This document shows, in pieces, positions 1 through 64,000 of a stretch of 64,000 bases of DNA. Position 1 is the stretch's first letter. The number at the start of each line of letters is the position of its first letter. Source of the stretch: Actinobacteria bacterium IMCC26077. GTDB taxonomy: Bacteria; Actinomycetota; Actinomycetes; Nanopelagicales; Nanopelagicaceae. The position numbers were made by a program, and so were the translations under genes. The stretch lies in contig CP015606.1 of the NCBI GenBank assembly GCA_002284915.1, positions 868,001 through 932,000 of the forward strand, in the 5' to 3' direction. The notes below the pieces were generated by a model that was given only the letters and a program-made list of their open reading frames with translations, was not told where the DNA came from and did not search any database.

Positions 1-942
1 GAACTCATCACTGCCGTTCCCTTCCTCCTTCATTCTCAACCAGAGAGCGCACTTGTTCTGATTGCGCTCTCTGAAGGAGTTGTTGAACTTGCTATCGAAG
101 TGCAATTACCAACAGCCGCTCCATCCGAACTTGGCGAAGAATTCCTTGCGCCGCTTCGGGCAACATCGGTAGATCAACTACTCCTGCTCGCTTATCTACC
201 AACCGACTATGAACGGGAGCAGGGCGTGGCAATCGCCGAGCAGCTCCTTGGCCACTGCGAAGAAATCGCTCCAGTAAAGGATTTTCTTATCATCCATCGT
301 GGCAGGTGGCGTTCCTTCCTCTGCAAAGATGAGGAGTGTTGCGACCCAGCGGGGCAGGCGTTGCCAGATATCGCCTCGAGCCAGATTGCTGCCGAGCATG
401 TCTTTCAAGGGCTCGTTATGCCTCCGCTGAGCGAGCAGAGTAAAGAGCCGCCACGACTAGATCAGTTGATCGAAGAGGCACAGAGTGAATTTCAGCGGTG
501 CGAAGTAACGCTTCGCTCTAAGCGTGGCGTGATTGCGCTCCTTCGATTGATCACTCACTTCACCATTCATGGAGCGATTGAAGATGAGCGAATTGCAGCT
601 GATGCGCTCGTCGGGTTGAGCGATATCCAAGTTCGAGATTTCGCAATTGGTTCCCATGGTGATGAGAACCTCGAGCTGCACCAAAAGTTATGGCAGGCGC
701 TCCTGGATATCGCTCCACCAGGTTTTCGCGCACCTGTTGCCACGCTCTTAGCGCTCGTCCACTACGAGGGGCGAGATAGCCAGGCTGCACAATCAGCATT
801 GGAGCGCTCGCTCTGCGATGACCCGCATTACTCTCTTGCACATCTTTTGCAGAAGACCTTCGCTGCCGGGTGGCCACCTGAGGCCTTCACCACAATGCGC
901 CATGAGCTCCATCCCAAATTACGCGCTGAGCTGCTCAGTTAG
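1..942 (+). CDS. DUF4192 family protein, 5' end missing
   Basis: The frame is open from the first base of the window, so the gene starts upstream; a start at position 100 would cut into conserved sequence. The first visible residues (ELITAVPFLLHSQPESALVL) match the N-terminal DUF4192 pattern of a 'avPyLLGFhPedSLV' type, and GRWRSFLC followed by a CC pair is the second family hallmark. This is a soluble actinobacterial protein family of unknown function, often found near sigA. About 313 codons are visible. The family call is confident; no function can be inferred. Confidence 0.8.
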   Translation, partial: ELITAVPFLLHSQPESALVLIALSEGVVELAIEVQLPTAAPSELGEEFLAPLRATSVDQLLLLAYLPTDYEREQGVAIAEQLLGHCEEIAPVKDFLIIHRGRWRSFLCKDEECCDPAGQALPDIASSQIAAEHVFQGLVMPPLSEQSKEPPRLDQLIEEAQSEFQRCEVTLRSKRGVIALLRLITHFTIHGAIEDERIAADALVGLSDIQVRDFAIGSHGDENLELHQKLWQALLDIAPPGFRAPVATLLALVHYEGRDSQAAQSALERSLCDDPHYSLAHLLQKTFAAGWPPEAFTTMRHELHPKLRAELLS

Positions 943-998
943 TCAGCGTTCACCCCTGCCATTGGACATTTAGCCGATATTTACCTATCTTTTCTCTT

Positions 999-1111
999 AG
1001 GTCATGAGTTCCAGTTGTAAGCCCCGGCTAACTGGACGGCAACCCTCCGCCGCGGTGGGGTGCTCCGGGTGAAGACCAGGTCGTTACGAAAGTCGTAGCG
1101 GCAAGCGCGGG
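999..1111 (+). promoter_or_regulatory. SAM-IV riboswitch upstream of metY
   Basis: The conserved SAM-IV core is visible: AAGCCCCGGC, CGGCAACCCTCC, a CCGCGGTGGGGTGCTCCGGGTGA-type block, and the 3' element CAAGCGCGGG. P2 pairs TCCAGTT with AACTGGA. A hairpin begins inside the 3' GGG (GGGTAT 1109-1114 with ATACCC 1129-1134, around an ACC-GAAA-GGT tip), and CCCTT at 1134-1138 can pair with the AAGGG ribosome site at 1152-1156. This layout suggests SAM-dependent sequestration of the metY ribosome site. A TATCTT -10 candidate lies at 986-991. Confidence 0.9.
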
Positions 1112-1165
1112 TATCTCACCGAAAGGTAATACCCCCTTATACGAAGCTATGAAGGGATAACTCTC

Positions 1166-2479
1166 ATGTCAGCTAACTGGTCATTCGATACGCAGCAAAT
1201 CCACGCTGGACAAGTGCCAGATCCAACAACAGGCGCTCGCGCGTTGCCGATCTATCAAACAACTGCATATCAATTCCGCGATACCACGCACGCAGCAAAC
1301 CTCTTTGGTCTAGCGGAGCTTGGAAATATTTACACCCGCATCATGAATCCCACTCAAGATGCAGTCGAGCAACGACTCGCAGCTCTTGAAGGAGGAGTAG
1401 CCGCGCTACTAGTTGCCTCTGGATCGGCAGCTACCTTCTATGCGATTCTCAATGTCGCCGAGGCTGGCGATCACATCGTCTCCTCGCCATCGCTCTACGG
1501 TGGTACCTACAACCTCTTCCATTACACCTTGCCGAAGTTTGGCGTCGAGGTCACTTTCGTCGACAACCCTGAAGACCCCGAGTCATGGAAGCGCGCAATT
1601 CGCCCCAATACCAAGGCCTTTTTCGGTGAGACGATCGCTAACCCGAAGAATGATCTCCTTGATATCGCGGCGGTGGCGAAGGTTGCCCACGAAGCAGGCG
1701 TGCCGCTCATTGTCGATAACACCGTGGCAACTCCTTACTTAATCAAACCAATCGAGCATGGCGCAGATGTCGTCGTCCACTCAGCAACGAAGTTCCTTTC
1801 GGGCCATGGCAACTCCGTCGTCGGCGCGATTATCGATGCGGGCAAATTCGACTACGCCAAGTACCCCGATCGCTTCACGAACTTCAATCAACCTGACCCG
1901 AGCTATCACGGCTTGGTCTATGCGGTGAATCTCGGTGTTGGTTCGCCATTTGGAGCAAACCTCTCCTACATCTTCAAAATCCGCCTCACCCTCCTTCGCG
2001 ATACCGGCGCTGCGGTGAGCCCCTTCAACGCCTGGCTCCTTGCCCTCGGTTTGGAGACTTTGAGCCTGCGGGTGCAACGCCACGTGGAGAACGCTCTTGC
2101 TGTCGCCACCTGGCTCGAAAAGCACCCATCGGTGGCCAAGGTCAATTACGCAAGCCTGCCTTCATCGCCATGGCATGGGTTGGCCAAGAAATACTCACCG
2201 AAGGGTTCGGGCGCGGTCCTCTCCTTCGAACTTAAGGGCGGCATCGATGCCGGCAAGAAGTTCATCGAAGCGCTCCAACTATTTAGCCACGTTGCCAATA
2301 TCGGTGATGTTCGCTCACTTGCGATTCATCCTGCTTCAACTACTCACTCGCAACTCACTCCAGAGGAGCAACTCACCGCTGGAGTCACACCTGGTCTTGT
2401 TCGCTTGAGTCTTGGTATCGAAGATATCAACGACATCAAAGCCGATCTCGAGACTGGTTTTGCTGCAGCAGGGAAGTAG
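1166..2479 (+). CDS. metY: O-acetylhomoserine sulfhydrylase (MetY)
   Basis: This PLP enzyme of the Cys/Met-metabolism family is predicted to make homocysteine from O-acetylhomoserine and sulfide in the cytosol. The 437-residue length fits MetY, which is longer than the cystathionine enzymes by a central insert. Lys209 in HSATKFLSGHG is the expected Schiff-base lysine; SGSAATFYAI and the C-terminal HPASTTHSQL are family motifs. AAGGG nine bases before the ATG serves as ribosome site. It lies directly behind a SAM-IV riboswitch and before metX, so it should be shut off when S-adenosylmethionine is abundant. Confidence 0.93.
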   Translation: MSANWSFDTQQIHAGQVPDPTTGARALPIYQTTAYQFRDTTHAANLFGLAELGNIYTRIMNPTQDAVEQRLAALEGGVAALLVASGSAATFYAILNVAEAGDHIVSSPSLYGGTYNLFHYTLPKFGVEVTFVDNPEDPESWKRAIRPNTKAFFGETIANPKNDLLDIAAVAKVAHEAGVPLIVDNTVATPYLIKPIEHGADVVVHSATKFLSGHGNSVVGAIIDAGKFDYAKYPDRFTNFNQPDPSYHGLVYAVNLGVGSPFGANLSYIFKIRLTLLRDTGAAVSPFNAWLLALGLETLSLRVQRHVENALAVATWLEKHPSVAKVNYASLPSSPWHGLAKKYSPKGSGAVLSFELKGGIDAGKKFIEALQLFSHVANIGDVRSLAIHPASTTHSQLTPEEQLTAGVTPGLVRLSLGIEDINDIKADLETGFAAAGK

Positions 2480-2568
2480 CGATCAATACCGACCTACCCG
2501 TCACGGGGGCGTGGTTAGAACATCACGATCCAGGTGAGCGTCGCTTTCTTAACATCGGCGAGCTCACC

Positions 2569-3576
2569 TTGGAATCGGGGGAGGTTCTCCCAGATGTCAC
2601 TATCGCCTACCAAACATGGGGGACGTTAAATAGCGAGAAAAATAACGCTATTTTGATTAACCATGCCCTCACGGGATGGTCAGATGTTCCTTCATGGTGG
2701 CCATCGTTGGTTGGTCCGGGCTTGCCTTTTGATACCGATAAATACTTCATCGTTTGTCCCAATGTCATCGGTGGTTGTCAAGGTTCGACGGGGCCATCGT
2801 CGATTGCTCCAGATGGAAAGCGGTGGGGCTCGCGCTTTCCATCGCTAACAATTCGCGACATGGTCGCGGCTGAAAGAGCCTTCACCGAAAAGTTAGCAAT
2901 TAACAAATATTTGATTGCAGTTGGGCCATCACTTGGTGGGATGCGCTCGCTGGAGTGGGCGATCACCCACCCGGAGAAGGTAGGGGCGATCTGCACCATC
3001 GGTTCCTCTGCAGTTGCTACCGGCGACCAGATTGGCACTGCCAGTATTCAAATCCGAGCGATCAAAAAAGACCCATTTTTCAATGGCGGTGACTACTACG
3101 AGCAAGAGCGCGGTCCAATCGAGGGGATGGGAATTGCGCGCCGGATTGCACATCTGACCTATCGCTCTGAGGTTGAGATGGATATGCGCTTTGGACGCGA
3201 CATGCAAGGAGATGACACGGGGCGTTATGCCGTTGAGTCATACCTGGATCATCAAGCAAATAAACTTGCTAAACGCTTCGATGCGAATACGTACATCATC
3301 CTCACAGAAGCAATGAACTCCCATGATGTGGGTCGCGATCGTGGCGGAGTAGAGAAGGCGCTCGCATCAATTACCGTTCCAGTGATCGTGGTTGCAATTG
3401 ATACCGACCGCCTCTTTCCGCCTCGTCTCCAGATGGAGATCTCCGAGTTAACTCCAACCGCAGAAGCTCCTGACGTGCTCTCTTCGCCCTTTGGTCACGA
3501 TGGCTTCTTAGTTGAGGTGGAGTCGGTGGGGGAGATCATCCGGAGGGCGATTTCTAGGGCGCTCGAGCGCTCCTGA
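2569..3576 (+). CDS. metX: Homoserine O-acetyltransferase (MetX)
   Basis: Alpha/beta-hydrolase-fold acyltransferase that makes O-acetyl-L-homoserine for MetY. The nucleophile Ser sits in GPSLGGMRSLEW, the catalytic Asp in AIDTDRLF and the His in FGHDGFLVE; NHALTG and GGCQGSTGPSS are MetX motifs. The listed start is the first canonical one, a TTG, but family-like sequence (GAWLEHHDPGERRFLNIGEL) continues upstream in frame to about 2482, just after the metY stop. That stretch has no ATG, GTG or TTG, while AGGGAAG at 2470-2476 precedes an ATC at 2482. The true start is therefore unsettled and may be a rare codon. Confidence 0.9.
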   Translation: MESGEVLPDVTIAYQTWGTLNSEKNNAILINHALTGWSDVPSWWPSLVGPGLPFDTDKYFIVCPNVIGGCQGSTGPSSIAPDGKRWGSRFPSLTIRDMVAAERAFTEKLAINKYLIAVGPSLGGMRSLEWAITHPEKVGAICTIGSSAVATGDQIGTASIQIRAIKKDPFFNGGDYYEQERGPIEGMGIARRIAHLTYRSEVEMDMRFGRDMQGDDTGRYAVESYLDHQANKLAKRFDANTYIILTEAMNSHDVGRDRGGVEKALASITVPVIVVAIDTDRLFPPRLQMEISELTPTAEAPDVLSSPFGHDGFLVEVESVGEIIRRAISRALERS

Positions 3577-3690
3577 GGCGAGTCAAAACCGCATTTTTAG
3601 CGCGTTGTAGCCAGCCCTGAGTACAATAGGGGAATCGGGAGCCAGTCGGAGCGATTCGATTAGGCGCCAAACCAAGTAGCGAGGATCACC

Positions 3691-5196
3691 GTGCCTTCTA
3701 AGAGCCATGCCGCAAAGGGCAAAAGCAGCGCAAAGCCTGCTGCGAAGAGCGCGACAAAAAAGGCGACACCAACTAAGCCAACGAAGAAGACACCAGCAAA
3801 AACTGTTGCTAAAGCTTCCGCAAAGAAAGTTCCTGTAAAGAAAGCTCCTGCAAAGAAAGCTCCTGCAAAGAAAGTTCCTGCAAAGAAAGTTGAAAAGAAA
3901 GCACCTGCAGAACGTCCCCGTTTTTTAACTAAAGCAGAGATTGAAGCGCGTAAAGCTGCGCTCGCCGCTGACTTACAAAAAGAAGTTGCCGCAAAGGGTT
4001 CACCGACGAAACCAGAAAAGGTCGAGAAAGCCGTTGCTGGAAAGAGTGGCGGCAAGGTTGCTAAGGCTCAAGTTGAAGGCGAAGAGGTTGAGCTCGAAGA
4101 GGTAGATCTCGAGGATCTCGAAAGCCTTGAGAAAGAGCTCGTCAGCGACAATCTCGAAGGTGTAGAAAATATCGTCGATGCCGAGCGAAAAGAGAAGCCG
4201 GCTGAGCCGGAAGACGATCGCGCAGGATTTACCCTCACCGCCTCTGAAGAAGATGACCTTCCCGCCCAGACTGTCGTGACCGCTGGTGCGACCGCTGATC
4301 CCGTCAAGGATTACCTGAAACAGATTGGTCGCGTGCCGCTGCTTAATGCTGAGCAAGAGGTTGAGCTCGCCAAGCGAGTTGAGGCTGGGTTATTCGCTGA
4401 AGAAACCCTTAACAGCGGGCAGAAGTTTGAGAAGAAGTTGAAGCGAGAGCTCGATTTCATCGCCGATGATGGCCGTCGCGCAAAGAACCACCTCCTTGAG
4501 GCAAACCTTCGTTTGGTGGTCTCGTTGGCAAAGCGTTACACCGGTCGTGGAATGCTCTTCCTTGACCTGATTCAAGAGGGAAATCTCGGTCTGATTCGTG
4601 CAGTCGAAAAGTTCGATTACACCAAGGGGTACAAGTTCTCCACGTACGCAACATGGTGGATTCGCCAGGCGATCACCCGTGCGATGGCCGACCAAGCCCG
4701 CACCATTCGTATCCCGGTGCACATGGTTGAAGTCATCAACAAGTTAGCTCGCGTGCAGCGTCAGATGCTCCAAGATTTAGGTCGCGAACCGACGCCTGAG
4801 GAGCTCGCAAAAGAGCTCGATATGACTCCTGAAAAAGTTGTTGAAGTTCAGAAATATGGTCGCGAACCAATCTCCTTGCACACGCCACTGGGTGAAGAAG
4901 GCGATTCTGAATTCGGAGATTTGATCGAAGATTCTGAAGCAGTCGTTCCTGCAGATGCAGTTTCGTTTACGTTGTTACAAGAACAGCTTCACTCAGTTCT
5001 CGATACTTTGTCAGAGCGCGAAGCAGGAGTTGTTGCGATGCGTTTTGGTTTGACCGATGGACAACCAAAAACTTTGGATGAGATCGGAAAAGTTTATGGC
5101 GTCACTCGCGAACGTATTCGGCAGATCGAGTCGAAGACGATGTCGAAACTTCGCCACCCATCGCGCTCGCAGGTCTTGCGCGACTACCTCGACTAA
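3691..5196 (+). CDS. sigA: Primary sigma factor SigA/HrdB (RpoD family)
   Basis: The principal sigma-70 factor for housekeeping transcription. Residues 1-105 are rich in Lys/Ala/Pro, followed by an acidic tract (about 130-170) and then region 1.2 ([16 protein letters not shown]), region 2 ([51 protein letters not shown]), region 3 and region 4 with helix-turn-helix ([18 protein letters not shown]), ending in LRDYLD. The GTG start follows GAGGATCACC. A TACAAT -10 candidate lies at 3622-3627. Length 501 is normal for actinobacterial SigA with a long basic N-terminus. Confidence 0.96.
3826..3885 (+). repeat. Four 15-bp tandem repeats inside sigA
   Basis: Four consecutive 15-base units of the form AAAG[T/C]TCCTG[T/C]AAAG encode [15 protein letters not shown] and KVPAK in the basic N-terminal arm of SigA. 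A partial fifth unit follows. Unit number could vary between strains by slippage without changing frame. Confidence 0.9.
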
Positions 5197-5242
5197 TCTG
5201 ACTGCGCCCGTCAATATCAGCGCAAAGCTGCCCACTAATCCT

Positions 5243-5530
5243 GTGAGCAGCAAGCTCACCACTGCTTCATCAAACCAATTGAAAGCTATCGCAAATCGCC
5301 TCACTGCACAGACTGAAGTCACCGTTACCGTTTACTATGACAGCAAGGTCAAGGGCGCCAAGAAGTTGGCTCAAACGAGAGTTAATCGTGCGGCAGCCAC
5401 GCTGAAGGTGACAAAGAATTCCTTGGTGGTCAAGACTCAAGTGCGCAAGCAAATCTCAATTAAATCGTTGAGTCAGATTACCTTGTCAACGAAGGCACCA
5501 GCGCGAAAGATGACCCTGACTAACGCTTAA
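5243..5530 (+). pseudogene. Orphan coding fragment resembling the end of an OmpA-like domain
   Basis: This is the only stretch over 300 bases (5197-5558) without a convincing intact gene. One frame is open through it and ends in TAA at 5530. The translation (LKAIANRL, TEVTVTVYYDS, KKLAQTRVNRAAATL) loosely recalls the C-terminal OmpA-like pattern of a 'Gytd...Ls..RA.aV...L' type. The frame runs back into sigA without a start that has a ribosome site; the GTG at 5243 is only a nominal choice. It could be a decayed 3' end of a secreted-protein gene or a small unknown gene. Family similarity is weak. Confidence 0.3.
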
Positions 5531-5546
5531 CCCTGAATAGTTAGGC

Positions 5547-5552
5547 TAGGCT
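5547..5552 (+). promoter_or_regulatory. -10 TAGGCT of leaderless CDGSH gene
   Basis: TAGGCT lies six bases before the ATG at 5559, so transcription should begin at the start codon. A second TAGGCT-like copy overlaps just upstream (5542-5547, TTAGGCT). Confidence 0.6.
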
Positions 5553-5558
5553 CGCAGC

Positions 5559-5756
5559 ATGAGTGAGAAACCAAAGATTTTTGTAAAGCCCAACGGGTCA
5601 ATCCGAGTCACTGGCGAAGTAGATTTTGTCGACAGCGAGGGAAACGTCATTAAAACCGAATCTGCTTTTTCATTGTGTCGATGTGGTCATTCCAAAAACA
5701 AACCGTTCTGCGACGGGGCACATCGCGAGGCAGGCTTCGAAGCGCCTGGAATGTAA
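5559..5756 (+). CDS. CDGSH-type iron-sulfur protein
   Basis: A 65-residue protein carrying the complete CDGSH signature CRCGHSKNKPFCDGAH, whose three Cys and one His ligate a labile [2Fe-2S] cluster. Such proteins are linked to redox or iron sensing, but no specific role is established for the short actinobacterial forms. There is no membrane anchor, so it should be cytosolic. It has its own leaderless promoter (TAGGCT six bases before ATG) and is convergent with the DUF7455 gene. Confidence 0.9.
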   Translation: MSEKPKIFVKPNGSIRVTGEVDFVDSEGNVIKTESAFSLCRCGHSKNKPFCDGAHREAGFEAPGM

Positions 5757-5768
5757 CGTGCTTAGCGG

Positions 5769-5984
5769 TTAACGCTCAGCAGGACTCTCGACAAGACGGT
5801 CGGTTTGGTCTTCAATCTCAACAGCAACTCGCTTGAGTGAGACGGCATATTCCTTCGAGTGATGGCCGCAGAAGAGCAATTCACCTGTTGCCAATTTGAC
5901 TCGAACATAAGCTTGGGCGCCACAACGATCGCATCGATCTGATGCGCTCAATGGGCTCTGCGTTAGCGTGCTGATACCTGCCAT
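5769..5984 (-). CDS. DUF7455 small Cys-rich protein
   Basis: A short actinobacterial protein with the motif ASDRCDRCGAQAYVRV, then GELLFCGHHSKEY, i.e. CxxC plus CxHH, a probable zinc ribbon. The 71-residue version starting at ATG 5984 (MAGISTLTQSPLSASDRC) matches the family's usual length; the longer open frame to 6119 has no family similarity. Orthologues commonly sit between sigA and parE, as here. The function is unknown; a transcription- or nucleic-acid-associated role is only a guess. Confidence 0.8.
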   Translation of the reverse strand: MAGISTLTQSPLSASDRCDRCGAQAYVRVKLATGELLFCGHHSKEYAVSLKRVAVEIEDQTDRLVESPAER

Positions 5985-6152
5985 TGCTCTTACCTGCCCC
6001 TCTCGTGTTCTGTCCGGTCCTGCTAGTAGAACATAGAACCACACCCAAGTTATTCCCCGCAGGAAATTCGGTAACAAACTCCTGCGAATTTCCCCATCAA
6101 GTTTTGTGATAACCACCACCGCGTGATGCCAATCAATTGCAAGTAACCCCAG

Positions 6153-6158
6153 TACCCT
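6153..6158 (+). promoter_or_regulatory. -10 TACCCT of parE
   Basis: TACCCT eight bases before the ATG at 6167 supports that ATG as the start of a near-leaderless parE mRNA, over the TTG codons at 6137 and 6158. Confidence 0.45.
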
Positions 6159-6166
6159 TGACGACC

Positions 6167-8281
6167 ATGAGCCCTGCAGCCCCCAAGTCCCCAGCCAAAG
6201 CCTCCAGAGGCTCTAAAAAGGGCGCTGTAGCCGATTCTGGGGAGTACACGGCAAAGAACTTGGCTGTCCTCGAAGGGCTCGATGCGGTGCGCAAGCGCCC
6301 TGGTATGTATATCGGTTCGACCGACTCCCGAGGCTTGATGCACTGCCTCTGGGAGATCATCGATAACGCTGTCGACGAGGCGCTCGCCGGATATTGCCAC
6401 GATGTCGTCGTCACCTTAGGCGCCGATGGTTCGGTCGAGGTCAAAGATGATGGTCGAGGCATTCCCGTTGATATCGAAGCGAAAACCGGCCTTACTGGCG
6501 TGGAACTTGTCATGACCAAACTTCACGCTGGTGGAAAGTTCGGCGGCGGCTCGTATGCAGCCTCCGGCGGACTCCATGGCGTAGGCGCATCAGTAGTCAA
6601 TGCCCTTTCGATTCGCATGGATGTGGCCGTCGCTCGCGATGGTGCGTTGCATACGATCTCGTTCCAACGAGGCGTGCCTGGCGTTTTTGATAAGGCAACT
6701 CCGGACTCGAAATTTAGTAAATCAAGTGGCAGTAAGAATTTAAAAAAAGGTGGCAAGGTCGGCAAGAAAGCCACCGGCACAACGATTAAGTATTGGTCCG
6801 ACCCACAGATATTCCTCCGTGAAGCTGATTACGACATCGAAGAGATCCATGCACGTGCGCGCCAAACAGCATTCCTCGTTCCTGGGCTGACAATTACGGT
6901 CAATGATGAACGGACATTAGTCACGACCAGCGAGAAGTTTCATTTCACTGGCGGCATCTCTGAGTACTGCACCTTCCTTCAACCCGATAATGCAATTTGC
7001 GATGTCATTCGACTTAAAGGCAGTGGTCACTACCAAGAGACCGTTCCGGTCCTCGATGATCAAGGACACCTTGTGCCCACAGATGTCGAACGCGATATGG
7101 AAGTGGATATCGCGCTTCGCTGGGGGGAAGGCTATGACGCGACGCTTCGCTCTTTCGTGAATATCATCTCCACCAGCAAAGGTGGAACCCACGTCACTGG
7201 ATTTGAACGTGGCATCACCAAGGTTGTCAGTGACACCTTGAAATCTTCACGAATTACCAAGGCCAGCGATCCAGACATCATCAAAGATGATGTGCTGGAA
7301 GGGCTCACGGCAGTGGTCACGGTGCGGATGTCAGAACCACAATTCGAAGGTCAAACCAAGGAGATCCTCGGCACCGCCGCTGCTACCAAGATCGTCCAGG
7401 CAGTGGTCAACTCAGAGTTGACGCGCTACTTCAATTCGCGCGGATCGAAGGCGCAATCTCGTCTTGTGCTCGAGAAGATCGCGGGAGCGGCAAAGACCCG
7501 CGTTTCGGTTCGGGCGCATAAAGATATCCAGCGTCGAAAAAATGCCCTCGAATCTTCGTCGCTACCGGCAAAGCTCTCTGATTGTCGATCGGATGATGTC
7601 GAACATACCGAGCTCTTCATCGTCGAGGGCGATTCGGCCCTCGGCACCGCGAAGTCCGCTCGTAACTCCGAATATCAAGCGCTCTTGCCGATTCGCGGCA
7701 AGATTCTCAATGTCCAAAAGGCTTCGCTCTCAGCGATGCTGGATAACTCCGAATGTGCATCAATCATCCAAGTCATCGGTGCAGGCTCTGGGCGGTCTTT
7801 CAACATCGAAGAGGCGCGTTATGGTCGCGTTATCTTGATGTCAGATGCTGATGTCGACGGTGCACACATCCGCTGTTTGATTCTTACCCTGCTCTTCAAA
7901 TATATGCGGCCACTCATTGATGAGGGGCGAGTCTTCGCCGCCGTGCCGCCGCTACATCGAATTGAGATTTCAGGTGCGAAGAAGGGCGATTTCCATTACA
8001 CCTATTCCGATGACGAGATGAAGAAGTATCTTGCATCGCTTACTAAAGCGGGGAAGAAGTGGCGCGAGCCGATCCAGCGCTACAAAGGTCTGGGCGAGAT
8101 GGATGCCGAGCAGCTTCGGGAGACCACGATGGATCCAGAGAAGCGCACGCTGCGCCGAATCACCATCAAAGATGGCGCTCAAGCCGAGAAGATCTTCGAA
8201 TTACTGATGGGCAACGAGGTGGGACCGCGACGCGATTTCATTGGCACCAACCAAATCGATCTTGAACGTATCGATCTCTAG
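6167..8281 (+). CDS. parE: DNA topoisomerase IV subunit B (ParE)
   Basis: ATPase subunit of a type IIA topoisomerase acting in decatenation. Visible are the GHKL ATPase motifs (EIIDNAVDEALAG, DDGRGIPV, GGLHGVGASVVNAL), the transducer domain, and the TOPRIM metal sites EGDSALG and DADVDGAHIR, ending with the QRYKGLGEMDAEQL motif. Length, about 704 residues, fits the actinobacterial ParE/GyrB2 type. Position beside sigA and DUF7455, with parC close by, favours ParE over GyrB. ATG 6167 is chosen because TACCCT lies eight bases upstream; TTG 6137 is the longer alternative. Confidence 0.9.
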   Translation: MSPAAPKSPAKASRGSKKGAVADSGEYTAKNLAVLEGLDAVRKRPGMYIGSTDSRGLMHCLWEIIDNAVDEALAGYCHDVVVTLGADGSVEVKDDGRGIPVDIEAKTGLTGVELVMTKLHAGGKFGGGSYAASGGLHGVGASVVNALSIRMDVAVARDGALHTISFQRGVPGVFDKATPDSKFSKSSGSKNLKKGGKVGKKATGTTIKYWSDPQIFLREADYDIEEIHARARQTAFLVPGLTITVNDERTLVTTSEKFHFTGGISEYCTFLQPDNAICDVIRLKGSGHYQETVPVLDDQGHLVPTDVERDMEVDIALRWGEGYDATLRSFVNIISTSKGGTHVTGFERGITKVVSDTLKSSRITKASDPDIIKDDVLEGLTAVVTVRMSEPQFEGQTKEILGTAAATKIVQAVVNSELTRYFNSRGSKAQSRLVLEKIAGAAKTRVSVRAHKDIQRRKNALESSSLPAKLSDCRSDDVEHTELFIVEGDSALGTAKSARNSEYQALLPIRGKILNVQKASLSAMLDNSECASIIQVIGAGSGRSFNIEEARYGRVILMSDADVDGAHIRCLILTLLFKYMRPLIDEGRVFAAVPPLHRIEISGAKKGDFHYTYSDDEMKKYLASLTKAGKKWREPIQRYKGLGEMDAEQLRETTMDPEKRTLRRITIKDGAQAEKIFELLMGNEVGPRRDFIGTNQIDLERIDL

Positions 8282-8293
8282 GCGCAGATTTCC

Positions 8294-9526
8294 ATGAGCC
8301 TTGAGCAACGTCATAGTAAGCAGAGCGCCACACTCAAGAAGTTAGCGACAGCACAAACCCTCTCTGGACTTGGCGTAACGGGAACTTTTGCTGCCGGTTC
8401 GTTGCTCGTCGTGCAGATCACCGGATCTGAAGCGCTGGCCGGACTCGTGCAGACATCGACAGTGGTCGGTGCTGCACTTCTTGCGCTTCCCCTAGCGCGT
8501 TGGACGGATCTAGGCGGACGGCGGCGTTCGCTAGGTTTTGGTTACTTCCTTGGCGCACTCGGTGCTACTTTCGCATTTATTGGGGGAGTGCAGCGAATCT
8601 TTCCCTTGATTCTCATCGGTGCAGCAATGATTGGTGGCGCCTCTGCTGCCGGTTATCAAGCTCGATTTGCTGCAGTCGATCTCTCTGATGATCAACACCG
8701 CGCGCGCGATCTCTCGATGGTCGTGTGGGCTTCAACAGTGGGATCAGTACTCGGCCCGAATCTGATGGAACCTGCCGGAAATTTCGCTCGATCAATTGGC
8801 TTACCAAAATTAGTCGGCCCCTATCTCGTAGCAATCATCATGCTCACCCTTGCCGCCACGATGATCACCGTCTTTCTTAAGCCAGATCCTTTCCTGTTGG
8901 CTCGCGAAGAGCGCGGTGAGGTTTACGCGCGTCAGAAGCGGGCCTTTCGACAAGCCTTTGCCACCATTAAGACGATTCCGAGAGCATGGTTAGCGCTCCA
9001 TGCAATCGTGATTGGACATATCACGATGGTCACCATCATGGTGATGACTCCAGTACATATGGCGCATGTCGATGTCTCACTGCGATTAATCGGATTGGTA
9101 ATCAGTGTTCATGTTCTTGGTATGTACGCGCTTTCGCCGGTCGTAGGACGCATCGTCGACCGAATCGGTCGGATTCCGACGATCATGGTGGGAGTGGTAA
9201 TTCTCCTTGCCAGTGCGATTATCTCTGGATTGGCTTACGCCGATGCGGTAGTGCAATTAGGAATTGGACTCTTTCTTCTGGGATTAGGTTGGTCTTGCAC
9301 GTTGATTGCCGGCTCTACGCTCCTTGCCGAATCACTCCCGGATGAGGTCAAAGCATCAGGGCAAGGGCTATCAGATTTATGTATGAATGGTGGCGGCGCA
9401 CTTGGTGGTGCGCTCGCGGGAATCGTGATTGCGTTCTCTAGTTACGGTTGGCTCTGCGCAATCATGGCCCTTCCCGTTTGTTACCTCGGATTCAAGGCGT
9501 GGCGACTGCGCGCTACTTCGAAGTAA
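8294..9526 (+). CDS. MFS transporter
   Basis: A membrane protein of 410 residues with about twelve hydrophobic segments and the MFS loop motif after TM2 ([16 protein letters not shown], a 'GxLaDrxGrrr' variant). A second such loop ([18 protein letters not shown]) marks the second half, so it is a complete single-unit exporter-like MFS protein. It starts 12 bases after parE and is probably cotranscribed; no ribosome site is obvious. Its 3' end overlaps the convergent parC by 14 bases. Substrate unknown. Confidence 0.85.
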
Positions 9527-11012
9527 AAAGGAAGGTTCGACGCGGCGTTGCGAACTTCTTCCCCTCTTCTTTCAATTCGAGCGATACTTGAGCTCGAATT
9601 GAAGCATCATCTTTAAGTAGGGCATTGAGCGCCGCTATCGTCTTCTTCAACTCTTTCTCTTCGCTATCAAGCTCCAACTTGGAGAATTTGGTGAGGCGAC
9701 GAAGTGGCATCTCAAGGATGTAGTTAGCTTGGATTTCAGAGAGTTTGAAGGTGCTTATCAATCCTTTGCGTGCCGCTTCTGTATCATCGCTCGCACGGAT
9801 CAATTTAATGACCTTATCGATATCGATGATTGCCTTGAGTAGGCCTTCGACGATGTGCAGACGATCTTTCGCCCGCTCTCGGCGGAATTTGGAGCGACGA
9901 GTGACGACAACGATTCGATGATCGATGTAGACCTGCAATAGCTCTTTGAGGGACATCGTTTTTGGTTGGCCATTGACGAGGGCAACCGCGTTGATAGAGA
10001 ACGACTCTTCCATGGGGGTGAGGCGGTAGAGATTGGTGAGAATTTCCTCTGGGTCGTACCCCGTTTTAGCTTCAACGATGATCCGAGTGCCATTCTTGCC
10101 ATCGGATAGATCGATGATGTCAGAAATCCCTTGAATCTTCTTCGCTTTTACTAAGTCGGCGATTTTCTCGACGACTTTTTCTGGACCGACATTAAAAGGC
10201 AGCTCGGTGATGACGATTCCTTGCTTACGCGCAGAGACCTTATCGACGAATGCAGTTGCTTGGACTTTGAATGCACCTTTGCCCGTCTCGTACGCCTCAA
10301 GGATTCCCTCGGTGTCGACGATCTTTCCGCCAGTAGGAAAGTCTGGCCCTGGAAGATGTTTCATTAGCGATTTAAGAGTCGCATTGGGGTTGTCAATCAA
10401 GTGACATGTTGCAGCAACCACCTCGCCAACATTATGTGGCGCCATATTCGTTGCCATACCGACTGCGATTCCCGTTGCGCCATTGATGAGCAGGTTGGGA
10501 AGCGCCGCGGGGAGTACTCGTGGCTCTTTCATCTGCCCGTCATAGTTCGATGCAAAGTCGACGGTATCTTCATCGCTCTCTTCAACCATCGTGAGAGCGG
10601 CGGGGGCTAATCGCGCTTCGGTGTAACGCATCGCCGCCGGCCCGGCATCGAGTGAGCCAAAGTTTCCATGGCCATCAACGAGAGTCAGCCGCATGGAGAA
10701 GCTCTGCGCCATGCGCACGAGTGCGTCATAGATCGCACCATCACCGTGCGGGTGGAGCTTTCCCATCACCTCGCCGACGACGCGAGCGCTCTTCACGTGC
10801 CCCTTATCTGGACGTAAACCCATCTCCGCCATCTGGAAGAGGATCCGACGATGGACAGGTTTTAATCCATCGCGTGCATCCGGAAGGGCTCGGGAGTAGA
10901 TGACCGAATACGCATACTCCAGGAAGGAATCTGACATCTCTGCATTCACATCGATATCAATGACGCGTCCGACTGAAGGTGGCGGGGGTGGTGCGCTCTT
11001 AGTTTTAGCCAT
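9513..11012 (-). CDS. parC: Topoisomerase IV subunit A (ParC) lacking the C-terminal domain
   Basis: Breakage-reunion subunit partner of ParE. The GyrA/ParC core is complete: [24 protein letters not shown], the catalytic Tyr in [10 protein letters not shown] (near residue 128), [14 protein letters not shown], the tower region and the coiled coil with [16 protein letters not shown]. The protein stops at 499 residues, right after [11 protein letters not shown], where other ParC/GyrA proteins continue about 300 residues into a beta-pinwheel with GyrA-box repeats. No reading frame beyond the stop encodes such a domain; the MFS gene occupies that DNA. It should cleave and reseal DNA but lack the DNA-wrapping or selectivity domain. 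Confidence 0.88.
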
Positions 11013-11107
11013 GGCGCAATTCTCGCTGGTTTATCTCGAATTATTTGGGAGGCAACGCCTACGCAGAGGCATGTTGTAGATTTCACAGGTGCGAAGTGAA
11101 CGTCCTC

Positions 11108-12196
11108 ATGAGTGAGCAAGTGCTGATCTCCGATATCAGCCGTGCGCTTTTCGCATCACTCGGGTTACCGGTCGCATCACGACTGTCAATTGCGCCTTCA
11201 CCAGGGATCGAAATTCTCTTCTTGATTGATGGATTAGGAGCACAATCGCTCGAGCGTTATCGAGATGCTGCTCCACATATCACCGCGATGACATCTATGG
11301 GCGCTGCTCGAAGTGAGTTTCCTTCGACTACTGCGACCTCGTTAACCAGTATTGGTACCGGGTTACATCCAGCAGAACACGGGATGCTGGGGTACACCGT
11401 CAGGATTCCTTACAGCGATAATCGATTACTCAATGCACTTAAGTGGGATTCACGGGTCGATCCAGTGATTTGGCAATCGCGTGAGACTCTTTTCGAACAC
11501 GGCGCTCGGCTGGGAATTCGCTCATTTAACATCTCAGCTGAACGCTACGCAGGAACCGGATTCACCGAGGCTGCACTGAGGGGTGCAACTTTTCTTGGCG
11601 CAAATACTTTTGATCGGATGCTCGAACAGTTGCGAGTTGCAACCGCGCATCGACCGGCGTTTATCTACCTCTACATCAATGATGTTGATGCCGCTGGCCA
11701 CGAATTCGGTGTCGGTTCACCTGAGTGGCTTGATGCGCTGACCACGGCTGATGATTTTGTTGCGCTATTGCGCACCAACCTGCCAGCGGGAGTGCGCCTG
11801 ACTCTCACCTCTGATCATGGAATGCTCAATGCCCAGGAACAGATAATGATTGATGGAGAGCTCGCGCGAGATCTCACCTTGATAGGCGGCGAGCCAAGGG
11901 CGCGACATATCTATATCGAGGCTGGACGAGAGCGCTATGTGCACGACACGTGGCAGAGACGGTTAGGAGAGCGAGCCGATCTCTTCCTCAAGAACGAGGC
12001 GATCGCGCAGAATCTTTTTGGCTCCGACCCCACGACACAGACAGTTGATCGAATGGGAGATCTCATTGTGATCCCACGTGGTGAGTTAGTGCTTATTGAA
12101 CCGGCGCGCAAACATATGGAGGGAGCGATGATTGGTCACCATGGTGGTCTGACCGATATCGAACGGGCTATTCCTCTTTTTTCTTTCCAAACATAA
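11108..12196 (+). CDS. Alkaline phosphatase-superfamily phosphodiesterase
   Basis: Type I phosphodiesterase/nucleotide pyrophosphatase family. Metal and nucleophile motifs are in order: FLIDGLGAQ (first Asp), EFPSTTATSLTSIGTG (Thr nucleophile region), DVDAAGHEFG, LTSDHGM and GHHGG. There is no clear signal peptide, so it is probably cytosolic. ATG 11108 is chosen because upstream codons in the longer frame look non-coding; GTG 11096 is possible. The substrate is unknown. Its end overlaps the convergent sepH by 29 bases. The same gene pair neighbours sepH in other actinomycetes. Confidence 0.8.
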   Translation: MSEQVLISDISRALFASLGLPVASRLSIAPSPGIEILFLIDGLGAQSLERYRDAAPHITAMTSMGAARSEFPSTTATSLTSIGTGLHPAEHGMLGYTVRIPYSDNRLLNALKWDSRVDPVIWQSRETLFEHGARLGIRSFNISAERYAGTGFTEAALRGATFLGANTFDRMLEQLRVATAHRPAFIYLYINDVDAAGHEFGVGSPEWLDALTTADDFVALLRTNLPAGVRLTLTSDHGMLNAQEQIMIDGELARDLTLIGGEPRARHIYIEAGRERYVHDTWQRRLGERADLFLKNEAIAQNLFGSDPTTQTVDRMGDLIVIPRGELVLIEPARKHMEGAMIGHHGGLTDIERAIPLFSFQT

Positions 12197-12911
12197 TCTC
12201 ATCCCACGAAGGAACTTTTGCTCGGGCGACGACACCGTCGCGAGCTGCATCTGAAGTTGGCTCGACCTCTTCGCGAACTGCTGTCAATCGTGGCGCCTCA
12301 CGCGGCTCCTGTTCCGATCCACCGCCGAGTAGCTCGGTGGGAAGTTGTGACCGGACCTTCTCTTGAGGTGATCGATCATCACCACTAATCCATCGAGCGC
12401 CCTCATCGCGCGCTGCGAGCGTTCGTTTATTGGTATCGAGAATCCACTCGCCGCTGCTCTGACCATCACGAGTGGGGTAGTGGACAGTAATAATCCAGGT
12501 GCCGTCCTCTTGTCGATATCCATTCCATTCCAGCGTTCCAAGATCAACACCTCGCGCGCCAAGACGTTCATTAACAACTTCACGTAATGAGAGATCGTTA
12601 CGCCCCCGTTTGATCTGGGTATCGAGAGCATGAGAGATGATGTGATTACGTTCATGGAGAATAGGACCAGCAAAGCGCTCGATCTTTTCGAGGGAGGTAC
12701 CGCTACTTTCGGAAATCTCCCGCGGAGATTGGCCAGAACGCAAGCGCGCTTGGATCTCTTTAATTGAAAGCTCGCCACTGCCCGCTGGCGGAACGGAGAT
12801 CAACGTTGGATGGGGAGCGCTCTTTCGTTCGGCGCGATACTTATTACCTGATGAGTCGGTGAGGAGAATTGACTCTCCATCATCACTGACTATCCGAAGG
12901 TCTCGCTCCAT
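12168..12911 (-). CDS. sepH: Cell-division protein SepH (DUF3071)
   Basis: SepH stimulates FtsZ assembly in Actinobacteria. The N-terminal DUF3071 pattern is present (ERDLRIVSDDGESILL, KYRAERK), followed by a helix-turn-helix (SIKEIQARLRSGQSPREISE, SLEKIERFAGPILHER) matching SepH HTH sequence. A second conserved part (WNGYRQEDGTWIITVHY) precedes a variable tail. ATG 12911 is preferred to the longer frame because it gives the usual SepH N-terminus and has TAGAGT eight bases upstream. It is divergent from the inositol monophosphatase gene with a 35-base gap. Confidence 0.85.
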   Translation of the reverse strand: MERDLRIVSDDGESILLTDSSGNKYRAERKSAPHPTLISVPPAGSGELSIKEIQARLRSGQSPREISESSGTSLEKIERFAGPILHERNHIISHALDTQIKRGRNDLSLREVVNERLGARGVDLGTLEWNGYRQEDGTWIITVHYPTRDGQSSGEWILDTNKRTLAARDEGARWISGDDRSPQEKVRSQLPTELLGGGSEQEPREAPRLTAVREEVEPTSDAARDGVVARAKVPSWDEIMFGKKKEE

Positions 12912-12919
12912 AACACCGA

Positions 12920-12925
12920 ACTCTA
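12920..12925 (-). promoter_or_regulatory. -10 TAGAGT of sepH
   Basis: Read on the minus strand, TAGAGT lies eight bases before the sepH ATG, giving an almost leaderless transcript; it is back to back with the promoter of the IMPase gene. Confidence 0.45.
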
Positions 12926-12934
12926 GTAGGCCAT

Positions 12935-12940
12935 TAGGAT
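12935..12940 (+). promoter_or_regulatory. -10 TAGGAT of leaderless IMPase gene
   Basis: TAGGAT lies exactly six bases before the ATG at 12947. Confidence 0.6.
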
Positions 12941-12946
12941 TAATAC

Positions 12947-13750
12947 ATGGAACTTGCGGCAGAACTCGAAGCAATAGCGATTGATATCGTGCGCGCTGCC
13001 GGAGCGCTGCTCATCAACCGCCCAGACTCCTTGAAAGTCGAGACGAAGTCGAGCGCGGTCGATGTCGTCACTGAAATGGATCGCGCGAGCGAGGCGCTCG
13101 TCACGCAATACCTCGCCCAGCATCGCCCAGGAGATGGCTTACTCGGTGAAGAGGGGGCAAATCTCGCCACCACGACGGGTATTTCTTGGATCGTCGACCC
13201 TATTGATGGCACCGTCAATTATCTATACGGACTTCCCGGCTGGAATATCTCTATTGCTGCCACTCGAGATGGCCACACTCTCGCCGGCGCAGTCTTTGCT
13301 CCGCTCCTGGCCGGTGGCTCGCTCTGGAGCGCCCATAAAGGTGGCGGTGCCAACCTTCGACGAGGGGACGGTCAAGCGCAACGAATTCGCGCCAATGCCA
13401 ACGTCCCGCTTCACTTGGCACTCCTTGCCACCGGTTTCTCTTATTCGACCCAGACTCGGAAGAAACAAGGGGAGCGTTTTGCAACCTTGATTCCGCAAGT
13501 TCGGGATATCCGACGGATGGGGGCAGCGGCGGTCGATCTCTGCCTGGTCGCTTCCGGGATGGTCGATGGCTATTTCGAAGAGGAGCTCTCTGCCTGGGAC
13601 CTGGCTGCAGGTGAGTTAATTGCTACAGAGGCGGGTGCGCTCGTCACCAACGCCTCTGGCGGTCCGGCAGGCAGGGATATGGTCGTGGCGGCTCACCCCA
13701 GCCTCCACCGCGAAATCCTCGCGCTCCTCGGGGGCGTGGCTCAGTGGTAG
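12947..13750 (+). CDS. Inositol monophosphatase family protein
   Basis: A metal-dependent sugar phosphatase of the IMPase/SuhB fold. Motifs in order are DVVTEMDRASEALV, LLGEEG, WIVDPIDGTVNYLYGLP (the metal-binding DPxDGT) and the C-terminal WDLAAGELIATEAGA. Length 267 is typical. With Ino1 elsewhere in the window it could dephosphorylate inositol-1-phosphate to myo-inositol for phosphatidylinositol mannosides, although family members also act on histidinol phosphate or fructose bisphosphate. Transcription is probably leaderless (TAGGAT six bases before ATG). Confidence 0.88.
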   Translation: MELAAELEAIAIDIVRAAGALLINRPDSLKVETKSSAVDVVTEMDRASEALVTQYLAQHRPGDGLLGEEGANLATTTGISWIVDPIDGTVNYLYGLPGWNISIAATRDGHTLAGAVFAPLLAGGSLWSAHKGGGANLRRGDGQAQRIRANANVPLHLALLATGFSYSTQTRKKQGERFATLIPQVRDIRRMGAAAVDLCLVASGMVDGYFEEELSAWDLAAGELIATEAGALVTNASGGPAGRDMVVAAHPSLHREILALLGGVAQW

Positions 13751-13804
13751 CCAACTTACCTTCCCGTAACCTACGGTTTAGTAAGTTAGCGAGGGAGGTC
13801 CGCG

Positions 13805-14770
13805 TTGGGTAGCTATCGACCAGAGATTCAATCGCGATTGATTCGAGATCTCGAACCGGTCGTTGCCACCGAGCTCGAACGCCACTTAGCAACGCAGAAG
13901 AATTGGTACCCCCATGAATATGTGCCCTGGAGTGAGGGGCGCACCTTTGCTGGACCACTTAATGGTGATGCGTGGGAGGCAAAAGACTCTCGTCTAACCG
14001 CGGTAGCTCAAGATTCGCTCGTGATTAATCTATTAACTGAAGATAACTTGCCGAGCTATCACACTGAGATTGCAATTGCGATGGGACAAGATGGCGCTTG
14101 GGGTAATTGGATAAATCGCTGGACTGCAGAAGAGGCGCGCCATGGCATCGTCCTTCGCGATTACTTAATGGCAACTCGCGGGGTCGATCCCACTGAGCTA
14201 GAAGATCTCCGAATGGCCCATATGTCAGTTGGCTATCAGACTCCCTACGAGGATGACATGTTGCATACCGTTGCTTATGTCACCTTCCAAGAATTAGCGA
14301 CTCGTATTTCCCATCGAAATACCGGAAAGATCTCTGCTGATCCGATCTGCGAGGGAATGCTGACTCGAGTCGCGCTCGATGAGAATTTGCATATGCTCTT
14401 TTATCGAAACTTGCTCGGAGCAGCGCTTAAGTTAGAACCTGAGGCAACGCTCGAGGCAATCGCAGATGTCTTGGAGAATTTTGCGATGCCTGGTTATGGA
14501 ATACCTGGCTTTGCGCGCAAGTCGGTTCAGATTGCGCTCGCCGGAATCTACGATTTAGATCTTCATCTCAATGAGGTCGTGCTCCCAGTCCTGCGCGCGT
14601 GGGGCGTCTTCGAGTTAACTGGGTTAAGTGGGGAAGGGGAGCGCCATCGAGGGCGGATCAGCGCGCTCATTGAGCGGACCAGCGCCGATGTCTCGCGATT
14701 TACCGAGAAGCGGGAAGCTCATTTTGACCGGTTGACCACCCGCGGGATTGAGTTTTTACGCCTTTCGTAA
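13805..14770 (+). CDS. Acyl-ACP desaturase (DesA-like)
   Basis: Soluble di-iron stearoyl-ACP desaturase family, introducing a double bond into ACP-bound acyl chains. The iron ligand motifs are TEDNLPSYH, WTAEEARHG and TRVALDENLHM; the last is usually D-E-x-R/N-H, so the ligand set is intact. Length 321 is normal. The TTG start at 13805 is supported by a strong GGGAGG ribosome site (spacing five). It is transcribed separately from the IMPase gene upstream. An inverted repeat TGGATG/CATCCA after the stop (about 14796-14814) might slow transcription but has no T tract. Confidence 0.88.
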   Translation: MGSYRPEIQSRLIRDLEPVVATELERHLATQKNWYPHEYVPWSEGRTFAGPLNGDAWEAKDSRLTAVAQDSLVINLLTEDNLPSYHTEIAIAMGQDGAWGNWINRWTAEEARHGIVLRDYLMATRGVDPTELEDLRMAHMSVGYQTPYEDDMLHTVAYVTFQELATRISHRNTGKISADPICEGMLTRVALDENLHMLFYRNLLGAALKLEPEATLEAIADVLENFAMPGYGIPGFARKSVQIALAGIYDLDLHLNEVVLPVLRAWGVFELTGLSGEGERHRGRISALIERTSADVSRFTEKREAHFDRLTTRGIEFLRLS

Positions 14771-14877
14771 GGAATACGGCAGACACGCGCCAGCTTGGAT
14801 GGAAATCTCATCCACGTTGGGCATAATGCGCGGGCAACGAGCGTTACACGGAGAGTAGAAAGGGGGCGATGCGCGCG

Positions 14878-15174
14878 ATGGCAACTGATTACGATTCCCC
14901 GCGGAAGACCGATGAAGAGCTCCATGAAGAGAGCCTTGAAGAGCTCAAAGCGCGTCAAGCCGACAAGAAATCTGGTCAAGTCGATGTTGATGAGGCTGAA
15001 GCTGCCGAGAACCTTGAATTACCTGGCGCAGATCTCTCCGGCGAAGAGCTCACCGTTCGCGTTCTACCTCGCCAAGTCGATGAGTTCACCTGTTCTAAAT
15101 GTTTCTTAGTTCATCACCGTTCTCAGCTAGTTAAGGGTGAGGGACCCACCGCAATCTGTCGCGAGTGCGCGTAA
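14878..15174 (+). CDS. DUF4193 small zinc-ribbon-like protein
   Basis: The 98-residue product begins MATDYDSPRKTDEELHEESLEELKAR in family style, has the core VDEAEAAENLELPGADLSGE and ends with CSKCFLVHHRSQL plus CREC, a likely Zn-binding CxxC/CxxC pair. The family is actinobacterial and of unknown function. ATG 14878 is preferred over ATG 14869 because the AAAGGGGG ribosome site abuts the latter. A CATAAT -10 candidate lies at 14822-14827, implying a roughly 45-base leader. Confidence 0.85.
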   Translation: MATDYDSPRKTDEELHEESLEELKARQADKKSGQVDVDEAEAAENLELPGADLSGEELTVRVLPRQVDEFTCSKCFLVHHRSQLVKGEGPTAICRECA

Positions 15175-15177
15175 ACT
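15172..15177 (+). promoter_or_regulatory. -10 TAAACT of leaderless thioesterase gene
   Basis: TAAACT overlaps the DUF4193 stop codon and lies seven bases before the ATG at 15185. Confidence 0.5.
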
Positions 15178-15184
15178 CGTAGCT

Positions 15185-15769
15185 ATGTCTCGGGTACCAA
15201 GTACAACACCGCCACCTGAGGCGCAGATTCCACCTCGACATCCCAAAGCTCCACTTCCCGGAACGAAGATCCCTTCACATTTTGGCCATTGCTTCGGCTG
15301 CGGCGATCTCCACCCGACCGGACTTCATCTCGTCGCTCACGCCGGTGAAGGTCAAGATCTCACCGCCACATTTACCGTCACTCATGATCATCAGGGTGCA
15401 CCCGGTTTGGCGCATGGCGGTTTACTCTCGCTCGCTTTCGATGAGGCGTTGGGAAAATTGATGTGGTTGATCAGATCTCCGGCAGTCACCGCCCGACTGG
15501 AGACCGATTTCCTCAAACCTGTTCCGATGGGATCAACGCTCTACATCACCGCCGAGATTGCCGGACAAGTCAATCGAAAGGTGTACACCCGAGCCGAAGG
15601 ACACCTAGAGAGTTTTGATGGACCAATTGCAGTTCGCGCTGCAGCGCTCTTTGTCATCGTTCCGATGAAGCATTTTCTTGAGAATGCCCCTCAGGAGTAC
15701 ATCAAGCATCTTCGTGAGCATCCGGAGTTACTTGCTTTCGTAGATCCGGATTTCGAGATTAATCCATGA
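15185..15769 (+). CDS. PaaI-family hotdog thioesterase
   Basis: Hotdog-fold acyl-CoA thioesterase. The core runs from [16 protein letters not shown] through [22 protein letters not shown], the family's HGG motif with its Asp/Glu, to [14 protein letters not shown]. The N-terminal 35 residues are Pro-rich and disordered. The ATG at 15185 is favoured over an upstream start inside DUF4193. The gene overlaps dut by four bases (ATGA), suggesting translational coupling. Substrate unknown. Confidence 0.85.
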
Positions 15770-16203
15770 CCGATCTGCTCATCCAACAATTAGATCCTGA
15801 GCTGCCACTGCCTAGGTTCGCTCAACCTGGTGATGCCGGGGCGGATCTTCATGCACGGGTCGATCTGGAATTAGCTCCAGGGGAGCGCGCTCTTATGCCA
15901 ACGGGTATCGCGATTGCGCTACCGCCGGGATTCGCTGCATTTATCCATCCTCGATCTGGACTTGCAATCCGCGATGGACTCTCCATGGTCAATGCTCCGG
16001 GCACAATCGATGCCTCCTACCGCGGTGAGATCTCGGTAATTCTCATCAATCTAGATAGTTCGAAGAAGATCGCTATTAAACGAGGTGATCGGGTCGCGCA
16101 GTTAGTGATTCAACGTATCGAGAACGTTAACTTTCTTCCAGTCACTCATTTACCAGGCACGGATCGTGGCGTCGGTGGCTTTGGCTCCACCGGGAAGCAA
16201 TGA
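15766..16203 (+). CDS. dut: dUTP diphosphatase (Dut)
   Basis: Homotrimeric dUTPase that converts dUTP to dUMP and pyrophosphate, limiting uracil misincorporation. All five motifs are visible: [40 protein letters not shown] and the C-terminal [10 protein letters not shown]-loop-like arm. Length 145 is typical. It overlaps the thioesterase gene by four bases and is followed by DUF3159; the DUF3710 and OB-fold genes often found between dut and DUF3159 in larger actinomycetes are missing here. Confidence 0.95.
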
Positions 16204-16214
16204 AGTAGCCGATC

Positions 16215-16832
16215 ATGAGTGAAGAGCAGAAGAAGAAAGTTCTCGAAGCTTTTGGTGGCAAGCGTGGTCTGATTGATTCTGGCGTTCCTGCGCTCGTCTT
16301 TCTCATTGTCTTCAATGTTCGCGACTCGCTGCGCGATGCTATCTATGGCGCACTCGCCCTCTCAGTCGTGCTCACGCTCTGGCGATTGATTCGTCGCGAC
16401 ACGCTTCAACATGCGCTCTCGGGGATTGTTGGCGTTTTTATTTGCGCCTGGTTCGCGCGCAACAGTGGGAAGGCTGAAGATTTCTATCTCCCAGGGTTGA
16501 TTACCAATGTCATTTACGGAACGGTCTATCTCATCGCCAATCTCGCTGGCTTTCCGATTCTCGGTTTAATGCTCGGACCGATCCTTGGTGAGAATCTTGC
16601 TTGGCGTAAAGATCCGGCCCGTAAGCGGGCATATACCAACGCTAGTTGGCTCTGGGTTGGCCTGTTCATCTCACGATTAATCGTGCAATACCCGCTCTAT
16701 AAATCGGGGAATGTCGATCTCCTTGGTATCGCACGACTAGCGATGGGTTATCCGCTCTTTCTCGCTGTTGCTTGGGGGAGCTGGTTGATTATTCGAGCGG
16801 TCCCGGTAACAAAACCTGAAGATTCACCGTAG
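16215..16832 (+). CDS. DUF3159 membrane protein
   Basis: A 205-residue actinobacterial membrane protein with about five to six hydrophobic segments, including PALVFLIVFNVRDSLRDAIY and SWLWVGLFISRLIVQYPLYK, which fit the DUF3159 family. The family is typically encoded beside dut and the trkA pair, as here, but its function is not known. It probably belongs to the thioesterase-dut transcription unit and ends four bases from the convergent trkA gene. Confidence 0.82.
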   Translation: MSEEQKKKVLEAFGGKRGLIDSGVPALVFLIVFNVRDSLRDAIYGALALSVVLTLWRLIRRDTLQHALSGIVGVFICAWFARNSGKAEDFYLPGLITNVIYGTVYLIANLAGFPILGLMLGPILGENLAWRKDPARKRAYTNASWLWVGLFISRLIVQYPLYKSGNVDLLGIARLAMGYPLFLAVAWGSWLIIRAVPVTKPEDSP

Positions 16833-16835
16833 AAA

Positions 16836-17495
16836 CTATCGAGGAGCGAAACAGCTCTGTAAGTTCTTTTCAGCTCCTGCTGCTGCGACAAAGAGCAGCT
16901 CATCTCCGGCAGCGAATGCATCTGTCGGTTGCGGCGCGATAACTCGACCATCGCGCAAGATGGCGGCAAGGGCGCACTCATCTGGCAACGTCACTTCATT
17001 GACTTGCTTTCCGATACATGGACTCGCTTCAGGGAGCGTAATTTCGACCAAGCTGGCATCGCCCTCACTGAGTGAGAAGAGTTTGACTAGATCGCCAACG
17101 GATACCGCCTCTTCCACCAATGCTGAGAGCATTCGCGGCGTTGAGACCGATACATCTACGCCCCATGAGCCATCAAATAACCACTCATTCTTCGGGTGAT
17201 TGACTCGAGCAACCACGCGGGGCACGCCATATTCGGTCTTGGCCAAGAATGAGACGACGAGGTTAACTTTGTCATCGCCAGTAGCAGCCACTAAAACATT
17301 GCACATCTCAAGCTTTGCATTATCGAGCGAGACGATTTCGCAGGCATCGGCGAGTAACCAATCTGCATCGGGAACAGATTCCATCTTCATCGCCTTGGGA
17401 TCTTTATCGATAAGTAGAACTTCGTGCCCGTTACTCAAAAGCTCCCGAGCGATAGATCGGCCGACATTTCCGGCGCCAGCAATAGCAACGCGCAC
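16836..17495 (-). CDS. trkA: TrkA potassium-channel regulatory protein (CeoC-like)
   Basis: A Trk/Ktr-type K+ uptake regulator. It has an N-terminal RCK/TrkA-N Rossmann domain (VAIAGAGNVGRSIARELLSNGHEVLLID) and a C-terminal TrkA-C domain (PSPCIGKQVNEVTL-type segment near residue 150). Length 219 equals a single RCK unit, so the two adjacent genes probably form a heteromeric pair. It overlaps the upstream trkA by one base. No TrkH/TrkG membrane subunit is in the window. Confidence 0.88.
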   Translation of the reverse strand: MRVAIAGAGNVGRSIARELLSNGHEVLLIDKDPKAMKMESVPDADWLLADACEIVSLDNAKLEMCNVLVAATGDDKVNLVVSFLAKTEYGVPRVVARVNHPKNEWLFDGSWGVDVSVSTPRMLSALVEEAVSVGDLVKLFSLSEGDASLVEITLPEASPCIGKQVNEVTLPDECALAAILRDGRVIAPQPTDAFAAGDELLFVAAAGAEKNLQSCFAPR

Positions 17496-18157
17496 TAGTG
17501 TCCAGCCGGAGGTGCGTTCAAAGTCTTTTCGATCGCCGCGAGATCGCGTTCATTCATCATTAAGTGGACGAGATCTCCCTCTTGAATAACGGTATGTTCG
17601 TCGACCAACATTCCCTTACCCAGTCGAGTAATCAGCGCAATTCGAGCGCCAGTGGAGCTCTCGACAAGTGCAGCGGGATGGCCATACCAACTCTTATCAA
17701 GATGAACTTCTGCTAATCGAATCGTTCCACTTGGATCTTGCCACTCGGAGAGGGCGCCTTCAGGGACCAATCGGCGAAGAATCTGGTCGGCAGTCCACAC
17801 CACAGTTGCAACGGTCGGAATGCCTAGGCGTTGGTAAATCTCGGCGCGACCTGGGTCGTAGATGCGAGCGACGACATTTGCCACGCCAAAATTCTCACGC
17901 GCTACCCGAGCTGCCAAGATATTGGAGTTATCGCCATTGCTCACAGCAGCGAATGCATCAGCTCGCTCGATTCCCGCCTGAATCAAGATGTCTCGATCGA
18001 AGCCAACTCCAGTCAAGGTGATTCCTTGAAAATTAGGGCCAAGACGTCGGAAGGCTTCACGATTTTGATCGATGATTGCCACGGTATGACCGGCCTCTTC
18101 AAGGCGTTGGGCAATCAACGTTCCGACTCGACCGCAACCCATGACGACAACGTGCAT
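17495..18157 (-). CDS. trkA: TrkA potassium-channel regulatory protein (CeoB-like)
   Basis: Second single-RCK TrkA protein, first in the operon. The Rossmann NAD(H)-binding start is HVVVMGCGRVGTLIAQRLEE, followed by the acidic ID at the end of strand two, and a TrkA-C domain with DEHTVIQEGDLVHLMM. Tandem trkA genes next to a TRAM methyltransferase and the dut block are an actinobacterial gene-order hallmark. A TAAATT -10 lies six bases before ATG, so translation is probably leaderless. Confidence 0.88.
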   Translation of the reverse strand: MHVVVMGCGRVGTLIAQRLEEAGHTVAIIDQNREAFRRLGPNFQGITLTGVGFDRDILIQAGIERADAFAAVSNGDNSNILAARVARENFGVANVVARIYDPGRAEIYQRLGIPTVATVVWTADQILRRLVPEGALSEWQDPSGTIRLAEVHLDKSWYGHPAALVESSTGARIALITRLGKGMLVDEHTVIQEGDLVHLMMNERDLAAIEKTLNAPPAGH

Positions 18158-18163
18158 ACGAGC

Positions 18164-18169
18164 AATTTA
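18164..18169 (-). promoter_or_regulatory. -10 TAAATT of leaderless trkA operon
   Basis: Minus-strand TAAATT lies six bases before the ATG at 18157. Confidence 0.55.
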
Positions 18170-18195
18170 CACCCGTAATTCACCTCGCAACGCAC

Positions 18196-18201
18196 TACTC
18201 T
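18196..18201 (+). promoter_or_regulatory. -10 TACTCT of leaderless TRAM methyltransferase gene
   Basis: TACTCT lies six bases before the GTG at 18208; this supports the GTG start. Confidence 0.55.
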
Positions 18202-18207
18202 CTCTGC

Positions 18208-19365
18208 GTGGCAGACGTGGCGAAATCCTCGAGGAGATTCCAGCTAGGGGAGCGGGTGGAGCTCGAAATCTCGGGTATCGCACATGGTGGCGAGAGCATC
18301 GCTCGCCTTGATGGTTGGGTCTTCTTTATCCGCCATGCCATCCCGGGCGAACTAGTCATCGCTCAGATAACTGAGATCGGCAGGAGCTTTCATCGCGCCG
18401 ATGCAATCGAGATTGTCACACCTTCCCCGGATCGGATAACTCCAGCATGTTTCTATTTTTATCCTGGAGGTTGCGGCGGATGCGATTTCCACCATATTTC
18501 GCTCTCGCGTCAGCGCGCCCTCAAAGCGCAGGTAATCACCGAACAATTCCGCCGAGTAGCGAAGATGGATATCTCATTACCGGTCGAAGAGGTGGCAACG
18601 ACTAACGCGCTCGGATTGCGATATCGCACTCGATTGACTCTGCATAGCTCGACCAATGGGGAGCTTGGGTTCCGCAAGGCGCGATCCCATGAGGTCATTC
18701 CTATCCACGATTGTCTCGTCGTTCATGAAAAAGTCAATCTACCCAAAATTCTTGCTACGAAGTCCGTGGGCTCGGGTGACATGTCGATCCCCAATGAGAG
18801 CCGAATTGAAAAGATTAATGTCAATGGGCGCGAGTATGCGTTTCAGGTAAGTAGCGAAAGTTTTTGGCAAGGGCATTTCAAAGCTGCTGAAACCTTGGGG
18901 CAGAAAGTTTTGGAGTTGGTCGAACCGAAACCAGGTGATCGCGTACTTGATCTCTATGGGGGAGTCGGTTTATTTGGAAAACTTCTTGCCGATCATGGCG
19001 CAGCGGTTGAGATCATCGAATCGAGCGCATCGGCAGTCAACGATGGACGAATCAATCTCAAGGAGTATCCGAAGGCGCGATATCACCATGGCGATGTGAG
19101 AAAGAAGATTGGTGCAATAACGGGCGCCGAGATTGTCATCCTCGATCCACCGCGAAGTGGCGCTGAGCTAGAGGTGCTGCAGAAAATCGTCGGGCTCACA
19201 CCAAGAGTCATCTGCTATATCTCCTGCGACCCGGCTTCGCTGGCGCGAGATTGCGCCCGCTTGCGCGAGCTGGGCTATGCGATTGACTCGGCCAGCGCCT
19301 ATGACCTCTTCCCCCAGACCGCCCATATTGAGTGCGTTTTCGCATTCCGAAGGGTAATATCTTGA
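18208..19365 (+). CDS. TRAM-domain class I RNA (uracil-5-)-methyltransferase
   Basis: RumA/RlmD-like enzyme that methylates C5 of uridine in RNA using S-adenosylmethionine. Residues 1-70 form a TRAM RNA-binding domain (GERVELEISGIAHGGESIAR). A probable [4Fe-4S] set follows (CFYFYPGGCGGCDFHH plus HDCLV). The methyltransferase part has VLDLYGGVGLFG (SAM motif I), ILDPPRSGAE and the nucleophile Cys in YISCDPASLARD. Length 385 is typical for the actinobacterial member. The exact rRNA or tRNA target cannot be read from the sequence. Its stop codon lies within the palindrome that precedes acnA. Confidence 0.87.
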   Translation: MADVAKSSRRFQLGERVELEISGIAHGGESIARLDGWVFFIRHAIPGELVIAQITEIGRSFHRADAIEIVTPSPDRITPACFYFYPGGCGGCDFHHISLSRQRALKAQVITEQFRRVAKMDISLPVEEVATTNALGLRYRTRLTLHSSTNGELGFRKARSHEVIPIHDCLVVHEKVNLPKILATKSVGSGDMSIPNESRIEKINVNGREYAFQVSSESFWQGHFKAAETLGQKVLELVEPKPGDRVLDLYGGVGLFGKLLADHGAAVEIIESSASAVNDGRINLKEYPKARYHHGDVRKKIGAITGAEIVILDPPRSGAELEVLQKIVGLTPRVICYISCDPASLARDCARLRELGYAIDSASAYDLFPQTAHIECVFAFRRVIS

Positions 19366-19375
19366 TATCAAGATA
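19358..19375. promoter_or_regulatory. 18-bp perfect palindrome before acnA, probable operator
   Basis: TATCTTGATATCAAGATA is a perfect inverted repeat ending 17 bases before the acnA ATG and touching a TAAATT -10 candidate (19374-19379). Its place and perfection suggest a dimeric repressor site controlling aconitase. MarR-family control of aconitase (TamR) is described in Streptomyces, but I cannot confirm that this is the same motif. Confidence 0.6.
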
Positions 19376-19392
19376 AATTCTGGGGGCGGTCG

Positions 19393-22059
19393 ATGAGTAA
19401 GAATTCATTCCAAGCACAACGGAGCTTTCGCAGCGGGAACAAGGTTCTGGAGATCTTCGATATCACTGGCCTCGATGGAGCCGCCTCGCTCCCATTTAGC
19501 TTAAAAATCCTGTTAGAGAACCTGCTGCGCCATGAAGATGGCGCCAACATCACCGCCGATCAAATCAGAGCTCTTGCGCAATGGGATCCATCTGTCGAAC
19601 CCGACACTGAAATTCAATTCACCCCCGCTCGAGTGATCATGCAGGACTTCACTGGCGTTCCCTGCGTAGTAGATCTGGCAACGATGCGTGAGGCGGTGGT
19701 CGAACTAGGTGGCGACCCGGCGAAGGTCAATCCACTGGCACCTGCAGAGTTAGTCATTGACCACTCAGTTATCGCTGATGTCTTTGGGCGACCAGATTCA
19801 TTTGAGAAGAACACAGATATCGAATATCAGCGAAATCATGAGCGTTATCGATTCTTACGCTGGGGTCAGAGCGCATTCGATGAATTCAAAGTAGTGCCCC
19901 CAGGAACTGGAATCGTCCACCAAGTAAATATCGAATACCTCGCACGCGTGATCATGCTCCGTGAAGTAGGTGGAGTGATGCGCGCCTACCCAGACACGGT
20001 GGTAGGTACGGATTCACACACGACGATGGTCAACGGACTTGGCGTCCTCGGTTGGGGAGTTGGCGGTATCGAAGCAGAGGCGGCCCTTCTCGGGCAGCCG
20101 GTTTCGATGCTCATTCCACGCGTAGTTGGTTTTAAATTAACTGGCGAACTACCTGTCGGAACGACTGCAACCGATCTTGCCCTGACCATCACCGAACAAC
20201 TTCGAAAGCATGGTGTTGTTGGCAAGTTTGTCGAGTTCTATGGCCCCGGCGTCTCCGCGGTACCCATGGCTAATCGCGCGACCATCGGAAATATGAGCCC
20301 TGAGTATGGCTCGACCTGCGCAATCTTCCCGATTGATGAAGAGACAATTAATTACCTGCGACTTACTGGTAGAAGCGATGAGCAAATGCAGTTGGTCTCC
20401 GAGTATGCAAAAGCACAAGGGATGTGGCATGACCCGAAAGCCACCCCGCGATACTCCGAGCACTTAGAGCTAGACCTGTCGACGATTACCCCTTCGATTG
20501 CCGGGCCGAAGCGCCCGCAAGATCGGATTGCGCTCAATCAGGCGCAAAAAAAATTCAAAGAGGCGCTTCCTAGCTACATTCGCGAGAAAACGGCAACCTC
20601 ACCGGTACCGGTAGCTATGGGTGATACCAAATTCACTATTACCAATGGCGATGTCGTCATTGCATCGATTACCTCATGCACCAACACCTCCAACCCTTCG
20701 GTCATGGTCGGGGCAGCGCTGCTTGCTAAGAAAGCGGTGGAGCGAGGCCTGAAGGCAAAGCCATGGGTCAAGACCACGCTCGCGCCTGGCTCGAAAGTTG
20801 TCACCGATTATTACGATCGCGCAGATCTCACCCGTTATATGGAGGCGCTTGGATTTAATCTCGTGGGCTATGGCTGCGTCACCTGTATTGGTAACTCAGG
20901 ACCACTTCCTGTTGAGATTTCCGCGGCAATCAATGAGAAAGATCTTGCAGCCGCTGCAGTGCTCTCTGGTAACCGGAATTTCGAAGGGCGAATTTCGCCA
21001 GATGTGCGAATGAATTACCTCGCATCGCCACCTCTAGTTGTCGCTTATGCGATTGCGGGCACGATGAATCATGACTTCGAAAAAGATGCTCTCGGTCTCG
21101 ATCAAAATGGAGCGCCAGTCTTCTTAAAAGATATCTGGCCCTCTGCACAAGAGATTGAATCGGTCGTTGCAGATTCAATTACCTCGGAGATGTTCCGAAA
21201 GGATTACGCCTCAGTCTTCGAAGGCGATCATCGATGGAAGGCGCTCGATACGCCCACGGGAGAGACTTTCGAATGGGATCCGCAATCAACATATGTGCGT
21301 AAGCCGCCATACTTCGAAGGTATGCCACGGAATCCAATTCCAGTAACGGATATCTCGGGAGCTCGAGTCCTTGCGATGCTCGGCGACTCGGTGACTACCG
21401 ATCACATCTCTCCGGCGGGAAATATCAAAGTTGATTCACCTGCTGGAAAATATCTGCAGAGCCACGGCGTAGAACGTGGAGACTTCAACTCATATGGTTC
21501 TCGTCGTGGAAACCATGAAGTGATGATTCGAGGCACGTTTGCAAATATTCGCCTCAAGAATTTACTACTTGATGGCGTCGAAGGTGGTTTAACCAAGAAC
21601 TTCCTCGATGGCGGAGCGCAAACAACGATTTACGATGCTTCGGTTGCATACCAAACCGCGGGAGTTCCGTTGGTGATCTTGGCTGGTAAAGAGTATGGCT
21701 CCGGCTCTTCTCGTGACTGGGCGGCAAAGGGAACTGCGCTCCTGGGCGTTAAAGCGGTCATCGCGGAATCGTATGAGCGAATTCATCGTTCGAATTTGAT
21801 TGGGATGGGCGTACTCCCACTGCAATTCCTCGATGGAGCAAATGCGCAATCATTAGGTCTCAAAGGTGATGAAGTCTTTACTATCACCGGAATCACTGAG
21901 CTCAATAATGGAAAGATTCCAGCAACAGTAGAGGTTGTGGCCGGAGCCACACGCTTTACTGCAAAGGTGCGGATTGATACGCCGGGAGAGGCTGATTACT
22001 ACCGCCATGGCGGAATCATGCAGTACGTACTCCGGTCCCTTATCTCGAGCGCTTCTTAG
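19393..22059 (+). CDS. acnA: Aconitate hydratase A (AcnA)
   Basis: TCA-cycle aconitase interconverting citrate and isocitrate through a [4Fe-4S] cluster. The 888-residue length fits AcnA/IRP1. Motifs include [20 protein letters not shown], the cluster Cys in [13 protein letters not shown] and in [24 protein letters not shown] and the swivel-domain [13 protein letters not shown]. The ATG follows a GGGGGCGG ribosome site. It is transcribed from its own operator-bearing promoter just behind the RNA methyltransferase gene. Confidence 0.96.
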
Positions 22060-22068
22060 CAGGGCGGT

Positions 22069-22074
22069 TAGACT
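22069..22074 (+). promoter_or_regulatory. -10 TAGACT of leaderless dxs
   Basis: TAGACT lies six bases before the GTG at 22081, which supports this GTG as the dxs start. Confidence 0.6.
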
Positions 22075-22080
22075 TAGCGA

Positions 22081-24015
22081 GTGCTCTTACATTCGCTCCA
22101 CTCTCCGGATGACCTCAAGCGCGTTGCGCCTGAGCAATTACCGGCGCTAGCGGAGGAGATCCGAGAATTCCTCATTCGCTCTGTTGCAAAGACTGGTGGA
22201 CATCTCGGGCCGAATTTAGGGGTAGTTGAGTTAACAATCGCTCTCCATCGGATATTCGACTCGCCCCGCGATGTCATTCTCTTTGATACTGGCCATCAAA
22301 GCTATGTCCATAAGTTGATTACAGGTCGAATGGATGGCTTTGCCAAATTACGTCAGCGCGGCGGCACCTCGGGTTACCCCAATCGTCGCGAGAGCGAACA
22401 TGATGTCATCGAGAACTCTCACGCATCGACTGCGCTCTCATGGGGCGATGGGATTTCGCGCGCTTTTGCTCTTCAGAATGTTAATGACCGAAGCGTGGTC
22501 GTAGTTGTTGGCGATGGGGCGCTTACCGGGGGAATGGCTTGGGAGGCGCTCAACAATATTGCTGCGACAAAAGATCGCTCGCTGGTGATTTTAGTTAACG
22601 ATAATGAGCGCTCGTACAGTCCAACTATTGGCGGTATTTCAACTTACCTCACGACCTTGCGCGCAACTAAAGGCTATGAACGATTCCTCGAATGGGGAAA
22701 GAACGTCTTGGAGAAGACTCCAGTAGTTGGTCAACCTATTTTTGAAACCCTGCACGGGATGAAAAAAGGAATCAAGGACATCATCGCGCCCCAAGGAATG
22801 TTTGAGGATCTTGGTTTGAAGTACTTGGGACCAGTCGATGGCCACGATATTGAAGCGATGGAGAATATCCTCAAGGCTGCTAAGGAATTCGGCGGTCCGG
22901 TAATCGTTCATGCAATTACTGAGAAGGGTCGCGGTTTTGCGCCAGCGGTCAATGATGAAGCGGAGAAGTTCCATGCGGTCGGTCCGGTCGATCCGGAGAC
23001 CGGTGAGGCGTTGGCAAAAGTTGGTAAAACGTGGACCTCGATCTTTGCCTACGAGTTGGTCGATATTGGTCGCTCCAATCCCGAAGTGGTCGCACTGACC
23101 GCTGCGATGCTCGGCCCGACAGGGCTAGATAGCTTCGCCGAAGCATTTCCCGACCGAACCTTCGATGTCGGCATCGCAGAGCAACATGCCGTAGCGAGCG
23201 CTGCAGGATTGGCATTCGGTGGATTACATCCAGTGGTCGCGCTCTACTCGACCTTTCTTAATCGAGCCTTCGATCAATTACTCCTTGATGTGGCGCTGCA
23301 CCGAGCAGGCGTTACCTTCGTGCTAGATCGCTCCGGAATTACTGGTGATGATGGACCATCACACCATGGCATCTGGGATCTCGCCCTCACCGGCATCGTG
23401 CCCAACCTTAAAGTTGCAGCTCCGCGTGATGGAGCGCGCCTCCAAGAATTGCTCCGCGAATCGATCGCTATCAATGATCAACCCACCGCAATCCGTTTTC
23501 CCAAAGGTGGCGTGGTTGCGGATATTCCAGCCTTTGAACGTCGGGATGGCATCGATGTCCTCTATCGTGGCGAGAGCGCAGATGTGCTTGTCGTGAGCGT
23601 CGGTGCGATGGCGACTATTGCAGTTGAGGCGGCAGCGCAGGCTTACCGCGAAGGCGTTGGCGTGACGGTTATTGATCCACGTTGGGTTAAGCCACTGGCT
23701 CCGGCAATCATCACGATGGCGCAGCGATACTCCCATGTAGTCGTGATTGAAGATGGCATCCGACATGGCGGTATTGGTAGCGCTTTAGCGGAGAGCATGC
23801 GTGATGCTGGTGTCGAGGTGCCAGTGAATTCGATCGGAATTCCATTGACCTTTATCGAACACTCGAAGCGAGCTGAGATTCTCACTGATCTTGGAATTAC
23901 CGGACAACAGATAGCACGTAGTCTCGTCGAACTGCGCGCTACTGGAGAACTTCCGCTTATGGAAGGGATGCAACGCCCTTCGGATGAAAGCGTTGACCCG
24001 TCGCGCTCTCGCTAA
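22081..24015 (+). CDS. dxs: 1-deoxy-D-xylulose-5-phosphate synthase (Dxs)
   Basis: Thiamine-diphosphate enzyme condensing pyruvate and glyceraldehyde-3-phosphate, the first step of the MEP isoprenoid pathway. It shows [17 protein letters not shown], the ThDP motif [25 protein letters not shown], the [11 protein letters not shown] glutamate, and [14 protein letters not shown]. Length 644 is typical. The GTG start is set by a TAGACT -10 six bases upstream. Its last 59 bases are shared with the convergent fadB gene, an unusually long coding overlap. Confidence 0.96.
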
Positions 24016-26050
24016 TCCCGGTTCGATCGAGGTAAGGCAAGATCCCGCCGAGGTGCAAGGGCCAACCAGTGCCTAAGAGCATGCAGAGATCGATTTCAGC
24101 AGGCGTGGAGACTACGCCTTCATCGAGCATCATTCGCGCTTCTTTCGCTAGCGCAGTGAGCGCTCGATTGCGAACTTCGTCGGCGGTCGATGATTTGTTG
24201 CCCTTTTCGATACATGCGGCAGCTTCAGGATTAATTGTCAGCGCGCCCTGTTCATCCTTGATGTAGAAGGTGCGAACGCCATTCTTCACCAGTCGTTCAA
24301 TTGTTGGGCTAACTTTGTAGCGATCGCCAAGGGTGGCATTAAGCGTCTGCGCCACATGAAGTGCAACGCCTGGTCCGACAAGTCCAAGGAGTTCAAAGGA
24401 GCTCATTGGTAAGCCAAGTGGCATCATCGCGCTATCGGCGACATCAGGAGCAGTGCCCTCATCGAGAGAATCGGTGATCTCACCCATGAATCGCATTAAG
24501 AGGCGGTTGACGACAAATGCTGGCGCATCTTTGACGATGACCATGGTCTTCTTCAATTCCTTACCGATAACCACGGCGGTAGCGGTAGTCGCATCATCCG
24601 TATGTGGAGTACGTGAAATCTCGAGTAATGGCATCACTGCAACTGGGTTGAAGAAGTGGAAGCCAATCACGCGCTCTGGGTTCTTCAAGTGATCTGAGAT
24701 CTTGGAGACAGAGAGCGAAGAGGTATTGGTAGCGAGGATGCACTCAGGGGAGATGATGTTCTCGAGCTCCGAGAAGAGCTTTCGCTTAATCTCCATCTCT
24801 TCAAAGACAGCTTCGATGATGAAATCACATTGAGCAAAGTCTTGGTTCTTGGTGCTACCGGTGAGAATGTTTTTCAACCACCCAGCCTCTTCAGCGCGCA
24901 TTCGCTTCTTGGAAACCAAGGTGTCGAGTTCGCCATGTATCCACGCAAGACCTTTATCAACGCGCGCTTGGTCGAGATCGGTAATGTGAACGGGGACTCT
25001 AAGGTTTCGTAGTATCAAAAGTGCTAGTTGTGATGCCATGAGCCCAGCGCCAACTACGCCAACTCGAGTGACCTTGCGGGCGAGCGCTGGCTTAGGCGCC
25101 CCCTCGACCTTCTTCTTGCTCTTTTGGATGAGATTGAAGGCATAGATCGATGCGCGGAATGGATCACCCATCACTAACTCATCAAGGGCATCATCTTCAG
25201 CCGCAAATCCGGAATCGCGAGTTGCGCTGCGCGAATCAGCCATGAGCGCGAGTGCAAGTCGTGGGGCATCGACCGGAGCATCACCATACTTTTTCTGCTT
25301 CGCTGCGGCTCCAATCTGAGCGGCGGATTTCCATGCCGCATCATCGTTGAGATGATTGACTCGTTCGATTTTCTTTGCACCCGAGAGTATTTCTGCAGCG
25401 AACGCGAGAGATTTCTCTAAGAAATCAGCTGGTAGATAGACGGCATCGACGATTCCCAACTCCAATGCTTCAGGCGCCTTCAGCATCGTGTTGTTATTAA
25501 GGGCATTGACCATAATCACTTTCGCAGCCTTCTCGGGACCGATCAGTTGCGGCAGCAGCGTTGCGCCACCCCAACCTGGAACGAGGCCGAGGAAGACCTC
25601 CGGAAGAGCGACAAAAGCGGTGCTCGCTAATGTGCGGTAGTGGCAGTGCAAGCCAATCTCTAATCCACCACCAAGAGCCAATCCATTGATAAATGCGAAA
25701 GTGGGTTTGCCAGATTCACCTAATCGACGAAAGACGTCGTGGCCCAACTTTCCGAAAGCTTTCGCCTGGGCGCTGTCGGTAACGCTGGCCACTCCGCTTA
25801 AATCTGCGCCGGCAGCGAAGATAAAGGGTTTTCCGGTGATGCCAATCGCATCGGCGCCGCTAGCTAACGCTCCATCAATCGCATTGTTTAGCTCCTTCAA
25901 TCCTTCGGGACCGATGGTATTCGGACGGTTGTAATCGAGTCCATTGTCGAGAGTGATGAGCGCTAATTTCCCGGTGAAACCAAATGGGGTGAGTTCGACT
26001 TCACGGACAAAGGCTTTCGTCACTACTTCTTCAGGTGCGCCAACGCTCAT
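23957..26050 (-). CDS. fadB: Multifunctional enoyl-CoA hydratase / 3-hydroxyacyl-CoA dehydrogenase (FadB/FadJ)
   Basis: Beta-oxidation fusion enzyme. Residues 1-280 form a crotonase domain with oxyanion-hole GADLSGVAS and [17 protein letters not shown]. Residues about 325-600 are the 3-hydroxyacyl-CoA dehydrogenase ([15 protein letters not shown] Rossmann start; [26 protein letters not shown]) with a helical C-terminal domain. The Rossmann motif reads GAGLMAS rather than GAGxMGx, a mild variant. Twelve bases separate it from fadA upstream. A GGAG ribosome site precedes ATG 26050. Confidence 0.92.
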
Positions 26051-26061
26051 GATCTACTCCG

Positions 26062-27258
26062 TTACTTTCTACTCGAACCAGTGAAATGTGGGTTCTCCCA
26101 AATGATGGTGCCGCCCATACCAAGACCAATGCACATCGTCGTGATTCCGTACTGCACCTCTGGGTGCTCTTCAAAACCTCGCGCCAAGTTGAGAATAAGT
26201 CGGATTCCTGATGAAGCGAGTGGATGGCCTACGGCAATAGCGCCGCCGTAGATATTTACTCGTGGATCATCATCGGCGATTCCGAAGTGATCGAGGAAGG
26301 AGAGAACTTGAATCGAGAAAGCTTCATTCACCTCAAATAACCCCACCTGATCGATGGTTAACCCCGCTTTGTCGAGCGCTTTGATTGTCGAGGGCACTGG
26401 GCCATACCCCATAATCTCGGGCGCTACGCCAGCGAATGCAAAGCTCACCAATTTCGCCTTCGGCGCCAATCCGCGACGCTTCGCCTCGCTCTCGCTCATC
26501 AAGAGAGCTGCAGTAGCGCCATCGTTGAGACCAGCTGCATTGCCAGGAGTAACTCGCCCTGCTGGGCGAAATGGCGTCTTTAACCCCGCCAATCCCTCCA
26601 TCGTCGTGGTAGGTCGCGGTGGTTCATCGATTGTTGCAACGCCCCAACCTAGTTCTGGTGAACGCACTGCTACGGGAATCAAATCACGCTGAATCTTTCC
26701 TGACTTATATGCCGCAGCTGTTTTCATCTGCGAGTTGTATGCATAACGATCGGCCCGCTCTTTTGTCAGGTGTGGAAACTTGTCATGGAGTCGTTCTGCC
26801 GTTGCGCCCATTGAGAGGGCATCTTGGTCGACCATCTTCTCTGCGAGATAGCGAGGATTGGGATCCATTAAATCGCCCATGGGGTGATTGCCCATATGTT
26901 CGACGCCGCCAGCGAGCGCGACGTTATAAGCGCCGATGGCGATACTTCCGGCGAGTGTTGTCACTGAGGTAAGTGCCCCTGCGCACCAACGATCGACCGA
27001 GTAACCAGGTACAGATTGGGGGATGCCCGCTAAGAGTGAAGCGCTTCGACCGATATTCATACCTTGATCACCATTTTGTGCGGCAGCTGCGATAGCGACA
27101 TCATCGATATCTTCCGGAGCGATTGCAGGGTTCCGCTCGAGCAAACCACGTATGCAGCGAACCATGATGTCGTCGGCGCGAGTGCCGGCATAGAGACTTC
27201 CCGCTTTGCCAAATGGAGTTCGAACTGCATCAATCAGTACGACAGATTCGCTTTTCAC
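26062..27258 (-). CDS. fadA: Acetyl-CoA acyltransferase / thiolase (FadA)
   Basis: Thiolase cleaving 3-ketoacyl-CoA, partner of FadB. The nucleophile Cys is in SVDRWCAGALTSV; NVYGGAIAVGHPLASSG-type and TMCIGLGMGGTIIWE sequences carry the catalytic His and second Cys. I chose GTG 27258 (MKSESVVLIDAVRTPFGKAG) because GAGGT lies five bases upstream; the TTG at 27270 would add four residues without a better ribosome site. A TAATCT -10 candidate (27295-27300) gives a roughly 30-base leader. Confidence 0.92.
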   Translation of the reverse strand: MKSESVVLIDAVRTPFGKAGSLYAGTRADDIMVRCIRGLLERNPAIAPEDIDDVAIAAAAQNGDQGMNIGRSASLLAGIPQSVPGYSVDRWCAGALTSVTTLAGSIAIGAYNVALAGGVEHMGNHPMGDLMDPNPRYLAEKMVDQDALSMGATAERLHDKFPHLTKERADRYAYNSQMKTAAAYKSGKIQRDLIPVAVRSPELGWGVATIDEPPRPTTTMEGLAGLKTPFRPAGRVTPGNAAGLNDGATAALLMSESEAKRRGLAPKAKLVSFAFAGVAPEIMGYGPVPSTIKALDKAGLTIDQVGLFEVNEAFSIQVLSFLDHFGIADDDPRVNIYGGAIAVGHPLASSGIRLILNLARGFEEHPEVQYGITTMCIGLGMGGTIIWENPHFTGSSRK

Positions 27259-27301
27259 TAGTGACCTCAATCCCTGCGCGAAAAAGGTGCGCGAAGATTA
27301 G

Positions 27302-27317
27302 GTTACTGGAGGGTAAC
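27302..27317. promoter_or_regulatory. GTTAC-N6-GTAAC inverted repeat before fadA
   Basis: A 5+6+5 inverted repeat sits immediately upstream of the TAATCT -10 candidate of the fadA-fadB operon and abuts the stop codon of the FTR1 gene. A repressor site for beta-oxidation genes is plausible, but the arms are short. Confidence 0.35.
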
Positions 27318-28151
27318 TTACTTTGCGACCGCCACAGCAGGCTTAGCTGCGCCTTTACCGCTCTTGCGGAGGTAGATCGGCAGGATGAGAGCAAGGAAGG
27401 CGCCCCATACCAATAGCTCCACCCAGGTGAACTTAGTCCGGAAGCCGAGCGTGCCTTGGAGGAAGGTTGCCGCAATGGAATCTGGTGCCATCCATGCAGT
27501 GATGTTCCAAGCATAAGCCCCCTCTCCAGGGAACCATCCCAGCTCTTGGAATTCGTGGACTCCATAGGCAAGAACTCCAGCGGCGATAACGACGAGCGCA
27601 ACGCCGGTGATGGTGAAGAACTTACTGAGGTTGATGGTGATTGCTCGTCGATAGATCAGCCAACCGAGCGCAACCGCTGAAACCAAACCGATGGTCAGAC
27701 CGAGCGCTGGTGCGCTATTTGACGTTGCCGTGCGAAAGTTTGCGTACGCAAAGACTGATGTTTCGAGCCCTTCACGAACGACCGCAAAAAAAGCTGCTAA
27801 GGCAAGTGTTATTGGGCCGGTAGTGAGCGCAGTCGAGACTTTTCCATGGAGCTCTTCGCGGAGGCCGCGCGCTGCGCTCTTCATCCAGAAGACCATCCAG
27901 GTAACGAGGCCGACCGCTAGAAGTGAAGTCGTTCCGGCAAAGAGTTGCTCGCCACGTTCGGAGAGTTCAGCAGAGGTAAAGGCGAGGAAACCGCCGGTGG
28001 CAAAACTCACCGCGAGAGCAGCGGCAACGCCAGCCCAGACTGCGGCTAAGTGCTTACGGTTACCGACTTTGACGATGTAGGCGATCAAGATGCCAACGAT
28101 GAGCGCCGCTTCCAGACCTTCGCGAATTCCAACGAGGAAATTACTGAGCAT
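27318..28151 (-). CDS. FTR1-family iron permease
   Basis: Integral membrane Fe permease with seven predicted hydrophobic segments. The two REGLE motifs expected for FTR1/EfeU are present (GIREGLEAALIVG near residue 10 and VVREGLETSVFAY near 120). Length 277 is typical. No EfeO-like cupredoxin/M75 lipoprotein or EfeB peroxidase gene is adjacent, so how iron is delivered is unclear. A TACGCT -10 six bases before ATG indicates a leaderless mRNA, and a large palindrome lies over the expected -35 zone. Confidence 0.87.
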   Translation of the reverse strand: MLSNFLVGIREGLEAALIVGILIAYIVKVGNRKHLAAVWAGVAAALAVSFATGGFLAFTSAELSERGEQLFAGTTSLLAVGLVTWMVFWMKSAARGLREELHGKVSTALTTGPITLALAAFFAVVREGLETSVFAYANFRTATSNSAPALGLTIGLVSAVALGWLIYRRAITINLSKFFTITGVALVVIAAGVLAYGVHEFQELGWFPGEGAYAWNITAWMAPDSIAATFLQGTLGFRTKFTWVELLVWGAFLALILPIYLRKSGKGAAKPAVAVAK

Positions 28152-28157
28152 GGGGAG

Positions 28158-28163
28158 AGCGTA
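28158..28163 (-). promoter_or_regulatory. -10 TACGCT of leaderless FTR1 gene
   Basis: Minus-strand TACGCT lies six bases before the ATG at 28151. Confidence 0.5.
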
Positions 28164-28177
28164 AAGGCCACAAGCTA

Positions 28178-28203
28178 ATTACGCAACTAATCTGTTGCGT
28201 AAT
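28178..28203. promoter_or_regulatory. 26-bp palindrome upstream of FTR1 gene, probable operator
   Basis: ATTACGCAAC and GTTGCGTAAT are perfect 10-base arms around TAATCT. The site covers the expected -35 region of the FTR1 promoter, 14 bases upstream of its -10. It could alternatively be an RNase D terminator, but no T tract follows on either strand, so an operator is favoured. It does not match the classic DtxR/IdeR box. Confidence 0.55.
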
Positions 28204-28222
28204 TCATGAGAGATGGCTCACC

Positions 28223-29530
28223 TCAGGAAGCGCTCTCTGAATGTGGTGGCTCATCGGATTCAGGGGCGCTCAGGGGCGTGGTTTCGCTCTCGATGGCGAG
28301 CAAGAGTGGGGCGGTGAAGGCAATCTGCCAGCCCCGCGCGCCATGGTGGCGCAGGAATTGGGCCACCTCACCCTCACTTCTTCCACCGGGCGGCGGGTCC
28401 TGCCAACAGAATCTCCGGACGAGATCCGGGGAGAGAAGGTTCTCTACCGGAAGTTCGAGGGTCTGCGCAGTTTCACTTAAGGCGTGGCGCGCATGGGTTA
28501 GTCGGGCGTAAGCAATCGGTGCTCGTTCGCGCCAGATTCGGATGTGCGCCGGAGGTCCATCACTCGGAGCAGGTTTGGTAACGGTGGGATTAGCGCGCGC
28601 CGCTTCGATTGCGCGCCACCAACGATCTGCTTCGCGCTTAAGCGCTGGCATCGTTCGAAGATGCGAGATCGAGGTGGGCGGTTTCAACGCGACACTGACA
28701 ATCGCGCGATCGTTGAGCAGTCGTCCAGCTGCGATATCTCGCTCGCGAGCTAACTCATCTCGAACTCGCCACATTTCTCGAACCATCGCCAATTGCTCTG
28801 GTTTCTTTACTTGATGCATCCCAGATGTTCTTCGCCATGGTTCTTTACGAGGAGGTGCAGGTTCGGCGTGAAGTGCAGCTTCAGATTCTTCAAGCGCCCA
28901 CTCCAATTTCGATCGCTCCTTGAGGACGCGAACAATTTCATCCTTGAGGTCGAGCAAGACATCGACATCGAGCGCTGCATAAATTAGCCAATCATGGTGA
29001 AGTGGTCGCTTTGACCAATCGACAGCTGAATGCTCCTTTGCTAGGCGAATGTTAAGTAATGATTCGGCAAGCGCGCCTAATCCCACTCGAGGGAAGCCCG
29101 CAATTCGCCCCGCTAACTCCGTATCGAAAAGCTTTTTCGGTTCGATACCAATCTCCCGTAAACATGGAAGGTCTTGGGAGCTGGCATGAATAACAGCCTC
29201 TGCTCCCTCAAGTATCTCGTTTAATCGAGAGAATAAGTGCGCTCCATCGTTCTTTTCGCTCTCGTTAATAAGTGCAATTGGATCGATGAGATGTAATCCG
29301 CCCCCACGTCGGAAAATCTGAACTAGATATGCGCGCTGTGAGTACTTGTATCCGGAAGCCCGTTCGGCATCGAGGGCGATGTCACCATGGCCGACATGTA
29401 ATTGATCAAATGCGCGTTCAAGTTCGCTAACGGTGGTGATTACAGGTGGAAGTGGCGTTCTAGGAGCAGCTAAAAGCGGAACTGCATTTTCAGCTTCGCC
29501 TTCCGGGGAAATCTCTGGTTCGGCATCCAT
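28223..29530 (-). CDS. rnd: Ribonuclease D with HRDC domain
   Basis: A 3'-5' exoribonuclease of the DEDD family acting in RNA maturation. Exo motifs are ALDAERASGYKYSQRAYLVQIF, HASSQDLPCLREIGI, DTELAGRIAGFPRVGLGAL and DWLIYAALDVDVLLDL. The first motif has DAERA where DTE is usual, but the Asp and Glu remain. A KPEQLAMVREMWRVRDELARERDI segment marks the HRDC domain, followed by a C-terminal extension typical of actinobacterial members. It is 11 bases downstream of the DUF3000 gene and cotranscribed with it. Confidence 0.9.
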   Translation of the reverse strand: MDAEPEISPEGEAENAVPLLAAPRTPLPPVITTVSELERAFDQLHVGHGDIALDAERASGYKYSQRAYLVQIFRRGGGLHLIDPIALINESEKNDGAHLFSRLNEILEGAEAVIHASSQDLPCLREIGIEPKKLFDTELAGRIAGFPRVGLGALAESLLNIRLAKEHSAVDWSKRPLHHDWLIYAALDVDVLLDLKDEIVRVLKERSKLEWALEESEAALHAEPAPPRKEPWRRTSGMHQVKKPEQLAMVREMWRVRDELARERDIAAGRLLNDRAIVSVALKPPTSISHLRTMPALKREADRWWRAIEAARANPTVTKPAPSDGPPAHIRIWRERAPIAYARLTHARHALSETAQTLELPVENLLSPDLVRRFCWQDPPPGGRSEGEVAQFLRHHGARGWQIAFTAPLLLAIESETTPLSAPESDEPPHSESAS

Positions 29531-29541
29531 TACTTCGCCTG

Positions 29542-30126
29542 CTATTTATTCCGACGAATCATCGTGGCTACGCCTTCACCTGTGGAGATTGGCGGCAGTC
29601 CAGCGCAGTGGGCGAGTAATTCGTTCCACCGCTCAAGATGATCAATCACCTCAGGAACGCTCTCTGCTTGAGGAGTCCAGGATGCGCGAATCTCTAATTC
29701 ACTCCGCGCCGCTCTCTCTGCCAATTCGCCAAAGGATGAGCTCAACGCCAACGTGACCGTTCCGCTCAGAGCCGTGACCGCCAAACCAGAGAGCGACTCT
29801 TCAAACCAGGACCAACCTACCTGTGGCAAGAGCGGGTCTGATCCCATCTCGCGCTCGATATCCGCCTTGATAAAGGTAACAATCCGTAAATCACCACCCC
29901 AAGTTTCTTGTCCTCCTGGTTCATGGAGCAGTACGAATCGACCGTTCGCTACCTCATCTTCGCCGTCATAACACTCAGCAGTGAGCGCGAACCCATGCGT
30001 TGCCAACTTTGCTGGCGCTGGAATCTCCTCGCATTCGATCTCAGGTCGCGGCGTGAATGTGCGAAGAGCATCGAACAACTCTTTGACATCCCCGCGAAAT
30101 CCGGAGAATTCCTTCGATACGCTCAT
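29542..30126 (-). CDS. DUF3000 family protein
   Basis: A 194-residue actinobacterial protein matching DUF3000 (RPEIECEEIPAPAKLA near the start; GRFVLLHEPGGQETWGGDLR in the middle). It is nearly always found just upstream of RNase D, as here, which suggests a shared RNA-related process, though no function is established. A TACCCT -10 seven bases before ATG 30126 points to leaderless translation. Confidence 0.85.
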   Translation of the reverse strand: MSVSKEFSGFRGDVKELFDALRTFTPRPEIECEEIPAPAKLATHGFALTAECYDGEDEVANGRFVLLHEPGGQETWGGDLRIVTFIKADIEREMGSDPLLPQVGWSWFEESLSGLAVTALSGTVTLALSSSFGELAERAARSELEIRASWTPQAESVPEVIDHLERWNELLAHCAGLPPISTGEGVATMIRRNK

Positions 30127-30133
30127 ATATATA

Positions 30134-30139
30134 AGGGTA
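30134..30139 (-). promoter_or_regulatory. -10 TACCCT of leaderless DUF3000-rnd operon
   Basis: Minus-strand TACCCT lies seven bases before the ATG at 30126. Confidence 0.5.
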
Positions 30140-30155
30140 AAGAGAGGGCTATCAC

Positions 30156-30650
30156 TTATCGGGAGGCGCGCTCGTATTTTTCAAAGGTTGTACCTGCTTT
30201 CAATTCGCTCTCACTCAGCGAGAGTTTCGAAGCCAAGAGAGCGCGATCGACGTAGTGATTATCTCCAGGTATAGGCGCGAGGGTGAGATGGAATTCGTCG
30301 ATGAGATCCTCGCGCAAGAGATGATGAATGAGCGTGATGCCACCCTCGCAGAGGATTGCTCCGGAGATTTCGCGCCGCACCTTCTCGATTAATTCCTTGG
30401 GGGTTAAGCCACTGCTACGTCGATAGATATAGAGCGGATGTGGCGCTTTTTGATAGGGCTCGGCGTCGACAGTTGCGCTACCAACGACGATAGCGCCGAC
30501 CCGATTGGAGTTGCGCAGCGCAAGGAAGCGCTCGCGATCTTCGGGTGTTCGCAGTTCCCGGCTGTTCCCATGAAGGCTCGTCGCCCCATTGCTACCCACC
30601 ACCAAGCTCGCCAGGAGGGGGGATTGGGCGGGCGGGCGCTCGCTACTCAT
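30156..30650 (-). CDS. RibD C-terminal/dihydrofolate-reductase-fold protein
   Basis: A stand-alone RibD-C domain of 164 residues: VVGSNGATSLHGNSRELRTPEDRERFLALR, DAIVVGSATV-like GAIVVGSATVDAEP, then GAILCEGGITLIHHLLREDLIDEFHLTLAPI. The fold is NADPH-dependent reductase. It lacks the deaminase half of RibD, so riboflavin synthesis is only one possible role. A separate leaderless promoter (TACTCT seven bases before ATG) precedes it. Confidence 0.82.
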   Translation of the reverse strand: MSSERPPAQSPLLASLVVGSNGATSLHGNSRELRTPEDRERFLALRNSNRVGAIVVGSATVDAEPYQKAPHPLYIYRRSSGLTPKELIEKVRREISGAILCEGGITLIHHLLREDLIDEFHLTLAPIPGDNHYVDRALLASKLSLSESELKAGTTFEKYERASR

Positions 30651-30657
30651 GGCGGTA

Positions 30658-30663
30658 AGAGTA
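30658..30663 (-). promoter_or_regulatory. -10 TACTCT of leaderless RibD-like gene
   Basis: Minus-strand TACTCT lies seven bases before the ATG at 30650. Confidence 0.5.
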
Positions 30664-30759
30664 GGTGGAGCGCGCCCATTTACCTCGCGTTACCCGCGAA
30701 TACCCTGTGAATCTAGCGACAATTTGCCGCTCAAGTTGAGCTGCTGCGAGCGCCCTAGT

Positions 30760-30765
30760 TAGCCT
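30760..30765 (+). promoter_or_regulatory. -10 TAGCCT of leaderless NlpC/P60 gene
   Basis: TAGCCT lies six bases before the ATG at 30772. Confidence 0.6.
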
Positions 30766-30771
30766 TGAGCC

Positions 30772-31797
30772 ATGATCCACCCTCGGCGCCAGCGTTTGGC
30801 CCCCGCCTTCACGCTTAGCTTCGCGCTTGCGCTTAGCTTGCTCGCCGGAGCCCCCAGCGAGGCGGCGCCTCGGCCAAGCGCAAGACTGCTTGAGGTTCAG
30901 GCGCGCGTCATTGATCTGCAAAATCAGGCCGCTTCTGCCGCGGAAGGGGCGCAAGAGGCGAAGGTCAGGTTGGTGCAGCTCAACCAAACCCTCGCTGGAG
31001 TCCAAGAGAAGGCTGCCAAACAACGGAACGAATTAGAGGTCATTCGAAAATCTCTCGGCTCAATCGCGCTCGAGCAATATAAGAGCTCCGGGCTTGGTCA
31101 ATCGCTCCAATTGCTCTTCTCTGCCGATCCCAAGGCATATCTAGCATCTGCCGGTGATTTAGATTCACTTACTCGTCGCCGCTCGGTGGAGTTACGCCGG
31201 TACGAGTCAGCAACCCAGAAGTTACGCCAGACCACCTTGCTCGTCAGCGACAAAGCAAAGTTGGTGCGCGCCACGCAACAGAAATTAGAGGCGCAAGCGC
31301 GCGCTGCGAATGCAAAGCTCGCCGAAGCTGAACGGCTACTCAAATCACTGAAAGCCTCCGAACGTAAAGCGCTCTTAGCGGCACAGCGGCGAGCTGAGGC
31401 GAACGATCTCGCTTCATCGCGCGCTGCTGCGAAGAGCTTGAAGAACACATCGGGACGAGCTGGAGTTGCAATCCGATATGCCTTGGCACAAATCGGCGAT
31501 CGGTATGTATTCGGCGCAGCGGGAATGCGAACGTGGGACTGCTCCGGGCTAACGATGCGAGCTTTTGCTGCGGCAGGGGTTTCACTGCCACATTCTTCGC
31601 GTGCCCAATTTCAATATGGAAAGAAGATTCCTCGCTCTCAATTACGCCCAGGTGATTTAGTTTTCTTCAAGCGCCCGATTAGCCACGTCGGCATCTACAT
31701 CGGTAATGGCAAGATGATTCATGCTCCACGGCCTGGCTCTCGGGTAAAAGTCGCACCGATCAACCAAATGCGATACGTCGGGGCAGTTCGTTTATAG
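30772..31797 (+). CDS. Secreted NlpC/P60 peptidoglycan endopeptidase
   Basis: A cell-wall hydrolase that cleaves peptide stems. The N-terminus is a signal peptide (basic start, then FTLSFALALSLLAGAPSEA). Residues about 40-215 form a long coiled coil rich in Ala/Lys/Gln, followed by a C-terminal NlpC/P60 domain with the catalytic Cys in WDCSGLTMRAF and His in ISHVGIYIGNGKMIHAP. The layout is that of the RipA/RipC type. It is next to pimB, as in mycobacteria. Confidence 0.92.
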   Translation: MIHPRRQRLAPAFTLSFALALSLLAGAPSEAAPRPSARLLEVQARVIDLQNQAASAAEGAQEAKVRLVQLNQTLAGVQEKAAKQRNELEVIRKSLGSIALEQYKSSGLGQSLQLLFSADPKAYLASAGDLDSLTRRRSVELRRYESATQKLRQTTLLVSDKAKLVRATQQKLEAQARAANAKLAEAERLLKSLKASERKALLAAQRRAEANDLASSRAAAKSLKNTSGRAGVAIRYALAQIGDRYVFGAAGMRTWDCSGLTMRAFAAAGVSLPHSSRAQFQYGKKIPRSQLRPGDLVFFKRPISHVGIYIGNGKMIHAPRPGSRVKVAPINQMRYVGAVRL

Positions 31798-31798
31798 C

Positions 31799-32950
31799 GT
31801 GGAGAAGATTCTTTTTGTAACGAATGATTTTCCGCCGCAGAGCGGTGGAATCCAGACATTTATTGAGGGCTTGATTTATCAGTTACCACCAGAGTCGGTA
31901 GTCGTCCATACCTCTTCGCAAAGCTCCGAAGTCGAGCAAACCCGTTATGACCAAGAGATTTTCCATCAACTGGGAGCTATTGTCGTTCGAGACCGGCAAC
32001 GTATCTTGTTGCCAACGCCGGGCTTGCGCGCTCGAGTCGCCGGGACCATCCATGCACATTCAATTAAAACAGTAGTTTTTGGAGCGAGCGTGCCTCTGGG
32101 ATTACTCGCACCATCATTACGACGTTTAGGCGTAACTCGAATAGTTGCGTTGACGCATGGTCATGAGGTGTGGTGGTCGAAAGTGCCACTGTTCTCGCAC
32201 CTACTCCGCAGAGTTGCTCGCTCAGTTGATGTGCTGACTTACTTGGGCAGCTTTACTAAGTCGGCAATAAGCGCAGCGTTAGATACTCGAGATCTCTCAA
32301 AATTGGTGGCGCTGCCGCCGGGAGTGGATATTGAAAATTTTCATCCAGGCGATAAATCCGAGGAGTTTCTCAAACGGTATGGCCTATCGGGGAAGCTGAT
32401 TATCTTGTGCGTTGGCCGTCTTGTTCAACGCAAGGGACAGGATGTGTTGATCAAGGCGCTCTCGAAGGTGCGAGGTCAATTTCCCAATGCGCAGTTGGTC
32501 ATTGCCGGAAGCGGAAATTATGAAGAGCGGTTACGAGCATTGGCGAAACAAGAGGGCGTTGCGCAAAGCGTTTCCTTCCTAGGTCGCGTTCCCTTTGAAG
32601 ATTTACCGGCTCTCTTTCGATCGGCAGATATCTTTGCCTCACCCACTCGAGAACGATTTGCCGGGCTTGAAGTAGAGGGTTTAGGCATCGTCTACTTAGA
32701 AGCGAGCGCATCGGGAGTTCCAGTTATCGCCGGTGATTCGGGCGGTTCACCCGATGCTGTGCAACAAGATGTCACGGGAAAAGTTGTTGCAGGTTCGGAT
32801 ATCGATGGCTTGGCATATGCGCTTACCGAGTTGCTTGCTGACGCGCAGCTGCGAGCGCGGATGGGTAGCGCGGGGAGATTATGGATGGAATCGCAGTGGA
32901 GTTGGCAGGTGATCGGAGCTCGATTCCGACACTTACTTCAAGCGGACTAG
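31799..32950 (+). CDS. pimB: Phosphatidylinositol monomannoside mannosyltransferase PimB
   Basis: A GT-B, family GT4 glycosyltransferase. FVTNDFPPQSGGIQTFIEGL and TRERFAGLEVEGLGIVYLEASA with GVPVIAGDSGG match mycobacterial PimB', the GDP-mannose-dependent enzyme adding the second mannose to PIM1 on the inner membrane face. VGRLVQRKGQDVLIKAL is the donor-domain motif. The context (NlpC/P60, fadD15-like, SRPBCC, PlsC) matches the mycobacterial locus. The GTG start lies one base after the upstream stop, implying coupling. The 3' end overlaps the response-regulator gene by 18 bases. Confidence 0.87.
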   Translation: MEKILFVTNDFPPQSGGIQTFIEGLIYQLPPESVVVHTSSQSSEVEQTRYDQEIFHQLGAIVVRDRQRILLPTPGLRARVAGTIHAHSIKTVVFGASVPLGLLAPSLRRLGVTRIVALTHGHEVWWSKVPLFSHLLRRVARSVDVLTYLGSFTKSAISAALDTRDLSKLVALPPGVDIENFHPGDKSEEFLKRYGLSGKLIILCVGRLVQRKGQDVLIKALSKVRGQFPNAQLVIAGSGNYEERLRALAKQEGVAQSVSFLGRVPFEDLPALFRSADIFASPTRERFAGLEVEGLGIVYLEASASGVPVIAGDSGGSPDAVQQDVTGKVVAGSDIDGLAYALTELLADAQLRARMGSAGRLWMESQWSWQVIGARFRHLLQAD

Positions 32951-33562
32951 TCCAAGGGCAAGCGCTCGAGTAATTGCCGCTGTTCGATTGTCGCACTCTA
33001 ATTTTCGATAGATGTTTGTCAGGTGAGTCTTCACGGTCGGTAAGCTAATGTAGAGCGCATTGCCAATACTCTGAAGCTCCGCTCCGGTAATGAGCTTCTC
33101 CAAGATTTCCAGTTCTCGCGGTGTGAGCTTTGGTCGCTCCCGCTCGATCCGCATCGCTTCAGCAAGACCCTCGGCAGTAAAGCTGCGAGGGGCGCGCATC
33201 GCAGCATCGATGGCGCTAATGAGATGTGAGATGGGGGCAGATTTGTGAATCAGGGCGTTAGCGCCTGACTCGGCCGCAGCCAGAAGGAAATTGGGATTAG
33301 CCTCGATGGTCAAGATGATGATGGCTATCTCAGGTTTAAGTTTTCTAGCCCAGGTAATCATCTCAAAACTCAATCCATCGGGGAGATGGAGATCGGTGAT
33401 CAGAATCGAGGGATCACATCTACTTAATTGAGCTCGCCCTTCGGCACAGCTAGCCGCTTCAACGATTTCAGTAAACCCTCGCGACGAAAGCGCCTTGCGT
33501 AGTCCTTCGCGAACAATCGGATGATCTTCGACGATGAGCAGTTTCACGTCAGTTGTGTTCAT
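32933..33562 (-). CDS. NarL/FixJ-type response regulator
   Basis: The receiver domain has the acidic pocket (LIVEDHPIVREG), the phospho-acceptor Asp in ILITDLHLPDG, and the conserved Lys in HKSAPISHL. The C-terminal LuxR helix-turn-helix is LTPRELEILEKLITG to PTVKTHLTNIYRKL. ATG 33562 is chosen over the longer frame because it forms an ATGA overlap with the kinase stop and starts MNTTDVKLLIVEDH. Targets are unknown; the adjacent fadD or pimB are candidates by position only. Confidence 0.88.
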   Translation of the reverse strand: MNTTDVKLLIVEDHPIVREGLRKALSSRGFTEIVEAASCAEGRAQLSRCDPSILITDLHLPDGLSFEMITWARKLKPEIAIIILTIEANPNFLLAAAESGANALIHKSAPISHLISAIDAAMRAPRSFTAEGLAEAMRIERERPKLTPRELEILEKLITGAELQSIGNALYISLPTVKTHLTNIYRKLECDNRTAAITRALALGLVRLK

Positions 33563-34167
33563 TGTGGAATCGAAATTCGATAGCAATTGATCGACTCGTT
33601 ACGGAGATAGCTCAGCTGGCCACCAATTGCCTCGATTCGCTCTCTTAGGCCTTTGCTGCCGAATCGATAGTTTGTCGTTACGCCACTCTCAAGGTATTCA
33701 TCGCCGTCATCAGTAATTTCGATCTCGATGGATTCCGAGCCGGTGACGCTTTTGAGTGAGAGAGTTTTCGCTGCAGAGTGGGCAAAGATGTTCGTGACTA
33801 TCTCTCGAAGCGCGCGATATAAATCAAGTTGACTCTGTTGGGGCAGATCGAAATTTGTGGGAATCTGGTTCTTCACTGTGATGGTGGATTGCAATTGGAG
33901 TTGGTCTACGAAGAGCGCTAGCGCCTGACCCACTACCAATCTATCTTGGCGAAGTAATCCGATTTCATCCCGAAGCGTGGCACTTACAATCGAGAGCCGC
34001 TGTCGAATATCAACGATCGAATCCCGACTTTGACCCATCGGCGCCAGCGCGATTGCCTCGTCGCAGATGTAGCCGAGCGCGGCAAGCTCCTGAGCTAACG
34101 TGTCGTGGAGATCTCGAGCGACTCTTAGTCGCTCGATCGAATCACTCGTAGAGTTTTTCAATCTCAA
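33559..34167 (-). CDS. Sensorless cytoplasmic histidine kinase (HisKA_3 type)
   Basis: A 202-residue minimal kinase containing only the dimerisation/phosphoacceptor helix (RLRVARDLHDTLAQELAAL, His in DLHDT) and a GHKL ATPase domain (REIVTNIFAHSAAK as N box, DDGDEYL, then FGSKGLRERIEAIGG). No transmembrane, PAS or GAF input domain precedes it. The start is a TTG 26 bases inside the end of fadD, without a strong ribosome site, so it should be coupled to fadD translation. The signal must be cytosolic or come from a partner protein. Confidence 0.82.
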   Translation of the reverse strand: MRLKNSTSDSIERLRVARDLHDTLAQELAALGYICDEAIALAPMGQSRDSIVDIRQRLSIVSATLRDEIGLLRQDRLVVGQALALFVDQLQLQSTITVKNQIPTNFDLPQQSQLDLYRALREIVTNIFAHSAAKTLSLKSVTGSESIEIEITDDGDEYLESGVTTNYRFGSKGLRERIEAIGGQLSYLRNESINCYRISIPQ

Positions 34168-35929
34168 CTGCGAACTCTTTTGCTACGACATGACGCTTCA
34201 CAGAGAGTTTTGCAGTGAGGTGTCCGCCAGCGATGGTGAAATCCACTGGAAGAATGGTGAACTTACGGATGGATTCAGCTTTGCTTACCGCTTTGTTTGC
34301 CTCATCCACAGCAGTTTGAACGACCGCTATCAAGGCAGAGTCTTTTGCAAGGTCCTCAATAGAAGCACCGCCCTTGTTGTTGGCAGCGGCCCAAACCTTG
34401 ACGGCATCTTGATCAATTGTGACTAGCGCTGCGATATACGGTTTGTTGTCGCCGACAACCATGCATTGACTGACCAATGGATGGGAGCGAAGGCGATCTT
34501 CCAAAACAGCGGGGGCGACGTTCTTGCCACCCGAGGTAACAATTAATTCTTTTTTACGTCCGACGATGTATAAGAATCCATTCTCATCGAGGCGACCAAG
34601 GTCTCCGGAGCGGAAGTAACCTTCGGCGGTAAAGACCTCGCGGTTGGCAGCATCATTTTGCCAATAGCCATTCATCACAATGGGACCTTTAATGAGAACT
34701 TCGCCATCGTCATCAATCTTGATAGTGGTGCCTGGTATCGGGCGGCCGACGGAGCCAATTTTCACCGAAGAAGTGAGGTTGAGTGTGGCGCCTGCGGTAG
34801 TTTCAGTTAATCCATAACCTTCGAGAACGCGGACTCCAGCGCCGCGGAAGAAGTGGCCGAGTCGTTCGCCTAGTGGTGCACCGCCAGAGATTGCGGCATC
34901 GACGTTACCGCCCATGATGTGGCGAATTTTGCTGTAGACCAACTTATCGAAGAGGGCGTGTTGAATCCGAAGACCAGAGGAGATGTGTCCGTTCTGCATG
35001 CCTTCGCTGTACGCGATTGCCACGGCAGCTGCCTTACGGAAGATCTTTCCCTTACCAGCGGCATCAGCTTTCGCTTCAGCTCCGTTATAAATCTTCTCGA
35101 AGATTCGTGGCACAGAAAGGACAAAGTTTGGTTTGAAGCTTGCAAGATCAGGCATCAATCTGCCGACTGGATCGCTGCAATGAGCTAAATGTAAACCTGC
35201 GCGAATCGCACCGATCTCAATCATTCGCCCGAAGACGTGCGCCAGCGGGAGGAAGAGGAGGGTTGATCCACCAGGACGGAGGAAGAGATCTGATGCTCCT
35301 TCAACGACATTGCCACATTCAGCGAGGAAATTAGCGTGAGTGAGTTGCACACCTTTCGGCTTTCCAGTGGTGCCTGAGGTGTAGATCAAGGTTGCTAACG
35401 TCTCGGGACGAAGGGAGTTTCGTCGCTGCGTGACTTGATCATCCGAGATACTGCTACCGCTCTGTGATAACTGAGCAAGCGCATCTTCGGTGATCACCCA
35501 AATATTTGCTAAGTCTCTGGTTCGGACAGTTTCGACGAGCGCGGCATGTGCCGGAGTTTCAACCACCATACCCACCGCACCTGAATCTTGAAGTATCCAT
35601 TCGATCTGCTCCGCAGAAGATGTCTCATAAACTGGCACGACGACTCCGCCAGCGAACCAAATGGCAAAATCCATGATGGTCCACTCGTAACGAGTCCGCG
35701 AGAGTAATCCGACGCGATCGCCACTCTTGATGCCGGCGGCAATCAAACCCTTGGCAACGGCGCGAACTTCTGCCTCTAAGGTGCGTGCGCTTACCTGCTG
35801 CCACCCTTCACCGACCGGGCGCGAGAGCATCACGCGCTCAGGTTCGAAATGGGCTCGATTGGTGATTAAGTCGGTGAGATTTCCCTCGGTTGCTGGCGGT
35901 ACGAGGGCAGGTACAGATACCTCTTTCAT
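34142..35929 (-). CDS. fadD: Long-chain fatty-acid-CoA ligase (FadD15-like)
   Basis: An AMP-forming acyl-CoA synthetase. The AMP-binding motif LIYTSGTTGKPKGVQLTH, EGYGLTETTAGATLN and the adenylation-domain hinge YFRSGDLGRLDENGFLYIVGRKKELIVTSGGKNVAP are complete. Length 595 and NLTDLITNRAHFEPERVMLSR fit the FadD15 subgroup. It carries an AGGAGC ribosome site. It lies in the conserved pimB-SRPBCC neighbourhood but forms an operon with the two-component pair downstream. Confidence 0.92.
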   Translation of the reverse strand: MKEVSVPALVPPATEGNLTDLITNRAHFEPERVMLSRPVGEGWQQVSARTLEAEVRAVAKGLIAAGIKSGDRVGLLSRTRYEWTIMDFAIWFAGGVVVPVYETSSAEQIEWILQDSGAVGMVVETPAHAALVETVRTRDLANIWVITEDALAQLSQSGSSISDDQVTQRRNSLRPETLATLIYTSGTTGKPKGVQLTHANFLAECGNVVEGASDLFLRPGGSTLLFLPLAHVFGRMIEIGAIRAGLHLAHCSDPVGRLMPDLASFKPNFVLSVPRIFEKIYNGAEAKADAAGKGKIFRKAAAVAIAYSEGMQNGHISSGLRIQHALFDKLVYSKIRHIMGGNVDAAISGGAPLGERLGHFFRGAGVRVLEGYGLTETTAGATLNLTSSVKIGSVGRPIPGTTIKIDDDGEVLIKGPIVMNGYWQNDAANREVFTAEGYFRSGDLGRLDENGFLYIVGRKKELIVTSGGKNVAPAVLEDRLRSHPLVSQCMVVGDNKPYIAALVTIDQDAVKVWAAANNKGGASIEDLAKDSALIAVVQTAVDEANKAVSKAESIRKFTILPVDFTIAGGHLTAKLSVKRHVVAKEFAVEIEKLYE

Positions 35930-36015
35930 TGCGCGCTCCTTTTGGCGACTTCAATTATGTGGCCTCTGGCCATGAAGCGTAGACGCTAGCGTAGGCAGCC
36001 GCTTGCTGAGAAGGG

Positions 36016-36021
36016 TAGCCT
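36016..36021 (+). promoter_or_regulatory. -10 TAGCCT of leaderless SRPBCC operon
   Basis: TAGCCT lies seven bases before the ATG at 36029. Confidence 0.6.
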
Positions 36022-36028
36022 TACCGCC

Positions 36029-36457
36029 ATGAGCGAAACTCGATCCACCATCATCATTGAAGCCCCGCTTGCCCAGGTTGCAGAGGCAATTGCCTCAGTC
36101 GGTACATATCCGACCTGGTCGAGTTCGATGAAAGCCGTGAAGGTTCTCGAAGGCGATTCGGTCAAACCCAGCAAGGTGGAGATGTCCCTCTCCTCTGGCG
36201 CCCTTCGCGATGAGGCCATCCTTCTTTTTGATTGGAGCGCGTTCCCGGCTGCCCTCTCTTTCACTCTTGAGAGCGCCGACCTGCTGACGGCGATGGATGG
36301 GCGACAAGAGTTAAAGAGCATCGGTGATGAAACTGAGATCTCATACTCGCTCACCGTTGCGCTCTCTATGCCTGTGCCCGACATGATGCGCCTTAAAGCA
36401 GAGAAGGCTGTTGTCGACCAGACATTGAAAGAGCTCAAAGCGCACATCGAGAATTAA
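36029..36457 (+). CDS. SRPBCC family protein (START/Bet v1-like fold)
   Basis: A 142-residue polyketide cyclase/lipid-binding fold protein (TRSTIIIEAPLAQVAEAIASVGTYPTW), similar in place and size to mycobacterial TB16.3 (Rv2185c). Such proteins bind hydrophobic ligands; none is known here. It heads a unit with the ROK kinase and PlsC genes and has a leaderless promoter. Confidence 0.85.
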   Translation: MSETRSTIIIEAPLAQVAEAIASVGTYPTWSSSMKAVKVLEGDSVKPSKVEMSLSSGALRDEAILLFDWSAFPAALSFTLESADLLTAMDGRQELKSIGDETEISYSLTVALSMPVPDMMRLKAEKAVVDQTLKELKAHIEN

Positions 36458-36484
36458 TCGATTCTGGAAGAGCGGCGCGCACAT

Positions 36485-37432
36485 ATGTCCTTGGCAATCG
36501 GCATCGATGTCGGAGGAACCAAACTCCTCGGTGGTGTTGTCGATGATGAAGGTCGAGTCATTGCACGACTTCGACGAGAAACTCCACGTGAAGGTGGCAA
36601 AGCGCTCACCCATTTAGTTGCGGAGTTGGTCAACCAACTACAGAAAGATGTCCGCGAAGAGATTCGTGATATCGGACTTTCGGCCGCTGGATTCGTCTCT
36701 GCAGATCGCGAACGGATGCTTGCAGCGACGAACATCGCCAGCTGGACTGGCGTAAATCTTGCCGAAGAGTTAGAGCCATTGATCGGTTCTCGCATCATCG
36801 TCGAGAATGATGCCAACGCTGCCTGTTGGGGCGAGTATCGCTATGGCGCAGGTCGAAACTCGCGGAACATGATCTTCTTCATCCTTGGCACTGGAATGGG
36901 TGGCGCACTGATAGTCAATGGTGAATTATTCAGGGGCGCACATGGAACTGCAGCTGAATTTGGCCACATGCGCGTCAATGCCAGCGGGCCACTCTGTGGT
37001 TGCGGTGCACGGGGCTGCTTTGAACAGTTTTGCGCCGGACCGGCTCTGATGCGCCACGTCGCCGAAGCAATCGAAGCGGCGCCAGAACGTGCATTTGAAC
37101 TACTCCAGTATGGCGATGGCACGCTCGAGGGATTAACTGGCAAACATGTCACGGCAGCCGCGCAAGCAGGAGATCGCATTGCAAACACGGCATTTAAGAT
37201 CACCGGGGAGTGGTTAGGTTTTGGCTTAGCCTCTCTCGTTGTGGTCCTCGATCCCGATCTTGTTGTCTTAGGCGGGGGAGTCTCGGAAGCTGGCGAGATA
37301 CTTACCGCGCCGGCGCGAGAGTCGCTCGCTCGAAATGCATCCTTCTCGGGCCATTCGCTTCCCAATATCGTCTCGGCGCAATTGGGTAATGACGCGGGCC
37401 TTGTCGGCGTTGCAGATTTGGCGCGTGGATAA
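36485..37432 (+). CDS. ROK-family glucokinase
   Basis: A cytosolic sugar kinase: IGIDVGGTKLLGGVVD (phosphate-binding), ENDANAACWGEYRYGAGR, GTGMGGALIVNGELFRG, and the ROK zinc motif CGCGARGCFEQFCAG. Length 315 matches actinobacterial ROK glucokinases, which phosphorylate glucose with ATP. No N-terminal DNA-binding domain is present, so it is a kinase, not a ROK repressor. The next gene begins directly after its TAA. Confidence 0.88.
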   Translation: MSLAIGIDVGGTKLLGGVVDDEGRVIARLRRETPREGGKALTHLVAELVNQLQKDVREEIRDIGLSAAGFVSADRERMLAATNIASWTGVNLAEELEPLIGSRIIVENDANAACWGEYRYGAGRNSRNMIFFILGTGMGGALIVNGELFRGAHGTAAEFGHMRVNASGPLCGCGARGCFEQFCAGPALMRHVAEAIEAAPERAFELLQYGDGTLEGLTGKHVTAAAQAGDRIANTAFKITGEWLGFGLASLVVVLDPDLVVLGGGVSEAGEILTAPARESLARNASFSGHSLPNIVSAQLGNDAGLVGVADLARG

Positions 37433-38134
37433 ATGCCATATCGATTACTCAAATCTTTTCTGACGCCAATTCTCTTGCTGCTCTTTCGGCCAAAGGTTCG
37501 TGGTTTAGATTCGGTCCCTAATTCTGGACCGGTGATCATCGCCTCGAATCACTTAAGTTTTAGCGACTCAATCTTTATGCCGCTGGTAGTTTCGCGGAAA
37601 GTCACTTTCTTAGCTAAGCAGGAGTACTTCACTCAACCTGGCCTGAAAGGTTTCATCAAGAAACTAACTTTCAAAGCTCTTGGCCAGGTTCCGGTTGATC
37701 GTTCGGGTGGTCGCGCGAGCGAAGCTGCAGTGCGAACGGGCGTGGAGCTTTTAGCAAAAGGTGAGTGCATTGGAATCTATCCCGAAGGAACTCGCTCGCC
37801 AGATGGCCGTCTCTATCGTGGCCGTACCGGCATTGCTCGCCTTGCCATTGAATCGGGCGCAACTGTCGTTCCAGTAGCGATGATCAATACCGAGAAGATC
37901 CAACCGACCGGCAAAGTAATGCCGAAAATCATGCGCGTAGGGGTCTACTTCGGAAAGCCGATGAATTTCGCCGATTATGGCGATCCCACCGATCCCTTCG
38001 TCCTTCGGAGTATTACCGACTCCATCATGAAAGAGATTCAATCGCTAAGCGGTCAAGAGTATGTCGATATCTACGCCACTCGAGCGAAAGAGCTCCTGCA
38101 AAAAGGTGAAGAGATTGATGATGAGAGCGAGTAG
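37433..38134 (+). CDS. 1-acylglycerol-3-phosphate O-acyltransferase (PlsC family)
   Basis: A membrane-associated acyltransferase for phosphatidic acid synthesis. The acyltransferase motifs are NHLSFSDSIF (H-x4-D), FKALGQVPVDRSGG, and YPEGTRSPDGRLYRGRTG. A hydrophobic N-terminus may anchor it. It is translationally coupled to the ROK gene (TAAATG junction). A PlsC gene at this place relative to SRPBCC and FadD15 also occurs in mycobacteria. Confidence 0.9.
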   Translation: MPYRLLKSFLTPILLLLFRPKVRGLDSVPNSGPVIIASNHLSFSDSIFMPLVVSRKVTFLAKQEYFTQPGLKGFIKKLTFKALGQVPVDRSGGRASEAAVRTGVELLAKGECIGIYPEGTRSPDGRLYRGRTGIARLAIESGATVVPVAMINTEKIQPTGKVMPKIMRVGVYFGKPMNFADYGDPTDPFVLRSITDSIMKEIQSLSGQEYVDIYATRAKELLQKGEEIDDESE

Positions 38135-38150
38135 AAAAGGCGGAACGAAG

Positions 38151-38801
38151 TTATTGGATTTGGATTAGTACTAACAATCCAAGAATCATCATGACGACGC
38201 CGCCGATACTTCGCAAGAGCACAATCCGCTTGATGTTGGTGGCCAGCCAGTTGCGCGCCGTTCCAGCGAGAATGCCCCACGTGCCATCACAAACGAAAGC
38301 AAGGAGCGCGAAGATTGCGCCTAAGAGAATTAGCTGAGCGATCACGCGACCATCGCCACGATTTATAAATTGTGGCGTGACGGCGGCATTGAAGACGATT
38401 CCTTTCGGATTGAGGATGCCCACAACAAAGCCATCGCGGATGATGCGCGCTGTCGATGGTGCACCAACAGTACCTTCTTCCAGCACCTGGCTCGTATGTT
38501 GATTACGCTTGCGAATGGCATCAATGCCCAGATAGATCAAGTAAAGACCACCGCCCCATTGCACCGCGGCATAGATCAGATCCGACGCTTGGATAATGGG
38601 GCCGATGCCTATTGCTACGAGTAGTGACATGGCAAAGAATCCTGATGCGTTTCCTAGAACGGTGAGAACGGCAACTTTTCGCCCCCAGGCAATTGCGCGG
38701 GCGATCGTAAAGAGCACCGAAGGTCCTGGGGCCACGATGATGGCAAGTGCGACCAATACATACTCGCCGATTTTTGAAGGGATGGGCACGCCAAGCAGCA
38801 C
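38151..38801 (-). CDS. LysE/RhtB-family amino-acid exporter
   Basis: A membrane protein of 216 residues and about six segments, with the LysE signature VALAIIVAPGPSVLFTIARAIAWGRKVA and the mid-protein GGLYLIYLGIDAIRK and FVVGILNPKGIVFNAAV. It exports an amino acid or related metabolite; the substrate is unknown. The GTG start is fixed by TAGGCT six bases upstream. Confidence 0.88.
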   Translation of the reverse strand: MLLGVPIPSKIGEYVLVALAIIVAPGPSVLFTIARAIAWGRKVAVLTVLGNASGFFAMSLLVAIGIGPIIQASDLIYAAVQWGGGLYLIYLGIDAIRKRNQHTSQVLEEGTVGAPSTARIIRDGFVVGILNPKGIVFNAAVTPQFINRGDGRVIAQLILLGAIFALLAFVCDGTWGILAGTARNWLATNIKRIVLLRSIGGVVMMILGLLVLIQIQ

Positions 38802-38807
38802 GTCACG

Positions 38808-38813
38808 AGCCTA
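38808..38813 (-). promoter_or_regulatory. -10 TAGGCT of leaderless lysE-like gene
   Basis: Minus-strand TAGGCT lies six bases before the GTG at 38801. Confidence 0.6.
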
Positions 38814-38836
38814 ACAAAAAGGCCTTACAAATAGCG

Positions 38837-38864
38837 AAAGGCGAGGGATTGCTCCCTCGCCTTT
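38837..38864 (-). terminator. Strong hairpin after uraA
   Basis: A perfect 12-base stem (AAAGGCGAGGGA / TCCCTCGCCTTT) with a four-base loop lies 16 bases beyond the uraA stop. The T-rich run is imperfect, but the stem is the strongest in this intergenic gap and should end uraA transcription before the lysE promoter. Confidence 0.7.
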
Positions 38865-38879
38865 CCTGTTCTATCGAGA

Positions 38880-40109
38880 TTATTTACGGAGCGCGTGGAG
38901 CAAGCGATAACCAACAATCGCCACGATGGAGGCGTTGATGATTCCGTTGAAGGTGAAGTCGCCACGAGTCCAGGAGATGTCTGAGATTCCGATAATCAAG
39001 GCGGAAGCGCAGACAATCAAGTTAATTGGATTTGAGAAATCAACTTTAGCTTCGATCCAGATACGTGCACCGAGAAGACCGATCATTCCAAAGAGCGCGA
39101 CGCCGGCTCCACCAAGTGCGCCAACTGGAGTTGCACTTAAGACCGCGCCGAACTTTGGTGAGAGCGAGAGGAGAACCGCGCCAAGTCCTGCGATCCAATA
39201 AGCAGCGGTGGAGTAGACCTTTGTCGCTGCCATAACGCCGATGTTCTCAGCGTACGTCGTGGTACCAGAACCGCCACCGGCGCCAGCAAGAGTGGTTGCA
39301 ACGCCATCAGCAAAGAGCGCATTACCCATCTCGCCATCGAGATTCTTACCAGTGATTGCGGCGACAGATTTAACGTGGCCAACGTTCTCAGCGATGAGAA
39401 CAAGGACGACTGGGAGGAAGAGGATGATTGCGTTGGCATTGAATGTTGGGCTCATAAATGTTGGAGCTGCTATCCATTTCGCTGCGGTAATTCTATCAGT
39501 GTTGACATCACCCATCAGTAGCGCTGCAACGTAACCGATCACGATGCCAAGGAAGATGCTGATTCGTCCAATGAAGCCTCGGGAGACGGCAGCGATTACT
39601 CCAATAGCAGCGAGGGTGATGATGCCGACAACCGGGCCAGCTGCGAGATTATTCTTTGCAGCGCCAGCGAGGTTAAAGCCGATGAGCATGACGATGGTGC
39701 CGGTGACAACTGGTGGGAGCATCCATTCGATCCATTTGATGCCACTTGCGCGAACGATCAAACCAACGAGGGCGAGTACTACGCCAGTAACGACCACTCC
39801 GCCGAGCGCCGCCGCTGGACCACCATTGGCGCTTGCTGCTGCGATTGGGGCCAAGAAGGCAAAGGAGGAGCCCAAGTAGGAGGGAACTCGATTTCGGGTG
39901 ATGAGAAGGAAGAGCATGGTGCCGATACCCGAGAAGAAGAGGGTGGTCGATGGCGGCATCTTGGTGAGGATGGGAACCAAGAAGGTGGCGCCGAACATCG
40001 CAGCGATGTGCTGCAGGCCGATGCCGATCGTGCGTGGCCAGGAGAGGCGCTCATCAGGGGCGACAACCTCGCCACCAGAGTGAACTTTCCAGGTAAACAG
40101 TGATGCCAT
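38880..40109 (-). CDS. NCS2 uracil/xanthine permease
   Basis: A nucleobase:cation symporter-2 membrane protein with 12-14 segments: SWPRTIGIGLQHIAAMFGATFLVP start, GIGTMLFLLITRNRVPSYLGSSFAF, and the family's GGSGTTTYAENIGVMAATKVYS motif. Similarity in the last motif favours the uracil-type (UraA/PyrP) group. ATG 40109 is chosen since it gives the family N-terminus (MASLFTWKVHSGGEVV) and has GGAAGG upstream; the longer frame to 40172 does not. Confidence 0.9.
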   Translation of the reverse strand: MASLFTWKVHSGGEVVAPDERLSWPRTIGIGLQHIAAMFGATFLVPILTKMPPSTTLFFSGIGTMLFLLITRNRVPSYLGSSFAFLAPIAAASANGGPAAALGGVVVTGVVLALVGLIVRASGIKWIEWMLPPVVTGTIVMLIGFNLAGAAKNNLAAGPVVGIITLAAIGVIAAVSRGFIGRISIFLGIVIGYVAALLMGDVNTDRITAAKWIAAPTFMSPTFNANAIILFLPVVLVLIAENVGHVKSVAAITGKNLDGEMGNALFADGVATTLAGAGGGSGTTTYAENIGVMAATKVYSTAAYWIAGLGAVLLSLSPKFGAVLSATPVGALGGAGVALFGMIGLLGARIWIEAKVDFSNPINLIVCASALIIGISDISWTRGDFTFNGIINASIVAIVGYRLLHALRK

Positions 40110-40286
40110 AGTGGGGGATTCCTTCCATATCAATGGTCCGGAGTTCGAGGCATGCGCTGTGGCGCGCCTCACTTAGCTAACAGGGTAAGGCTCACCACCA
40201 GCGTAAATAGGTAATAACGGGCGCGGCGCGCCGAGAGAGTTGTTAAGTTGCCGAGCCTGGCCCAAGGCGCTTAGATATGGCGGTCC

Positions 40287-40309
40287 GATGTATCAATTCG
40301 ATGTATCAA
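40287..40309 (+). repeat. Direct repeat GATGTATCAA in the padR-ino1 leader
   Basis: Two identical 10-base copies separated by TTC (13-base period) lie about 35 bases before the padR ATG. A -35/-10 pair TTGCCG-N18-TAGATA (40248-40277) would place them just after the transcription start, a fitting place for PadR autorepression. Confidence 0.5.
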
Positions 40310-40342
40310 AGAAGAGTTTCGCTCTTCTCAAAGGGAGTTGCG

Positions 40343-40894
40343 ATGGCGCAGCGGAGCGAACCGCTGGAGTTCACCCTCCTCGGCCTGCTCGCCAATGGTC
40401 CGCTCCATGGGTATGAATTGCGCAAGCGTTCGTTGACCATCATGGGCCCCTTCCGAGCCCTCTCCTTTGGTTCGCTCTATCCGCTGCTCAAGCGGATGGC
40501 TGAGGGCGGGTTGATCGAGGTCATCGAGGGGAGCTCCAGCTCGGCGAGTAAGAGCAGTAAGTCGCGCCGAACTCGAATTGCTTACCAGATCACCAAATCT
40601 GGTTTAGAGCGATTTGAGGAGCTGACCGAAACGCTAGATGCCACCGAAGATGAGGCGTTTGGAGTTCACTTCGCCTTCTTCGGACCTACTTCACATTCCA
40701 ACCGGGTGCGAATCCTTGAAGCTCGTCGACGTCGCCTTCGCGAGAAGACCGATCTTCTTCGTCACGAACTTGAGCGCTCGCCGATCGGTCTGGACAAGTA
40801 CTTCATCGAGTGGCGCCGTCACTCACTTGATTCGGCCGAGCGGGAAATCGCTTGGCTCGATGAAATGATCAAAGCAGAGAGGAAATCCCAGTGA
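40343..40894 (+). CDS. PadR-family transcriptional regulator
   Basis: A winged-helix regulator: [41 protein letters not shown], then [20 protein letters not shown] and a helical C-terminal dimerisation part ([18 protein letters not shown]). ATG 40343 is chosen because AAGGGAG lies seven bases upstream and the extra residues of the longer frame are not family-like. It overlaps ino1 by four bases, so it probably regulates inositol synthesis, as does the padR-ino1 pair of mycobacteria. Confidence 0.88.
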
Positions 40895-41970
40895 GCAAGA
40901 TCCGAGTAGCAATAGTTGGTGTAGGTAACTGCGCCAATTCACTTGTACAAGGCGTGACCTATTACAAAGATGCAGCAGTCGACCAGGAGATTCCCGGGTT
41001 GATGCACGCTGTCATCGGGGGCTATCACATCAGCGATATTGAGTTTGTCGCTGCATACGATGTCGATGCCAAGAAGGTGGGCCTTGATCTTGCCGATGCC
41101 ATGTGGGCAAGCGAGAACAACACCATCAAGTTCTGCAACGTCGCGAAGACTGGAGTCACCGTTGAACGCGGCACCACTCTTGATGGCATGGGTCGCTATT
41201 ACAAAGAGACCATCAAGGAATCCGATGCAACGCCAGTTGACATGGTTGCGTCCCTCAAAGAGAAGAAAGTAGATGTCCTCATCTGCTATCTACCAGTTGG
41301 CTCTGAAGAGGCAACGCGCTTCTACGCACAAGCTGCTATCGATGCCCATTGCGCATTTGTTAACGCACTGCCGGTGTTCATCGCATCTGATCCAGTCTGG
41401 GCCAAGAAATTTAGCGATGCGAAAGTGCCGATTGTTGGCGATGACATTAAGAGCCAGGTAGGTGCGACTATCACGCACCGCATTTTGGCCAAGCTATTCC
41501 AAGATCGAGGCGTCCATCTCGATCGCACCCTCCAACTCAACGTGGGTGGAAATATGGATTTCAAGAATATGCTCGAGCGAGATCGTCTCGAGTCGAAGAA
41601 AATCTCCAAGACCCAATCTGTCACCTCACAACTTGATCACGATATGGGCGAAGGGAATGTGCATATCGGACCTTCGGATTACGTTTCATGGCTCGATGAT
41701 CGTAAGTGGGCATATGTCCGCCTTGAAGGTCGCGCGTTTGGTGATGTACCCCTCAATCTCGAGTACAAGCTTGAGGTGTGGGATTCACCGAACTCCGCAG
41801 GCGTGATTATCGATGCTCTTCGATGCGCCAAGATCGGTCTCGATCGTGGAATCGGTGGTCCGCTCCTCTCACCATCTAGTTACTTCATGAAGTCGCCACC
41901 CGAGCAGTACTCGGATGAGACTGCGCGCAATCGAACTGAAGAGTTCATCGCTGGAACTATCGAAAGATAA
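40891..41970 (+). CDS. ino1: Inositol-3-phosphate synthase (Ino1)
   Basis: NAD-dependent conversion of glucose-6-phosphate to inositol-3-phosphate, feeding phosphatidylinositol and PIM lipids or mycothiol. The Rossmann motif is [33 protein letters not shown] and [12 protein letters not shown] carry substrate-binding Lys/Asp residues. Length 359 matches the short actinobacterial type. GTG 40891 overlaps padR by four bases. Confidence 0.94.
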
Positions 41971-41984
41971 GCGGGGCGCGTCAT

Positions 41985-42743
41985 ATGGCAATCGAAGATA
42001 TTTCAATATCAAAGGATCAAGGGGTATTAGCGCTCGGACTTAATCGTCCGAGCAAGCTCAACGCAATTACCCGAGAGATGTACGCCATCCTTGCTCGCGA
42101 AATCAACGGAGCAAATAATGACGATGAGATTGGCGCGGTGCTCATTTACGGTGAAGGTGATGACTTCACCTCGGGGAATGATCTCAATGATTTCCTCGAA
42201 CATCCGCCAACCGGGAGTGATTCGCCGGTCTGGCATTTCCTCACCGCAATCAGGGAGTTCACTAAGCCATTGGTTGCAGCGGTAAGCGGTCGCTCAGTGG
42301 GCGTAGGTGTCACCATGCTCTTTCATTGCGATTACGTGATTGCCGGAGAGAATTCGAAGCTTTCGATGCCCTTTGTCAATCTCGGACTCGTTCCAGAGGC
42401 GGGCTCTTCCTACTTGCTGCCACTGATTGCAGGCCATCAACGAGCAGCAGAGCTGTTCATGCTAGGTGAAGTCTTCACGGCCCGACGTGGATACGAAGCT
42501 GGATTCATTAATGAAGTAGTCGGCGAGGAAGAGGTAGCAGTACGAGCCGGTGAACGCGCGAAGCACCTAGCTGACCAGCCGCGAAATGCAATTCGAGAGA
42601 CAAAACGCTTACTACGTGAGGGACACCAAAAGCACTTGCTGGCGGTTATGGAAGAAGAGGCGAAACTCTTCACCGCTGCGCTAGAAAGCGATGAGGCTAG
42701 AGAAGCTTTCATGAATTTCTTGATGAAAAACCGAAAGAACTAG
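41985..42743 (+). CDS. Enoyl-CoA hydratase/isomerase family protein
   Basis: A crotonase-fold protein of 252 residues: LGLNRPSKLNAITREMY, oxyanion-hole FTSGNDLNDFL and SGRSVGVGVTMLFHCDYVIAG, PFVNLGLVPEAGSSYLLP. The glutamate of the second motif is kept, while the first catalytic Glu region is altered, so a delta3-delta2-enoyl-CoA isomerase (PaaG/ECI-like) is as likely as a hydratase. It lies 14 bases after ino1 and 17 bases before the SDR gene. Confidence 0.82.
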   Translation: MAIEDISISKDQGVLALGLNRPSKLNAITREMYAILAREINGANNDDEIGAVLIYGEGDDFTSGNDLNDFLEHPPTGSDSPVWHFLTAIREFTKPLVAAVSGRSVGVGVTMLFHCDYVIAGENSKLSMPFVNLGLVPEAGSSYLLPLIAGHQRAAELFMLGEVFTARRGYEAGFINEVVGEEEVAVRAGERAKHLADQPRNAIRETKRLLREGHQKHLLAVMEEEAKLFTAALESDEAREAFMNFLMKNRKN

Positions 42744-42760
42744 GGAGTAGGTCAGGGACT

Positions 42761-43597
42761 ATGTCTGATACATCATCGCTTGCAGGTAAGAAGATTTTCA
42801 TTACGGGCGCATCTCGAGGGATTGGTTTGGCAATCGCTAAGCGCGCCGCACAAGATGGCGCGATGGTGGCTATCGCTGCGAAGACCACAGAGCCGCACCC
42901 AAAGTTACCGGGAACCATTTTTACTGCCGCTGAAGAGATTGAGGCGGCGGGTGGAAAGGCGCTCCCGATTCAATGCGATCTCCGCGACGAGAATCAAATT
43001 GCCAGCGCTGTATCACAAGCTGTTGATGCGTTTAATGGGCTCGACATTCTAATTAACAACGCATCTGCGATTAACCTCACCCCAACGTTGCAAACACCAG
43101 CGAAGCGTTTTGATTTGATGTTCTCGGTAAATGTCCGGGCGACTTTTCTCACCTCACAAGCGGCAATACCCGCGTTGAAGGAGTCGGCAAAAGCTGGACG
43201 TAACCCCCATATTTTAATGATGTCCCCTCCGCTATCAATGAAATCGAAGTGGTTCAAGAATCATCTGGCCTACACGATGGCTAAGTATGGGATGAGTATG
43301 TGTGTACTCGGTCTCGCTGATGAACTTAAACGCGATGGGATCAGCGTCAATGCACTTTGGCCTCGTACTGCAATCGATACTGCAGCGCTACAAATGATTC
43401 CTGGTATTGATACCGCCGCGTGCCGCACTCCAGAAATTCTGGCCGATGCCGCCCATGCCATTCTTGCCGGAGCGCCTCGAACAGGGGAGTTCCTTGTCGA
43501 TGATGAGGTTCTCGCAAGCGTTGGCGTCACCAATCTAGATAAGTACGCAGTGGTACCGGGAACAACCGATTTCTTACTCGACTTCTTCCTCGACTAA
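42761..43597 (+). CDS. SDR-family oxidoreductase (HSDL2-like)
   Basis: A short-chain dehydrogenase/reductase: IFITGASRGIGLAIAKRAA, DILINNASAINL, and YTMAKYGMSMCVLG containing the YxxxK pair. The longer variable middle (MMSPPLSMKSKWFKNHLAY) and NALWPRTAIDTAAL are typical of HSDL2-like SDRs with fatty-acyl substrates. It probably works with the adjacent crotonase-fold protein on an acyl-CoA; the substrate is unknown. Confidence 0.85.
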   Translation: MSDTSSLAGKKIFITGASRGIGLAIAKRAAQDGAMVAIAAKTTEPHPKLPGTIFTAAEEIEAAGGKALPIQCDLRDENQIASAVSQAVDAFNGLDILINNASAINLTPTLQTPAKRFDLMFSVNVRATFLTSQAAIPALKESAKAGRNPHILMMSPPLSMKSKWFKNHLAYTMAKYGMSMCVLGLADELKRDGISVNALWPRTAIDTAALQMIPGIDTAACRTPEILADAAHAILAGAPRTGEFLVDDEVLASVGVTNLDKYAVVPGTTDFLLDFFLD

Positions 43598-43606
43598 AAG
43601 GTGACC

Positions 43607-44350
43607 CTAGATAGCAAATCCTCTAGGAAGTTCCAAACGATTTGCGGTCAAGAGATCACTGTTTCGGAGGATGCTAGTTGTCGAGTCGTCAGCAACAATC
43701 TGGCCTTGATTGAGAATCAACGAGCGTTCACATATTTCGAAGGCGTACGGCAGATCATGAGTGACCATCAAAATTGTCACGTCGAGGTCGAGCAGGATCT
43801 CTGATAGTTCACGACGCGATGCCGGATCTAAGTTTGAGGACGGCTCGTCGAGGATCAGGATTTCTGGTTCCATGGCAAGGACAGTTGCAACTGCTACGCG
43901 ACGACGCTGGCCAAAAGATAAGTGATGCGGAGCACGGTCCTTGAGAGAGAGCATGCCCACGAGTTCCAGGGCGTGAACGCTTCGTTCTTCGATTTCTCCC
44001 TCTGTCAAACCCATATTTGTTGGTCCGAAGGCGACATCTTCAAAGACAGTTGGCATGAATAGCTGATCATCAGGATCTTGAAAGACAATACCAACCAGTT
44101 CGCGCACTTTCTTTGTGATCTCTTTGTTCGAGCTATCAAGGGTGAAGTCAGCAATAGATATAGCGCCGGAAGTGGGGGAGAGAATTCCATTCAAGTGCAT
44201 GACCAGAGTCGTCTTGCCAGCTCCATTTGGACCAAGAAGTGCAACCCGTTCTTTGCTAGCGATTGTGAGATTGACGCCATTTAGGGCCTTATTCCCGTCG
44301 GGATAGGCGTAATGGAGATTGCTAATTTGGACGCTTGGTTTAATTGTCAT
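43607..44350 (-). CDS. nikO: ECF transporter ATPase (CbiO/NikO)
   Basis: ABC ATPase of an energy-coupling-factor transporter for a divalent metal. Walker A is LGPNGAGKTTLVMHLNG, the signature HLSFGQRRRVAVATVLAMEP, Walker B ILILDEPSSNLDP and the H-loop MVTHDLPYAFEI. It is the last gene of the M-N-Q-O unit and overlaps the Q gene by four bases. Assignment to nickel instead of cobalt rests on the promoter site, not on this protein. Confidence 0.9.
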   Translation of the reverse strand: MTIKPSVQISNLHYAYPDGNKALNGVNLTIASKERVALLGPNGAGKTTLVMHLNGILSPTSGAISIADFTLDSSNKEITKKVRELVGIVFQDPDDQLFMPTVFEDVAFGPTNMGLTEGEIEERSVHALELVGMLSLKDRAPHHLSFGQRRRVAVATVLAMEPEILILDEPSSNLDPASRRELSEILLDLDVTILMVTHDLPYAFEICERSLILNQGQIVADDSTTSILRNSDLLTANRLELPRGFAI

Positions 44351-45177
44351 GAGAAGAGGACCATACCTAAGAGGAATGAGATGAGCGCAAATAGGGGAAA
44401 GAGCGCCCCATAAATCCAGTGTTTTCGAGATACTCGTTCAGTAGCTAACGAGGAGAGCGCTCCGGAGTAGCCACGGGAGAGCATTGCGAGATGCACCCTT
44501 TCACCTCTCTCATAAGAGCGGATGAAGAGCGCACCTAACGTCGAGGTGAAAATTGGCCAACTGCGGGGCCCGGTGGCGACGAAGCCACGAGATTCTCGAG
44601 CAACTTTCATTCTTGTCATCTGATCATTGATGACATTTAGATAGCGAATCATGAATGCTGCAATCTGCACAAAAAGCGAGGGCGTTTTTATGCGAACAAA
44701 ACCAGCAAGTAATGAGTGCGAAGTAGTTGAAGCCGCAAGAATCATGGAGCACGCCACACCTAGAGTCGCTTTCGTGATGAGATTCAATCCCGCGATACTT
44801 CCTTCGCGAGAGAGCTCCAAGGGGCCGATCTCAAATTCGTCGCCACCAGCGGTGAATGGCATCAAGATTGCAAAGATAAGAAATGGGAATTCAATAGTAG
44901 CCCGCTTAGCGAGTGTGAGGGCAGGCAACTTTGAGAGCGTCAACACAAGTACAATTATTAAAAAATATCCCACAAAAGTTGGCCATCGTGTAATTGGTGT
45001 GCATACTACGATTACCATAAATGCCAAGAAGGCAAGAAGTTTTACATGGCCAGGTAGATCATGCACTAGCGAGTGGCGATGTATATAGAGACGCTCACCA
45101 ACGCTATGCCCGTGAGTATGCCCATGTTCCGCGCTCCTATCGAGCTGAGCGCTGGTATTAATTTTTCTTCTTACCAA
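44347..45177 (-). CDS. nikQ: ECF transporter transmembrane subunit (CbiQ/NikQ) with His-rich N-terminus
   Basis: T-component of a metal ECF transporter, with five or so membrane helices and the coupling motif ESRGFVATGPRS (ARG signature region). The N-terminal 40 residues include HGHTHGH and further His residues before the usual LVHDLPGHVKLLAF start; these could bind metal. The start is a TTG overlapping cbiN by 20 bases; GTG in SLVHDL is an alternative that would remove the His motif. Confidence 0.85.
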   Translation of the reverse strand: MVRRKINTSAQLDRSAEHGHTHGHSVGERLYIHRHSLVHDLPGHVKLLAFLAFMVIVVCTPITRWPTFVGYFLIIVLVLTLSKLPALTLAKRATIEFPFLIFAILMPFTAGGDEFEIGPLELSREGSIAGLNLITKATLGVACSMILAASTTSHSLLAGFVRIKTPSLFVQIAAFMIRYLNVINDQMTRMKVARESRGFVATGPRSWPIFTSTLGALFIRSYERGERVHLAMLSRGYSGALSSLATERVSRKHWIYGALFPLFALISFLLGMVLFS

Positions 45178-45451
45178 TAAATCGGATGATCAAATACATT
45201 GCTAAGCCGGTGGCAATTACACCGATAATTCCTGCAAGCCCTACCGAAAGACGTTCATTACTAATTCCGGCAATTGCGTAATCAGCGAGCGCCGATTTCG
45301 AAGTTGCAGAATCCTTGGCGGTGTCAATGAAACCAAGATCTGTGGCAACTTTCTCTAACCCGTCTGGAGAGGATGAGGCATAAAAGGAGAGGACTCCAGC
45401 AATCAGTAGTGCAATTGTGAGTCCAAAAAGGTAAAACTTTTTATTTATCAT
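45158..45451 (-). CDS. nikN: CbiN/PDGLE-domain accessory subunit
   Basis: A 97-residue protein with one N-terminal and one C-terminal membrane helix and the PDGLE signature in SSPDGLEKVATDLGFID. PDGLE proteins serve as the N-component of cobalt/nickel ECF importers and are needed for substrate loading of the M-component. It overlaps both neighbours by a few bases. Confidence 0.88.
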   Translation of the reverse strand: MINKKFYLFGLTIALLIAGVLSFYASSSPDGLEKVATDLGFIDTAKDSATSKSALADYAIAGISNERLSVGLAGIIGVIATGLAMYLIIRFIGKKKN

Positions 45452-46110
45452 GACGTAACCTTTGCTCGTTTATTTTTTCCATAGACGAGATCTGGTCTAG
45501 TTTTTAACACTGCGCCAACTGTCAGTGTGGTAATGATTGCTTCACCGATACCGATCAAAAGATGGGTACCAAACATGGCAGTGAAAACGGTTGATGGAGC
45601 GAAGGTACCCTCGCCGCCGATTGCGTACTGAATACTGAAACTGGTTGCGGCAAGTGGCACCGATGCAAATGCACCAACCGCTGAACCAATCAAGAGCGCT
45701 GAGTTGGAGTATCTAAGAGTCTTTCGAACTAATAGAAAGATGGCGTAACCACTCCACACGCCGAAAATAGACATATTGAACACGTTTAGTCCCAGCGCGG
45801 TTAAGCCACCATCGGCAAATAGGAGAGCTTGAATTGCCAAGACCACCGTTAACGCAAGAGATGCCGCATATGGTCCGACGAGCACGGCAGCGAGGGCGCC
45901 GCCCAGTAGGTGGCCGGAGGTACCGGCAGCAACGGGAAAGTTGATCATCTGCCCGGCAAATACAAAGACTGAAACCAAACCAATGAGCGGGGCGGCCTTC
46001 TCGTCAAGTTCCCCCTTAGCCTTCTTCACGGAGTAGCCGACTCCGGTCAGAGCCAAAGCAGCAGCTCCGGCCGCGGTGGGAATATTGATAAAGCCATCTG
46101 GGATATGCAT
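45448..46110 (-). CDS. nikM: ECF metal-binding subunit (CbiM/NikM)
   Basis: S-component that binds the metal. The N-terminus MHIPDGFINIP carries His2, part of the invariant Co/Ni site (with the free N-terminal amine), and GQMINFPVAAGTSGHLLGGALAAV is the second family motif with its His. Length 220 gives about seven segments. The initiator Met must be the first residue for metal binding, which agrees with the ATG at 46110 and its TAAACT -10 six bases upstream. Confidence 0.92.
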   Translation of the reverse strand: MHIPDGFINIPTAAGAAALALTGVGYSVKKAKGELDEKAAPLIGLVSVFVFAGQMINFPVAAGTSGHLLGGALAAVLVGPYAASLALTVVLAIQALLFADGGLTALGLNVFNMSIFGVWSGYAIFLLVRKTLRYSNSALLIGSAVGAFASVPLAATSFSIQYAIGGEGTFAPSTVFTAMFGTHLLIGIGEAIITTLTVGAVLKTRPDLVYGKNKRAKVTS

Positions 46111-46116
46111 GTCGCG

Positions 46117-46122
46117 AGTTTA
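46117..46122 (-). promoter_or_regulatory. -10 TAAACT of leaderless nikMNQO operon
   Basis: Minus-strand TAAACT lies six bases before the nikM ATG and directly abuts the Nur-type box. Confidence 0.6.
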
Positions 46123-46139
46123 TTGCAAACCATTTGCAA
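46123..46139. promoter_or_regulatory. Nur-type nickel-repressor box
   Basis: TTGCAA-ACCAT-TTGCAA fits the TTGCAA-N5-TTGCAA box reported for Nur, the Fur-family nickel repressor of Streptomyces. Since TTGCAA is self-complementary, the site is also a 17-base inverted repeat. It sits at about -13 to -29 of the nikM promoter, where a bound repressor would block RNA polymerase. Confidence 0.72.
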
Positions 46140-46170
46140 CTACAACTTCAATCGCTCAAAGTCGCTGCGG

Positions 46171-46176
46171 TACCTT
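46171..46176 (+). promoter_or_regulatory. -10 TACCTT of leaderless sulP-like gene
   Basis: TACCTT lies six bases before the GTG at 46183. Confidence 0.5.
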
Positions 46177-46182
46177 GCTTAG

Positions 46183-47436
46183 GTGACCAGAGTTCTCCCG
46201 TCGAGGCGCGATTTTGCGGGCCTGCGAAACCATTTTCGCGAGGATCTTCTCGCAGGAATTGCGGTGGGAGTGGTGGCGCTGCCACTTGCTCTTGGATTTG
46301 GGATTGCCAGCGGCACGGGTGCAACCTCAGGAATCATCACCGCAATCGTCGCTGGATTTCTCGCGGCACTCTTTGGCGGGTCACGATTTCAAGTGAGTGG
46401 CCCGACGGGCGCGATGACCGTGGTGCTGATCCCAATCGTGGAACGTTACGGAGTCTCCATCGTTGCCGTTGTTGGGCTCCTTGCTGGAGCTATCTCGATT
46501 CTTGCCGGAATATTTCGTCTAGGTCAGATTTTTGCCAGAGTTCCCTGGTCAGTTCTTGAAGGATTCACGGCAGGAATCGGCATAGTGATCGCACTCCAAC
46601 AAATACCACTCGCTTTGGATATCGCAAAACCTGAAGGTGGCAATGCGCTACTTGTGGGCTGGAAGAGTTTTCAGGTTCTAGCTCAAGGGGAAGTTCATTC
46701 AGATGCCATCGTGTTGACGTTCATGGCAATCGCCATCATGGCGTTATCACCTAAAGTCCTGAAGAAAATACCAGCCAGTATTGTCACTGTCGTACTTTGC
46801 ACGCTGATTGCTCACCTGTTTGGTTTCGATGTACGAGTTATTGGAGAGTTACCGCGCTCGCTACCGCGACCATCACTTCCTGAAATCCCCAGCAACAGTT
46901 GGTGGCCAATCCTTACTAGCGCAGTGGCAGTCTTCGCACTTGGCGCTATCGAATCGATTCTCTCCGGCAAAGTTGCCGAAGGTTTGGCTCATTCGCAGAA
47001 GAAACTACATGAAGCCGGTGATTTCGATAGTAATCGCGAGTTATTCGGCCAAGGCTTAGCCACCGTTGCTTCGGCGACCATGGGTGGAATTCCGGCGACG
47101 GGTGCGATAGCACGGACCGCGGTAAACGTCCGTTCGGGGGCGAAGACGCGCCTTGCCTCTATGGTGCACGCACTCTTTCTCTTATTATGCATCGCGATTC
47201 TTGCGCCGATAGTGGGCGAGATCCCAGTCAGTGCACTTGCCGGAATATTAATTGTGACTGCACTTCGCATGGTCAAACCGCGAACGTTGCACGAAGCTTT
47301 TGTGACCACGCGGAGCACTGCAATCACGATGGTGATCACAGCGCTGAGCACGGTAGCTCTCGATCTCATTCGAGCGGTCGTCATCGGAATCATTGCTCAT
47401 CTGGCGCTCTCGAAGATTCCACAGCTCAACCGTTAG
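46183..47436 (+). CDS. SulP-family anion transporter lacking the STAS domain
   Basis: An SLC26/SulP membrane protein: HFREDLLAGIAVGVVALPLALGFGIASG near the start and FGGSRFQVSGPTGAMTVVL are family motifs, as is GIPATGAIARTAVNVRSGAKT. Length 417 ends straight after the last membrane helix (IIAHLALSKIPQLNR), so the cytoplasmic STAS domain of most SulP proteins is missing. The anion could be sulfate, bicarbonate or a dicarboxylate. It is divergent from nikM; the Nur box may or may not affect it. Confidence 0.87.
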   Translation: MTRVLPSRRDFAGLRNHFREDLLAGIAVGVVALPLALGFGIASGTGATSGIITAIVAGFLAALFGGSRFQVSGPTGAMTVVLIPIVERYGVSIVAVVGLLAGAISILAGIFRLGQIFARVPWSVLEGFTAGIGIVIALQQIPLALDIAKPEGGNALLVGWKSFQVLAQGEVHSDAIVLTFMAIAIMALSPKVLKKIPASIVTVVLCTLIAHLFGFDVRVIGELPRSLPRPSLPEIPSNSWWPILTSAVAVFALGAIESILSGKVAEGLAHSQKKLHEAGDFDSNRELFGQGLATVASATMGGIPATGAIARTAVNVRSGAKTRLASMVHALFLLLCIAILAPIVGEIPVSALAGILIVTALRMVKPRTLHEAFVTTRSTAITMVITALSTVALDLIRAVVIGIIAHLALSKIPQLNR

Positions 47437-47439
47437 GCT
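47434..47439 (+). promoter_or_regulatory. -10 TAGGCT of leaderless uronate operon
   Basis: TAGGCT overlaps the sulP-like stop codon and lies six bases before the ATG at 47446, giving the uronate genes their own promoter. Confidence 0.6.
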
Positions 47440-47445
47440 CGTGAC

Positions 47446-48507
47446 ATGGCTACCAATCACCTCGAAGAGTTAGGGCGAGCGCTTGCTTTCGGAGCGCGCC
47501 CCAACCAGCCGTTAAGCCGGGAGAAGTTAATCGCCGCGCTCGGCACCGTTCCCTCTCTGCCAGAAGATTTCAACCTTGTTCGAGGAGAGATTGCCGAATT
47601 TGATGGGGTGCAAATCACTGAACTTTCTTGGAACGTGGGTTGGGGAGAGCGAAGTGAAGCCTTTCTTCTTACTCCTATCGGCGTCGACCACCCACTTCCT
47701 GGCGCGCTCTACCTGCATAGCCACGACGATCTCAAAGAATTTGGAAAGGAAAAGGTCGCGCAACGAGATCAGGCCGGATTGCCAGAACGGGCGGCATGGG
47801 TTCGGCGACATCATTACGGAGATCGAGCTCCGGCAAATGAATTAGCTAAACGTGGTTTTGCCGTGCTCGTCCATGACTGCTTTCCCTGGGGCTCGCGCGG
47901 GTTCTCTTTGGATGAACTTCCTCCTCGCATCAAGGAGATCCATGGCCAAGCAACCGCTGCAGAATTTGAGAATCTTTCGGTGATGTTTGAATCGCTCTCG
48001 CTCAACAAATATCTAAGTCTCTATGGCGCAACGATGGCAGGAATCCTTAATCATGAAGATCGAGTCGCGCTGGAAGTAGCGAAACAATTACCTGAGATAA
48101 CTGACTCAATCTCTGCAATTGGATTATCAGGTGGTGGTTGTCGAGCGATCTTCCTTCATGCCACTAATCCAGAACTAACCGCAGTGGTCTCCACCGGGGC
48201 TATGGCTACCTACGCTTCGATGCTCCATGAACATATCGCGCCACATTCGTGGATGTTCTTTCCCTTCAATCTCGCTGCCTCCGGTGAATGGCCGGAAGTC
48301 GCAATGATTTCGGATACCCCCCTCTTTGTGCAGTATTGCGGAGAAGACCAACTCTTTACGAAAGAAGGAATGGCGACGGCGCATAGCGCGTTAGAGCGTA
48401 ACGACCAGGGTCGCGGAAATTACCGCGGTGACTTCTATCCAGTTCAGCACTCTTTCACTGTTCCCATGCAAGAAGCAGCTTTTGATTGGTTGGCAAAGCA
48501 TGCCTAG
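47446..48507 (+). CDS. Alpha/beta hydrolase in the uronate operon
   Basis: A 353-residue esterase-like protein without signal peptide. GALYLHSHDDLKEFGKE forms the oxyanion strand; VLVHDCFPWGSRGF and AIGLSGGGCRAIFLH carry the nucleophile Ser (GxSxGG), FVQYCGEDQLFTKEG the likely acid and PVQHSFTVPMQ the likely His. It resembles large cytosolic acetylxylan-esterase/dienelactone-hydrolase-like proteins. Encoded first, overlapping uxaC by eight bases, it may cleave an ester or lactone of a uronic acid; this is inferred from context. Confidence 0.75.
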   Translation: MATNHLEELGRALAFGARPNQPLSREKLIAALGTVPSLPEDFNLVRGEIAEFDGVQITELSWNVGWGERSEAFLLTPIGVDHPLPGALYLHSHDDLKEFGKEKVAQRDQAGLPERAAWVRRHHYGDRAPANELAKRGFAVLVHDCFPWGSRGFSLDELPPRIKEIHGQATAAEFENLSVMFESLSLNKYLSLYGATMAGILNHEDRVALEVAKQLPEITDSISAIGLSGGGCRAIFLHATNPELTAVVSTGAMATYASMLHEHIAPHSWMFFPFNLAASGEWPEVAMISDTPLFVQYCGEDQLFTKEGMATAHSALERNDQGRGNYRGDFYPVQHSFTVPMQEAAFDWLAKHA

Positions 48508-49909
48508 GGGATACGCGGATCGGTATTTCGAATGTAGTAACGATGCTCTCCCACTTGCGCGAGCGCTCTATCAGGAAATGTCAGCCTTGCCGATACTTTC
48601 ACCGCACGGCCACGTCAACCCAAAGCTCTTGGCGGAAAATTGCGCGTTCGCAGATCCGGTCGCACTGCTGATCTCGCCCGACCACTACATCACACGGATG
48701 TTAGCTAGCCAAGGCATCACATACGAAGAGTTGAATCTGCCAGATCGAAGCGGAGAACGAACGAAGAAAATTCCTGCAGAACAGATATGGCAGTTGTTAG
48801 CAGAGAATTGGCAGGCTTTTACAGGAACACCATCGAGGATCTGGTTCGAAGAGATTCTCACGCAGATTTTTCACATCGAGCTCCCATTTGATCAGGACAA
48901 TGCGGCAGAAATCTATCGGCAAATCTCCCGCCGATTGGAAGACAGCGATTTTCTTCCACAAACCCTCTTTGAGAGTTTCAACATAGAGGTTCTGGCAACA
49001 ACTGATGGAACGAGCGACTCGCTCGAGTTTCATAAAGCCCTCGAAGAGACTCCGCTGCAATCGAAGGTCATTCCAACATTTCGCCCCGATGATGTTAGTG
49101 ATCCAGAACGAGCAGATTGGAAGCAAGCGCTGGCGAAACTTGAGCAAAGCACCAACCTCACCATCACATCCTTCGCATCACTTCGTTTTGCACTTCGAAC
49201 TGCTCGCGACCGATTCATTCGTAATGGCGCAAAAGCGACCGACCATGGCGTTCCCACGCCCTTCACCATTGATTTGTCAGAGCAGGCGAAGGAAGAGCTC
49301 TTCAGCGAACTTCAGGCTAGGCCAGCCACTCCTGAGAACGCAGAACTATTTCGCGGCGTGATGCTCATGGAGCATGCCCAAATGTCTGCTGATGATGGCT
49401 TAGTGATGCAAATCCACCCGGGATCAGTGCGAAACTACTCGACGAGCATCTTCGAAAAATTTGGCCCCGATCGCGGCTATGACATCCCGGCACGAACTGA
49501 ATTCACGAAGAACCTTCGGCCATTGCTTGAACGATTCGGTTTCGCCCAGAATTTTAGATTGGCGCTCTTTACCCTTGATGAATCGACTTACTCGCGGGAG
49601 CTGGCGCCGATAGCTGGAGCATTTCCTACGGTGAAGCTTGGTCCGCCATGGTGGTTCCATGACAGCCTCAACGGAATGCGTCGTTGGCGTGATGCGACTA
49701 TCGAGACCGCCGGCATCATGAACACCATCGGATTCATCGATGACACCAGAGCATTTCTCTCGATACCAGTTCGCCACGATGTTGCCCGTAGATTTGATGC
49801 GGGGTACCTCGCTGAATTGGTCAGCAGCCATCGAATACGCGAAGCAGATGCACATTTTCTTGCCATGCAGATTGCCTATCATTTATCGAAGGATTTCTTC
49901 CGGCTATGA
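48500..49909 (+). CDS. uxaC: Uronate isomerase (UxaC)
   Basis: An amidohydrolase-fold isomerase converting galacturonate to tagaturonate or glucuronate to fructuronate. The HGHVNP metal motif occurs near residue 36, with GVMLMEHAQMSADDGLVMQIHPGSVRNYS and KLGPPWWFHDSLNGMRRW in the C-terminal half. ATG 48500 gives 469 residues, the usual size; an earlier start would lie deep within the preceding gene. It overlaps uxaB by four bases. Confidence 0.93.
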   Translation: MPRGYADRYFECSNDALPLARALYQEMSALPILSPHGHVNPKLLAENCAFADPVALLISPDHYITRMLASQGITYEELNLPDRSGERTKKIPAEQIWQLLAENWQAFTGTPSRIWFEEILTQIFHIELPFDQDNAAEIYRQISRRLEDSDFLPQTLFESFNIEVLATTDGTSDSLEFHKALEETPLQSKVIPTFRPDDVSDPERADWKQALAKLEQSTNLTITSFASLRFALRTARDRFIRNGAKATDHGVPTPFTIDLSEQAKEELFSELQARPATPENAELFRGVMLMEHAQMSADDGLVMQIHPGSVRNYSTSIFEKFGPDRGYDIPARTEFTKNLRPLLERFGFAQNFRLALFTLDESTYSRELAPIAGAFPTVKLGPPWWFHDSLNGMRRWRDATIETAGIMNTIGFIDDTRAFLSIPVRHDVARRFDAGYLAELVSSHRIREADAHFLAMQIAYHLSKDFFRL

Positions 49910-51237
49910 ACCAGCTCAAGCCTGGTTATGCACGTGATGGTCGACCGGTTGGCGTTATTCATTTTGGATTAGGAGCATTCCACCGCGGCCATCAAGCGGT
50001 TTATTTTGATGAAGCCCTGGAAAAGGGCAGCGGAGAGTGGGGTATCTATGGAATCTCGCCGCGAAGTACTTTAGTTACCGATCTCTTACGAAAACAAGAT
50101 TTCTGTTACACCGTGAACGCCCGTGCTGGGAGCGAGCAAAATCCAAGAGTCATCAGCTCCATTTTCGATGGTTCCATTTTTGACCTATCAAATGCTGAGT
50201 TACGCAAGGCAGTTCATTCGCCAGAACTGAAGTTGATAACAGTCACTGTGACTGAAAAGGCATATCAAGTAAGTAGTGAATTAGATTCGATGCCCAATCG
50301 ACTACTTGATATTTTGCACCTTCGATTTGTCGCCGGACTGAGCGGCCCAACGGTTATCTCGTGCGACAACCTACCTTCCAATGGTTCAAGGTTGGCGGAG
50401 GTGCTCTTGGCTAGCGCTGAGCGGCGGGGGATGACCAGTGATTTCCGCAGCTGGCTGAGCGAGCAATCCTTTCCTGATTCGATGGTTGATCGGATTGTTC
50501 CAGCAATCACCTCAGATGCCGTTTCACAATTTGAGCGCGATTTCGGATACCGGGATGAATCGTTGATTTCGACCGAACCGTATCGTCAATGGGTGGTAGC
50601 ACCGCATTCAGGCAGCGATGCTCTTGCCGAACTTGGAATTGATGTATCTCCAGAGATTGCGCGTTATGAAACGCTCAAGTTACGACTCTTCAATGGCGCC
50701 CATTCGACGACCGCCTACTTCAGTCAACTATCAGGTATCGAATATGTCTATGAAGCTATGGCCATCCCTGAATGGAATAGCTTCATCTCTGACCTACAAG
50801 AGGAATTAAGTGCATCTTTTGAAGGACCACGAGCTATAGACCCACAGCGATACGGAGCTGAAGCTCGTGCGCGTATTGGTAATAGCGCCGTGGCTCATCG
50901 AAGCGCCCAGATTGCTATGGATGGTTCTGCAAAGTTGCCACAACGCCTCTTTCGTGCGATGAATTCACTTAGTGAGCGAGGTTTAGCGCGCGAGCGGATT
51001 GCCTTTGCTGTGGCGCTTTGGATTCGCTTCCTGCAGAGCGCAAACTCCGTTGTCGACCCGTTGGCGAGTGAATTACTGCTACGAGCGCGAGTATCGAAAC
51101 CTGCCGATGCAGTTGCTGGCGTCATGCGAATTCCAGGCTTGTTGGATGCGATTTCCGAGCCTGACTGGCCACTGATTGCAGGGGCGCTTAAGGAACTATC
51201 CGAAGCCACACCTCTGGCTGCGGCGATGAGAATCTAA
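49906..51237 (+). CDS. uxaB: Mannitol-dehydrogenase-family uronate reductase (UxaB-like)
   Basis: A long-chain polyol dehydrogenase, 443 residues, with N-terminal NAD-binding segment (GVIHFGLGAFHRGHQAVYFDEAL), SCDNLPSNGSRLAEVLL and the catalytic-lysine segment KLRLFNGAHSTTAYF. The family includes fructuronate reductase UxuB and tagaturonate reductase UxaB. The UxaA homologues next door act on altronate, so tagaturonate to altronate is favoured. No uxuA is present in the window. Confidence 0.85.
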   Translation: MNQLKPGYARDGRPVGVIHFGLGAFHRGHQAVYFDEALEKGSGEWGIYGISPRSTLVTDLLRKQDFCYTVNARAGSEQNPRVISSIFDGSIFDLSNAELRKAVHSPELKLITVTVTEKAYQVSSELDSMPNRLLDILHLRFVAGLSGPTVISCDNLPSNGSRLAEVLLASAERRGMTSDFRSWLSEQSFPDSMVDRIVPAITSDAVSQFERDFGYRDESLISTEPYRQWVVAPHSGSDALAELGIDVSPEIARYETLKLRLFNGAHSTTAYFSQLSGIEYVYEAMAIPEWNSFISDLQEELSASFEGPRAIDPQRYGAEARARIGNSAVAHRSAQIAMDGSAKLPQRLFRAMNSLSERGLARERIAFAVALWIRFLQSANSVVDPLASELLLRARVSKPADAVAGVMRIPGLLDAISEPDWPLIAGALKELSEATPLAAAMRI

Positions 51238-51240
51238 TAA

Positions 51241-52416
51241 TTATTGCGTTGACCCGTAGAGTCGAGAGAGATTGAATTCACGGTGACCGCCAACTTCGGC
51301 TGCACTCAATTTTCCATTGGCAACTTCGATAATTTCTTTGAAGATTCGGTCGCCAACTTCAGCCACAGTTTCAGTGCCATCGGCGATGGTGCCAGCATTG
51401 AGGTCGATGAGATCTGGTAGTGAAAGTGCCATCTCAGTGTTGGTAGCAACCTTGATCGTAGGGATTACTGCAGAGCCGGTTGGTGTACCGCGGCCAGTGG
51501 TGAAGACGGTGATATTCACATCTGCCGCTGCAAAACCTGTGAGTTGTTCAATGTCATGTCCTGGCGTATCCATGAAATAAAGCCCAGGCTCAGTGGGGAG
51601 GTGTGCGTAATCGAGAACGCCAGTAAACGGAGCGTTGCCAGCTTTTTTCGCGGCGCCAAGTGATTTCTCTTCAAGAGTAGTCAGGCCGCCTTCGATGTTG
51701 CCTCGACTCGGTTGGGCGCCCCGAATATCGATGCCTTCGTATGTGATTGATCGTTCATAACGGGCAACAACATCAATGATTGCCTGTCCAATTTCTGGGC
51801 TCTTCGCTCGCGCAGCAAGGAGATGTTCTGCGCCAAGAATCTCCATAGTTTCGGCGAGAATCGAGGTCGCACCCAGTTCGACAAATTTATCGCTGGCCAC
51901 GCCCAGGGCTGGGTTAGCTGTAATTCCGGAGTACGCATCAGAGCCGCCGCATTCCAGACCAAGTACGAGAGCGCTCCAGGGAGCAGGTGTTCGTACTGTT
52001 TGCGAAATCGAAGGGAAAATTTCCGAAACCGATTGGAAAATGCGCTCTTGCAATTTCTCAAACCCGCCGGCATCTTTGAGAGTCAAATAATTGATGGGCA
52101 TATTCCGACGAGATCTCGCTGCGTTCACGATACTTTCCTCATCTTCGGTACCAATACCGACGATTATCGTCGCACCGACATTTGGGTTGACTGCGAATCC
52201 AGAGAAGACTCTGCGAATTCGCTCCCAATCTGTATCGACCTCACCACTCCAATCATGGCTGACCGAGGTGATTATCGGACTTGCTGGGTGCGATGTTCGT
52301 ACTTCGTCCACTAGTTGGTTGAGCGCATTATGCAGCGGGAGAATGAGTATGTAATTACGGAATCCCCAACGCCCATTCGTTCGTTCGAAACCGGTCAACT
52401 GAGAATCTCTGTTCAT
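51241..52416 (-). CDS. uxaA: Altronate dehydratase large-subunit homologue, C-half intact
   Basis: A 391-residue UxaA large-domain protein. Its second half keeps the family motifs LVLGLECGGSDAYSGITANPALG, EEKSLGAAKKAGNAPF, GLYFMDTPGHDIEQLTGFAAA and FTTGRGTPTGSAVIPTIKVATN. The first half is recognisable (GFERTNGRWGFRNYILILPL) but has lost the three conserved Cys: no Cys after the PL segment, SHDWSGEVD in place of an HxxGC motif, and GIGTED in place of GxGCE. ATG 52416 overlaps the upstream stop by one base. It probably works as a complex with the two upstream products. Confidence 0.85.
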   Translation of the reverse strand: MNRDSQLTGFERTNGRWGFRNYILILPLHNALNQLVDEVRTSHPASPIITSVSHDWSGEVDTDWERIRRVFSGFAVNPNVGATIIVGIGTEDEESIVNAARSRRNMPINYLTLKDAGGFEKLQERIFQSVSEIFPSISQTVRTPAPWSALVLGLECGGSDAYSGITANPALGVASDKFVELGATSILAETMEILGAEHLLAARAKSPEIGQAIIDVVARYERSITYEGIDIRGAQPSRGNIEGGLTTLEEKSLGAAKKAGNAPFTGVLDYAHLPTEPGLYFMDTPGHDIEQLTGFAAADVNITVFTTGRGTPTGSAVIPTIKVATNTEMALSLPDLIDLNAGTIADGTETVAEVGDRIFKEIIEVANGKLSAAEVGGHREFNLSRLYGSTQ

Positions 52417-53222
52417 CAAACGCTCCGAACCATGCGGGGAACGACGATATCGCCAATTTTCTTCGCTTCAGATTTACTCGGCTCACCATTGGCTACATCG
52501 AGGATTTTCTGAAAGAGATCTTTTCGATTTACATTCGAGTGGCAATCGAACTCTTGCACCAGAGCGAGGTGAAGTGGCGAATCTGCATTGGCAATCGTAA
52601 TCACAGGAATCAACGGGTAGCCCGATGGAGGTTGCAGGGGATCGGGAAAAGAGAGTATGAGGTGGCATTTTGCGCGGACTAAGTCGCCAAAATTACGTGA
52701 CGATTCTTTATAGCGATTAGCAAGTACTACTGAATGGCCAGCCCCCTGAATATCTTCGGTAATTTGTTGTAGCAACTCTGGATTGGGAGACCCCTCGATG
52801 CCGATAACGAGTGCATTCAACGGAGCGCGTTCAGGATCGCCTTGGAGCGATTTCGCAGTGGCAATACTTGAATCAAGGGCCCCTGCCATGCCTGCGCTTT
52901 CTTGGATGACAACATATTCAGTCTCGGGATAATCCTTTGTGATGCTATCGGTGACTTCGTTACCCTGCAGCGTCTCGCAGCCCAAGCCGAGTACGACGGT
53001 CGACTGCACATTGGGATGGCCTGCGAGAGCGACGAAAAATTCGTTGACGCCCGAGACATCTGGTCCGATGATTCCGCATCCGTGTTGATGTGCAAATGAA
53101 ATCGCACCGACCTGATCAGCAACTTTTCTTGCTAGGTGAGTGGAGCAGACCACGGATGGCAAAATCAGTTGATAGCTACGCACCCCAACACCGCGGGAGT
53201 TGTTTCGATAGCCGGTGATCAT
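52416..53222 (-). CDS. Second altronate dehydratase-like subunit, N-half Cys motifs intact, short
   Basis: A 268-residue UxaA-family protein with the N-half motifs that its neighbour lacks: GYRNNSRGVGVRSYQLILP, SVVCSTHLA, FAHQHGCGIIG and LGLGCETLQGNEV. The second half is short and altered: GIEGSPNPELL stands where GLxCGGSDxxSG is expected, and the FTTGRG block is absent. It is coupled to both neighbours by ATGA and TGATG overlaps. The pattern implies a duplicated subunit whose two copies divided the active-site elements. Confidence 0.8.
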   Translation of the reverse strand: MITGYRNNSRGVGVRSYQLILPSVVCSTHLARKVADQVGAISFAHQHGCGIIGPDVSGVNEFFVALAGHPNVQSTVVLGLGCETLQGNEVTDSITKDYPETEYVVIQESAGMAGALDSSIATAKSLQGDPERAPLNALVIGIEGSPNPELLQQITEDIQGAGHSVVLANRYKESSRNFGDLVRAKCHLILSFPDPLQPPSGYPLIPVITIANADSPLHLALVQEFDCHSNVNRKDLFQKILDVANGEPSKSEAKKIGDIVVPRMVRSV

Positions 53223-53512
53223 GTTGTTGGCTCCGTCGAGACACGATCGCCAATGACATTGTGTGTATGCACATGTGAGCCTCGAGGGATGGCATGGTAG
53301 GTATGTCCCATCCGCTCTCCATATTTGATGATTGGTTCACCTTTGGCGATATCGACAAGGGCAATCTTGTGACCTCGGGGGATAGCCGTTCGTACTTCAA
53401 GTGGAGAGGCAAGATCAGACTGCTCGAGAATGGTGCCAACTGCCAGCTCCTGCAAAGCGATTGCAATGTTATCTCGAGAATCAAGAACGATTAGGGTATT
53501 TGCTCTCGCCAT
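53219..53512 (-). CDS. SAF-domain subunit of altronate dehydratase
   Basis: A 97-residue stand-alone SAF domain matching the N-terminal part of UxaA: TLIVLDSRDNIAIALQEL, IPRGHKIALVDIAKGEPIIKYGERMG, and HVHTHNV. In most bacteria this is fused to the large domain or is a separate small subunit. ATG 53512 gives the expected N-terminus and has TAGAGT eight bases upstream (53521-53526 on the minus strand). It is first in the three-gene operon. Confidence 0.87.
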   Translation of the reverse strand: MARANTLIVLDSRDNIAIALQELAVGTILEQSDLASPLEVRTAIPRGHKIALVDIAKGEPIIKYGERMGHTYHAIPRGSHVHTHNVIGDRVSTEPTT

Positions 53513-53582
53513 AGCGCCACACTCTAGCCAGTAAAGTCGAGAGTTTTTCTGAAAGTGAAAAAATTCTGCTAGGTTTTTACCT

Positions 53583-53684
53583 AGGTTAAGAGCATCAGCG
53601 CTAAGCCCCGGCTCGCTGATCGGCAACCCTCCACCGCGGTGGGGTGCTCCGGGTGATACCTGGCCAGAAGATGGCAAGCGCGGG
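53583..53684 (+). promoter_or_regulatory. Second SAM-IV-type riboswitch, before ABC transporter operon
   Basis: It aligns closely to the first copy: AAGCCCCGGCT, CGGCAACCCTCC, CCGCGGTGGGGTGCTCCGGG and CAAGCGCGGG are shared, with a compensatory P2 (ATCAGCG/CGCTGAT). The segment between GGGTGA and GGCAAGCGCGGG is about 20 bases shorter, so the peripheral stem is reduced. A nine-base hairpin (CGGGCCTTG 53681-53689 / CAAGGCCCG 53707-53715) starts in the aptamer's 3' GGG and is probably the switching helix. TAGGTT at 53570-53575 is a candidate -10. Confidence 0.87.
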
Positions 53685-53763
53685 CCTTGCTGCGCATGAT
53701 TCATCACAAGGCCCGAAAATTGGGCGCCATGGTGGTGCCTATTAATAGGGAAGTAGGGACACT

Positions 53764-54639
53764 GTGAAAACAAAACGTACGATCGCTGCGCTATTCCTCG
53801 CACTCTTTGCTCTAGTGGCGACGAGCTGCGCCAGCAGCACCTCAACTGATGAAGCAGCTGCGCCAGCAGAATCGGCAGCCACCAACGAGTGCGCTCCAGC
53901 TTCACTTCAAACTTTAGAAGCTAATACCTTGACCATCGCAACTGGCGAGCCGGCTTACTCACCTTGGGTGCTCAACGATGCTCCTGAGAAAGGTGAAGGC
54001 TTCGAAGCTGCAGTTGCCTACGCAGTGGCTAAGCAACTCGGTTACACCAACGATCAAGTCAAGTGGGTTCGCACCACATTCGATTCGGCAATCGCACCAG
54101 GACCGAAGACGTTCGATTTCAATATTCAGCAATACTCCATCACTGATGAACGGAAAAAGGTCGTTGATTTCTCGAGCGCCTATTACTTCTCGAATCAGTC
54201 GATTGTCTCTTTCAAGGGAAGCAAGATCGAGGGAATCACCACCATTGCTGATCTCAAAGCAAAGGGCGCCAAGCTCGGCGCCGCTGTTGCCTCGACCTCA
54301 CTCGATACCATCGAGCAACAGTTTGGTCTGAAAGCTCAGGTGTTTAACGATAATGCTGCAGCAGTGGCCGCTCTAAAGAATGGTCAAATCGATGGGCTCG
54401 TTGTCGATCTACCAACCGCGTTCTATCTCTCTGCAGTTGAAGTTCCGAACGGCATCATCGTCGGTCAAGTAGAGAATCGCGATTCCAATGATCAAGGCGC
54501 CGGTCTACTACTAGCGAAAGATAGTCCGCTCACCAAGTGCGTCACCGGCGCTGTGGATGCCCTTCGCGACAACGGTGAGCTCAAGTCGATCACTGATACC
54601 TGGTTAGCAACTTCGGCAGGGGCGCCATACCTTTCTTAA
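53764..54639 (+). CDS. Polar amino-acid ABC transporter substrate-binding lipoprotein
   Basis: A family-3 (PAAT) periplasmic-type binding protein anchored as lipoprotein: lipobox LVATSC at residues 16-22 after a basic/hydrophobic signal. The mature protein has GEPAYSPWVLND, GFEAAVAYAVAKQLGY, FDFNIQQYSITDERKKVVDFSSAYYFSNQ and KNGQIDGLVVDLPTA, which resemble amino-acid binders. The SAM-IV leader suggests methionine or another sulfur/methyl compound as ligand rather than Glu, Gln or His. GTG start 53764 lies after TAGGGA. Confidence 0.87.
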   Translation: MKTKRTIAALFLALFALVATSCASSTSTDEAAAPAESAATNECAPASLQTLEANTLTIATGEPAYSPWVLNDAPEKGEGFEAAVAYAVAKQLGYTNDQVKWVRTTFDSAIAPGPKTFDFNIQQYSITDERKKVVDFSSAYYFSNQSIVSFKGSKIEGITTIADLKAKGAKLGAAVASTSLDTIEQQFGLKAQVFNDNAAAVAALKNGQIDGLVVDLPTAFYLSAVEVPNGIIVGQVENRDSNDQGAGLLLAKDSPLTKCVTGAVDALRDNGELKSITDTWLATSAGAPYLS

Positions 54640-54661
54640 GGTGTGACGAACCCGGACGTAG

Positions 54662-55585
54662 ATGAGCTCCACAGGTAGCGAAAGCCGAGAAGGTCGGGGA
54701 GAGGGCGTGTCCAGCGATGGGCGCGCCCTCTCTTCTGGCGGTTGGTCGCCAAGCGAGCGCGAAATCCGGCGAAGGAGTTTTCGGCGACGAGCTGCGCTCA
54801 GATATGGATTGATTGCCGCAGGCTCGAGCGCTCTAGTCCTAGGCACGCTACTCATCGTTCTCGTCACTTCACCTGGTTTTACTACGCTCTCTGACACTTT
54901 CTTCAATTGGGTCTATGGCGCGCAGGTCCTGCCTAAGGTTCTGCTTGGATTCATGACCAATGTCACGCTTACAGTCATTGCTGCGTCCTGTGTAGCGATC
55001 TTTGGATTAGCCATTGCGCTATTGCGAACCTCACGTTCACCCGCGTTGACGCCATTTCGCTTCCTCGCAACGGTATATGTCGATCTCTTCCGCGGTATTC
55101 CGATGATCTTGGTCATCTTGCTCGTTGGTTTTGGGATTCCGGCGCTGCGCATCCCGGGGCTTACAAATAATGTGCTCATCCTTGGCACACTCGCAGTGAT
55201 CATCACTTATACCGCGTATGTTGCTGAAGTTTTACGAAGTGGCATTCTTACCGTGCACCCAAGCCAACGTGCCGGCGCCCGTTCATTAGGGCTCTCACAC
55301 TTCCAATCATTGCGGCACGTAGTCTTGCCGCAGGCCCTTAAGCGAGTAACCCCACCACTTCTAAACGACCTCATCGCGCTCATTAAAGACACCGGATTGG
55401 TCTCAATTCTTGGTGTCACCGATGCCGTTCGGGCAGCTCAGATTGCGAGTAGTCGATCATTTAATTACACACCATATGTAGTAGCGGCGATTGTTTTTCT
55501 CTTGGTGACTATTCCACTGACCCGATTCACTGACCGGGCGATACGTCGATCAATCGAGCGACAGAATGCCCAAGGTTTAGCATGA
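54662..55585 (+). CDS. Polar amino-acid ABC transporter permease
   Basis: A membrane subunit with five to six helices and the PAAT EAA-like motif SQRAGARSLGLSHFQSLRHVVLPQALKRVTPPL. The N-terminal 45 residues are basic, Ser/Gly/Arg-rich and non-membrane, longer than usual. VDLFRGIPMILVILLVGFG is the conserved HisM/GlnP region. It overlaps the ATPase gene by four bases. As a single permease gene it probably forms a homodimer. Confidence 0.9.
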   Translation: MSSTGSESREGRGEGVSSDGRALSSGGWSPSEREIRRRSFRRRAALRYGLIAAGSSALVLGTLLIVLVTSPGFTTLSDTFFNWVYGAQVLPKVLLGFMTNVTLTVIAASCVAIFGLAIALLRTSRSPALTPFRFLATVYVDLFRGIPMILVILLVGFGIPALRIPGLTNNVLILGTLAVIITYTAYVAEVLRSGILTVHPSQRAGARSLGLSHFQSLRHVVLPQALKRVTPPLLNDLIALIKDTGLVSILGVTDAVRAAQIASSRSFNYTPYVVAAIVFLLVTIPLTRFTDRAIRRSIERQNAQGLA

Positions 55586-56343
55586 GTAATAAATCTGCGC
55601 TTAAAGTTGATTCATTGCGCAAATCTTTCGGGAGCGAGTTAGTACTGGACTCGGTTTCATTCGATGTTCCGGAAGGCAGTGCAACGGTGCTAATTGGCGC
55701 TTCCGGTTCTGGTAAATCCACTCTGCTCCGCTGTATCAATCTTCTAGAGCAAATAGATGACGGGGCCATTTTTCTTGATGAGGAAGAGATCACCAATCCG
55801 GAGATTGATATCGATCAAACTCGGCGAAAGATTGCGATGGTCTTCCAGGCGTTTAATCTCTTCCCCCATAAAACCGTACGTGAGAACATCACGCTCGCTC
55901 CCGTAATCGTCCATCGCCTCACTCGCGACGAGGCCAATCAGCGGGCTGATGAATTGCTGAAACGTTTTGGGCTTTACGAGAAGGCTGAGCAATACCCAGA
56001 TCGCCTTAGTGGAGGACAACAACAGCGCGTGGCGATCATCAGGGCCCTTGCTGTTAACCCTCGTGTCCTTTTGCTCGACGAAGTTACTTCGGCGCTTGAT
56101 CCAGTCCTTGTTAACGAAGTTCTAATGACTGTAAAAGAATTGAAAGAAGATCAGAGCTCTGCCATGACTATGGTTATTGCAACGCATGAGATGGGGTTTG
56201 CCCAGCAAGTGGGCGATCAAGTCTGTTTCTTAGAAGGCGGCGCCGTGGTTGAGATCGGAGCTTCTGCTCAAGTACTCAAGGATCCCCAAGATAAGCGCAC
56301 AAAGGATTTTCTCCGTAAAGTCCATGAAGCAGGCCGCCTCTAA
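55582..56343 (+). CDS. Polar amino-acid ABC transporter ATPase
   Basis: GlnQ/HisP-like ATPase of 253 residues: Walker A IGASGSGKSTLLRCIN, Q-loop MVFQAFNLFPHKTVREN, signature RLSGGQQQRVAIIRALAVNP, Walker B VLLLDEVTSALDP and H-loop VIATHEMGFA. No C-terminal ACT/NIL domain as in MetN exists, so it is not the classical MetNIQ type despite the SAM-IV control. The next gene starts at the base after its stop. Confidence 0.93.
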   Translation: MSNKSALKVDSLRKSFGSELVLDSVSFDVPEGSATVLIGASGSGKSTLLRCINLLEQIDDGAIFLDEEEITNPEIDIDQTRRKIAMVFQAFNLFPHKTVRENITLAPVIVHRLTRDEANQRADELLKRFGLYEKAEQYPDRLSGGQQQRVAIIRALAVNPRVLLLDEVTSALDPVLVNEVLMTVKELKEDQSSAMTMVIATHEMGFAQQVGDQVCFLEGGAVVEIGASAQVLKDPQDKRTKDFLRKVHEAGRL

Positions 56344-57123
56344 GTGGCCACGGTCAATTTCGAAATACGTGAAGGCGATAGCGATTCCACAGTAATTCTC
56401 CATGTTCCGCATGCTTCGCGCGAAATACCCCTCGCGGAACGAGATGATCTTCTACTCGACGAACCGGCACTCAATCGTGAACTTGATGCAATGACCGACA
56501 CCGACACCGATTTGTTAGCTATTGCAGCCCGTAACCAAGCGAAGGTCAAACCGTGGATTTTTCAAAACAAACTTTCACGATTGGTCATTGATCCGGAACG
56601 TTTCCCTGATGACCGCGAAGTGATGAATTCAATTGGTATGGGAGTGGTCTATTTGAAGACTTCAGATGGAAGCGATTTACGAGAGATTGATAAAGTCCGA
56701 GATTCCCAATTACTTGAGAGATTCTTCCATCCGTATGCGTTAGCGTTTGAAGAGCTAGTTCGGAGTGTGCTGAACCGACTAGGGAAGGTCACGATTATTG
56801 ATGTCCATTCCTATCCAAGATTCGAACATCTCAATGGCGTGAATAAGGGGCAACGACGTCCAGCTGTCTGTCTTGGTGTCGATGATTTTCACACACCTGC
56901 ATGGCTTCTGAATTTGGCGCAGTCGCATTTTTCGCGGGCAGGTGATGTCATCATCAATGAACCATATGCCGGAACGTACGTTCCGCTCTCGCGCTACCGG
57001 GTTGATTCGCGGGTAAGTTCAGTGATGATGGAGAACCGTGAAGATACAATTGTCGGCGCTGGGCTTTCACGTTCTGCCACTGTATTGGCGGATTTGATTG
57101 ATGCAATCGAGGAGAGTCGTTGA
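56344..57123 (+). CDS. N-formylglutamate amidohydrolase-family enzyme
   Basis: A Zn-dependent amidohydrolase-like protein (259 residues) with the family motifs in order: VILHVPHASREIP, DTDTDLLAIAA, SRLVIDPERFPDD, TIIDVHSYP (metal His), RPAVCLGVDDFHTP and NEPYAGTYVPLSRY. HutG-type members deformylate N-formyl-L-glutamate; substrate range is poorly known elsewhere. No histidine-degradation genes are nearby, and the gene lies in a SAM-IV operon behind an amino-acid importer, so an N-formyl (for example formyl-methionine) or similar acylated sulfur amino acid is worth considering. GTG start joins the previous TAA. Confidence 0.82.
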   Translation: MATVNFEIREGDSDSTVILHVPHASREIPLAERDDLLLDEPALNRELDAMTDTDTDLLAIAARNQAKVKPWIFQNKLSRLVIDPERFPDDREVMNSIGMGVVYLKTSDGSDLREIDKVRDSQLLERFFHPYALAFEELVRSVLNRLGKVTIIDVHSYPRFEHLNGVNKGQRRPAVCLGVDDFHTPAWLLNLAQSHFSRAGDVIINEPYAGTYVPLSRYRVDSRVSSVMMENREDTIVGAGLSRSATVLADLIDAIEESR

Positions 57124-58376
57124 CCACTACACGGAATCTGATCACCCGTTTTCGGATGCATCCAGCTTGGATCGTGGCCGGGTTAACCTTCCTGACTTTG
57201 ATGGCGACAGCGGGATTCCGTTCGGCGCCATCAGTTTTGATCGTTCCGCTTGAGGAGGCTTTCGGCTGGGGACGCGATGGCATTTCACTTGCAGTGTCAA
57301 TAAATGTTCTCCTCTATGGGCTAACCGCGCCATTTGCCGCCGCATTGATGGAGCGTTTTGGGATCAAGCGTGTGGTCCTGTTTGCGTTGACAGCCGTGGG
57401 CAGCGGAGCGTTGTTAACCATGGCAATCGACTCGCTCTGGCAACTGGTCGCCCTCTGGGGTTTTGTGGTTGGAGTTGGCACAGGTTCGATGGCGCTCGTC
57501 TTCGCCGCTTCGATAGTCAACCGCTGGTTTATCGAACGAAAAGGTTTGGTCATTGGGGCGCTAACAGCTGCAGCGGCAACTGGTCAGTTGATCTTCTTGC
57601 CCACCCTTTCCTCACTAGCGATGGATTACGGTTGGAGAAGCGTCTCACTCACCGTGGGTATCGCCGCGCTTGCGATGGTGCCGCTTATCAAAGTGCTATT
57701 GCCAGAACGTCCGGCAAGTATCGGTGCCGCTCCATTTGGCGCACCTGCAGATTGGGTCGATGTTCCTGTGCCAGTTGGTAATGCTGCTCGACTGGCCATT
57801 TCAACATTGAGCCAAGCCTTTCGAGTGAAGAATTTTTGGTATTTAACAATCTCATTCTTTGTTTGTGGTCTCTCTACAAGTGGCCTCATCGGTACTCATT
57901 TCATCCCGGCAGCGCACGATCATGGAATGATGCAAGTCGCTGCAGCAAGCTTGCTCGCCCTCATTGGCGTTTTTGATGTGGTCGGCACCTTGCTATCGGG
58001 GTGGCTCACCGATCGAATCGACCCCCGTAAGTTGCTCTTCTTCTACTATCTCTTTCGAGGTATCTCACTCTTTCTTTTACCCTCCATTCTCTTTGCAACG
58101 ATTCATCCGTCGACTTTGGTATTCGTTATTTTTTACGGCCTCGATTGGGTTGCTACCGTGCCGCCGACGATTCTCCTCTGTCGCTCAGTGCTCGGGCCGG
58201 AACGAGGCACAGTTGTTTATGGTTGGGTTTTCGCCGCTCATCAAATTGGCGGTTCGATTGCGGCGCTGGGCGCGGGAATCGCGCGCGTGAAATTCGGTGA
58301 CTATGCCGTAGCGTTCTACGCAAGCGGTCTTGCCTGCATCGCAGTCTCGTTCTTGGTACTTCGGATTAAAAAGTAG
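57120..58376 (+). CDS. MFS transporter (monocarboxylate/OFA-like)
   Basis: A 12-helix MFS protein of 418 residues. FGWGRDGISLAVSINVLLYGLTAPFAAALMERFGIKRV and FAASIVNRWFIERKGLVIGALTAAAATGQLIFLP recall MFS members of the monocarboxylate/oxalate-formate group. TTG 57120 overlaps the hydrolase stop (TTGA), so it is coupled to the SAM-IV operon. It could take up a related nutrient or export a product such as formate; the direction is unknown. Confidence 0.85.
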   Translation: MTTTRNLITRFRMHPAWIVAGLTFLTLMATAGFRSAPSVLIVPLEEAFGWGRDGISLAVSINVLLYGLTAPFAAALMERFGIKRVVLFALTAVGSGALLTMAIDSLWQLVALWGFVVGVGTGSMALVFAASIVNRWFIERKGLVIGALTAAAATGQLIFLPTLSSLAMDYGWRSVSLTVGIAALAMVPLIKVLLPERPASIGAAPFGAPADWVDVPVPVGNAARLAISTLSQAFRVKNFWYLTISFFVCGLSTSGLIGTHFIPAAHDHGMMQVAAASLLALIGVFDVVGTLLSGWLTDRIDPRKLLFFYYLFRGISLFLLPSILFATIHPSTLVFVIFYGLDWVATVPPTILLCRSVLGPERGTVVYGWVFAAHQIGGSIAALGAGIARVKFGDYAVAFYASGLACIAVSFLVLRIKK

Positions 58377-58408
58377 AAACCCCCGGCGGTATGAGACGCC
58401 AGGGGTTT
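58377..58408. terminator. Bidirectional terminator between MFS gene and glnA
   Basis: AAACCCCCGGCG and GCCAGGGGTTT form a long stem around GTATGAGAC, flanked by A/T runs on both sides, between two convergent genes. Confidence 0.8.
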
Positions 58409-58422
58409 CTGATCTGGGGGAT

Positions 58423-59853
58423 TTAGATATCGAAATAGAGTTCAAACTCTGCTGGATGTGGACGAAGTCGAACGTAGTCGACCTCTTCCTTACGCTTAAA
58501 TGCAATCCAGGTATCGATGAGGTCTTGAGCAAATACGCCGCCTTGAGTGAGGAATGCGTGATCCTGCTCGAGATTATCGAGAACTTCGCCTAGTGAACCC
58601 GGAACCTGTGGGATGGCGGCGGCTTCTGCGCCTTCCAACTCATAGAGATCCTTATCTACTGGCTTTGGTGGCTCGATCTTGTTCTTGATGCCATCAAGTC
58701 CTGCCATCAACATCGCTGCGAATGCGAGGTATGGATTGGATGATGGATCTGGGCAACGGAATTCGATTCGCTTTGCTTTGGGGTTGGAACCTGTAATTGG
58801 GATACGGATACATGCCGAGCGATTTCGCGCCGAGTAGACCAAGTTAACGGGAGCCTCATAGCCAGGAACTAGACGACGATAGGAGTTGACCGTTGGGTTG
58901 GTAAATGCAAGTAGCGATGGCGCATGCTTGAGCAAGCCACCGATGTACCAGCGGGCCATATCGGAGAGATCGCCATAACCTTCGCCCCAGAAGAGCGGCT
59001 TACCATCTTTCCACAGCGATTGGTGGACGTGCATTCCTGAACCGTTGTCACCAAAGAGCGGCTTAGGCATGAAAGTTGCTGTCTTGCCTGCCTGCCATGC
59101 GGTGTTCTTGATGATGTACTTGAACTTCATTAGTTCATCGCCCGCGCTCAAGATATCTGTGAACTTGTAGTTGATTTCCATTTGTCCGGCGGTACCGACT
59201 TCGTGGTGCGAGCGCTCTACCTGAAGGCCAACACGCCCCAAGTTCATCACCATCTGATCGCGAAGGTCTGCGAACTGATCTGTTGGTGAGACCGGGAAGT
59301 AACCTCCTTTGATACGGGTGCGATAGCCGCGGTTAGGCGTGCCATCTTGGTCGTATTCGATTCCGGTATTCCACGCGCCTTCGTAAGAATCGATGTGGTG
59401 GTAAGCCTCGTTCATGCCGGTCTTGAATCGAACGCTGTCAAAGACATAGAACTCTGCCTCAGGTGCGAAGAATGCAGTATCTGCGATACCGAGCGAGCGC
59501 ATGTATTCGACAGCCTTTGCGACGATCCCGCGCGGATCACGTGAATACGGGGTGTTATCGATTGGGTTGTGGACCGAGAAGAGGATGACGAGCGTCTTCT
59601 CTTTTCGGAATGGATCGATAAATGCCGAACCTGGCACTGGGAGCAATTTCATGTCGGATTCGTGAATCGATTGGAAGCCGCGGATCGAGGATCCGTCGAA
59701 CATCAAACCATCGGTGAAGACTGATTCATCAAAAGATTCTGCAGGGACATTGAAATGGTGCTGGATTCCTGGCAAGTCGATGAATCGTACATCGACAAGC
59801 TTGACATCCTCTTTCTTGATATAGGCAAGAATTTCGCTTGCGCTCTTAAACAT
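58423..59853 (-). CDS. glnA: Glutamine synthetase type I (GlnA)
   Basis: Ammonium-assimilating GS of 476 residues: [81 protein letters not shown], and [43 protein letters not shown] segment holds the Tyr adenylylation site typical of GSI-beta. A GAGGAA ribosome site precedes the ATG. The 223-base upstream region contains a GlnR-like box and a leader of roughly 100 bases or more. Synteny with RDD, DUF4191, lipA and lipB identifies it as the GlnA1 orthologue. Confidence 0.96.
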
Positions 59854-60006
59854 CTCTATTCCTCTCTATTTCTCTTCTTCCATTTTCATTCTCTTAAGCT
59901 GTCACTCAAGAGCTCTGCTCATACATACGGATGAAGAGCCCATCAGCAACAGTGATGAAAGGCGCTCCAACGAGAGGACACGCTAGAGCAAGGTGGTGAA
60001 GGGGGA

Positions 60007-60033
60007 ATAACCCGAATGTTTCAGGATTGTTAC
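60007..60033 (-). promoter_or_regulatory. GlnR-type box upstream of glnA
   Basis: On the minus strand the sequence reads GTAAC-N6-GAAAC-N6-GTTAT, fitting the actinomycete GlnR pattern gTnAc-n6-GaAAc-n6 with a partial third element. It ends about 154 bases before the glnA start, suited to activation under nitrogen limitation. Confidence 0.62.
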
Positions 60034-60064
60034 CGTTCATGGAGTAAGCCTTGAGAGTTGGCCC

Positions 60065-60070
60065 TAGGCT
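60065..60070 (+). promoter_or_regulatory. -10 TAGGCT of leaderless RDD gene
   Basis: TAGGCT lies six bases before the ATG at 60077. Confidence 0.6.
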
Positions 60071-60076
60071 TGGGGG

Positions 60077-60466
60077 ATGAGCATCGAAGGCGAGGGCGAA
60101 GGCGGGTTGGCGCCACGGCTGCCTCAAGCAACCTATGGCAGGCGCCTGCTTGCCCTGTGCATCGATTGGTTTGCCGCGTACATCATAGCCCGGTTGGTGA
60201 CCCAGCAACTGCTCGTTCCGGGCTGGATACAGCTAGCAATCTTCTTCCTCGAAGTGAGCTTCTTCACCATTCTCATCGGGGGTTCAGCGGGACAGATTCT
60301 CCTGGGGATTCGGATAGTTGATATCGACACTGGGATGCGGATCGGTTTCTTGCCCTCGATTATGCGAACCTTTTTGATCTGCCTCGTGGTGCCGCCACTA
60401 TTGACTGTGCATGGACGCGGGCTCCACGACCGCGCAGTGCGCAGCGTGGCAATCCTCAATATTTAA
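60077..60466 (+). CDS. RDD-family membrane protein
   Basis: A 129-residue membrane protein with three to four helices and the RDD motif: YGRRLLALCIDWFAAYI near the start (R..D), SAGQILLGIRIVDIDTG in the middle and GLHDRAVRSVAI at the end. RDD proteins are of mostly unknown function; some relate to ion transport. Its placement between glnA and DUF4191 is the normal actinobacterial order. Confidence 0.88.
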   Translation: MSIEGEGEGGLAPRLPQATYGRRLLALCIDWFAAYIIARLVTQQLLVPGWIQLAIFFLEVSFFTILIGGSAGQILLGIRIVDIDTGMRIGFLPSIMRTFLICLVVPPLLTVHGRGLHDRAVRSVAILNI

Positions 60467-60503
60467 CTAATTGACAAGTAATCAAAAGCAAGCGCCCATT
60501 AGG

Positions 60504-61175
60504 TTAGCGCTTGGGAATCTTTCGCATATTTGGCATCGGCCCTTTAGGCATCGGCAACTTTGCACCACCGAGGGAGCGCTCGCGCGCCCGTGCTTCGCGT
60601 AATTGTGATTTCGTCAGTTTCTTCGGAAGCTTCTTTAGGTGCTTCTGTAATTTTCGAATAGGTACTCGTCCTTCGCCATCGCCAACGAGAACCTCATGCA
60701 CTGGCACGCCTGAGAGGAAGCGTTCCATTTTCCGACGTTCATCGGTCATCATCACGCGAACCGCGTTCGTTCCCTCGCCAGTGACGACAACGCCAGCACG
60801 ACCAAGACTGCGATGGACAAGATCTTGATTTCGCGCCACTTGCACACCAGCGGTAGTACTCCATCCTTTGCGAATCGACATTAAGACGCTCGCGCCAGCG
60901 CCAACTTGGCCTTCAATAGAGGCATAGGCGGAAGATTCGGCGAGACGGGAGAAGATGAAGAGCGTGATGATGATGGCAAAGGGAATCGCCATCAACGAGA
61001 TGTAAATCGTGCGCCCAACAATAAGTCCAATACCAATACCAATCGCCATCACTATCGCAAAGACGAGAATGAGGAGGAGTGGTAGCAACGGTCGGGCTTT
61101 ACGAGTGACTTGGTATGCCTGACGAATGGTCTTCACCCATTCTGGAGTTTTCCGCTCTTTCTTTTGACGTGCCAT
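60504..61175 (-). CDS. DUF4191 membrane protein
   Basis: A 223-residue actinobacterial family with a basic N-terminus, two adjacent membrane helices (LLPLLLILVFAIVMAIGIGIG, then ISLMAIPFAIIITLFIFSR) and a cytosolic conserved block (GQVGAGASVLMSIRKGWSTT, GRAGVVVTGEGTN), followed by a Lys/Arg-rich tail. Function unknown. Start is backed by TAGCCT seven bases before ATG. It is a separate unit from the plsC-lipA-lipB operon ending just upstream. Confidence 0.85.
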   Translation of the reverse strand: MARQKKERKTPEWVKTIRQAYQVTRKARPLLPLLLILVFAIVMAIGIGIGLIVGRTIYISLMAIPFAIIITLFIFSRLAESSAYASIEGQVGAGASVLMSIRKGWSTTAGVQVARNQDLVHRSLGRAGVVVTGEGTNAVRVMMTDERRKMERFLSGVPVHEVLVGDGEGRVPIRKLQKHLKKLPKKLTKSQLREARARERSLGGAKLPMPKGPMPNMRKIPKR

Positions 61176-61182
61176 GTCCTAA

Positions 61183-61188
61183 AGGCTA
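61183..61188 (-). promoter_or_regulatory. -10 TAGCCT of leaderless DUF4191 gene
   Basis: Minus-strand TAGCCT lies seven bases before the ATG at 61175 and inside the 3' end of the plsC-like gene's trailing sequence. Confidence 0.55.
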
Positions 61189-61902
61189 CCCTCTCTCGCG
61201 TTCGACATCTTCCAAGGTTGGCGCAGTACCGCCGAGGCGGGCTGGAGCCCACCATTGCCCCACATGGGAATCAGGATATTCACTCTGTGCCTTGCGAAGG
61301 AGAGATTCGAGAGCTGATTTAATCTCAGCTTCGGCGCGTTCCACCTCAGTCTCTCTTGTGAAGTAGAGCGGCGCACCCACATAAATGGAAATCGGGAATT
61401 TATTTCTGCCGAAGTCTCGCTTGCGCCCCTTCGTCCAAATTCGCTGACTACCCCAGACAATCGTGGGGAGGATCGGCACGTTTGCTCCGATTGCAAGGCG
61501 CGCTGCGCCAGATTTCAGAGTTTTAATCTCGAAGCTTTTCGAAATCGTTGCCTCAGGGAAGATGCCCACGATCTCGCCGGCTTTGAGCGCCCGCAGCGCT
61601 GCAACGAAGGAAGCAGATCCAGATTCACGATCGACGCTGATGTGGTGCATTCCGCGCATCAATGGTCCGGCAATTTTGTTATCGAATATCTGCTTCTTTG
61701 CCATGTACCTGACATACCTTTTAGCAGGAAGCGCCGCGGTTCCAGAGATTGCGAAATCCAAATACCCCACGTGGTTAATTGCCAGGATCGCACCGCCCGA
61801 ACGGGGGATGTATTCGCTTCCTTTGATAGTCATGCGCAGGCCAAGAAACTTCCATAGAAGTCGGACCAGAACGATGACCGTTGGGTAGACCGGGTCAGTC
61901 AT
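61186..61902 (-). CDS. 1-acylglycerol-3-phosphate acyltransferase family protein
   Basis: A PlsC-superfamily protein of 238 residues: [13 protein letters not shown] (H-x4-D), [16 protein letters not shown], and [25 protein letters not shown]. Motif III reads PEATIS in place of PEGTRS, a variant also found in a mycobacterial PlsC subgroup, so acceptor specificity may differ from the other PlsC in this window. It overlaps the lipA stop by eight bases. Confidence 0.87.
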
Positions 61903-62839
61903 GCGCGATCATCGCTTGCTTAGCATCACGGGCTTGCGCATATAGCTTTCCGGCGCGGTAACTAGAACGAACCAATGGGCCGCTCATCACGCCAGCAAAA
62001 CCGATCTCGTTGGCAAGTTTGGCAAGCTCAACAAATTCCTCTGGCTTTACCCATCGCTCAACCGGATGATGCTTTGCAGTGGGGCGGAGATATTGCGTAA
62101 TGGTGATTAGATCGCACCCTGCTTGATGAAGATTAACGAGCGCCTCTTCGATTTCACCTCGAGTCTCACCTAAGCCGAGAATGAGATTTGACTTTGTTAT
62201 CAATCCAAAATCCCGCGCTTGTGAAATGACATCTAAGGAGCGTTCGTAAGTGAATGCCGGTCTGATTTGGCGGAAGATGCGTGGGACTGTCTCGAGATTG
62301 TGAGCGAAGACTTCAGGTCGGGCTTCGAAGACGAGCTTGAGAAGCTCGGGGCGGGCATTGAAATCTGGTGCCAACATTTCGACCCCACAACCGGGGACGA
62401 GTTCATGGATCTTGATGATCGTCTCTGCATAGAGCCAGGCGCCCTCATCATCGAGGTCATCTCTGGCTACGCCTGTGACAGTTGCATAGCGCAACTCCAT
62501 CTTTGCCACCGATTCCGCAACTCGTCGCGGCTCGTCGCGATCTAGTGGAAGTGGTTTTCCTGTATCGATATTGCAGAAATCGCAACGTCGAGTGCAGACC
62601 GAGCCACCAATCAGGAAGGTTGCCTCACGATCTTCCCAACATTCGAAGATGTTGGGACAGGCAGCCTCTTGGCAGACGGTATGAAGCCCCTCTCCAGAGA
62701 CAAGAGAACGTAAGCTCGTGTACTCCGGGCCCATCTTCGCTTTTGTCTTAATCCACTCAGGCTTGCGTTCGATGGGAGTAAGGGCATTTCGCGCCTCAAT
62801 CCGTAACAGGCGGCGACCTTCTGGGGTAGGTGCGCTCAT
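61895..62839 (-). CDS. lipA: Lipoyl synthase (LipA)
   Basis: Radical-SAM enzyme inserting two sulfurs into octanoyl-protein. The auxiliary cluster motif [13 protein letters not shown] (C-x4-C-x5-C) and radical-SAM motif CTRRCDFC (C-x3-C-x2-C) are both complete, as is the C-terminal RSSYRAG with the Ser ligand. Length 314 is typical. It overlaps lipB by four bases. Confidence 0.96.
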
Positions 62840-63483
62840 GCCAGAAGGCTCGCAAACTCTTTAGCCAACTCTGCTTCCACTACCGGGAGTACTTCGCCGA
62901 TGGTGATATCCCGTTTCAATTCAGCGCTCATCGATGTCATCACGACATCGGGAATCCCGCATGGAACTATCTGTTCAAAGTAGGTCAGGTCAGGATTTAC
63001 ATTTAATGCAAATCCGTGGGTGACCACGCCTTTTGCCACTCTAATTCCAATTGAGGCAATCTTTCGCGAAGTATTTTCGCCCGCAATCCACACACCAGAG
63101 TTCTCGCAGATTTGAAAGGAAGTGAGGTCAAACTTCTCAAGCGTCGCAATCAATGCTCGCTCTAGCGCGCGAACGAAGTCGACTACCTTCGTTGGTTCGC
63201 GCAACTTCACAATGGGGTAACCAACGAGTTGTCCTGGACCGTGCCAGGTTATTTTCCCCCCACGATCGACATCGACAACCGGAACGCCATTTGTTGGTCG
63301 TTCTTCGATCAACGTTCGTCTTCCGGCGGTGTAGACCGAGGGATGTTCGAGCAGGAGCAAGGTCGAGGGTTCTGAGCCGAGGAGAACATCGCCATGGAGC
63401 GTTCGCTGCAGGTTCAGCGCGCTCTGGTAATCCACGAGGCCCATGATCTGGGTGCGGAATCTGGAATCTGTCACCACGGTCAT
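62836..63483 (-). CDS. lipB: Octanoyltransferase (LipB)
   Basis: Transfers octanoate from ACP to lipoyl domains. Motifs are [55 protein letters not shown] (Lys) and the Cys in [17 protein letters not shown] 63483 is preferred over an upstream start at 63501 since TAGGCT lies seven bases before it, implying a leaderless transcript. It is first in the lipB-lipA-plsC unit. Confidence 0.94.
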
Positions 63484-63490
63484 ACTCGTT

Positions 63491-63496
63491 AGCCTA
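63491..63496 (-). promoter_or_regulatory. -10 TAGGCT of leaderless lipB operon
   Basis: Minus-strand TAGGCT lies seven bases before the ATG at 63483 and would lie inside the coding region if the longer start were used. Confidence 0.6.
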
Positions 63497-63568
63497 CCCA
63501 AGAGCCTGGAAATCAGCTCCTTTCCGGAAAAGGGAGCGCACGGAGGATAAGATTTAGGCTTCTGCAGC

Positions 63569-63586
63569 GTCGGCTCGCTAGCCGAC
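63569..63586. promoter_or_regulatory. Inverted repeat upstream of MMPL gene
   Basis: GTCGGCT-CGCT-AGCCGAC is a perfect seven-base inverted repeat 32 bases before the GTG of the MMPL gene. It may be an operator for a TetR-type repressor or a leader hairpin. Confidence 0.4.
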
Positions 63587-63618
63587 TCCCGTTATTGATG
63601 TGAGAGGAATTTCACTCC

Positions 63619-64000
63619 GTGGCTAATCAATCGAACTCCGCTACCCTCGCGCGCCAAACCGGGCGCGTCCGTAAAGGTCTTTGGATCTCCATCATCGTCA
63701 TCATCGGATGGCTATCGATAGGTGGTATCTCGGGGCCAGTCTTCTCGAAGATTTCTAATGTCCAAGAGAACGATAACTCCGCATTCCTGCCACAGAGCGC
63801 AGAGTCGACTTTAGCGAGCAAGATCACTGTGAAGTTCTCAGAGCAATCTTCAGACCTTTTGCCGACCCTCTTGCTGGCTATTGGTGATGTGAGCCCGCAG
63901 AGCAATCCGGAAGCTTTTGCCAAACTCAATGCATACGCAGCCTCGCTAGGAGAGAAAGTCTTACCGGCGTCTAAGAAGGCGCTGCGTGAATACTTCATTC
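63619..64000 (+). CDS. MMPL-family transporter, N-terminal part
   Basis: The frame is open from GTG 63619 to the end of the window. The visible 127 residues have a basic start, one membrane helix (GLWISIIVIIGWLSIGGISG) and the periplasmic opening NVQENDNSAFLPQSAEST, which matches MMPL/RND lipid exporters. GAGGAA precedes the start. The remainder lies outside the window. Confidence 0.82.
   Translation, partial: MANQSNSATLARQTGRVRKGLWISIIVIIGWLSIGGISGPVFSKISNVQENDNSAFLPQSAESTLASKITVKFSEQSSDLLPTLLLAIGDVSPQSNPEAFAKLNAYAASLGEKVLPASKKALREYFI

Follow-up and report, generated by a model that had tools for sequence, protein, structure and literature searches.

Three overlapping genes in Nanopelagicales probably encode one UxaA/GarD-type dehydratase with complementary active-site halves

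Three overlapping genes in Actinobacteria bacterium IMCC26077 (Nanopelagicales) encode a lone SAF-domain protein and two paralogues of the large UxaA/GarD domain, here termed alpha and beta, each of which lacks the half of the active site that the other keeps; the three products probably form a heteromer in which these halves complement one another. It is also possible, though we hold this more tentatively, that the complex builds one iron center from three cysteines of alpha and one of beta, with neither chain having an active site of its own. As far as the open literature that we searched shows, the triplet is an undescribed three-chain form of a known enzyme. The window analyzed here is a 64,000-nucleotide stretch of contig CP015606.1 (positions 868,001 to 932,000); its relevant features, numbered from its first letter, are the following.

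53219..53512, minus strand: SAF-domain small subunit gene, 97 aa (PF08666, 2.6e-5)
52416..53222, minus strand: alpha, large-domain paralogue with the N-half and a shrunken C domain, 268 aa (PF04295, 2.2e-25)
53145..53147, minus strand: alpha Cys26, C1 of the four-cysteine set (SVVC26), from alignment with E. coli UxaA/GarD; invariant among alphas
53076..53078, minus strand: alpha Cys49, C2 (HQHGC49), from the same alignment; invariant among alphas
52977..52979, minus strand: alpha Cys82, C3 (GLGC82E), from the same alignment; invariant among alphas
51241..52419, minus strand: beta, large-domain paralogue with the C-half (PF20629, 2.8e-93; PF04295, 5.9e-19)
51949..51951, minus strand: beta Cys157, C4 (GLEC157GGSD); invariant among betas, replaced in every alpha
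51487..51504, minus strand: beta FTTGRG active-site motif; common to beta, canonical UxaA, and GarD, missing in alpha
48428..49909, plus strand: uxaC (glucuronate/galacturonate isomerase), convergent neighbor (PF02614, 2.1e-75; NCBIfam PRK02925 above cut-off)
49906..51237, plus strand: mannitol-dehydrogenase-family hexuronate reductase, UxaB/UxuB-like (PF01232 and PF08125)

The earlier note on this DNA had described three overlapping minus-strand cistrons, a lone SAF domain with proteins of 268 and 391 aa, and all three are present as described. The overlaps span 1 to 4 bp: ATGA between the SAF and alpha genes, and between alpha and beta either TTGA or, with an ATG start for beta, a single base pair (TGATG); beta is 392 aa long from the TTG at 52419 and 391 aa from the ATG at 52416. 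Both large chains are members of the family by its second domain (GD_AH_second, PF04295), at 89.7 bits for alpha and 68.9 bits for beta against a cut-off of 27.3, and the beta-clip domain is supplied by the separate SAF gene (PF08666, 25.1 bits against a cut-off of 21), whose product also matches the galactarate dehydratase model TIGR03248 over model residues 3–78. Beta matches PF20629 (GD_AH_C) at 312 bits; Pfam gives no match to this model for the window's alpha. A search of the organism's own genome with PF04295 found no gene beyond those of the triplet.

Alignment with E. coli UxaA and GarD recovers four invariant cysteines: C1 (xxxC past the first strand), C2 (HxxGC), C3 (GLGCE), and C4 (CGGSD). 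Alpha has C1–C3; its C4 is replaced, CGGSD and FTTGRG are gone, and about 110 residues are deleted inside its C domain. Beta has C4 within CGGSD, FTTGRG, an invariant YEGIDIRGAQPSRGNIEGG loop, and the entire C domain, with C1–C3 replaced by Ala, gap/Ser, and Thr. Read at the four positions, alpha is CCCG and beta A-TC, giving CCCC only when combined; among 70 tabulated sequences, all alphas are CCCx, all betas xxxC, and all canonical enzymes CCCC. The mirror-image pattern proposed in the earlier note, with SVVC, HQHGC, and GLGCE but neither CGGSD nor TGRG on the 268-aa chain, is thus borne out by alignment. Its worry that this chain might belong to another family with a full site of its own fails, as alpha has an ordinary GD_AH_second N-half, three of the four iron-site cysteines, and no C4. 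A study of D-arabinonate dehydratase singled out four cysteines, Cys134, Cys173, Cys208, and Cys276, as the only ones conserved in UxaA/GarD members other than SuyAB; its authors proposed them as ligands of a rubredoxin-like iron and asked that their EPR data be analyzed further (PMC6336799). From order and conservation, we infer that C1–C4 correspond to these residues; that four cysteines bind the iron in this family is, for its part, still a proposal.

The complementary loss is fixed among relatives. In the genomes of 100 relatives, an unbiased protein search gave 19 strong matches to alpha, one of them the window's own, and beta adjoins alpha in all 19; the cysteine pattern does not vary among the 18 orthologues of each chain from this search, nor in further loci, which rules out chance or an assembly fault. 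A motif scan across some 85,000 species genomes, with patterns that included C2 and therefore favored Cys-bearing alphas (a bias the other protein searches do not share), yielded 46 full loci, all actinobacterial and several named as genera of the freshwater Nanopelagicales. Both the SAF–alpha–beta order and the complementary cysteine loss are found in 46 of 46. Four freshwater MAG contigs with a Nanopelagicales triplet (L024, L032, L035, L066) are titled 'Bifidobacterium breve', and these titles look like mislabels. One genome (G006) with a normal triplet also encodes a divergent alpha-like protein of 343 aa (L088:2290-3318), which has C1-like and C3-like cysteines, no HxHGC, and an additional C-terminal stretch.

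The split also occurs in other lineages. A GD_AH_second search across the phylum found two further cases, which we refer to as families f68 and f44. In f68, the same SAF–alpha–beta triplet is present in three genomes (L073, L092, L093), with the SAF gene itself read in L073. In f44—probably, as we take it, the Rubrobacteraceae, of the same phylum as the window—SAF, beta, and alpha follow one another, in that order, in a single chain of 900–950 aa. The beta-type part of this chain lacks C1–C3 and carries QCGGSDAFSG and FTTGNGS; the alpha-type part carries SLCxGQ, HTEGC, and EHGCEK, and has no C4. The fused chain or a fragment of it was read in fourteen genomes; in the order to which f44 belongs, a single open frame contains two GD_AH_second domains in 23 of 39 genomes. 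Such a natural fusion of both halves offers indirect support for a complex of alpha, beta, and SAF. On haloarchaeal plasmids the order is beta–SAF–alpha, mostly with short overlaps, and the cysteines are divided as in the window in all six operons read; a relative of the haloarchaeal alpha, at 46% identity or more, is present in 16 plasmid records. Genera with the split are Haladaptatus, Haloterrigena, Natronococcus, Halarchaeum, Halomarina, and Halostagnicola, and the trio is annotated merely as three 'UxaA family hydrolase' genes. The f68 and haloarchaeal alphas match part of PF20629 above cut-off. A further two-gene UxaA-family type occurs in Haloarcula pelagica (L133:3998-5164), with Tyr, Arg, and Gly at C1, C2, and C3 and CATSD replacing CGGSD; its genes adjoin a histidinol-dehydrogenase-like gene.

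Phylogenetic trees suggest that this division was reached repeatedly. In free trees the beta groups lie apart: those of Nanopelagicales and f68 fall together, the haloarchaeal betas lie near SuyB-like proteins, and the f44 beta stands alone. A single clade of all betas is rejected on the C-domain tree (AU p 0.013), so the split probably arose more than once; on the full-length tree, the alignment for which kept the trait columns, the rejection is borderline (p 0.0496). Lineage-specific duplication is not rejected, either for Nanopelagicales with f68 (p 0.156) or for haloarchaea (p 0.112). At least two origins, one in actinobacteria and one in haloarchaea, would be a fair reading of these trees; the alphas sit on long branches, and their own grouping may be an artifact. 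The paralogy and complementary loss put forward in the earlier note are therefore upheld well beyond the window, being fixed across Nanopelagicales, seen in other lineages, and joined by a natural single-chain fusion with both halves.

Predicted structures place both chains in the fold of GarD. The AlphaFold model of alpha (pLDDT 89) aligns with GarD 6u7l at Z 18.7 and rmsd 3.6 over 234 residues, 1–268 against 119–523 with a gap at the deleted part, and that of beta at Z 38.8 and rmsd 2.7 over 341 residues; a phmmer search of PDB sequences with alpha gave no meaningful match, whereas the fold comparison did give GarD. The earlier note said that the 268-aa protein lacks the C-half GLxCGGSD and FTTGRG blocks; it does, but it keeps a shrunken C-terminal domain, and the match of its model to GarD spans the full chain. 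In the single-chain models, C1 and C3 of alpha and C4 of beta each lie just beyond the end of a strand, which is consistent with their lining a cleft. Beta segments 159–167 and 227–249 are nearly all invariant and mostly below pLDDT 50; this might fit loops that need a partner or ligand, although the shallow alignment could also be the cause.

On the reading that we favor, a large-subunit gene would have been duplicated; alpha would have kept the N-half elements (C1–C3 with the HxHGC and GLGCE loops) as its C domain shrank to a scaffold, and beta the C-domain site (C4/CGGSD, FTTGRG, and the invariant loop) as it lost C1–C3. The N-half of alpha and the C-half of beta would then have to meet for a working site, perhaps with iron held by three alpha cysteines and one from beta, and SAF, alpha, and beta would make up one iron-dependent sugar-acid dehydratase, an obligate heteromer. 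GarD reportedly dimerizes via its second domain, and this domain is present in both paralogues; should the same mode apply here, one site of a heterodimer would combine the intact halves and the other would be dead. A variant of the same heteromer, which we consider rather unlikely, has two sites, for example one on alpha for a structural iron or Fe–S center and one on beta for a catalytic divalent metal. C1–C3 and C4 do lie in different domains, and the EPR data flagged for more analysis by their authors (PMC6336799) leave room for such an arrangement; against it, the four cysteines are conserved jointly in canonical members and have been lost jointly and complementarily in several lineages.

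The main rival to the heteromer with complementary halves is that beta and SAF are catalytic alone, performing the chemistry without C1–C3 in the manner of SuyB, with alpha as an accessory that loads or protects iron, stabilizes the dimer, or regulates. The metal of the solved GarD structure is reportedly in the C domain, which counts toward this alternative, as does the existence of SuyB-type members without C1–C3. Recombinant SuyB alone retains activity (PMC6278857); the loss of C1–C3 from beta is therefore no proof that it needs a partner. Beta is not, however, SuyB itself: it has CGGSD and FTTGRGT rather than the CGESD and FPTGQGN of SuyB, and it groups with canonical dehydratases, apart from the SuyB-like rows, which form a clade of their own (100/100). 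Alpha also speaks against this rival, as its three cysteines are invariant while its remainder drifts. Alpha was found in 44 and a close beta in 45 of 201 genomes of the family; in the one beta genome without alpha the contig stops right where alpha is expected, and no close beta was found without alpha on intact sequence in this sample. Mean pairwise identity among 32 genomes is 67% for the N-half of alpha against 48% for its C-half, and 51% against 80% for beta, and 39 of 123 positions are invariant in the N-half of alpha against 18 of 135 in its tail. Canonical control enzymes, too, conserve the N-half less than the C-half (a difference of about 0.10), so the beta gradient stands out clearly in Nanopelagicales alone; for alpha the canonical gradient is reversed, in Nanopelagicales, haloarchaea, and f44 and only weakly in f68. 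The telling signal is this reversed gradient in alpha together with the exaggerated one in the Nanopelagicales beta. Taken together, we judge catalysis by beta and SAF alone to be unlikely.

Many Nanopelagicales genomes separately encode a SuyB-type two-gene UxaA-family pair (L081–L087; 388-aa ORFs with a SAF gene upstream), with CGESD, PTGQG, and C1–C3 lost, close to proteins of Paracoccus and Rhodococcus plasmids; sulfolactate use by freshwater actinobacteria via this pair is possible. A SuyB-type protein from another family of the class (L074, G087) has even C4 replaced by Asp.

The reaction of the proposed heteromer is most likely D-altronate to 2-keto-3-deoxygluconate, because the triplet adjoins uxaC and the hexuronate reductase gene. 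The best NCBIfam match of the latter is fructuronate reductase, below the cut-off of that model, and the gene is kept together with uxaC in related loci. The genome also has members of the mannonate dehydratase and KDPG-aldolase families elsewhere, which makes a hexuronate pathway plausible; two adjoining UxuA (mannonate dehydratase) family genes of 327–328 aa (G000:C1:1317134-1319007) form a tandem duplication in the same pathway, and a third lies at 750410. The triplet lies by uxaC in 12 loci, by an FMN-dependent hydroxyacid dehydrogenase in 21, and by FGGY-kinase/class II aldolase genes in 7, so other sugar acids are possible substrates. The same variety of contexts might suggest two independent enzymes, alpha acting on one sugar acid and beta on another, brought into one operon by chance. 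We find this very improbable: each chain lacks residues of the active site that are invariant in the family, and the two are adjacent in every locus read and form one chain in f44. Alpha is shorter than beta, yet its frame is open and conserved in 46 of 46 loci, at 41–69% identity to the window's alpha, so decay into a pseudogene or a sequencing artifact can be dismissed.

Other neighbors were also noted. An amino-acid-type ABC transporter (binding protein, permease, and ATPase; 53764–56343), divergent from the triplet, adjoins it in just 3 of the 46 loci and is followed by a weak hutG-like gene (56344–57123). On the other side, a 353-aa alpha/beta-hydrolase-like gene (47446–48507) overlaps the listed uxaC start by about 80 bp and remains beside uxaC in 12 related loci; the true start of uxaC is probably further inside than 48428.

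The triplet shares its SAF, PF04295, and PF20629 modules, the fold of alpha and beta, a total of four cysteines, and FTTGRG with E. coli UxaA (D-altronate dehydratase) and GarD (galactarate dehydratase, PDB 6u7l) of COG2721. In these enzymes, however, all four cysteines are in one chain, whereas in the window there are three chains, a 3+1 division of cysteines, and one shrunken C domain. The earlier note took UxaA to be normally SAF plus large domain; the three-gene split is real, but a separate SAF gene is itself common in the superfamily. SuyAB, the (R)-sulfolactate sulfo-lyase, has a separate SAF subunit and a large subunit without C1–C3, but this large subunit is single, releases sulfite, and has no alpha-like partner; the SuyB-like proteins read here have CGESD/PTGQG motifs, unlike beta. 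Two-gene UxaA-family dehydratases (SAF plus about 390 aa with all four cysteines, as on a Priestia megaterium plasmid, 391 aa) resemble the triplet in their split-off SAF and sugar-acid dehydratase context, but have one complete large subunit; a heteromeric L-fuconate dehydratase of this type is mentioned in PMC6336799. The haloarchaeal operons show the same complementary split over two large paralogues plus SAF, and differ from the window in gene order and in an alpha of about 365–380 aa with a less reduced C domain. No description of such an alpha/beta heteromer, these operons included, was found in the open-license PMC literature, in agreement with the earlier note, which knew of no description of the arrangement.

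The triplet is a clear natural example of a duplicated gene whose copies have lost complementary parts of the active site, something that seems to have happened more than once, in bacteria and in archaea. Neither the metal site nor the mechanism of the superfamily has been settled, and with the halves naturally on separate chains that can each be mutated or titrated independently, the role of the four cysteines can be tested directly. For annotation, three 'UxaA family hydrolase' genes of this kind likely represent one enzyme. Single-gene models would miss freshwater Nanopelagicales as carriers of such a dehydratase; scores against TIGR03248 fall far below the cut-off of that model.
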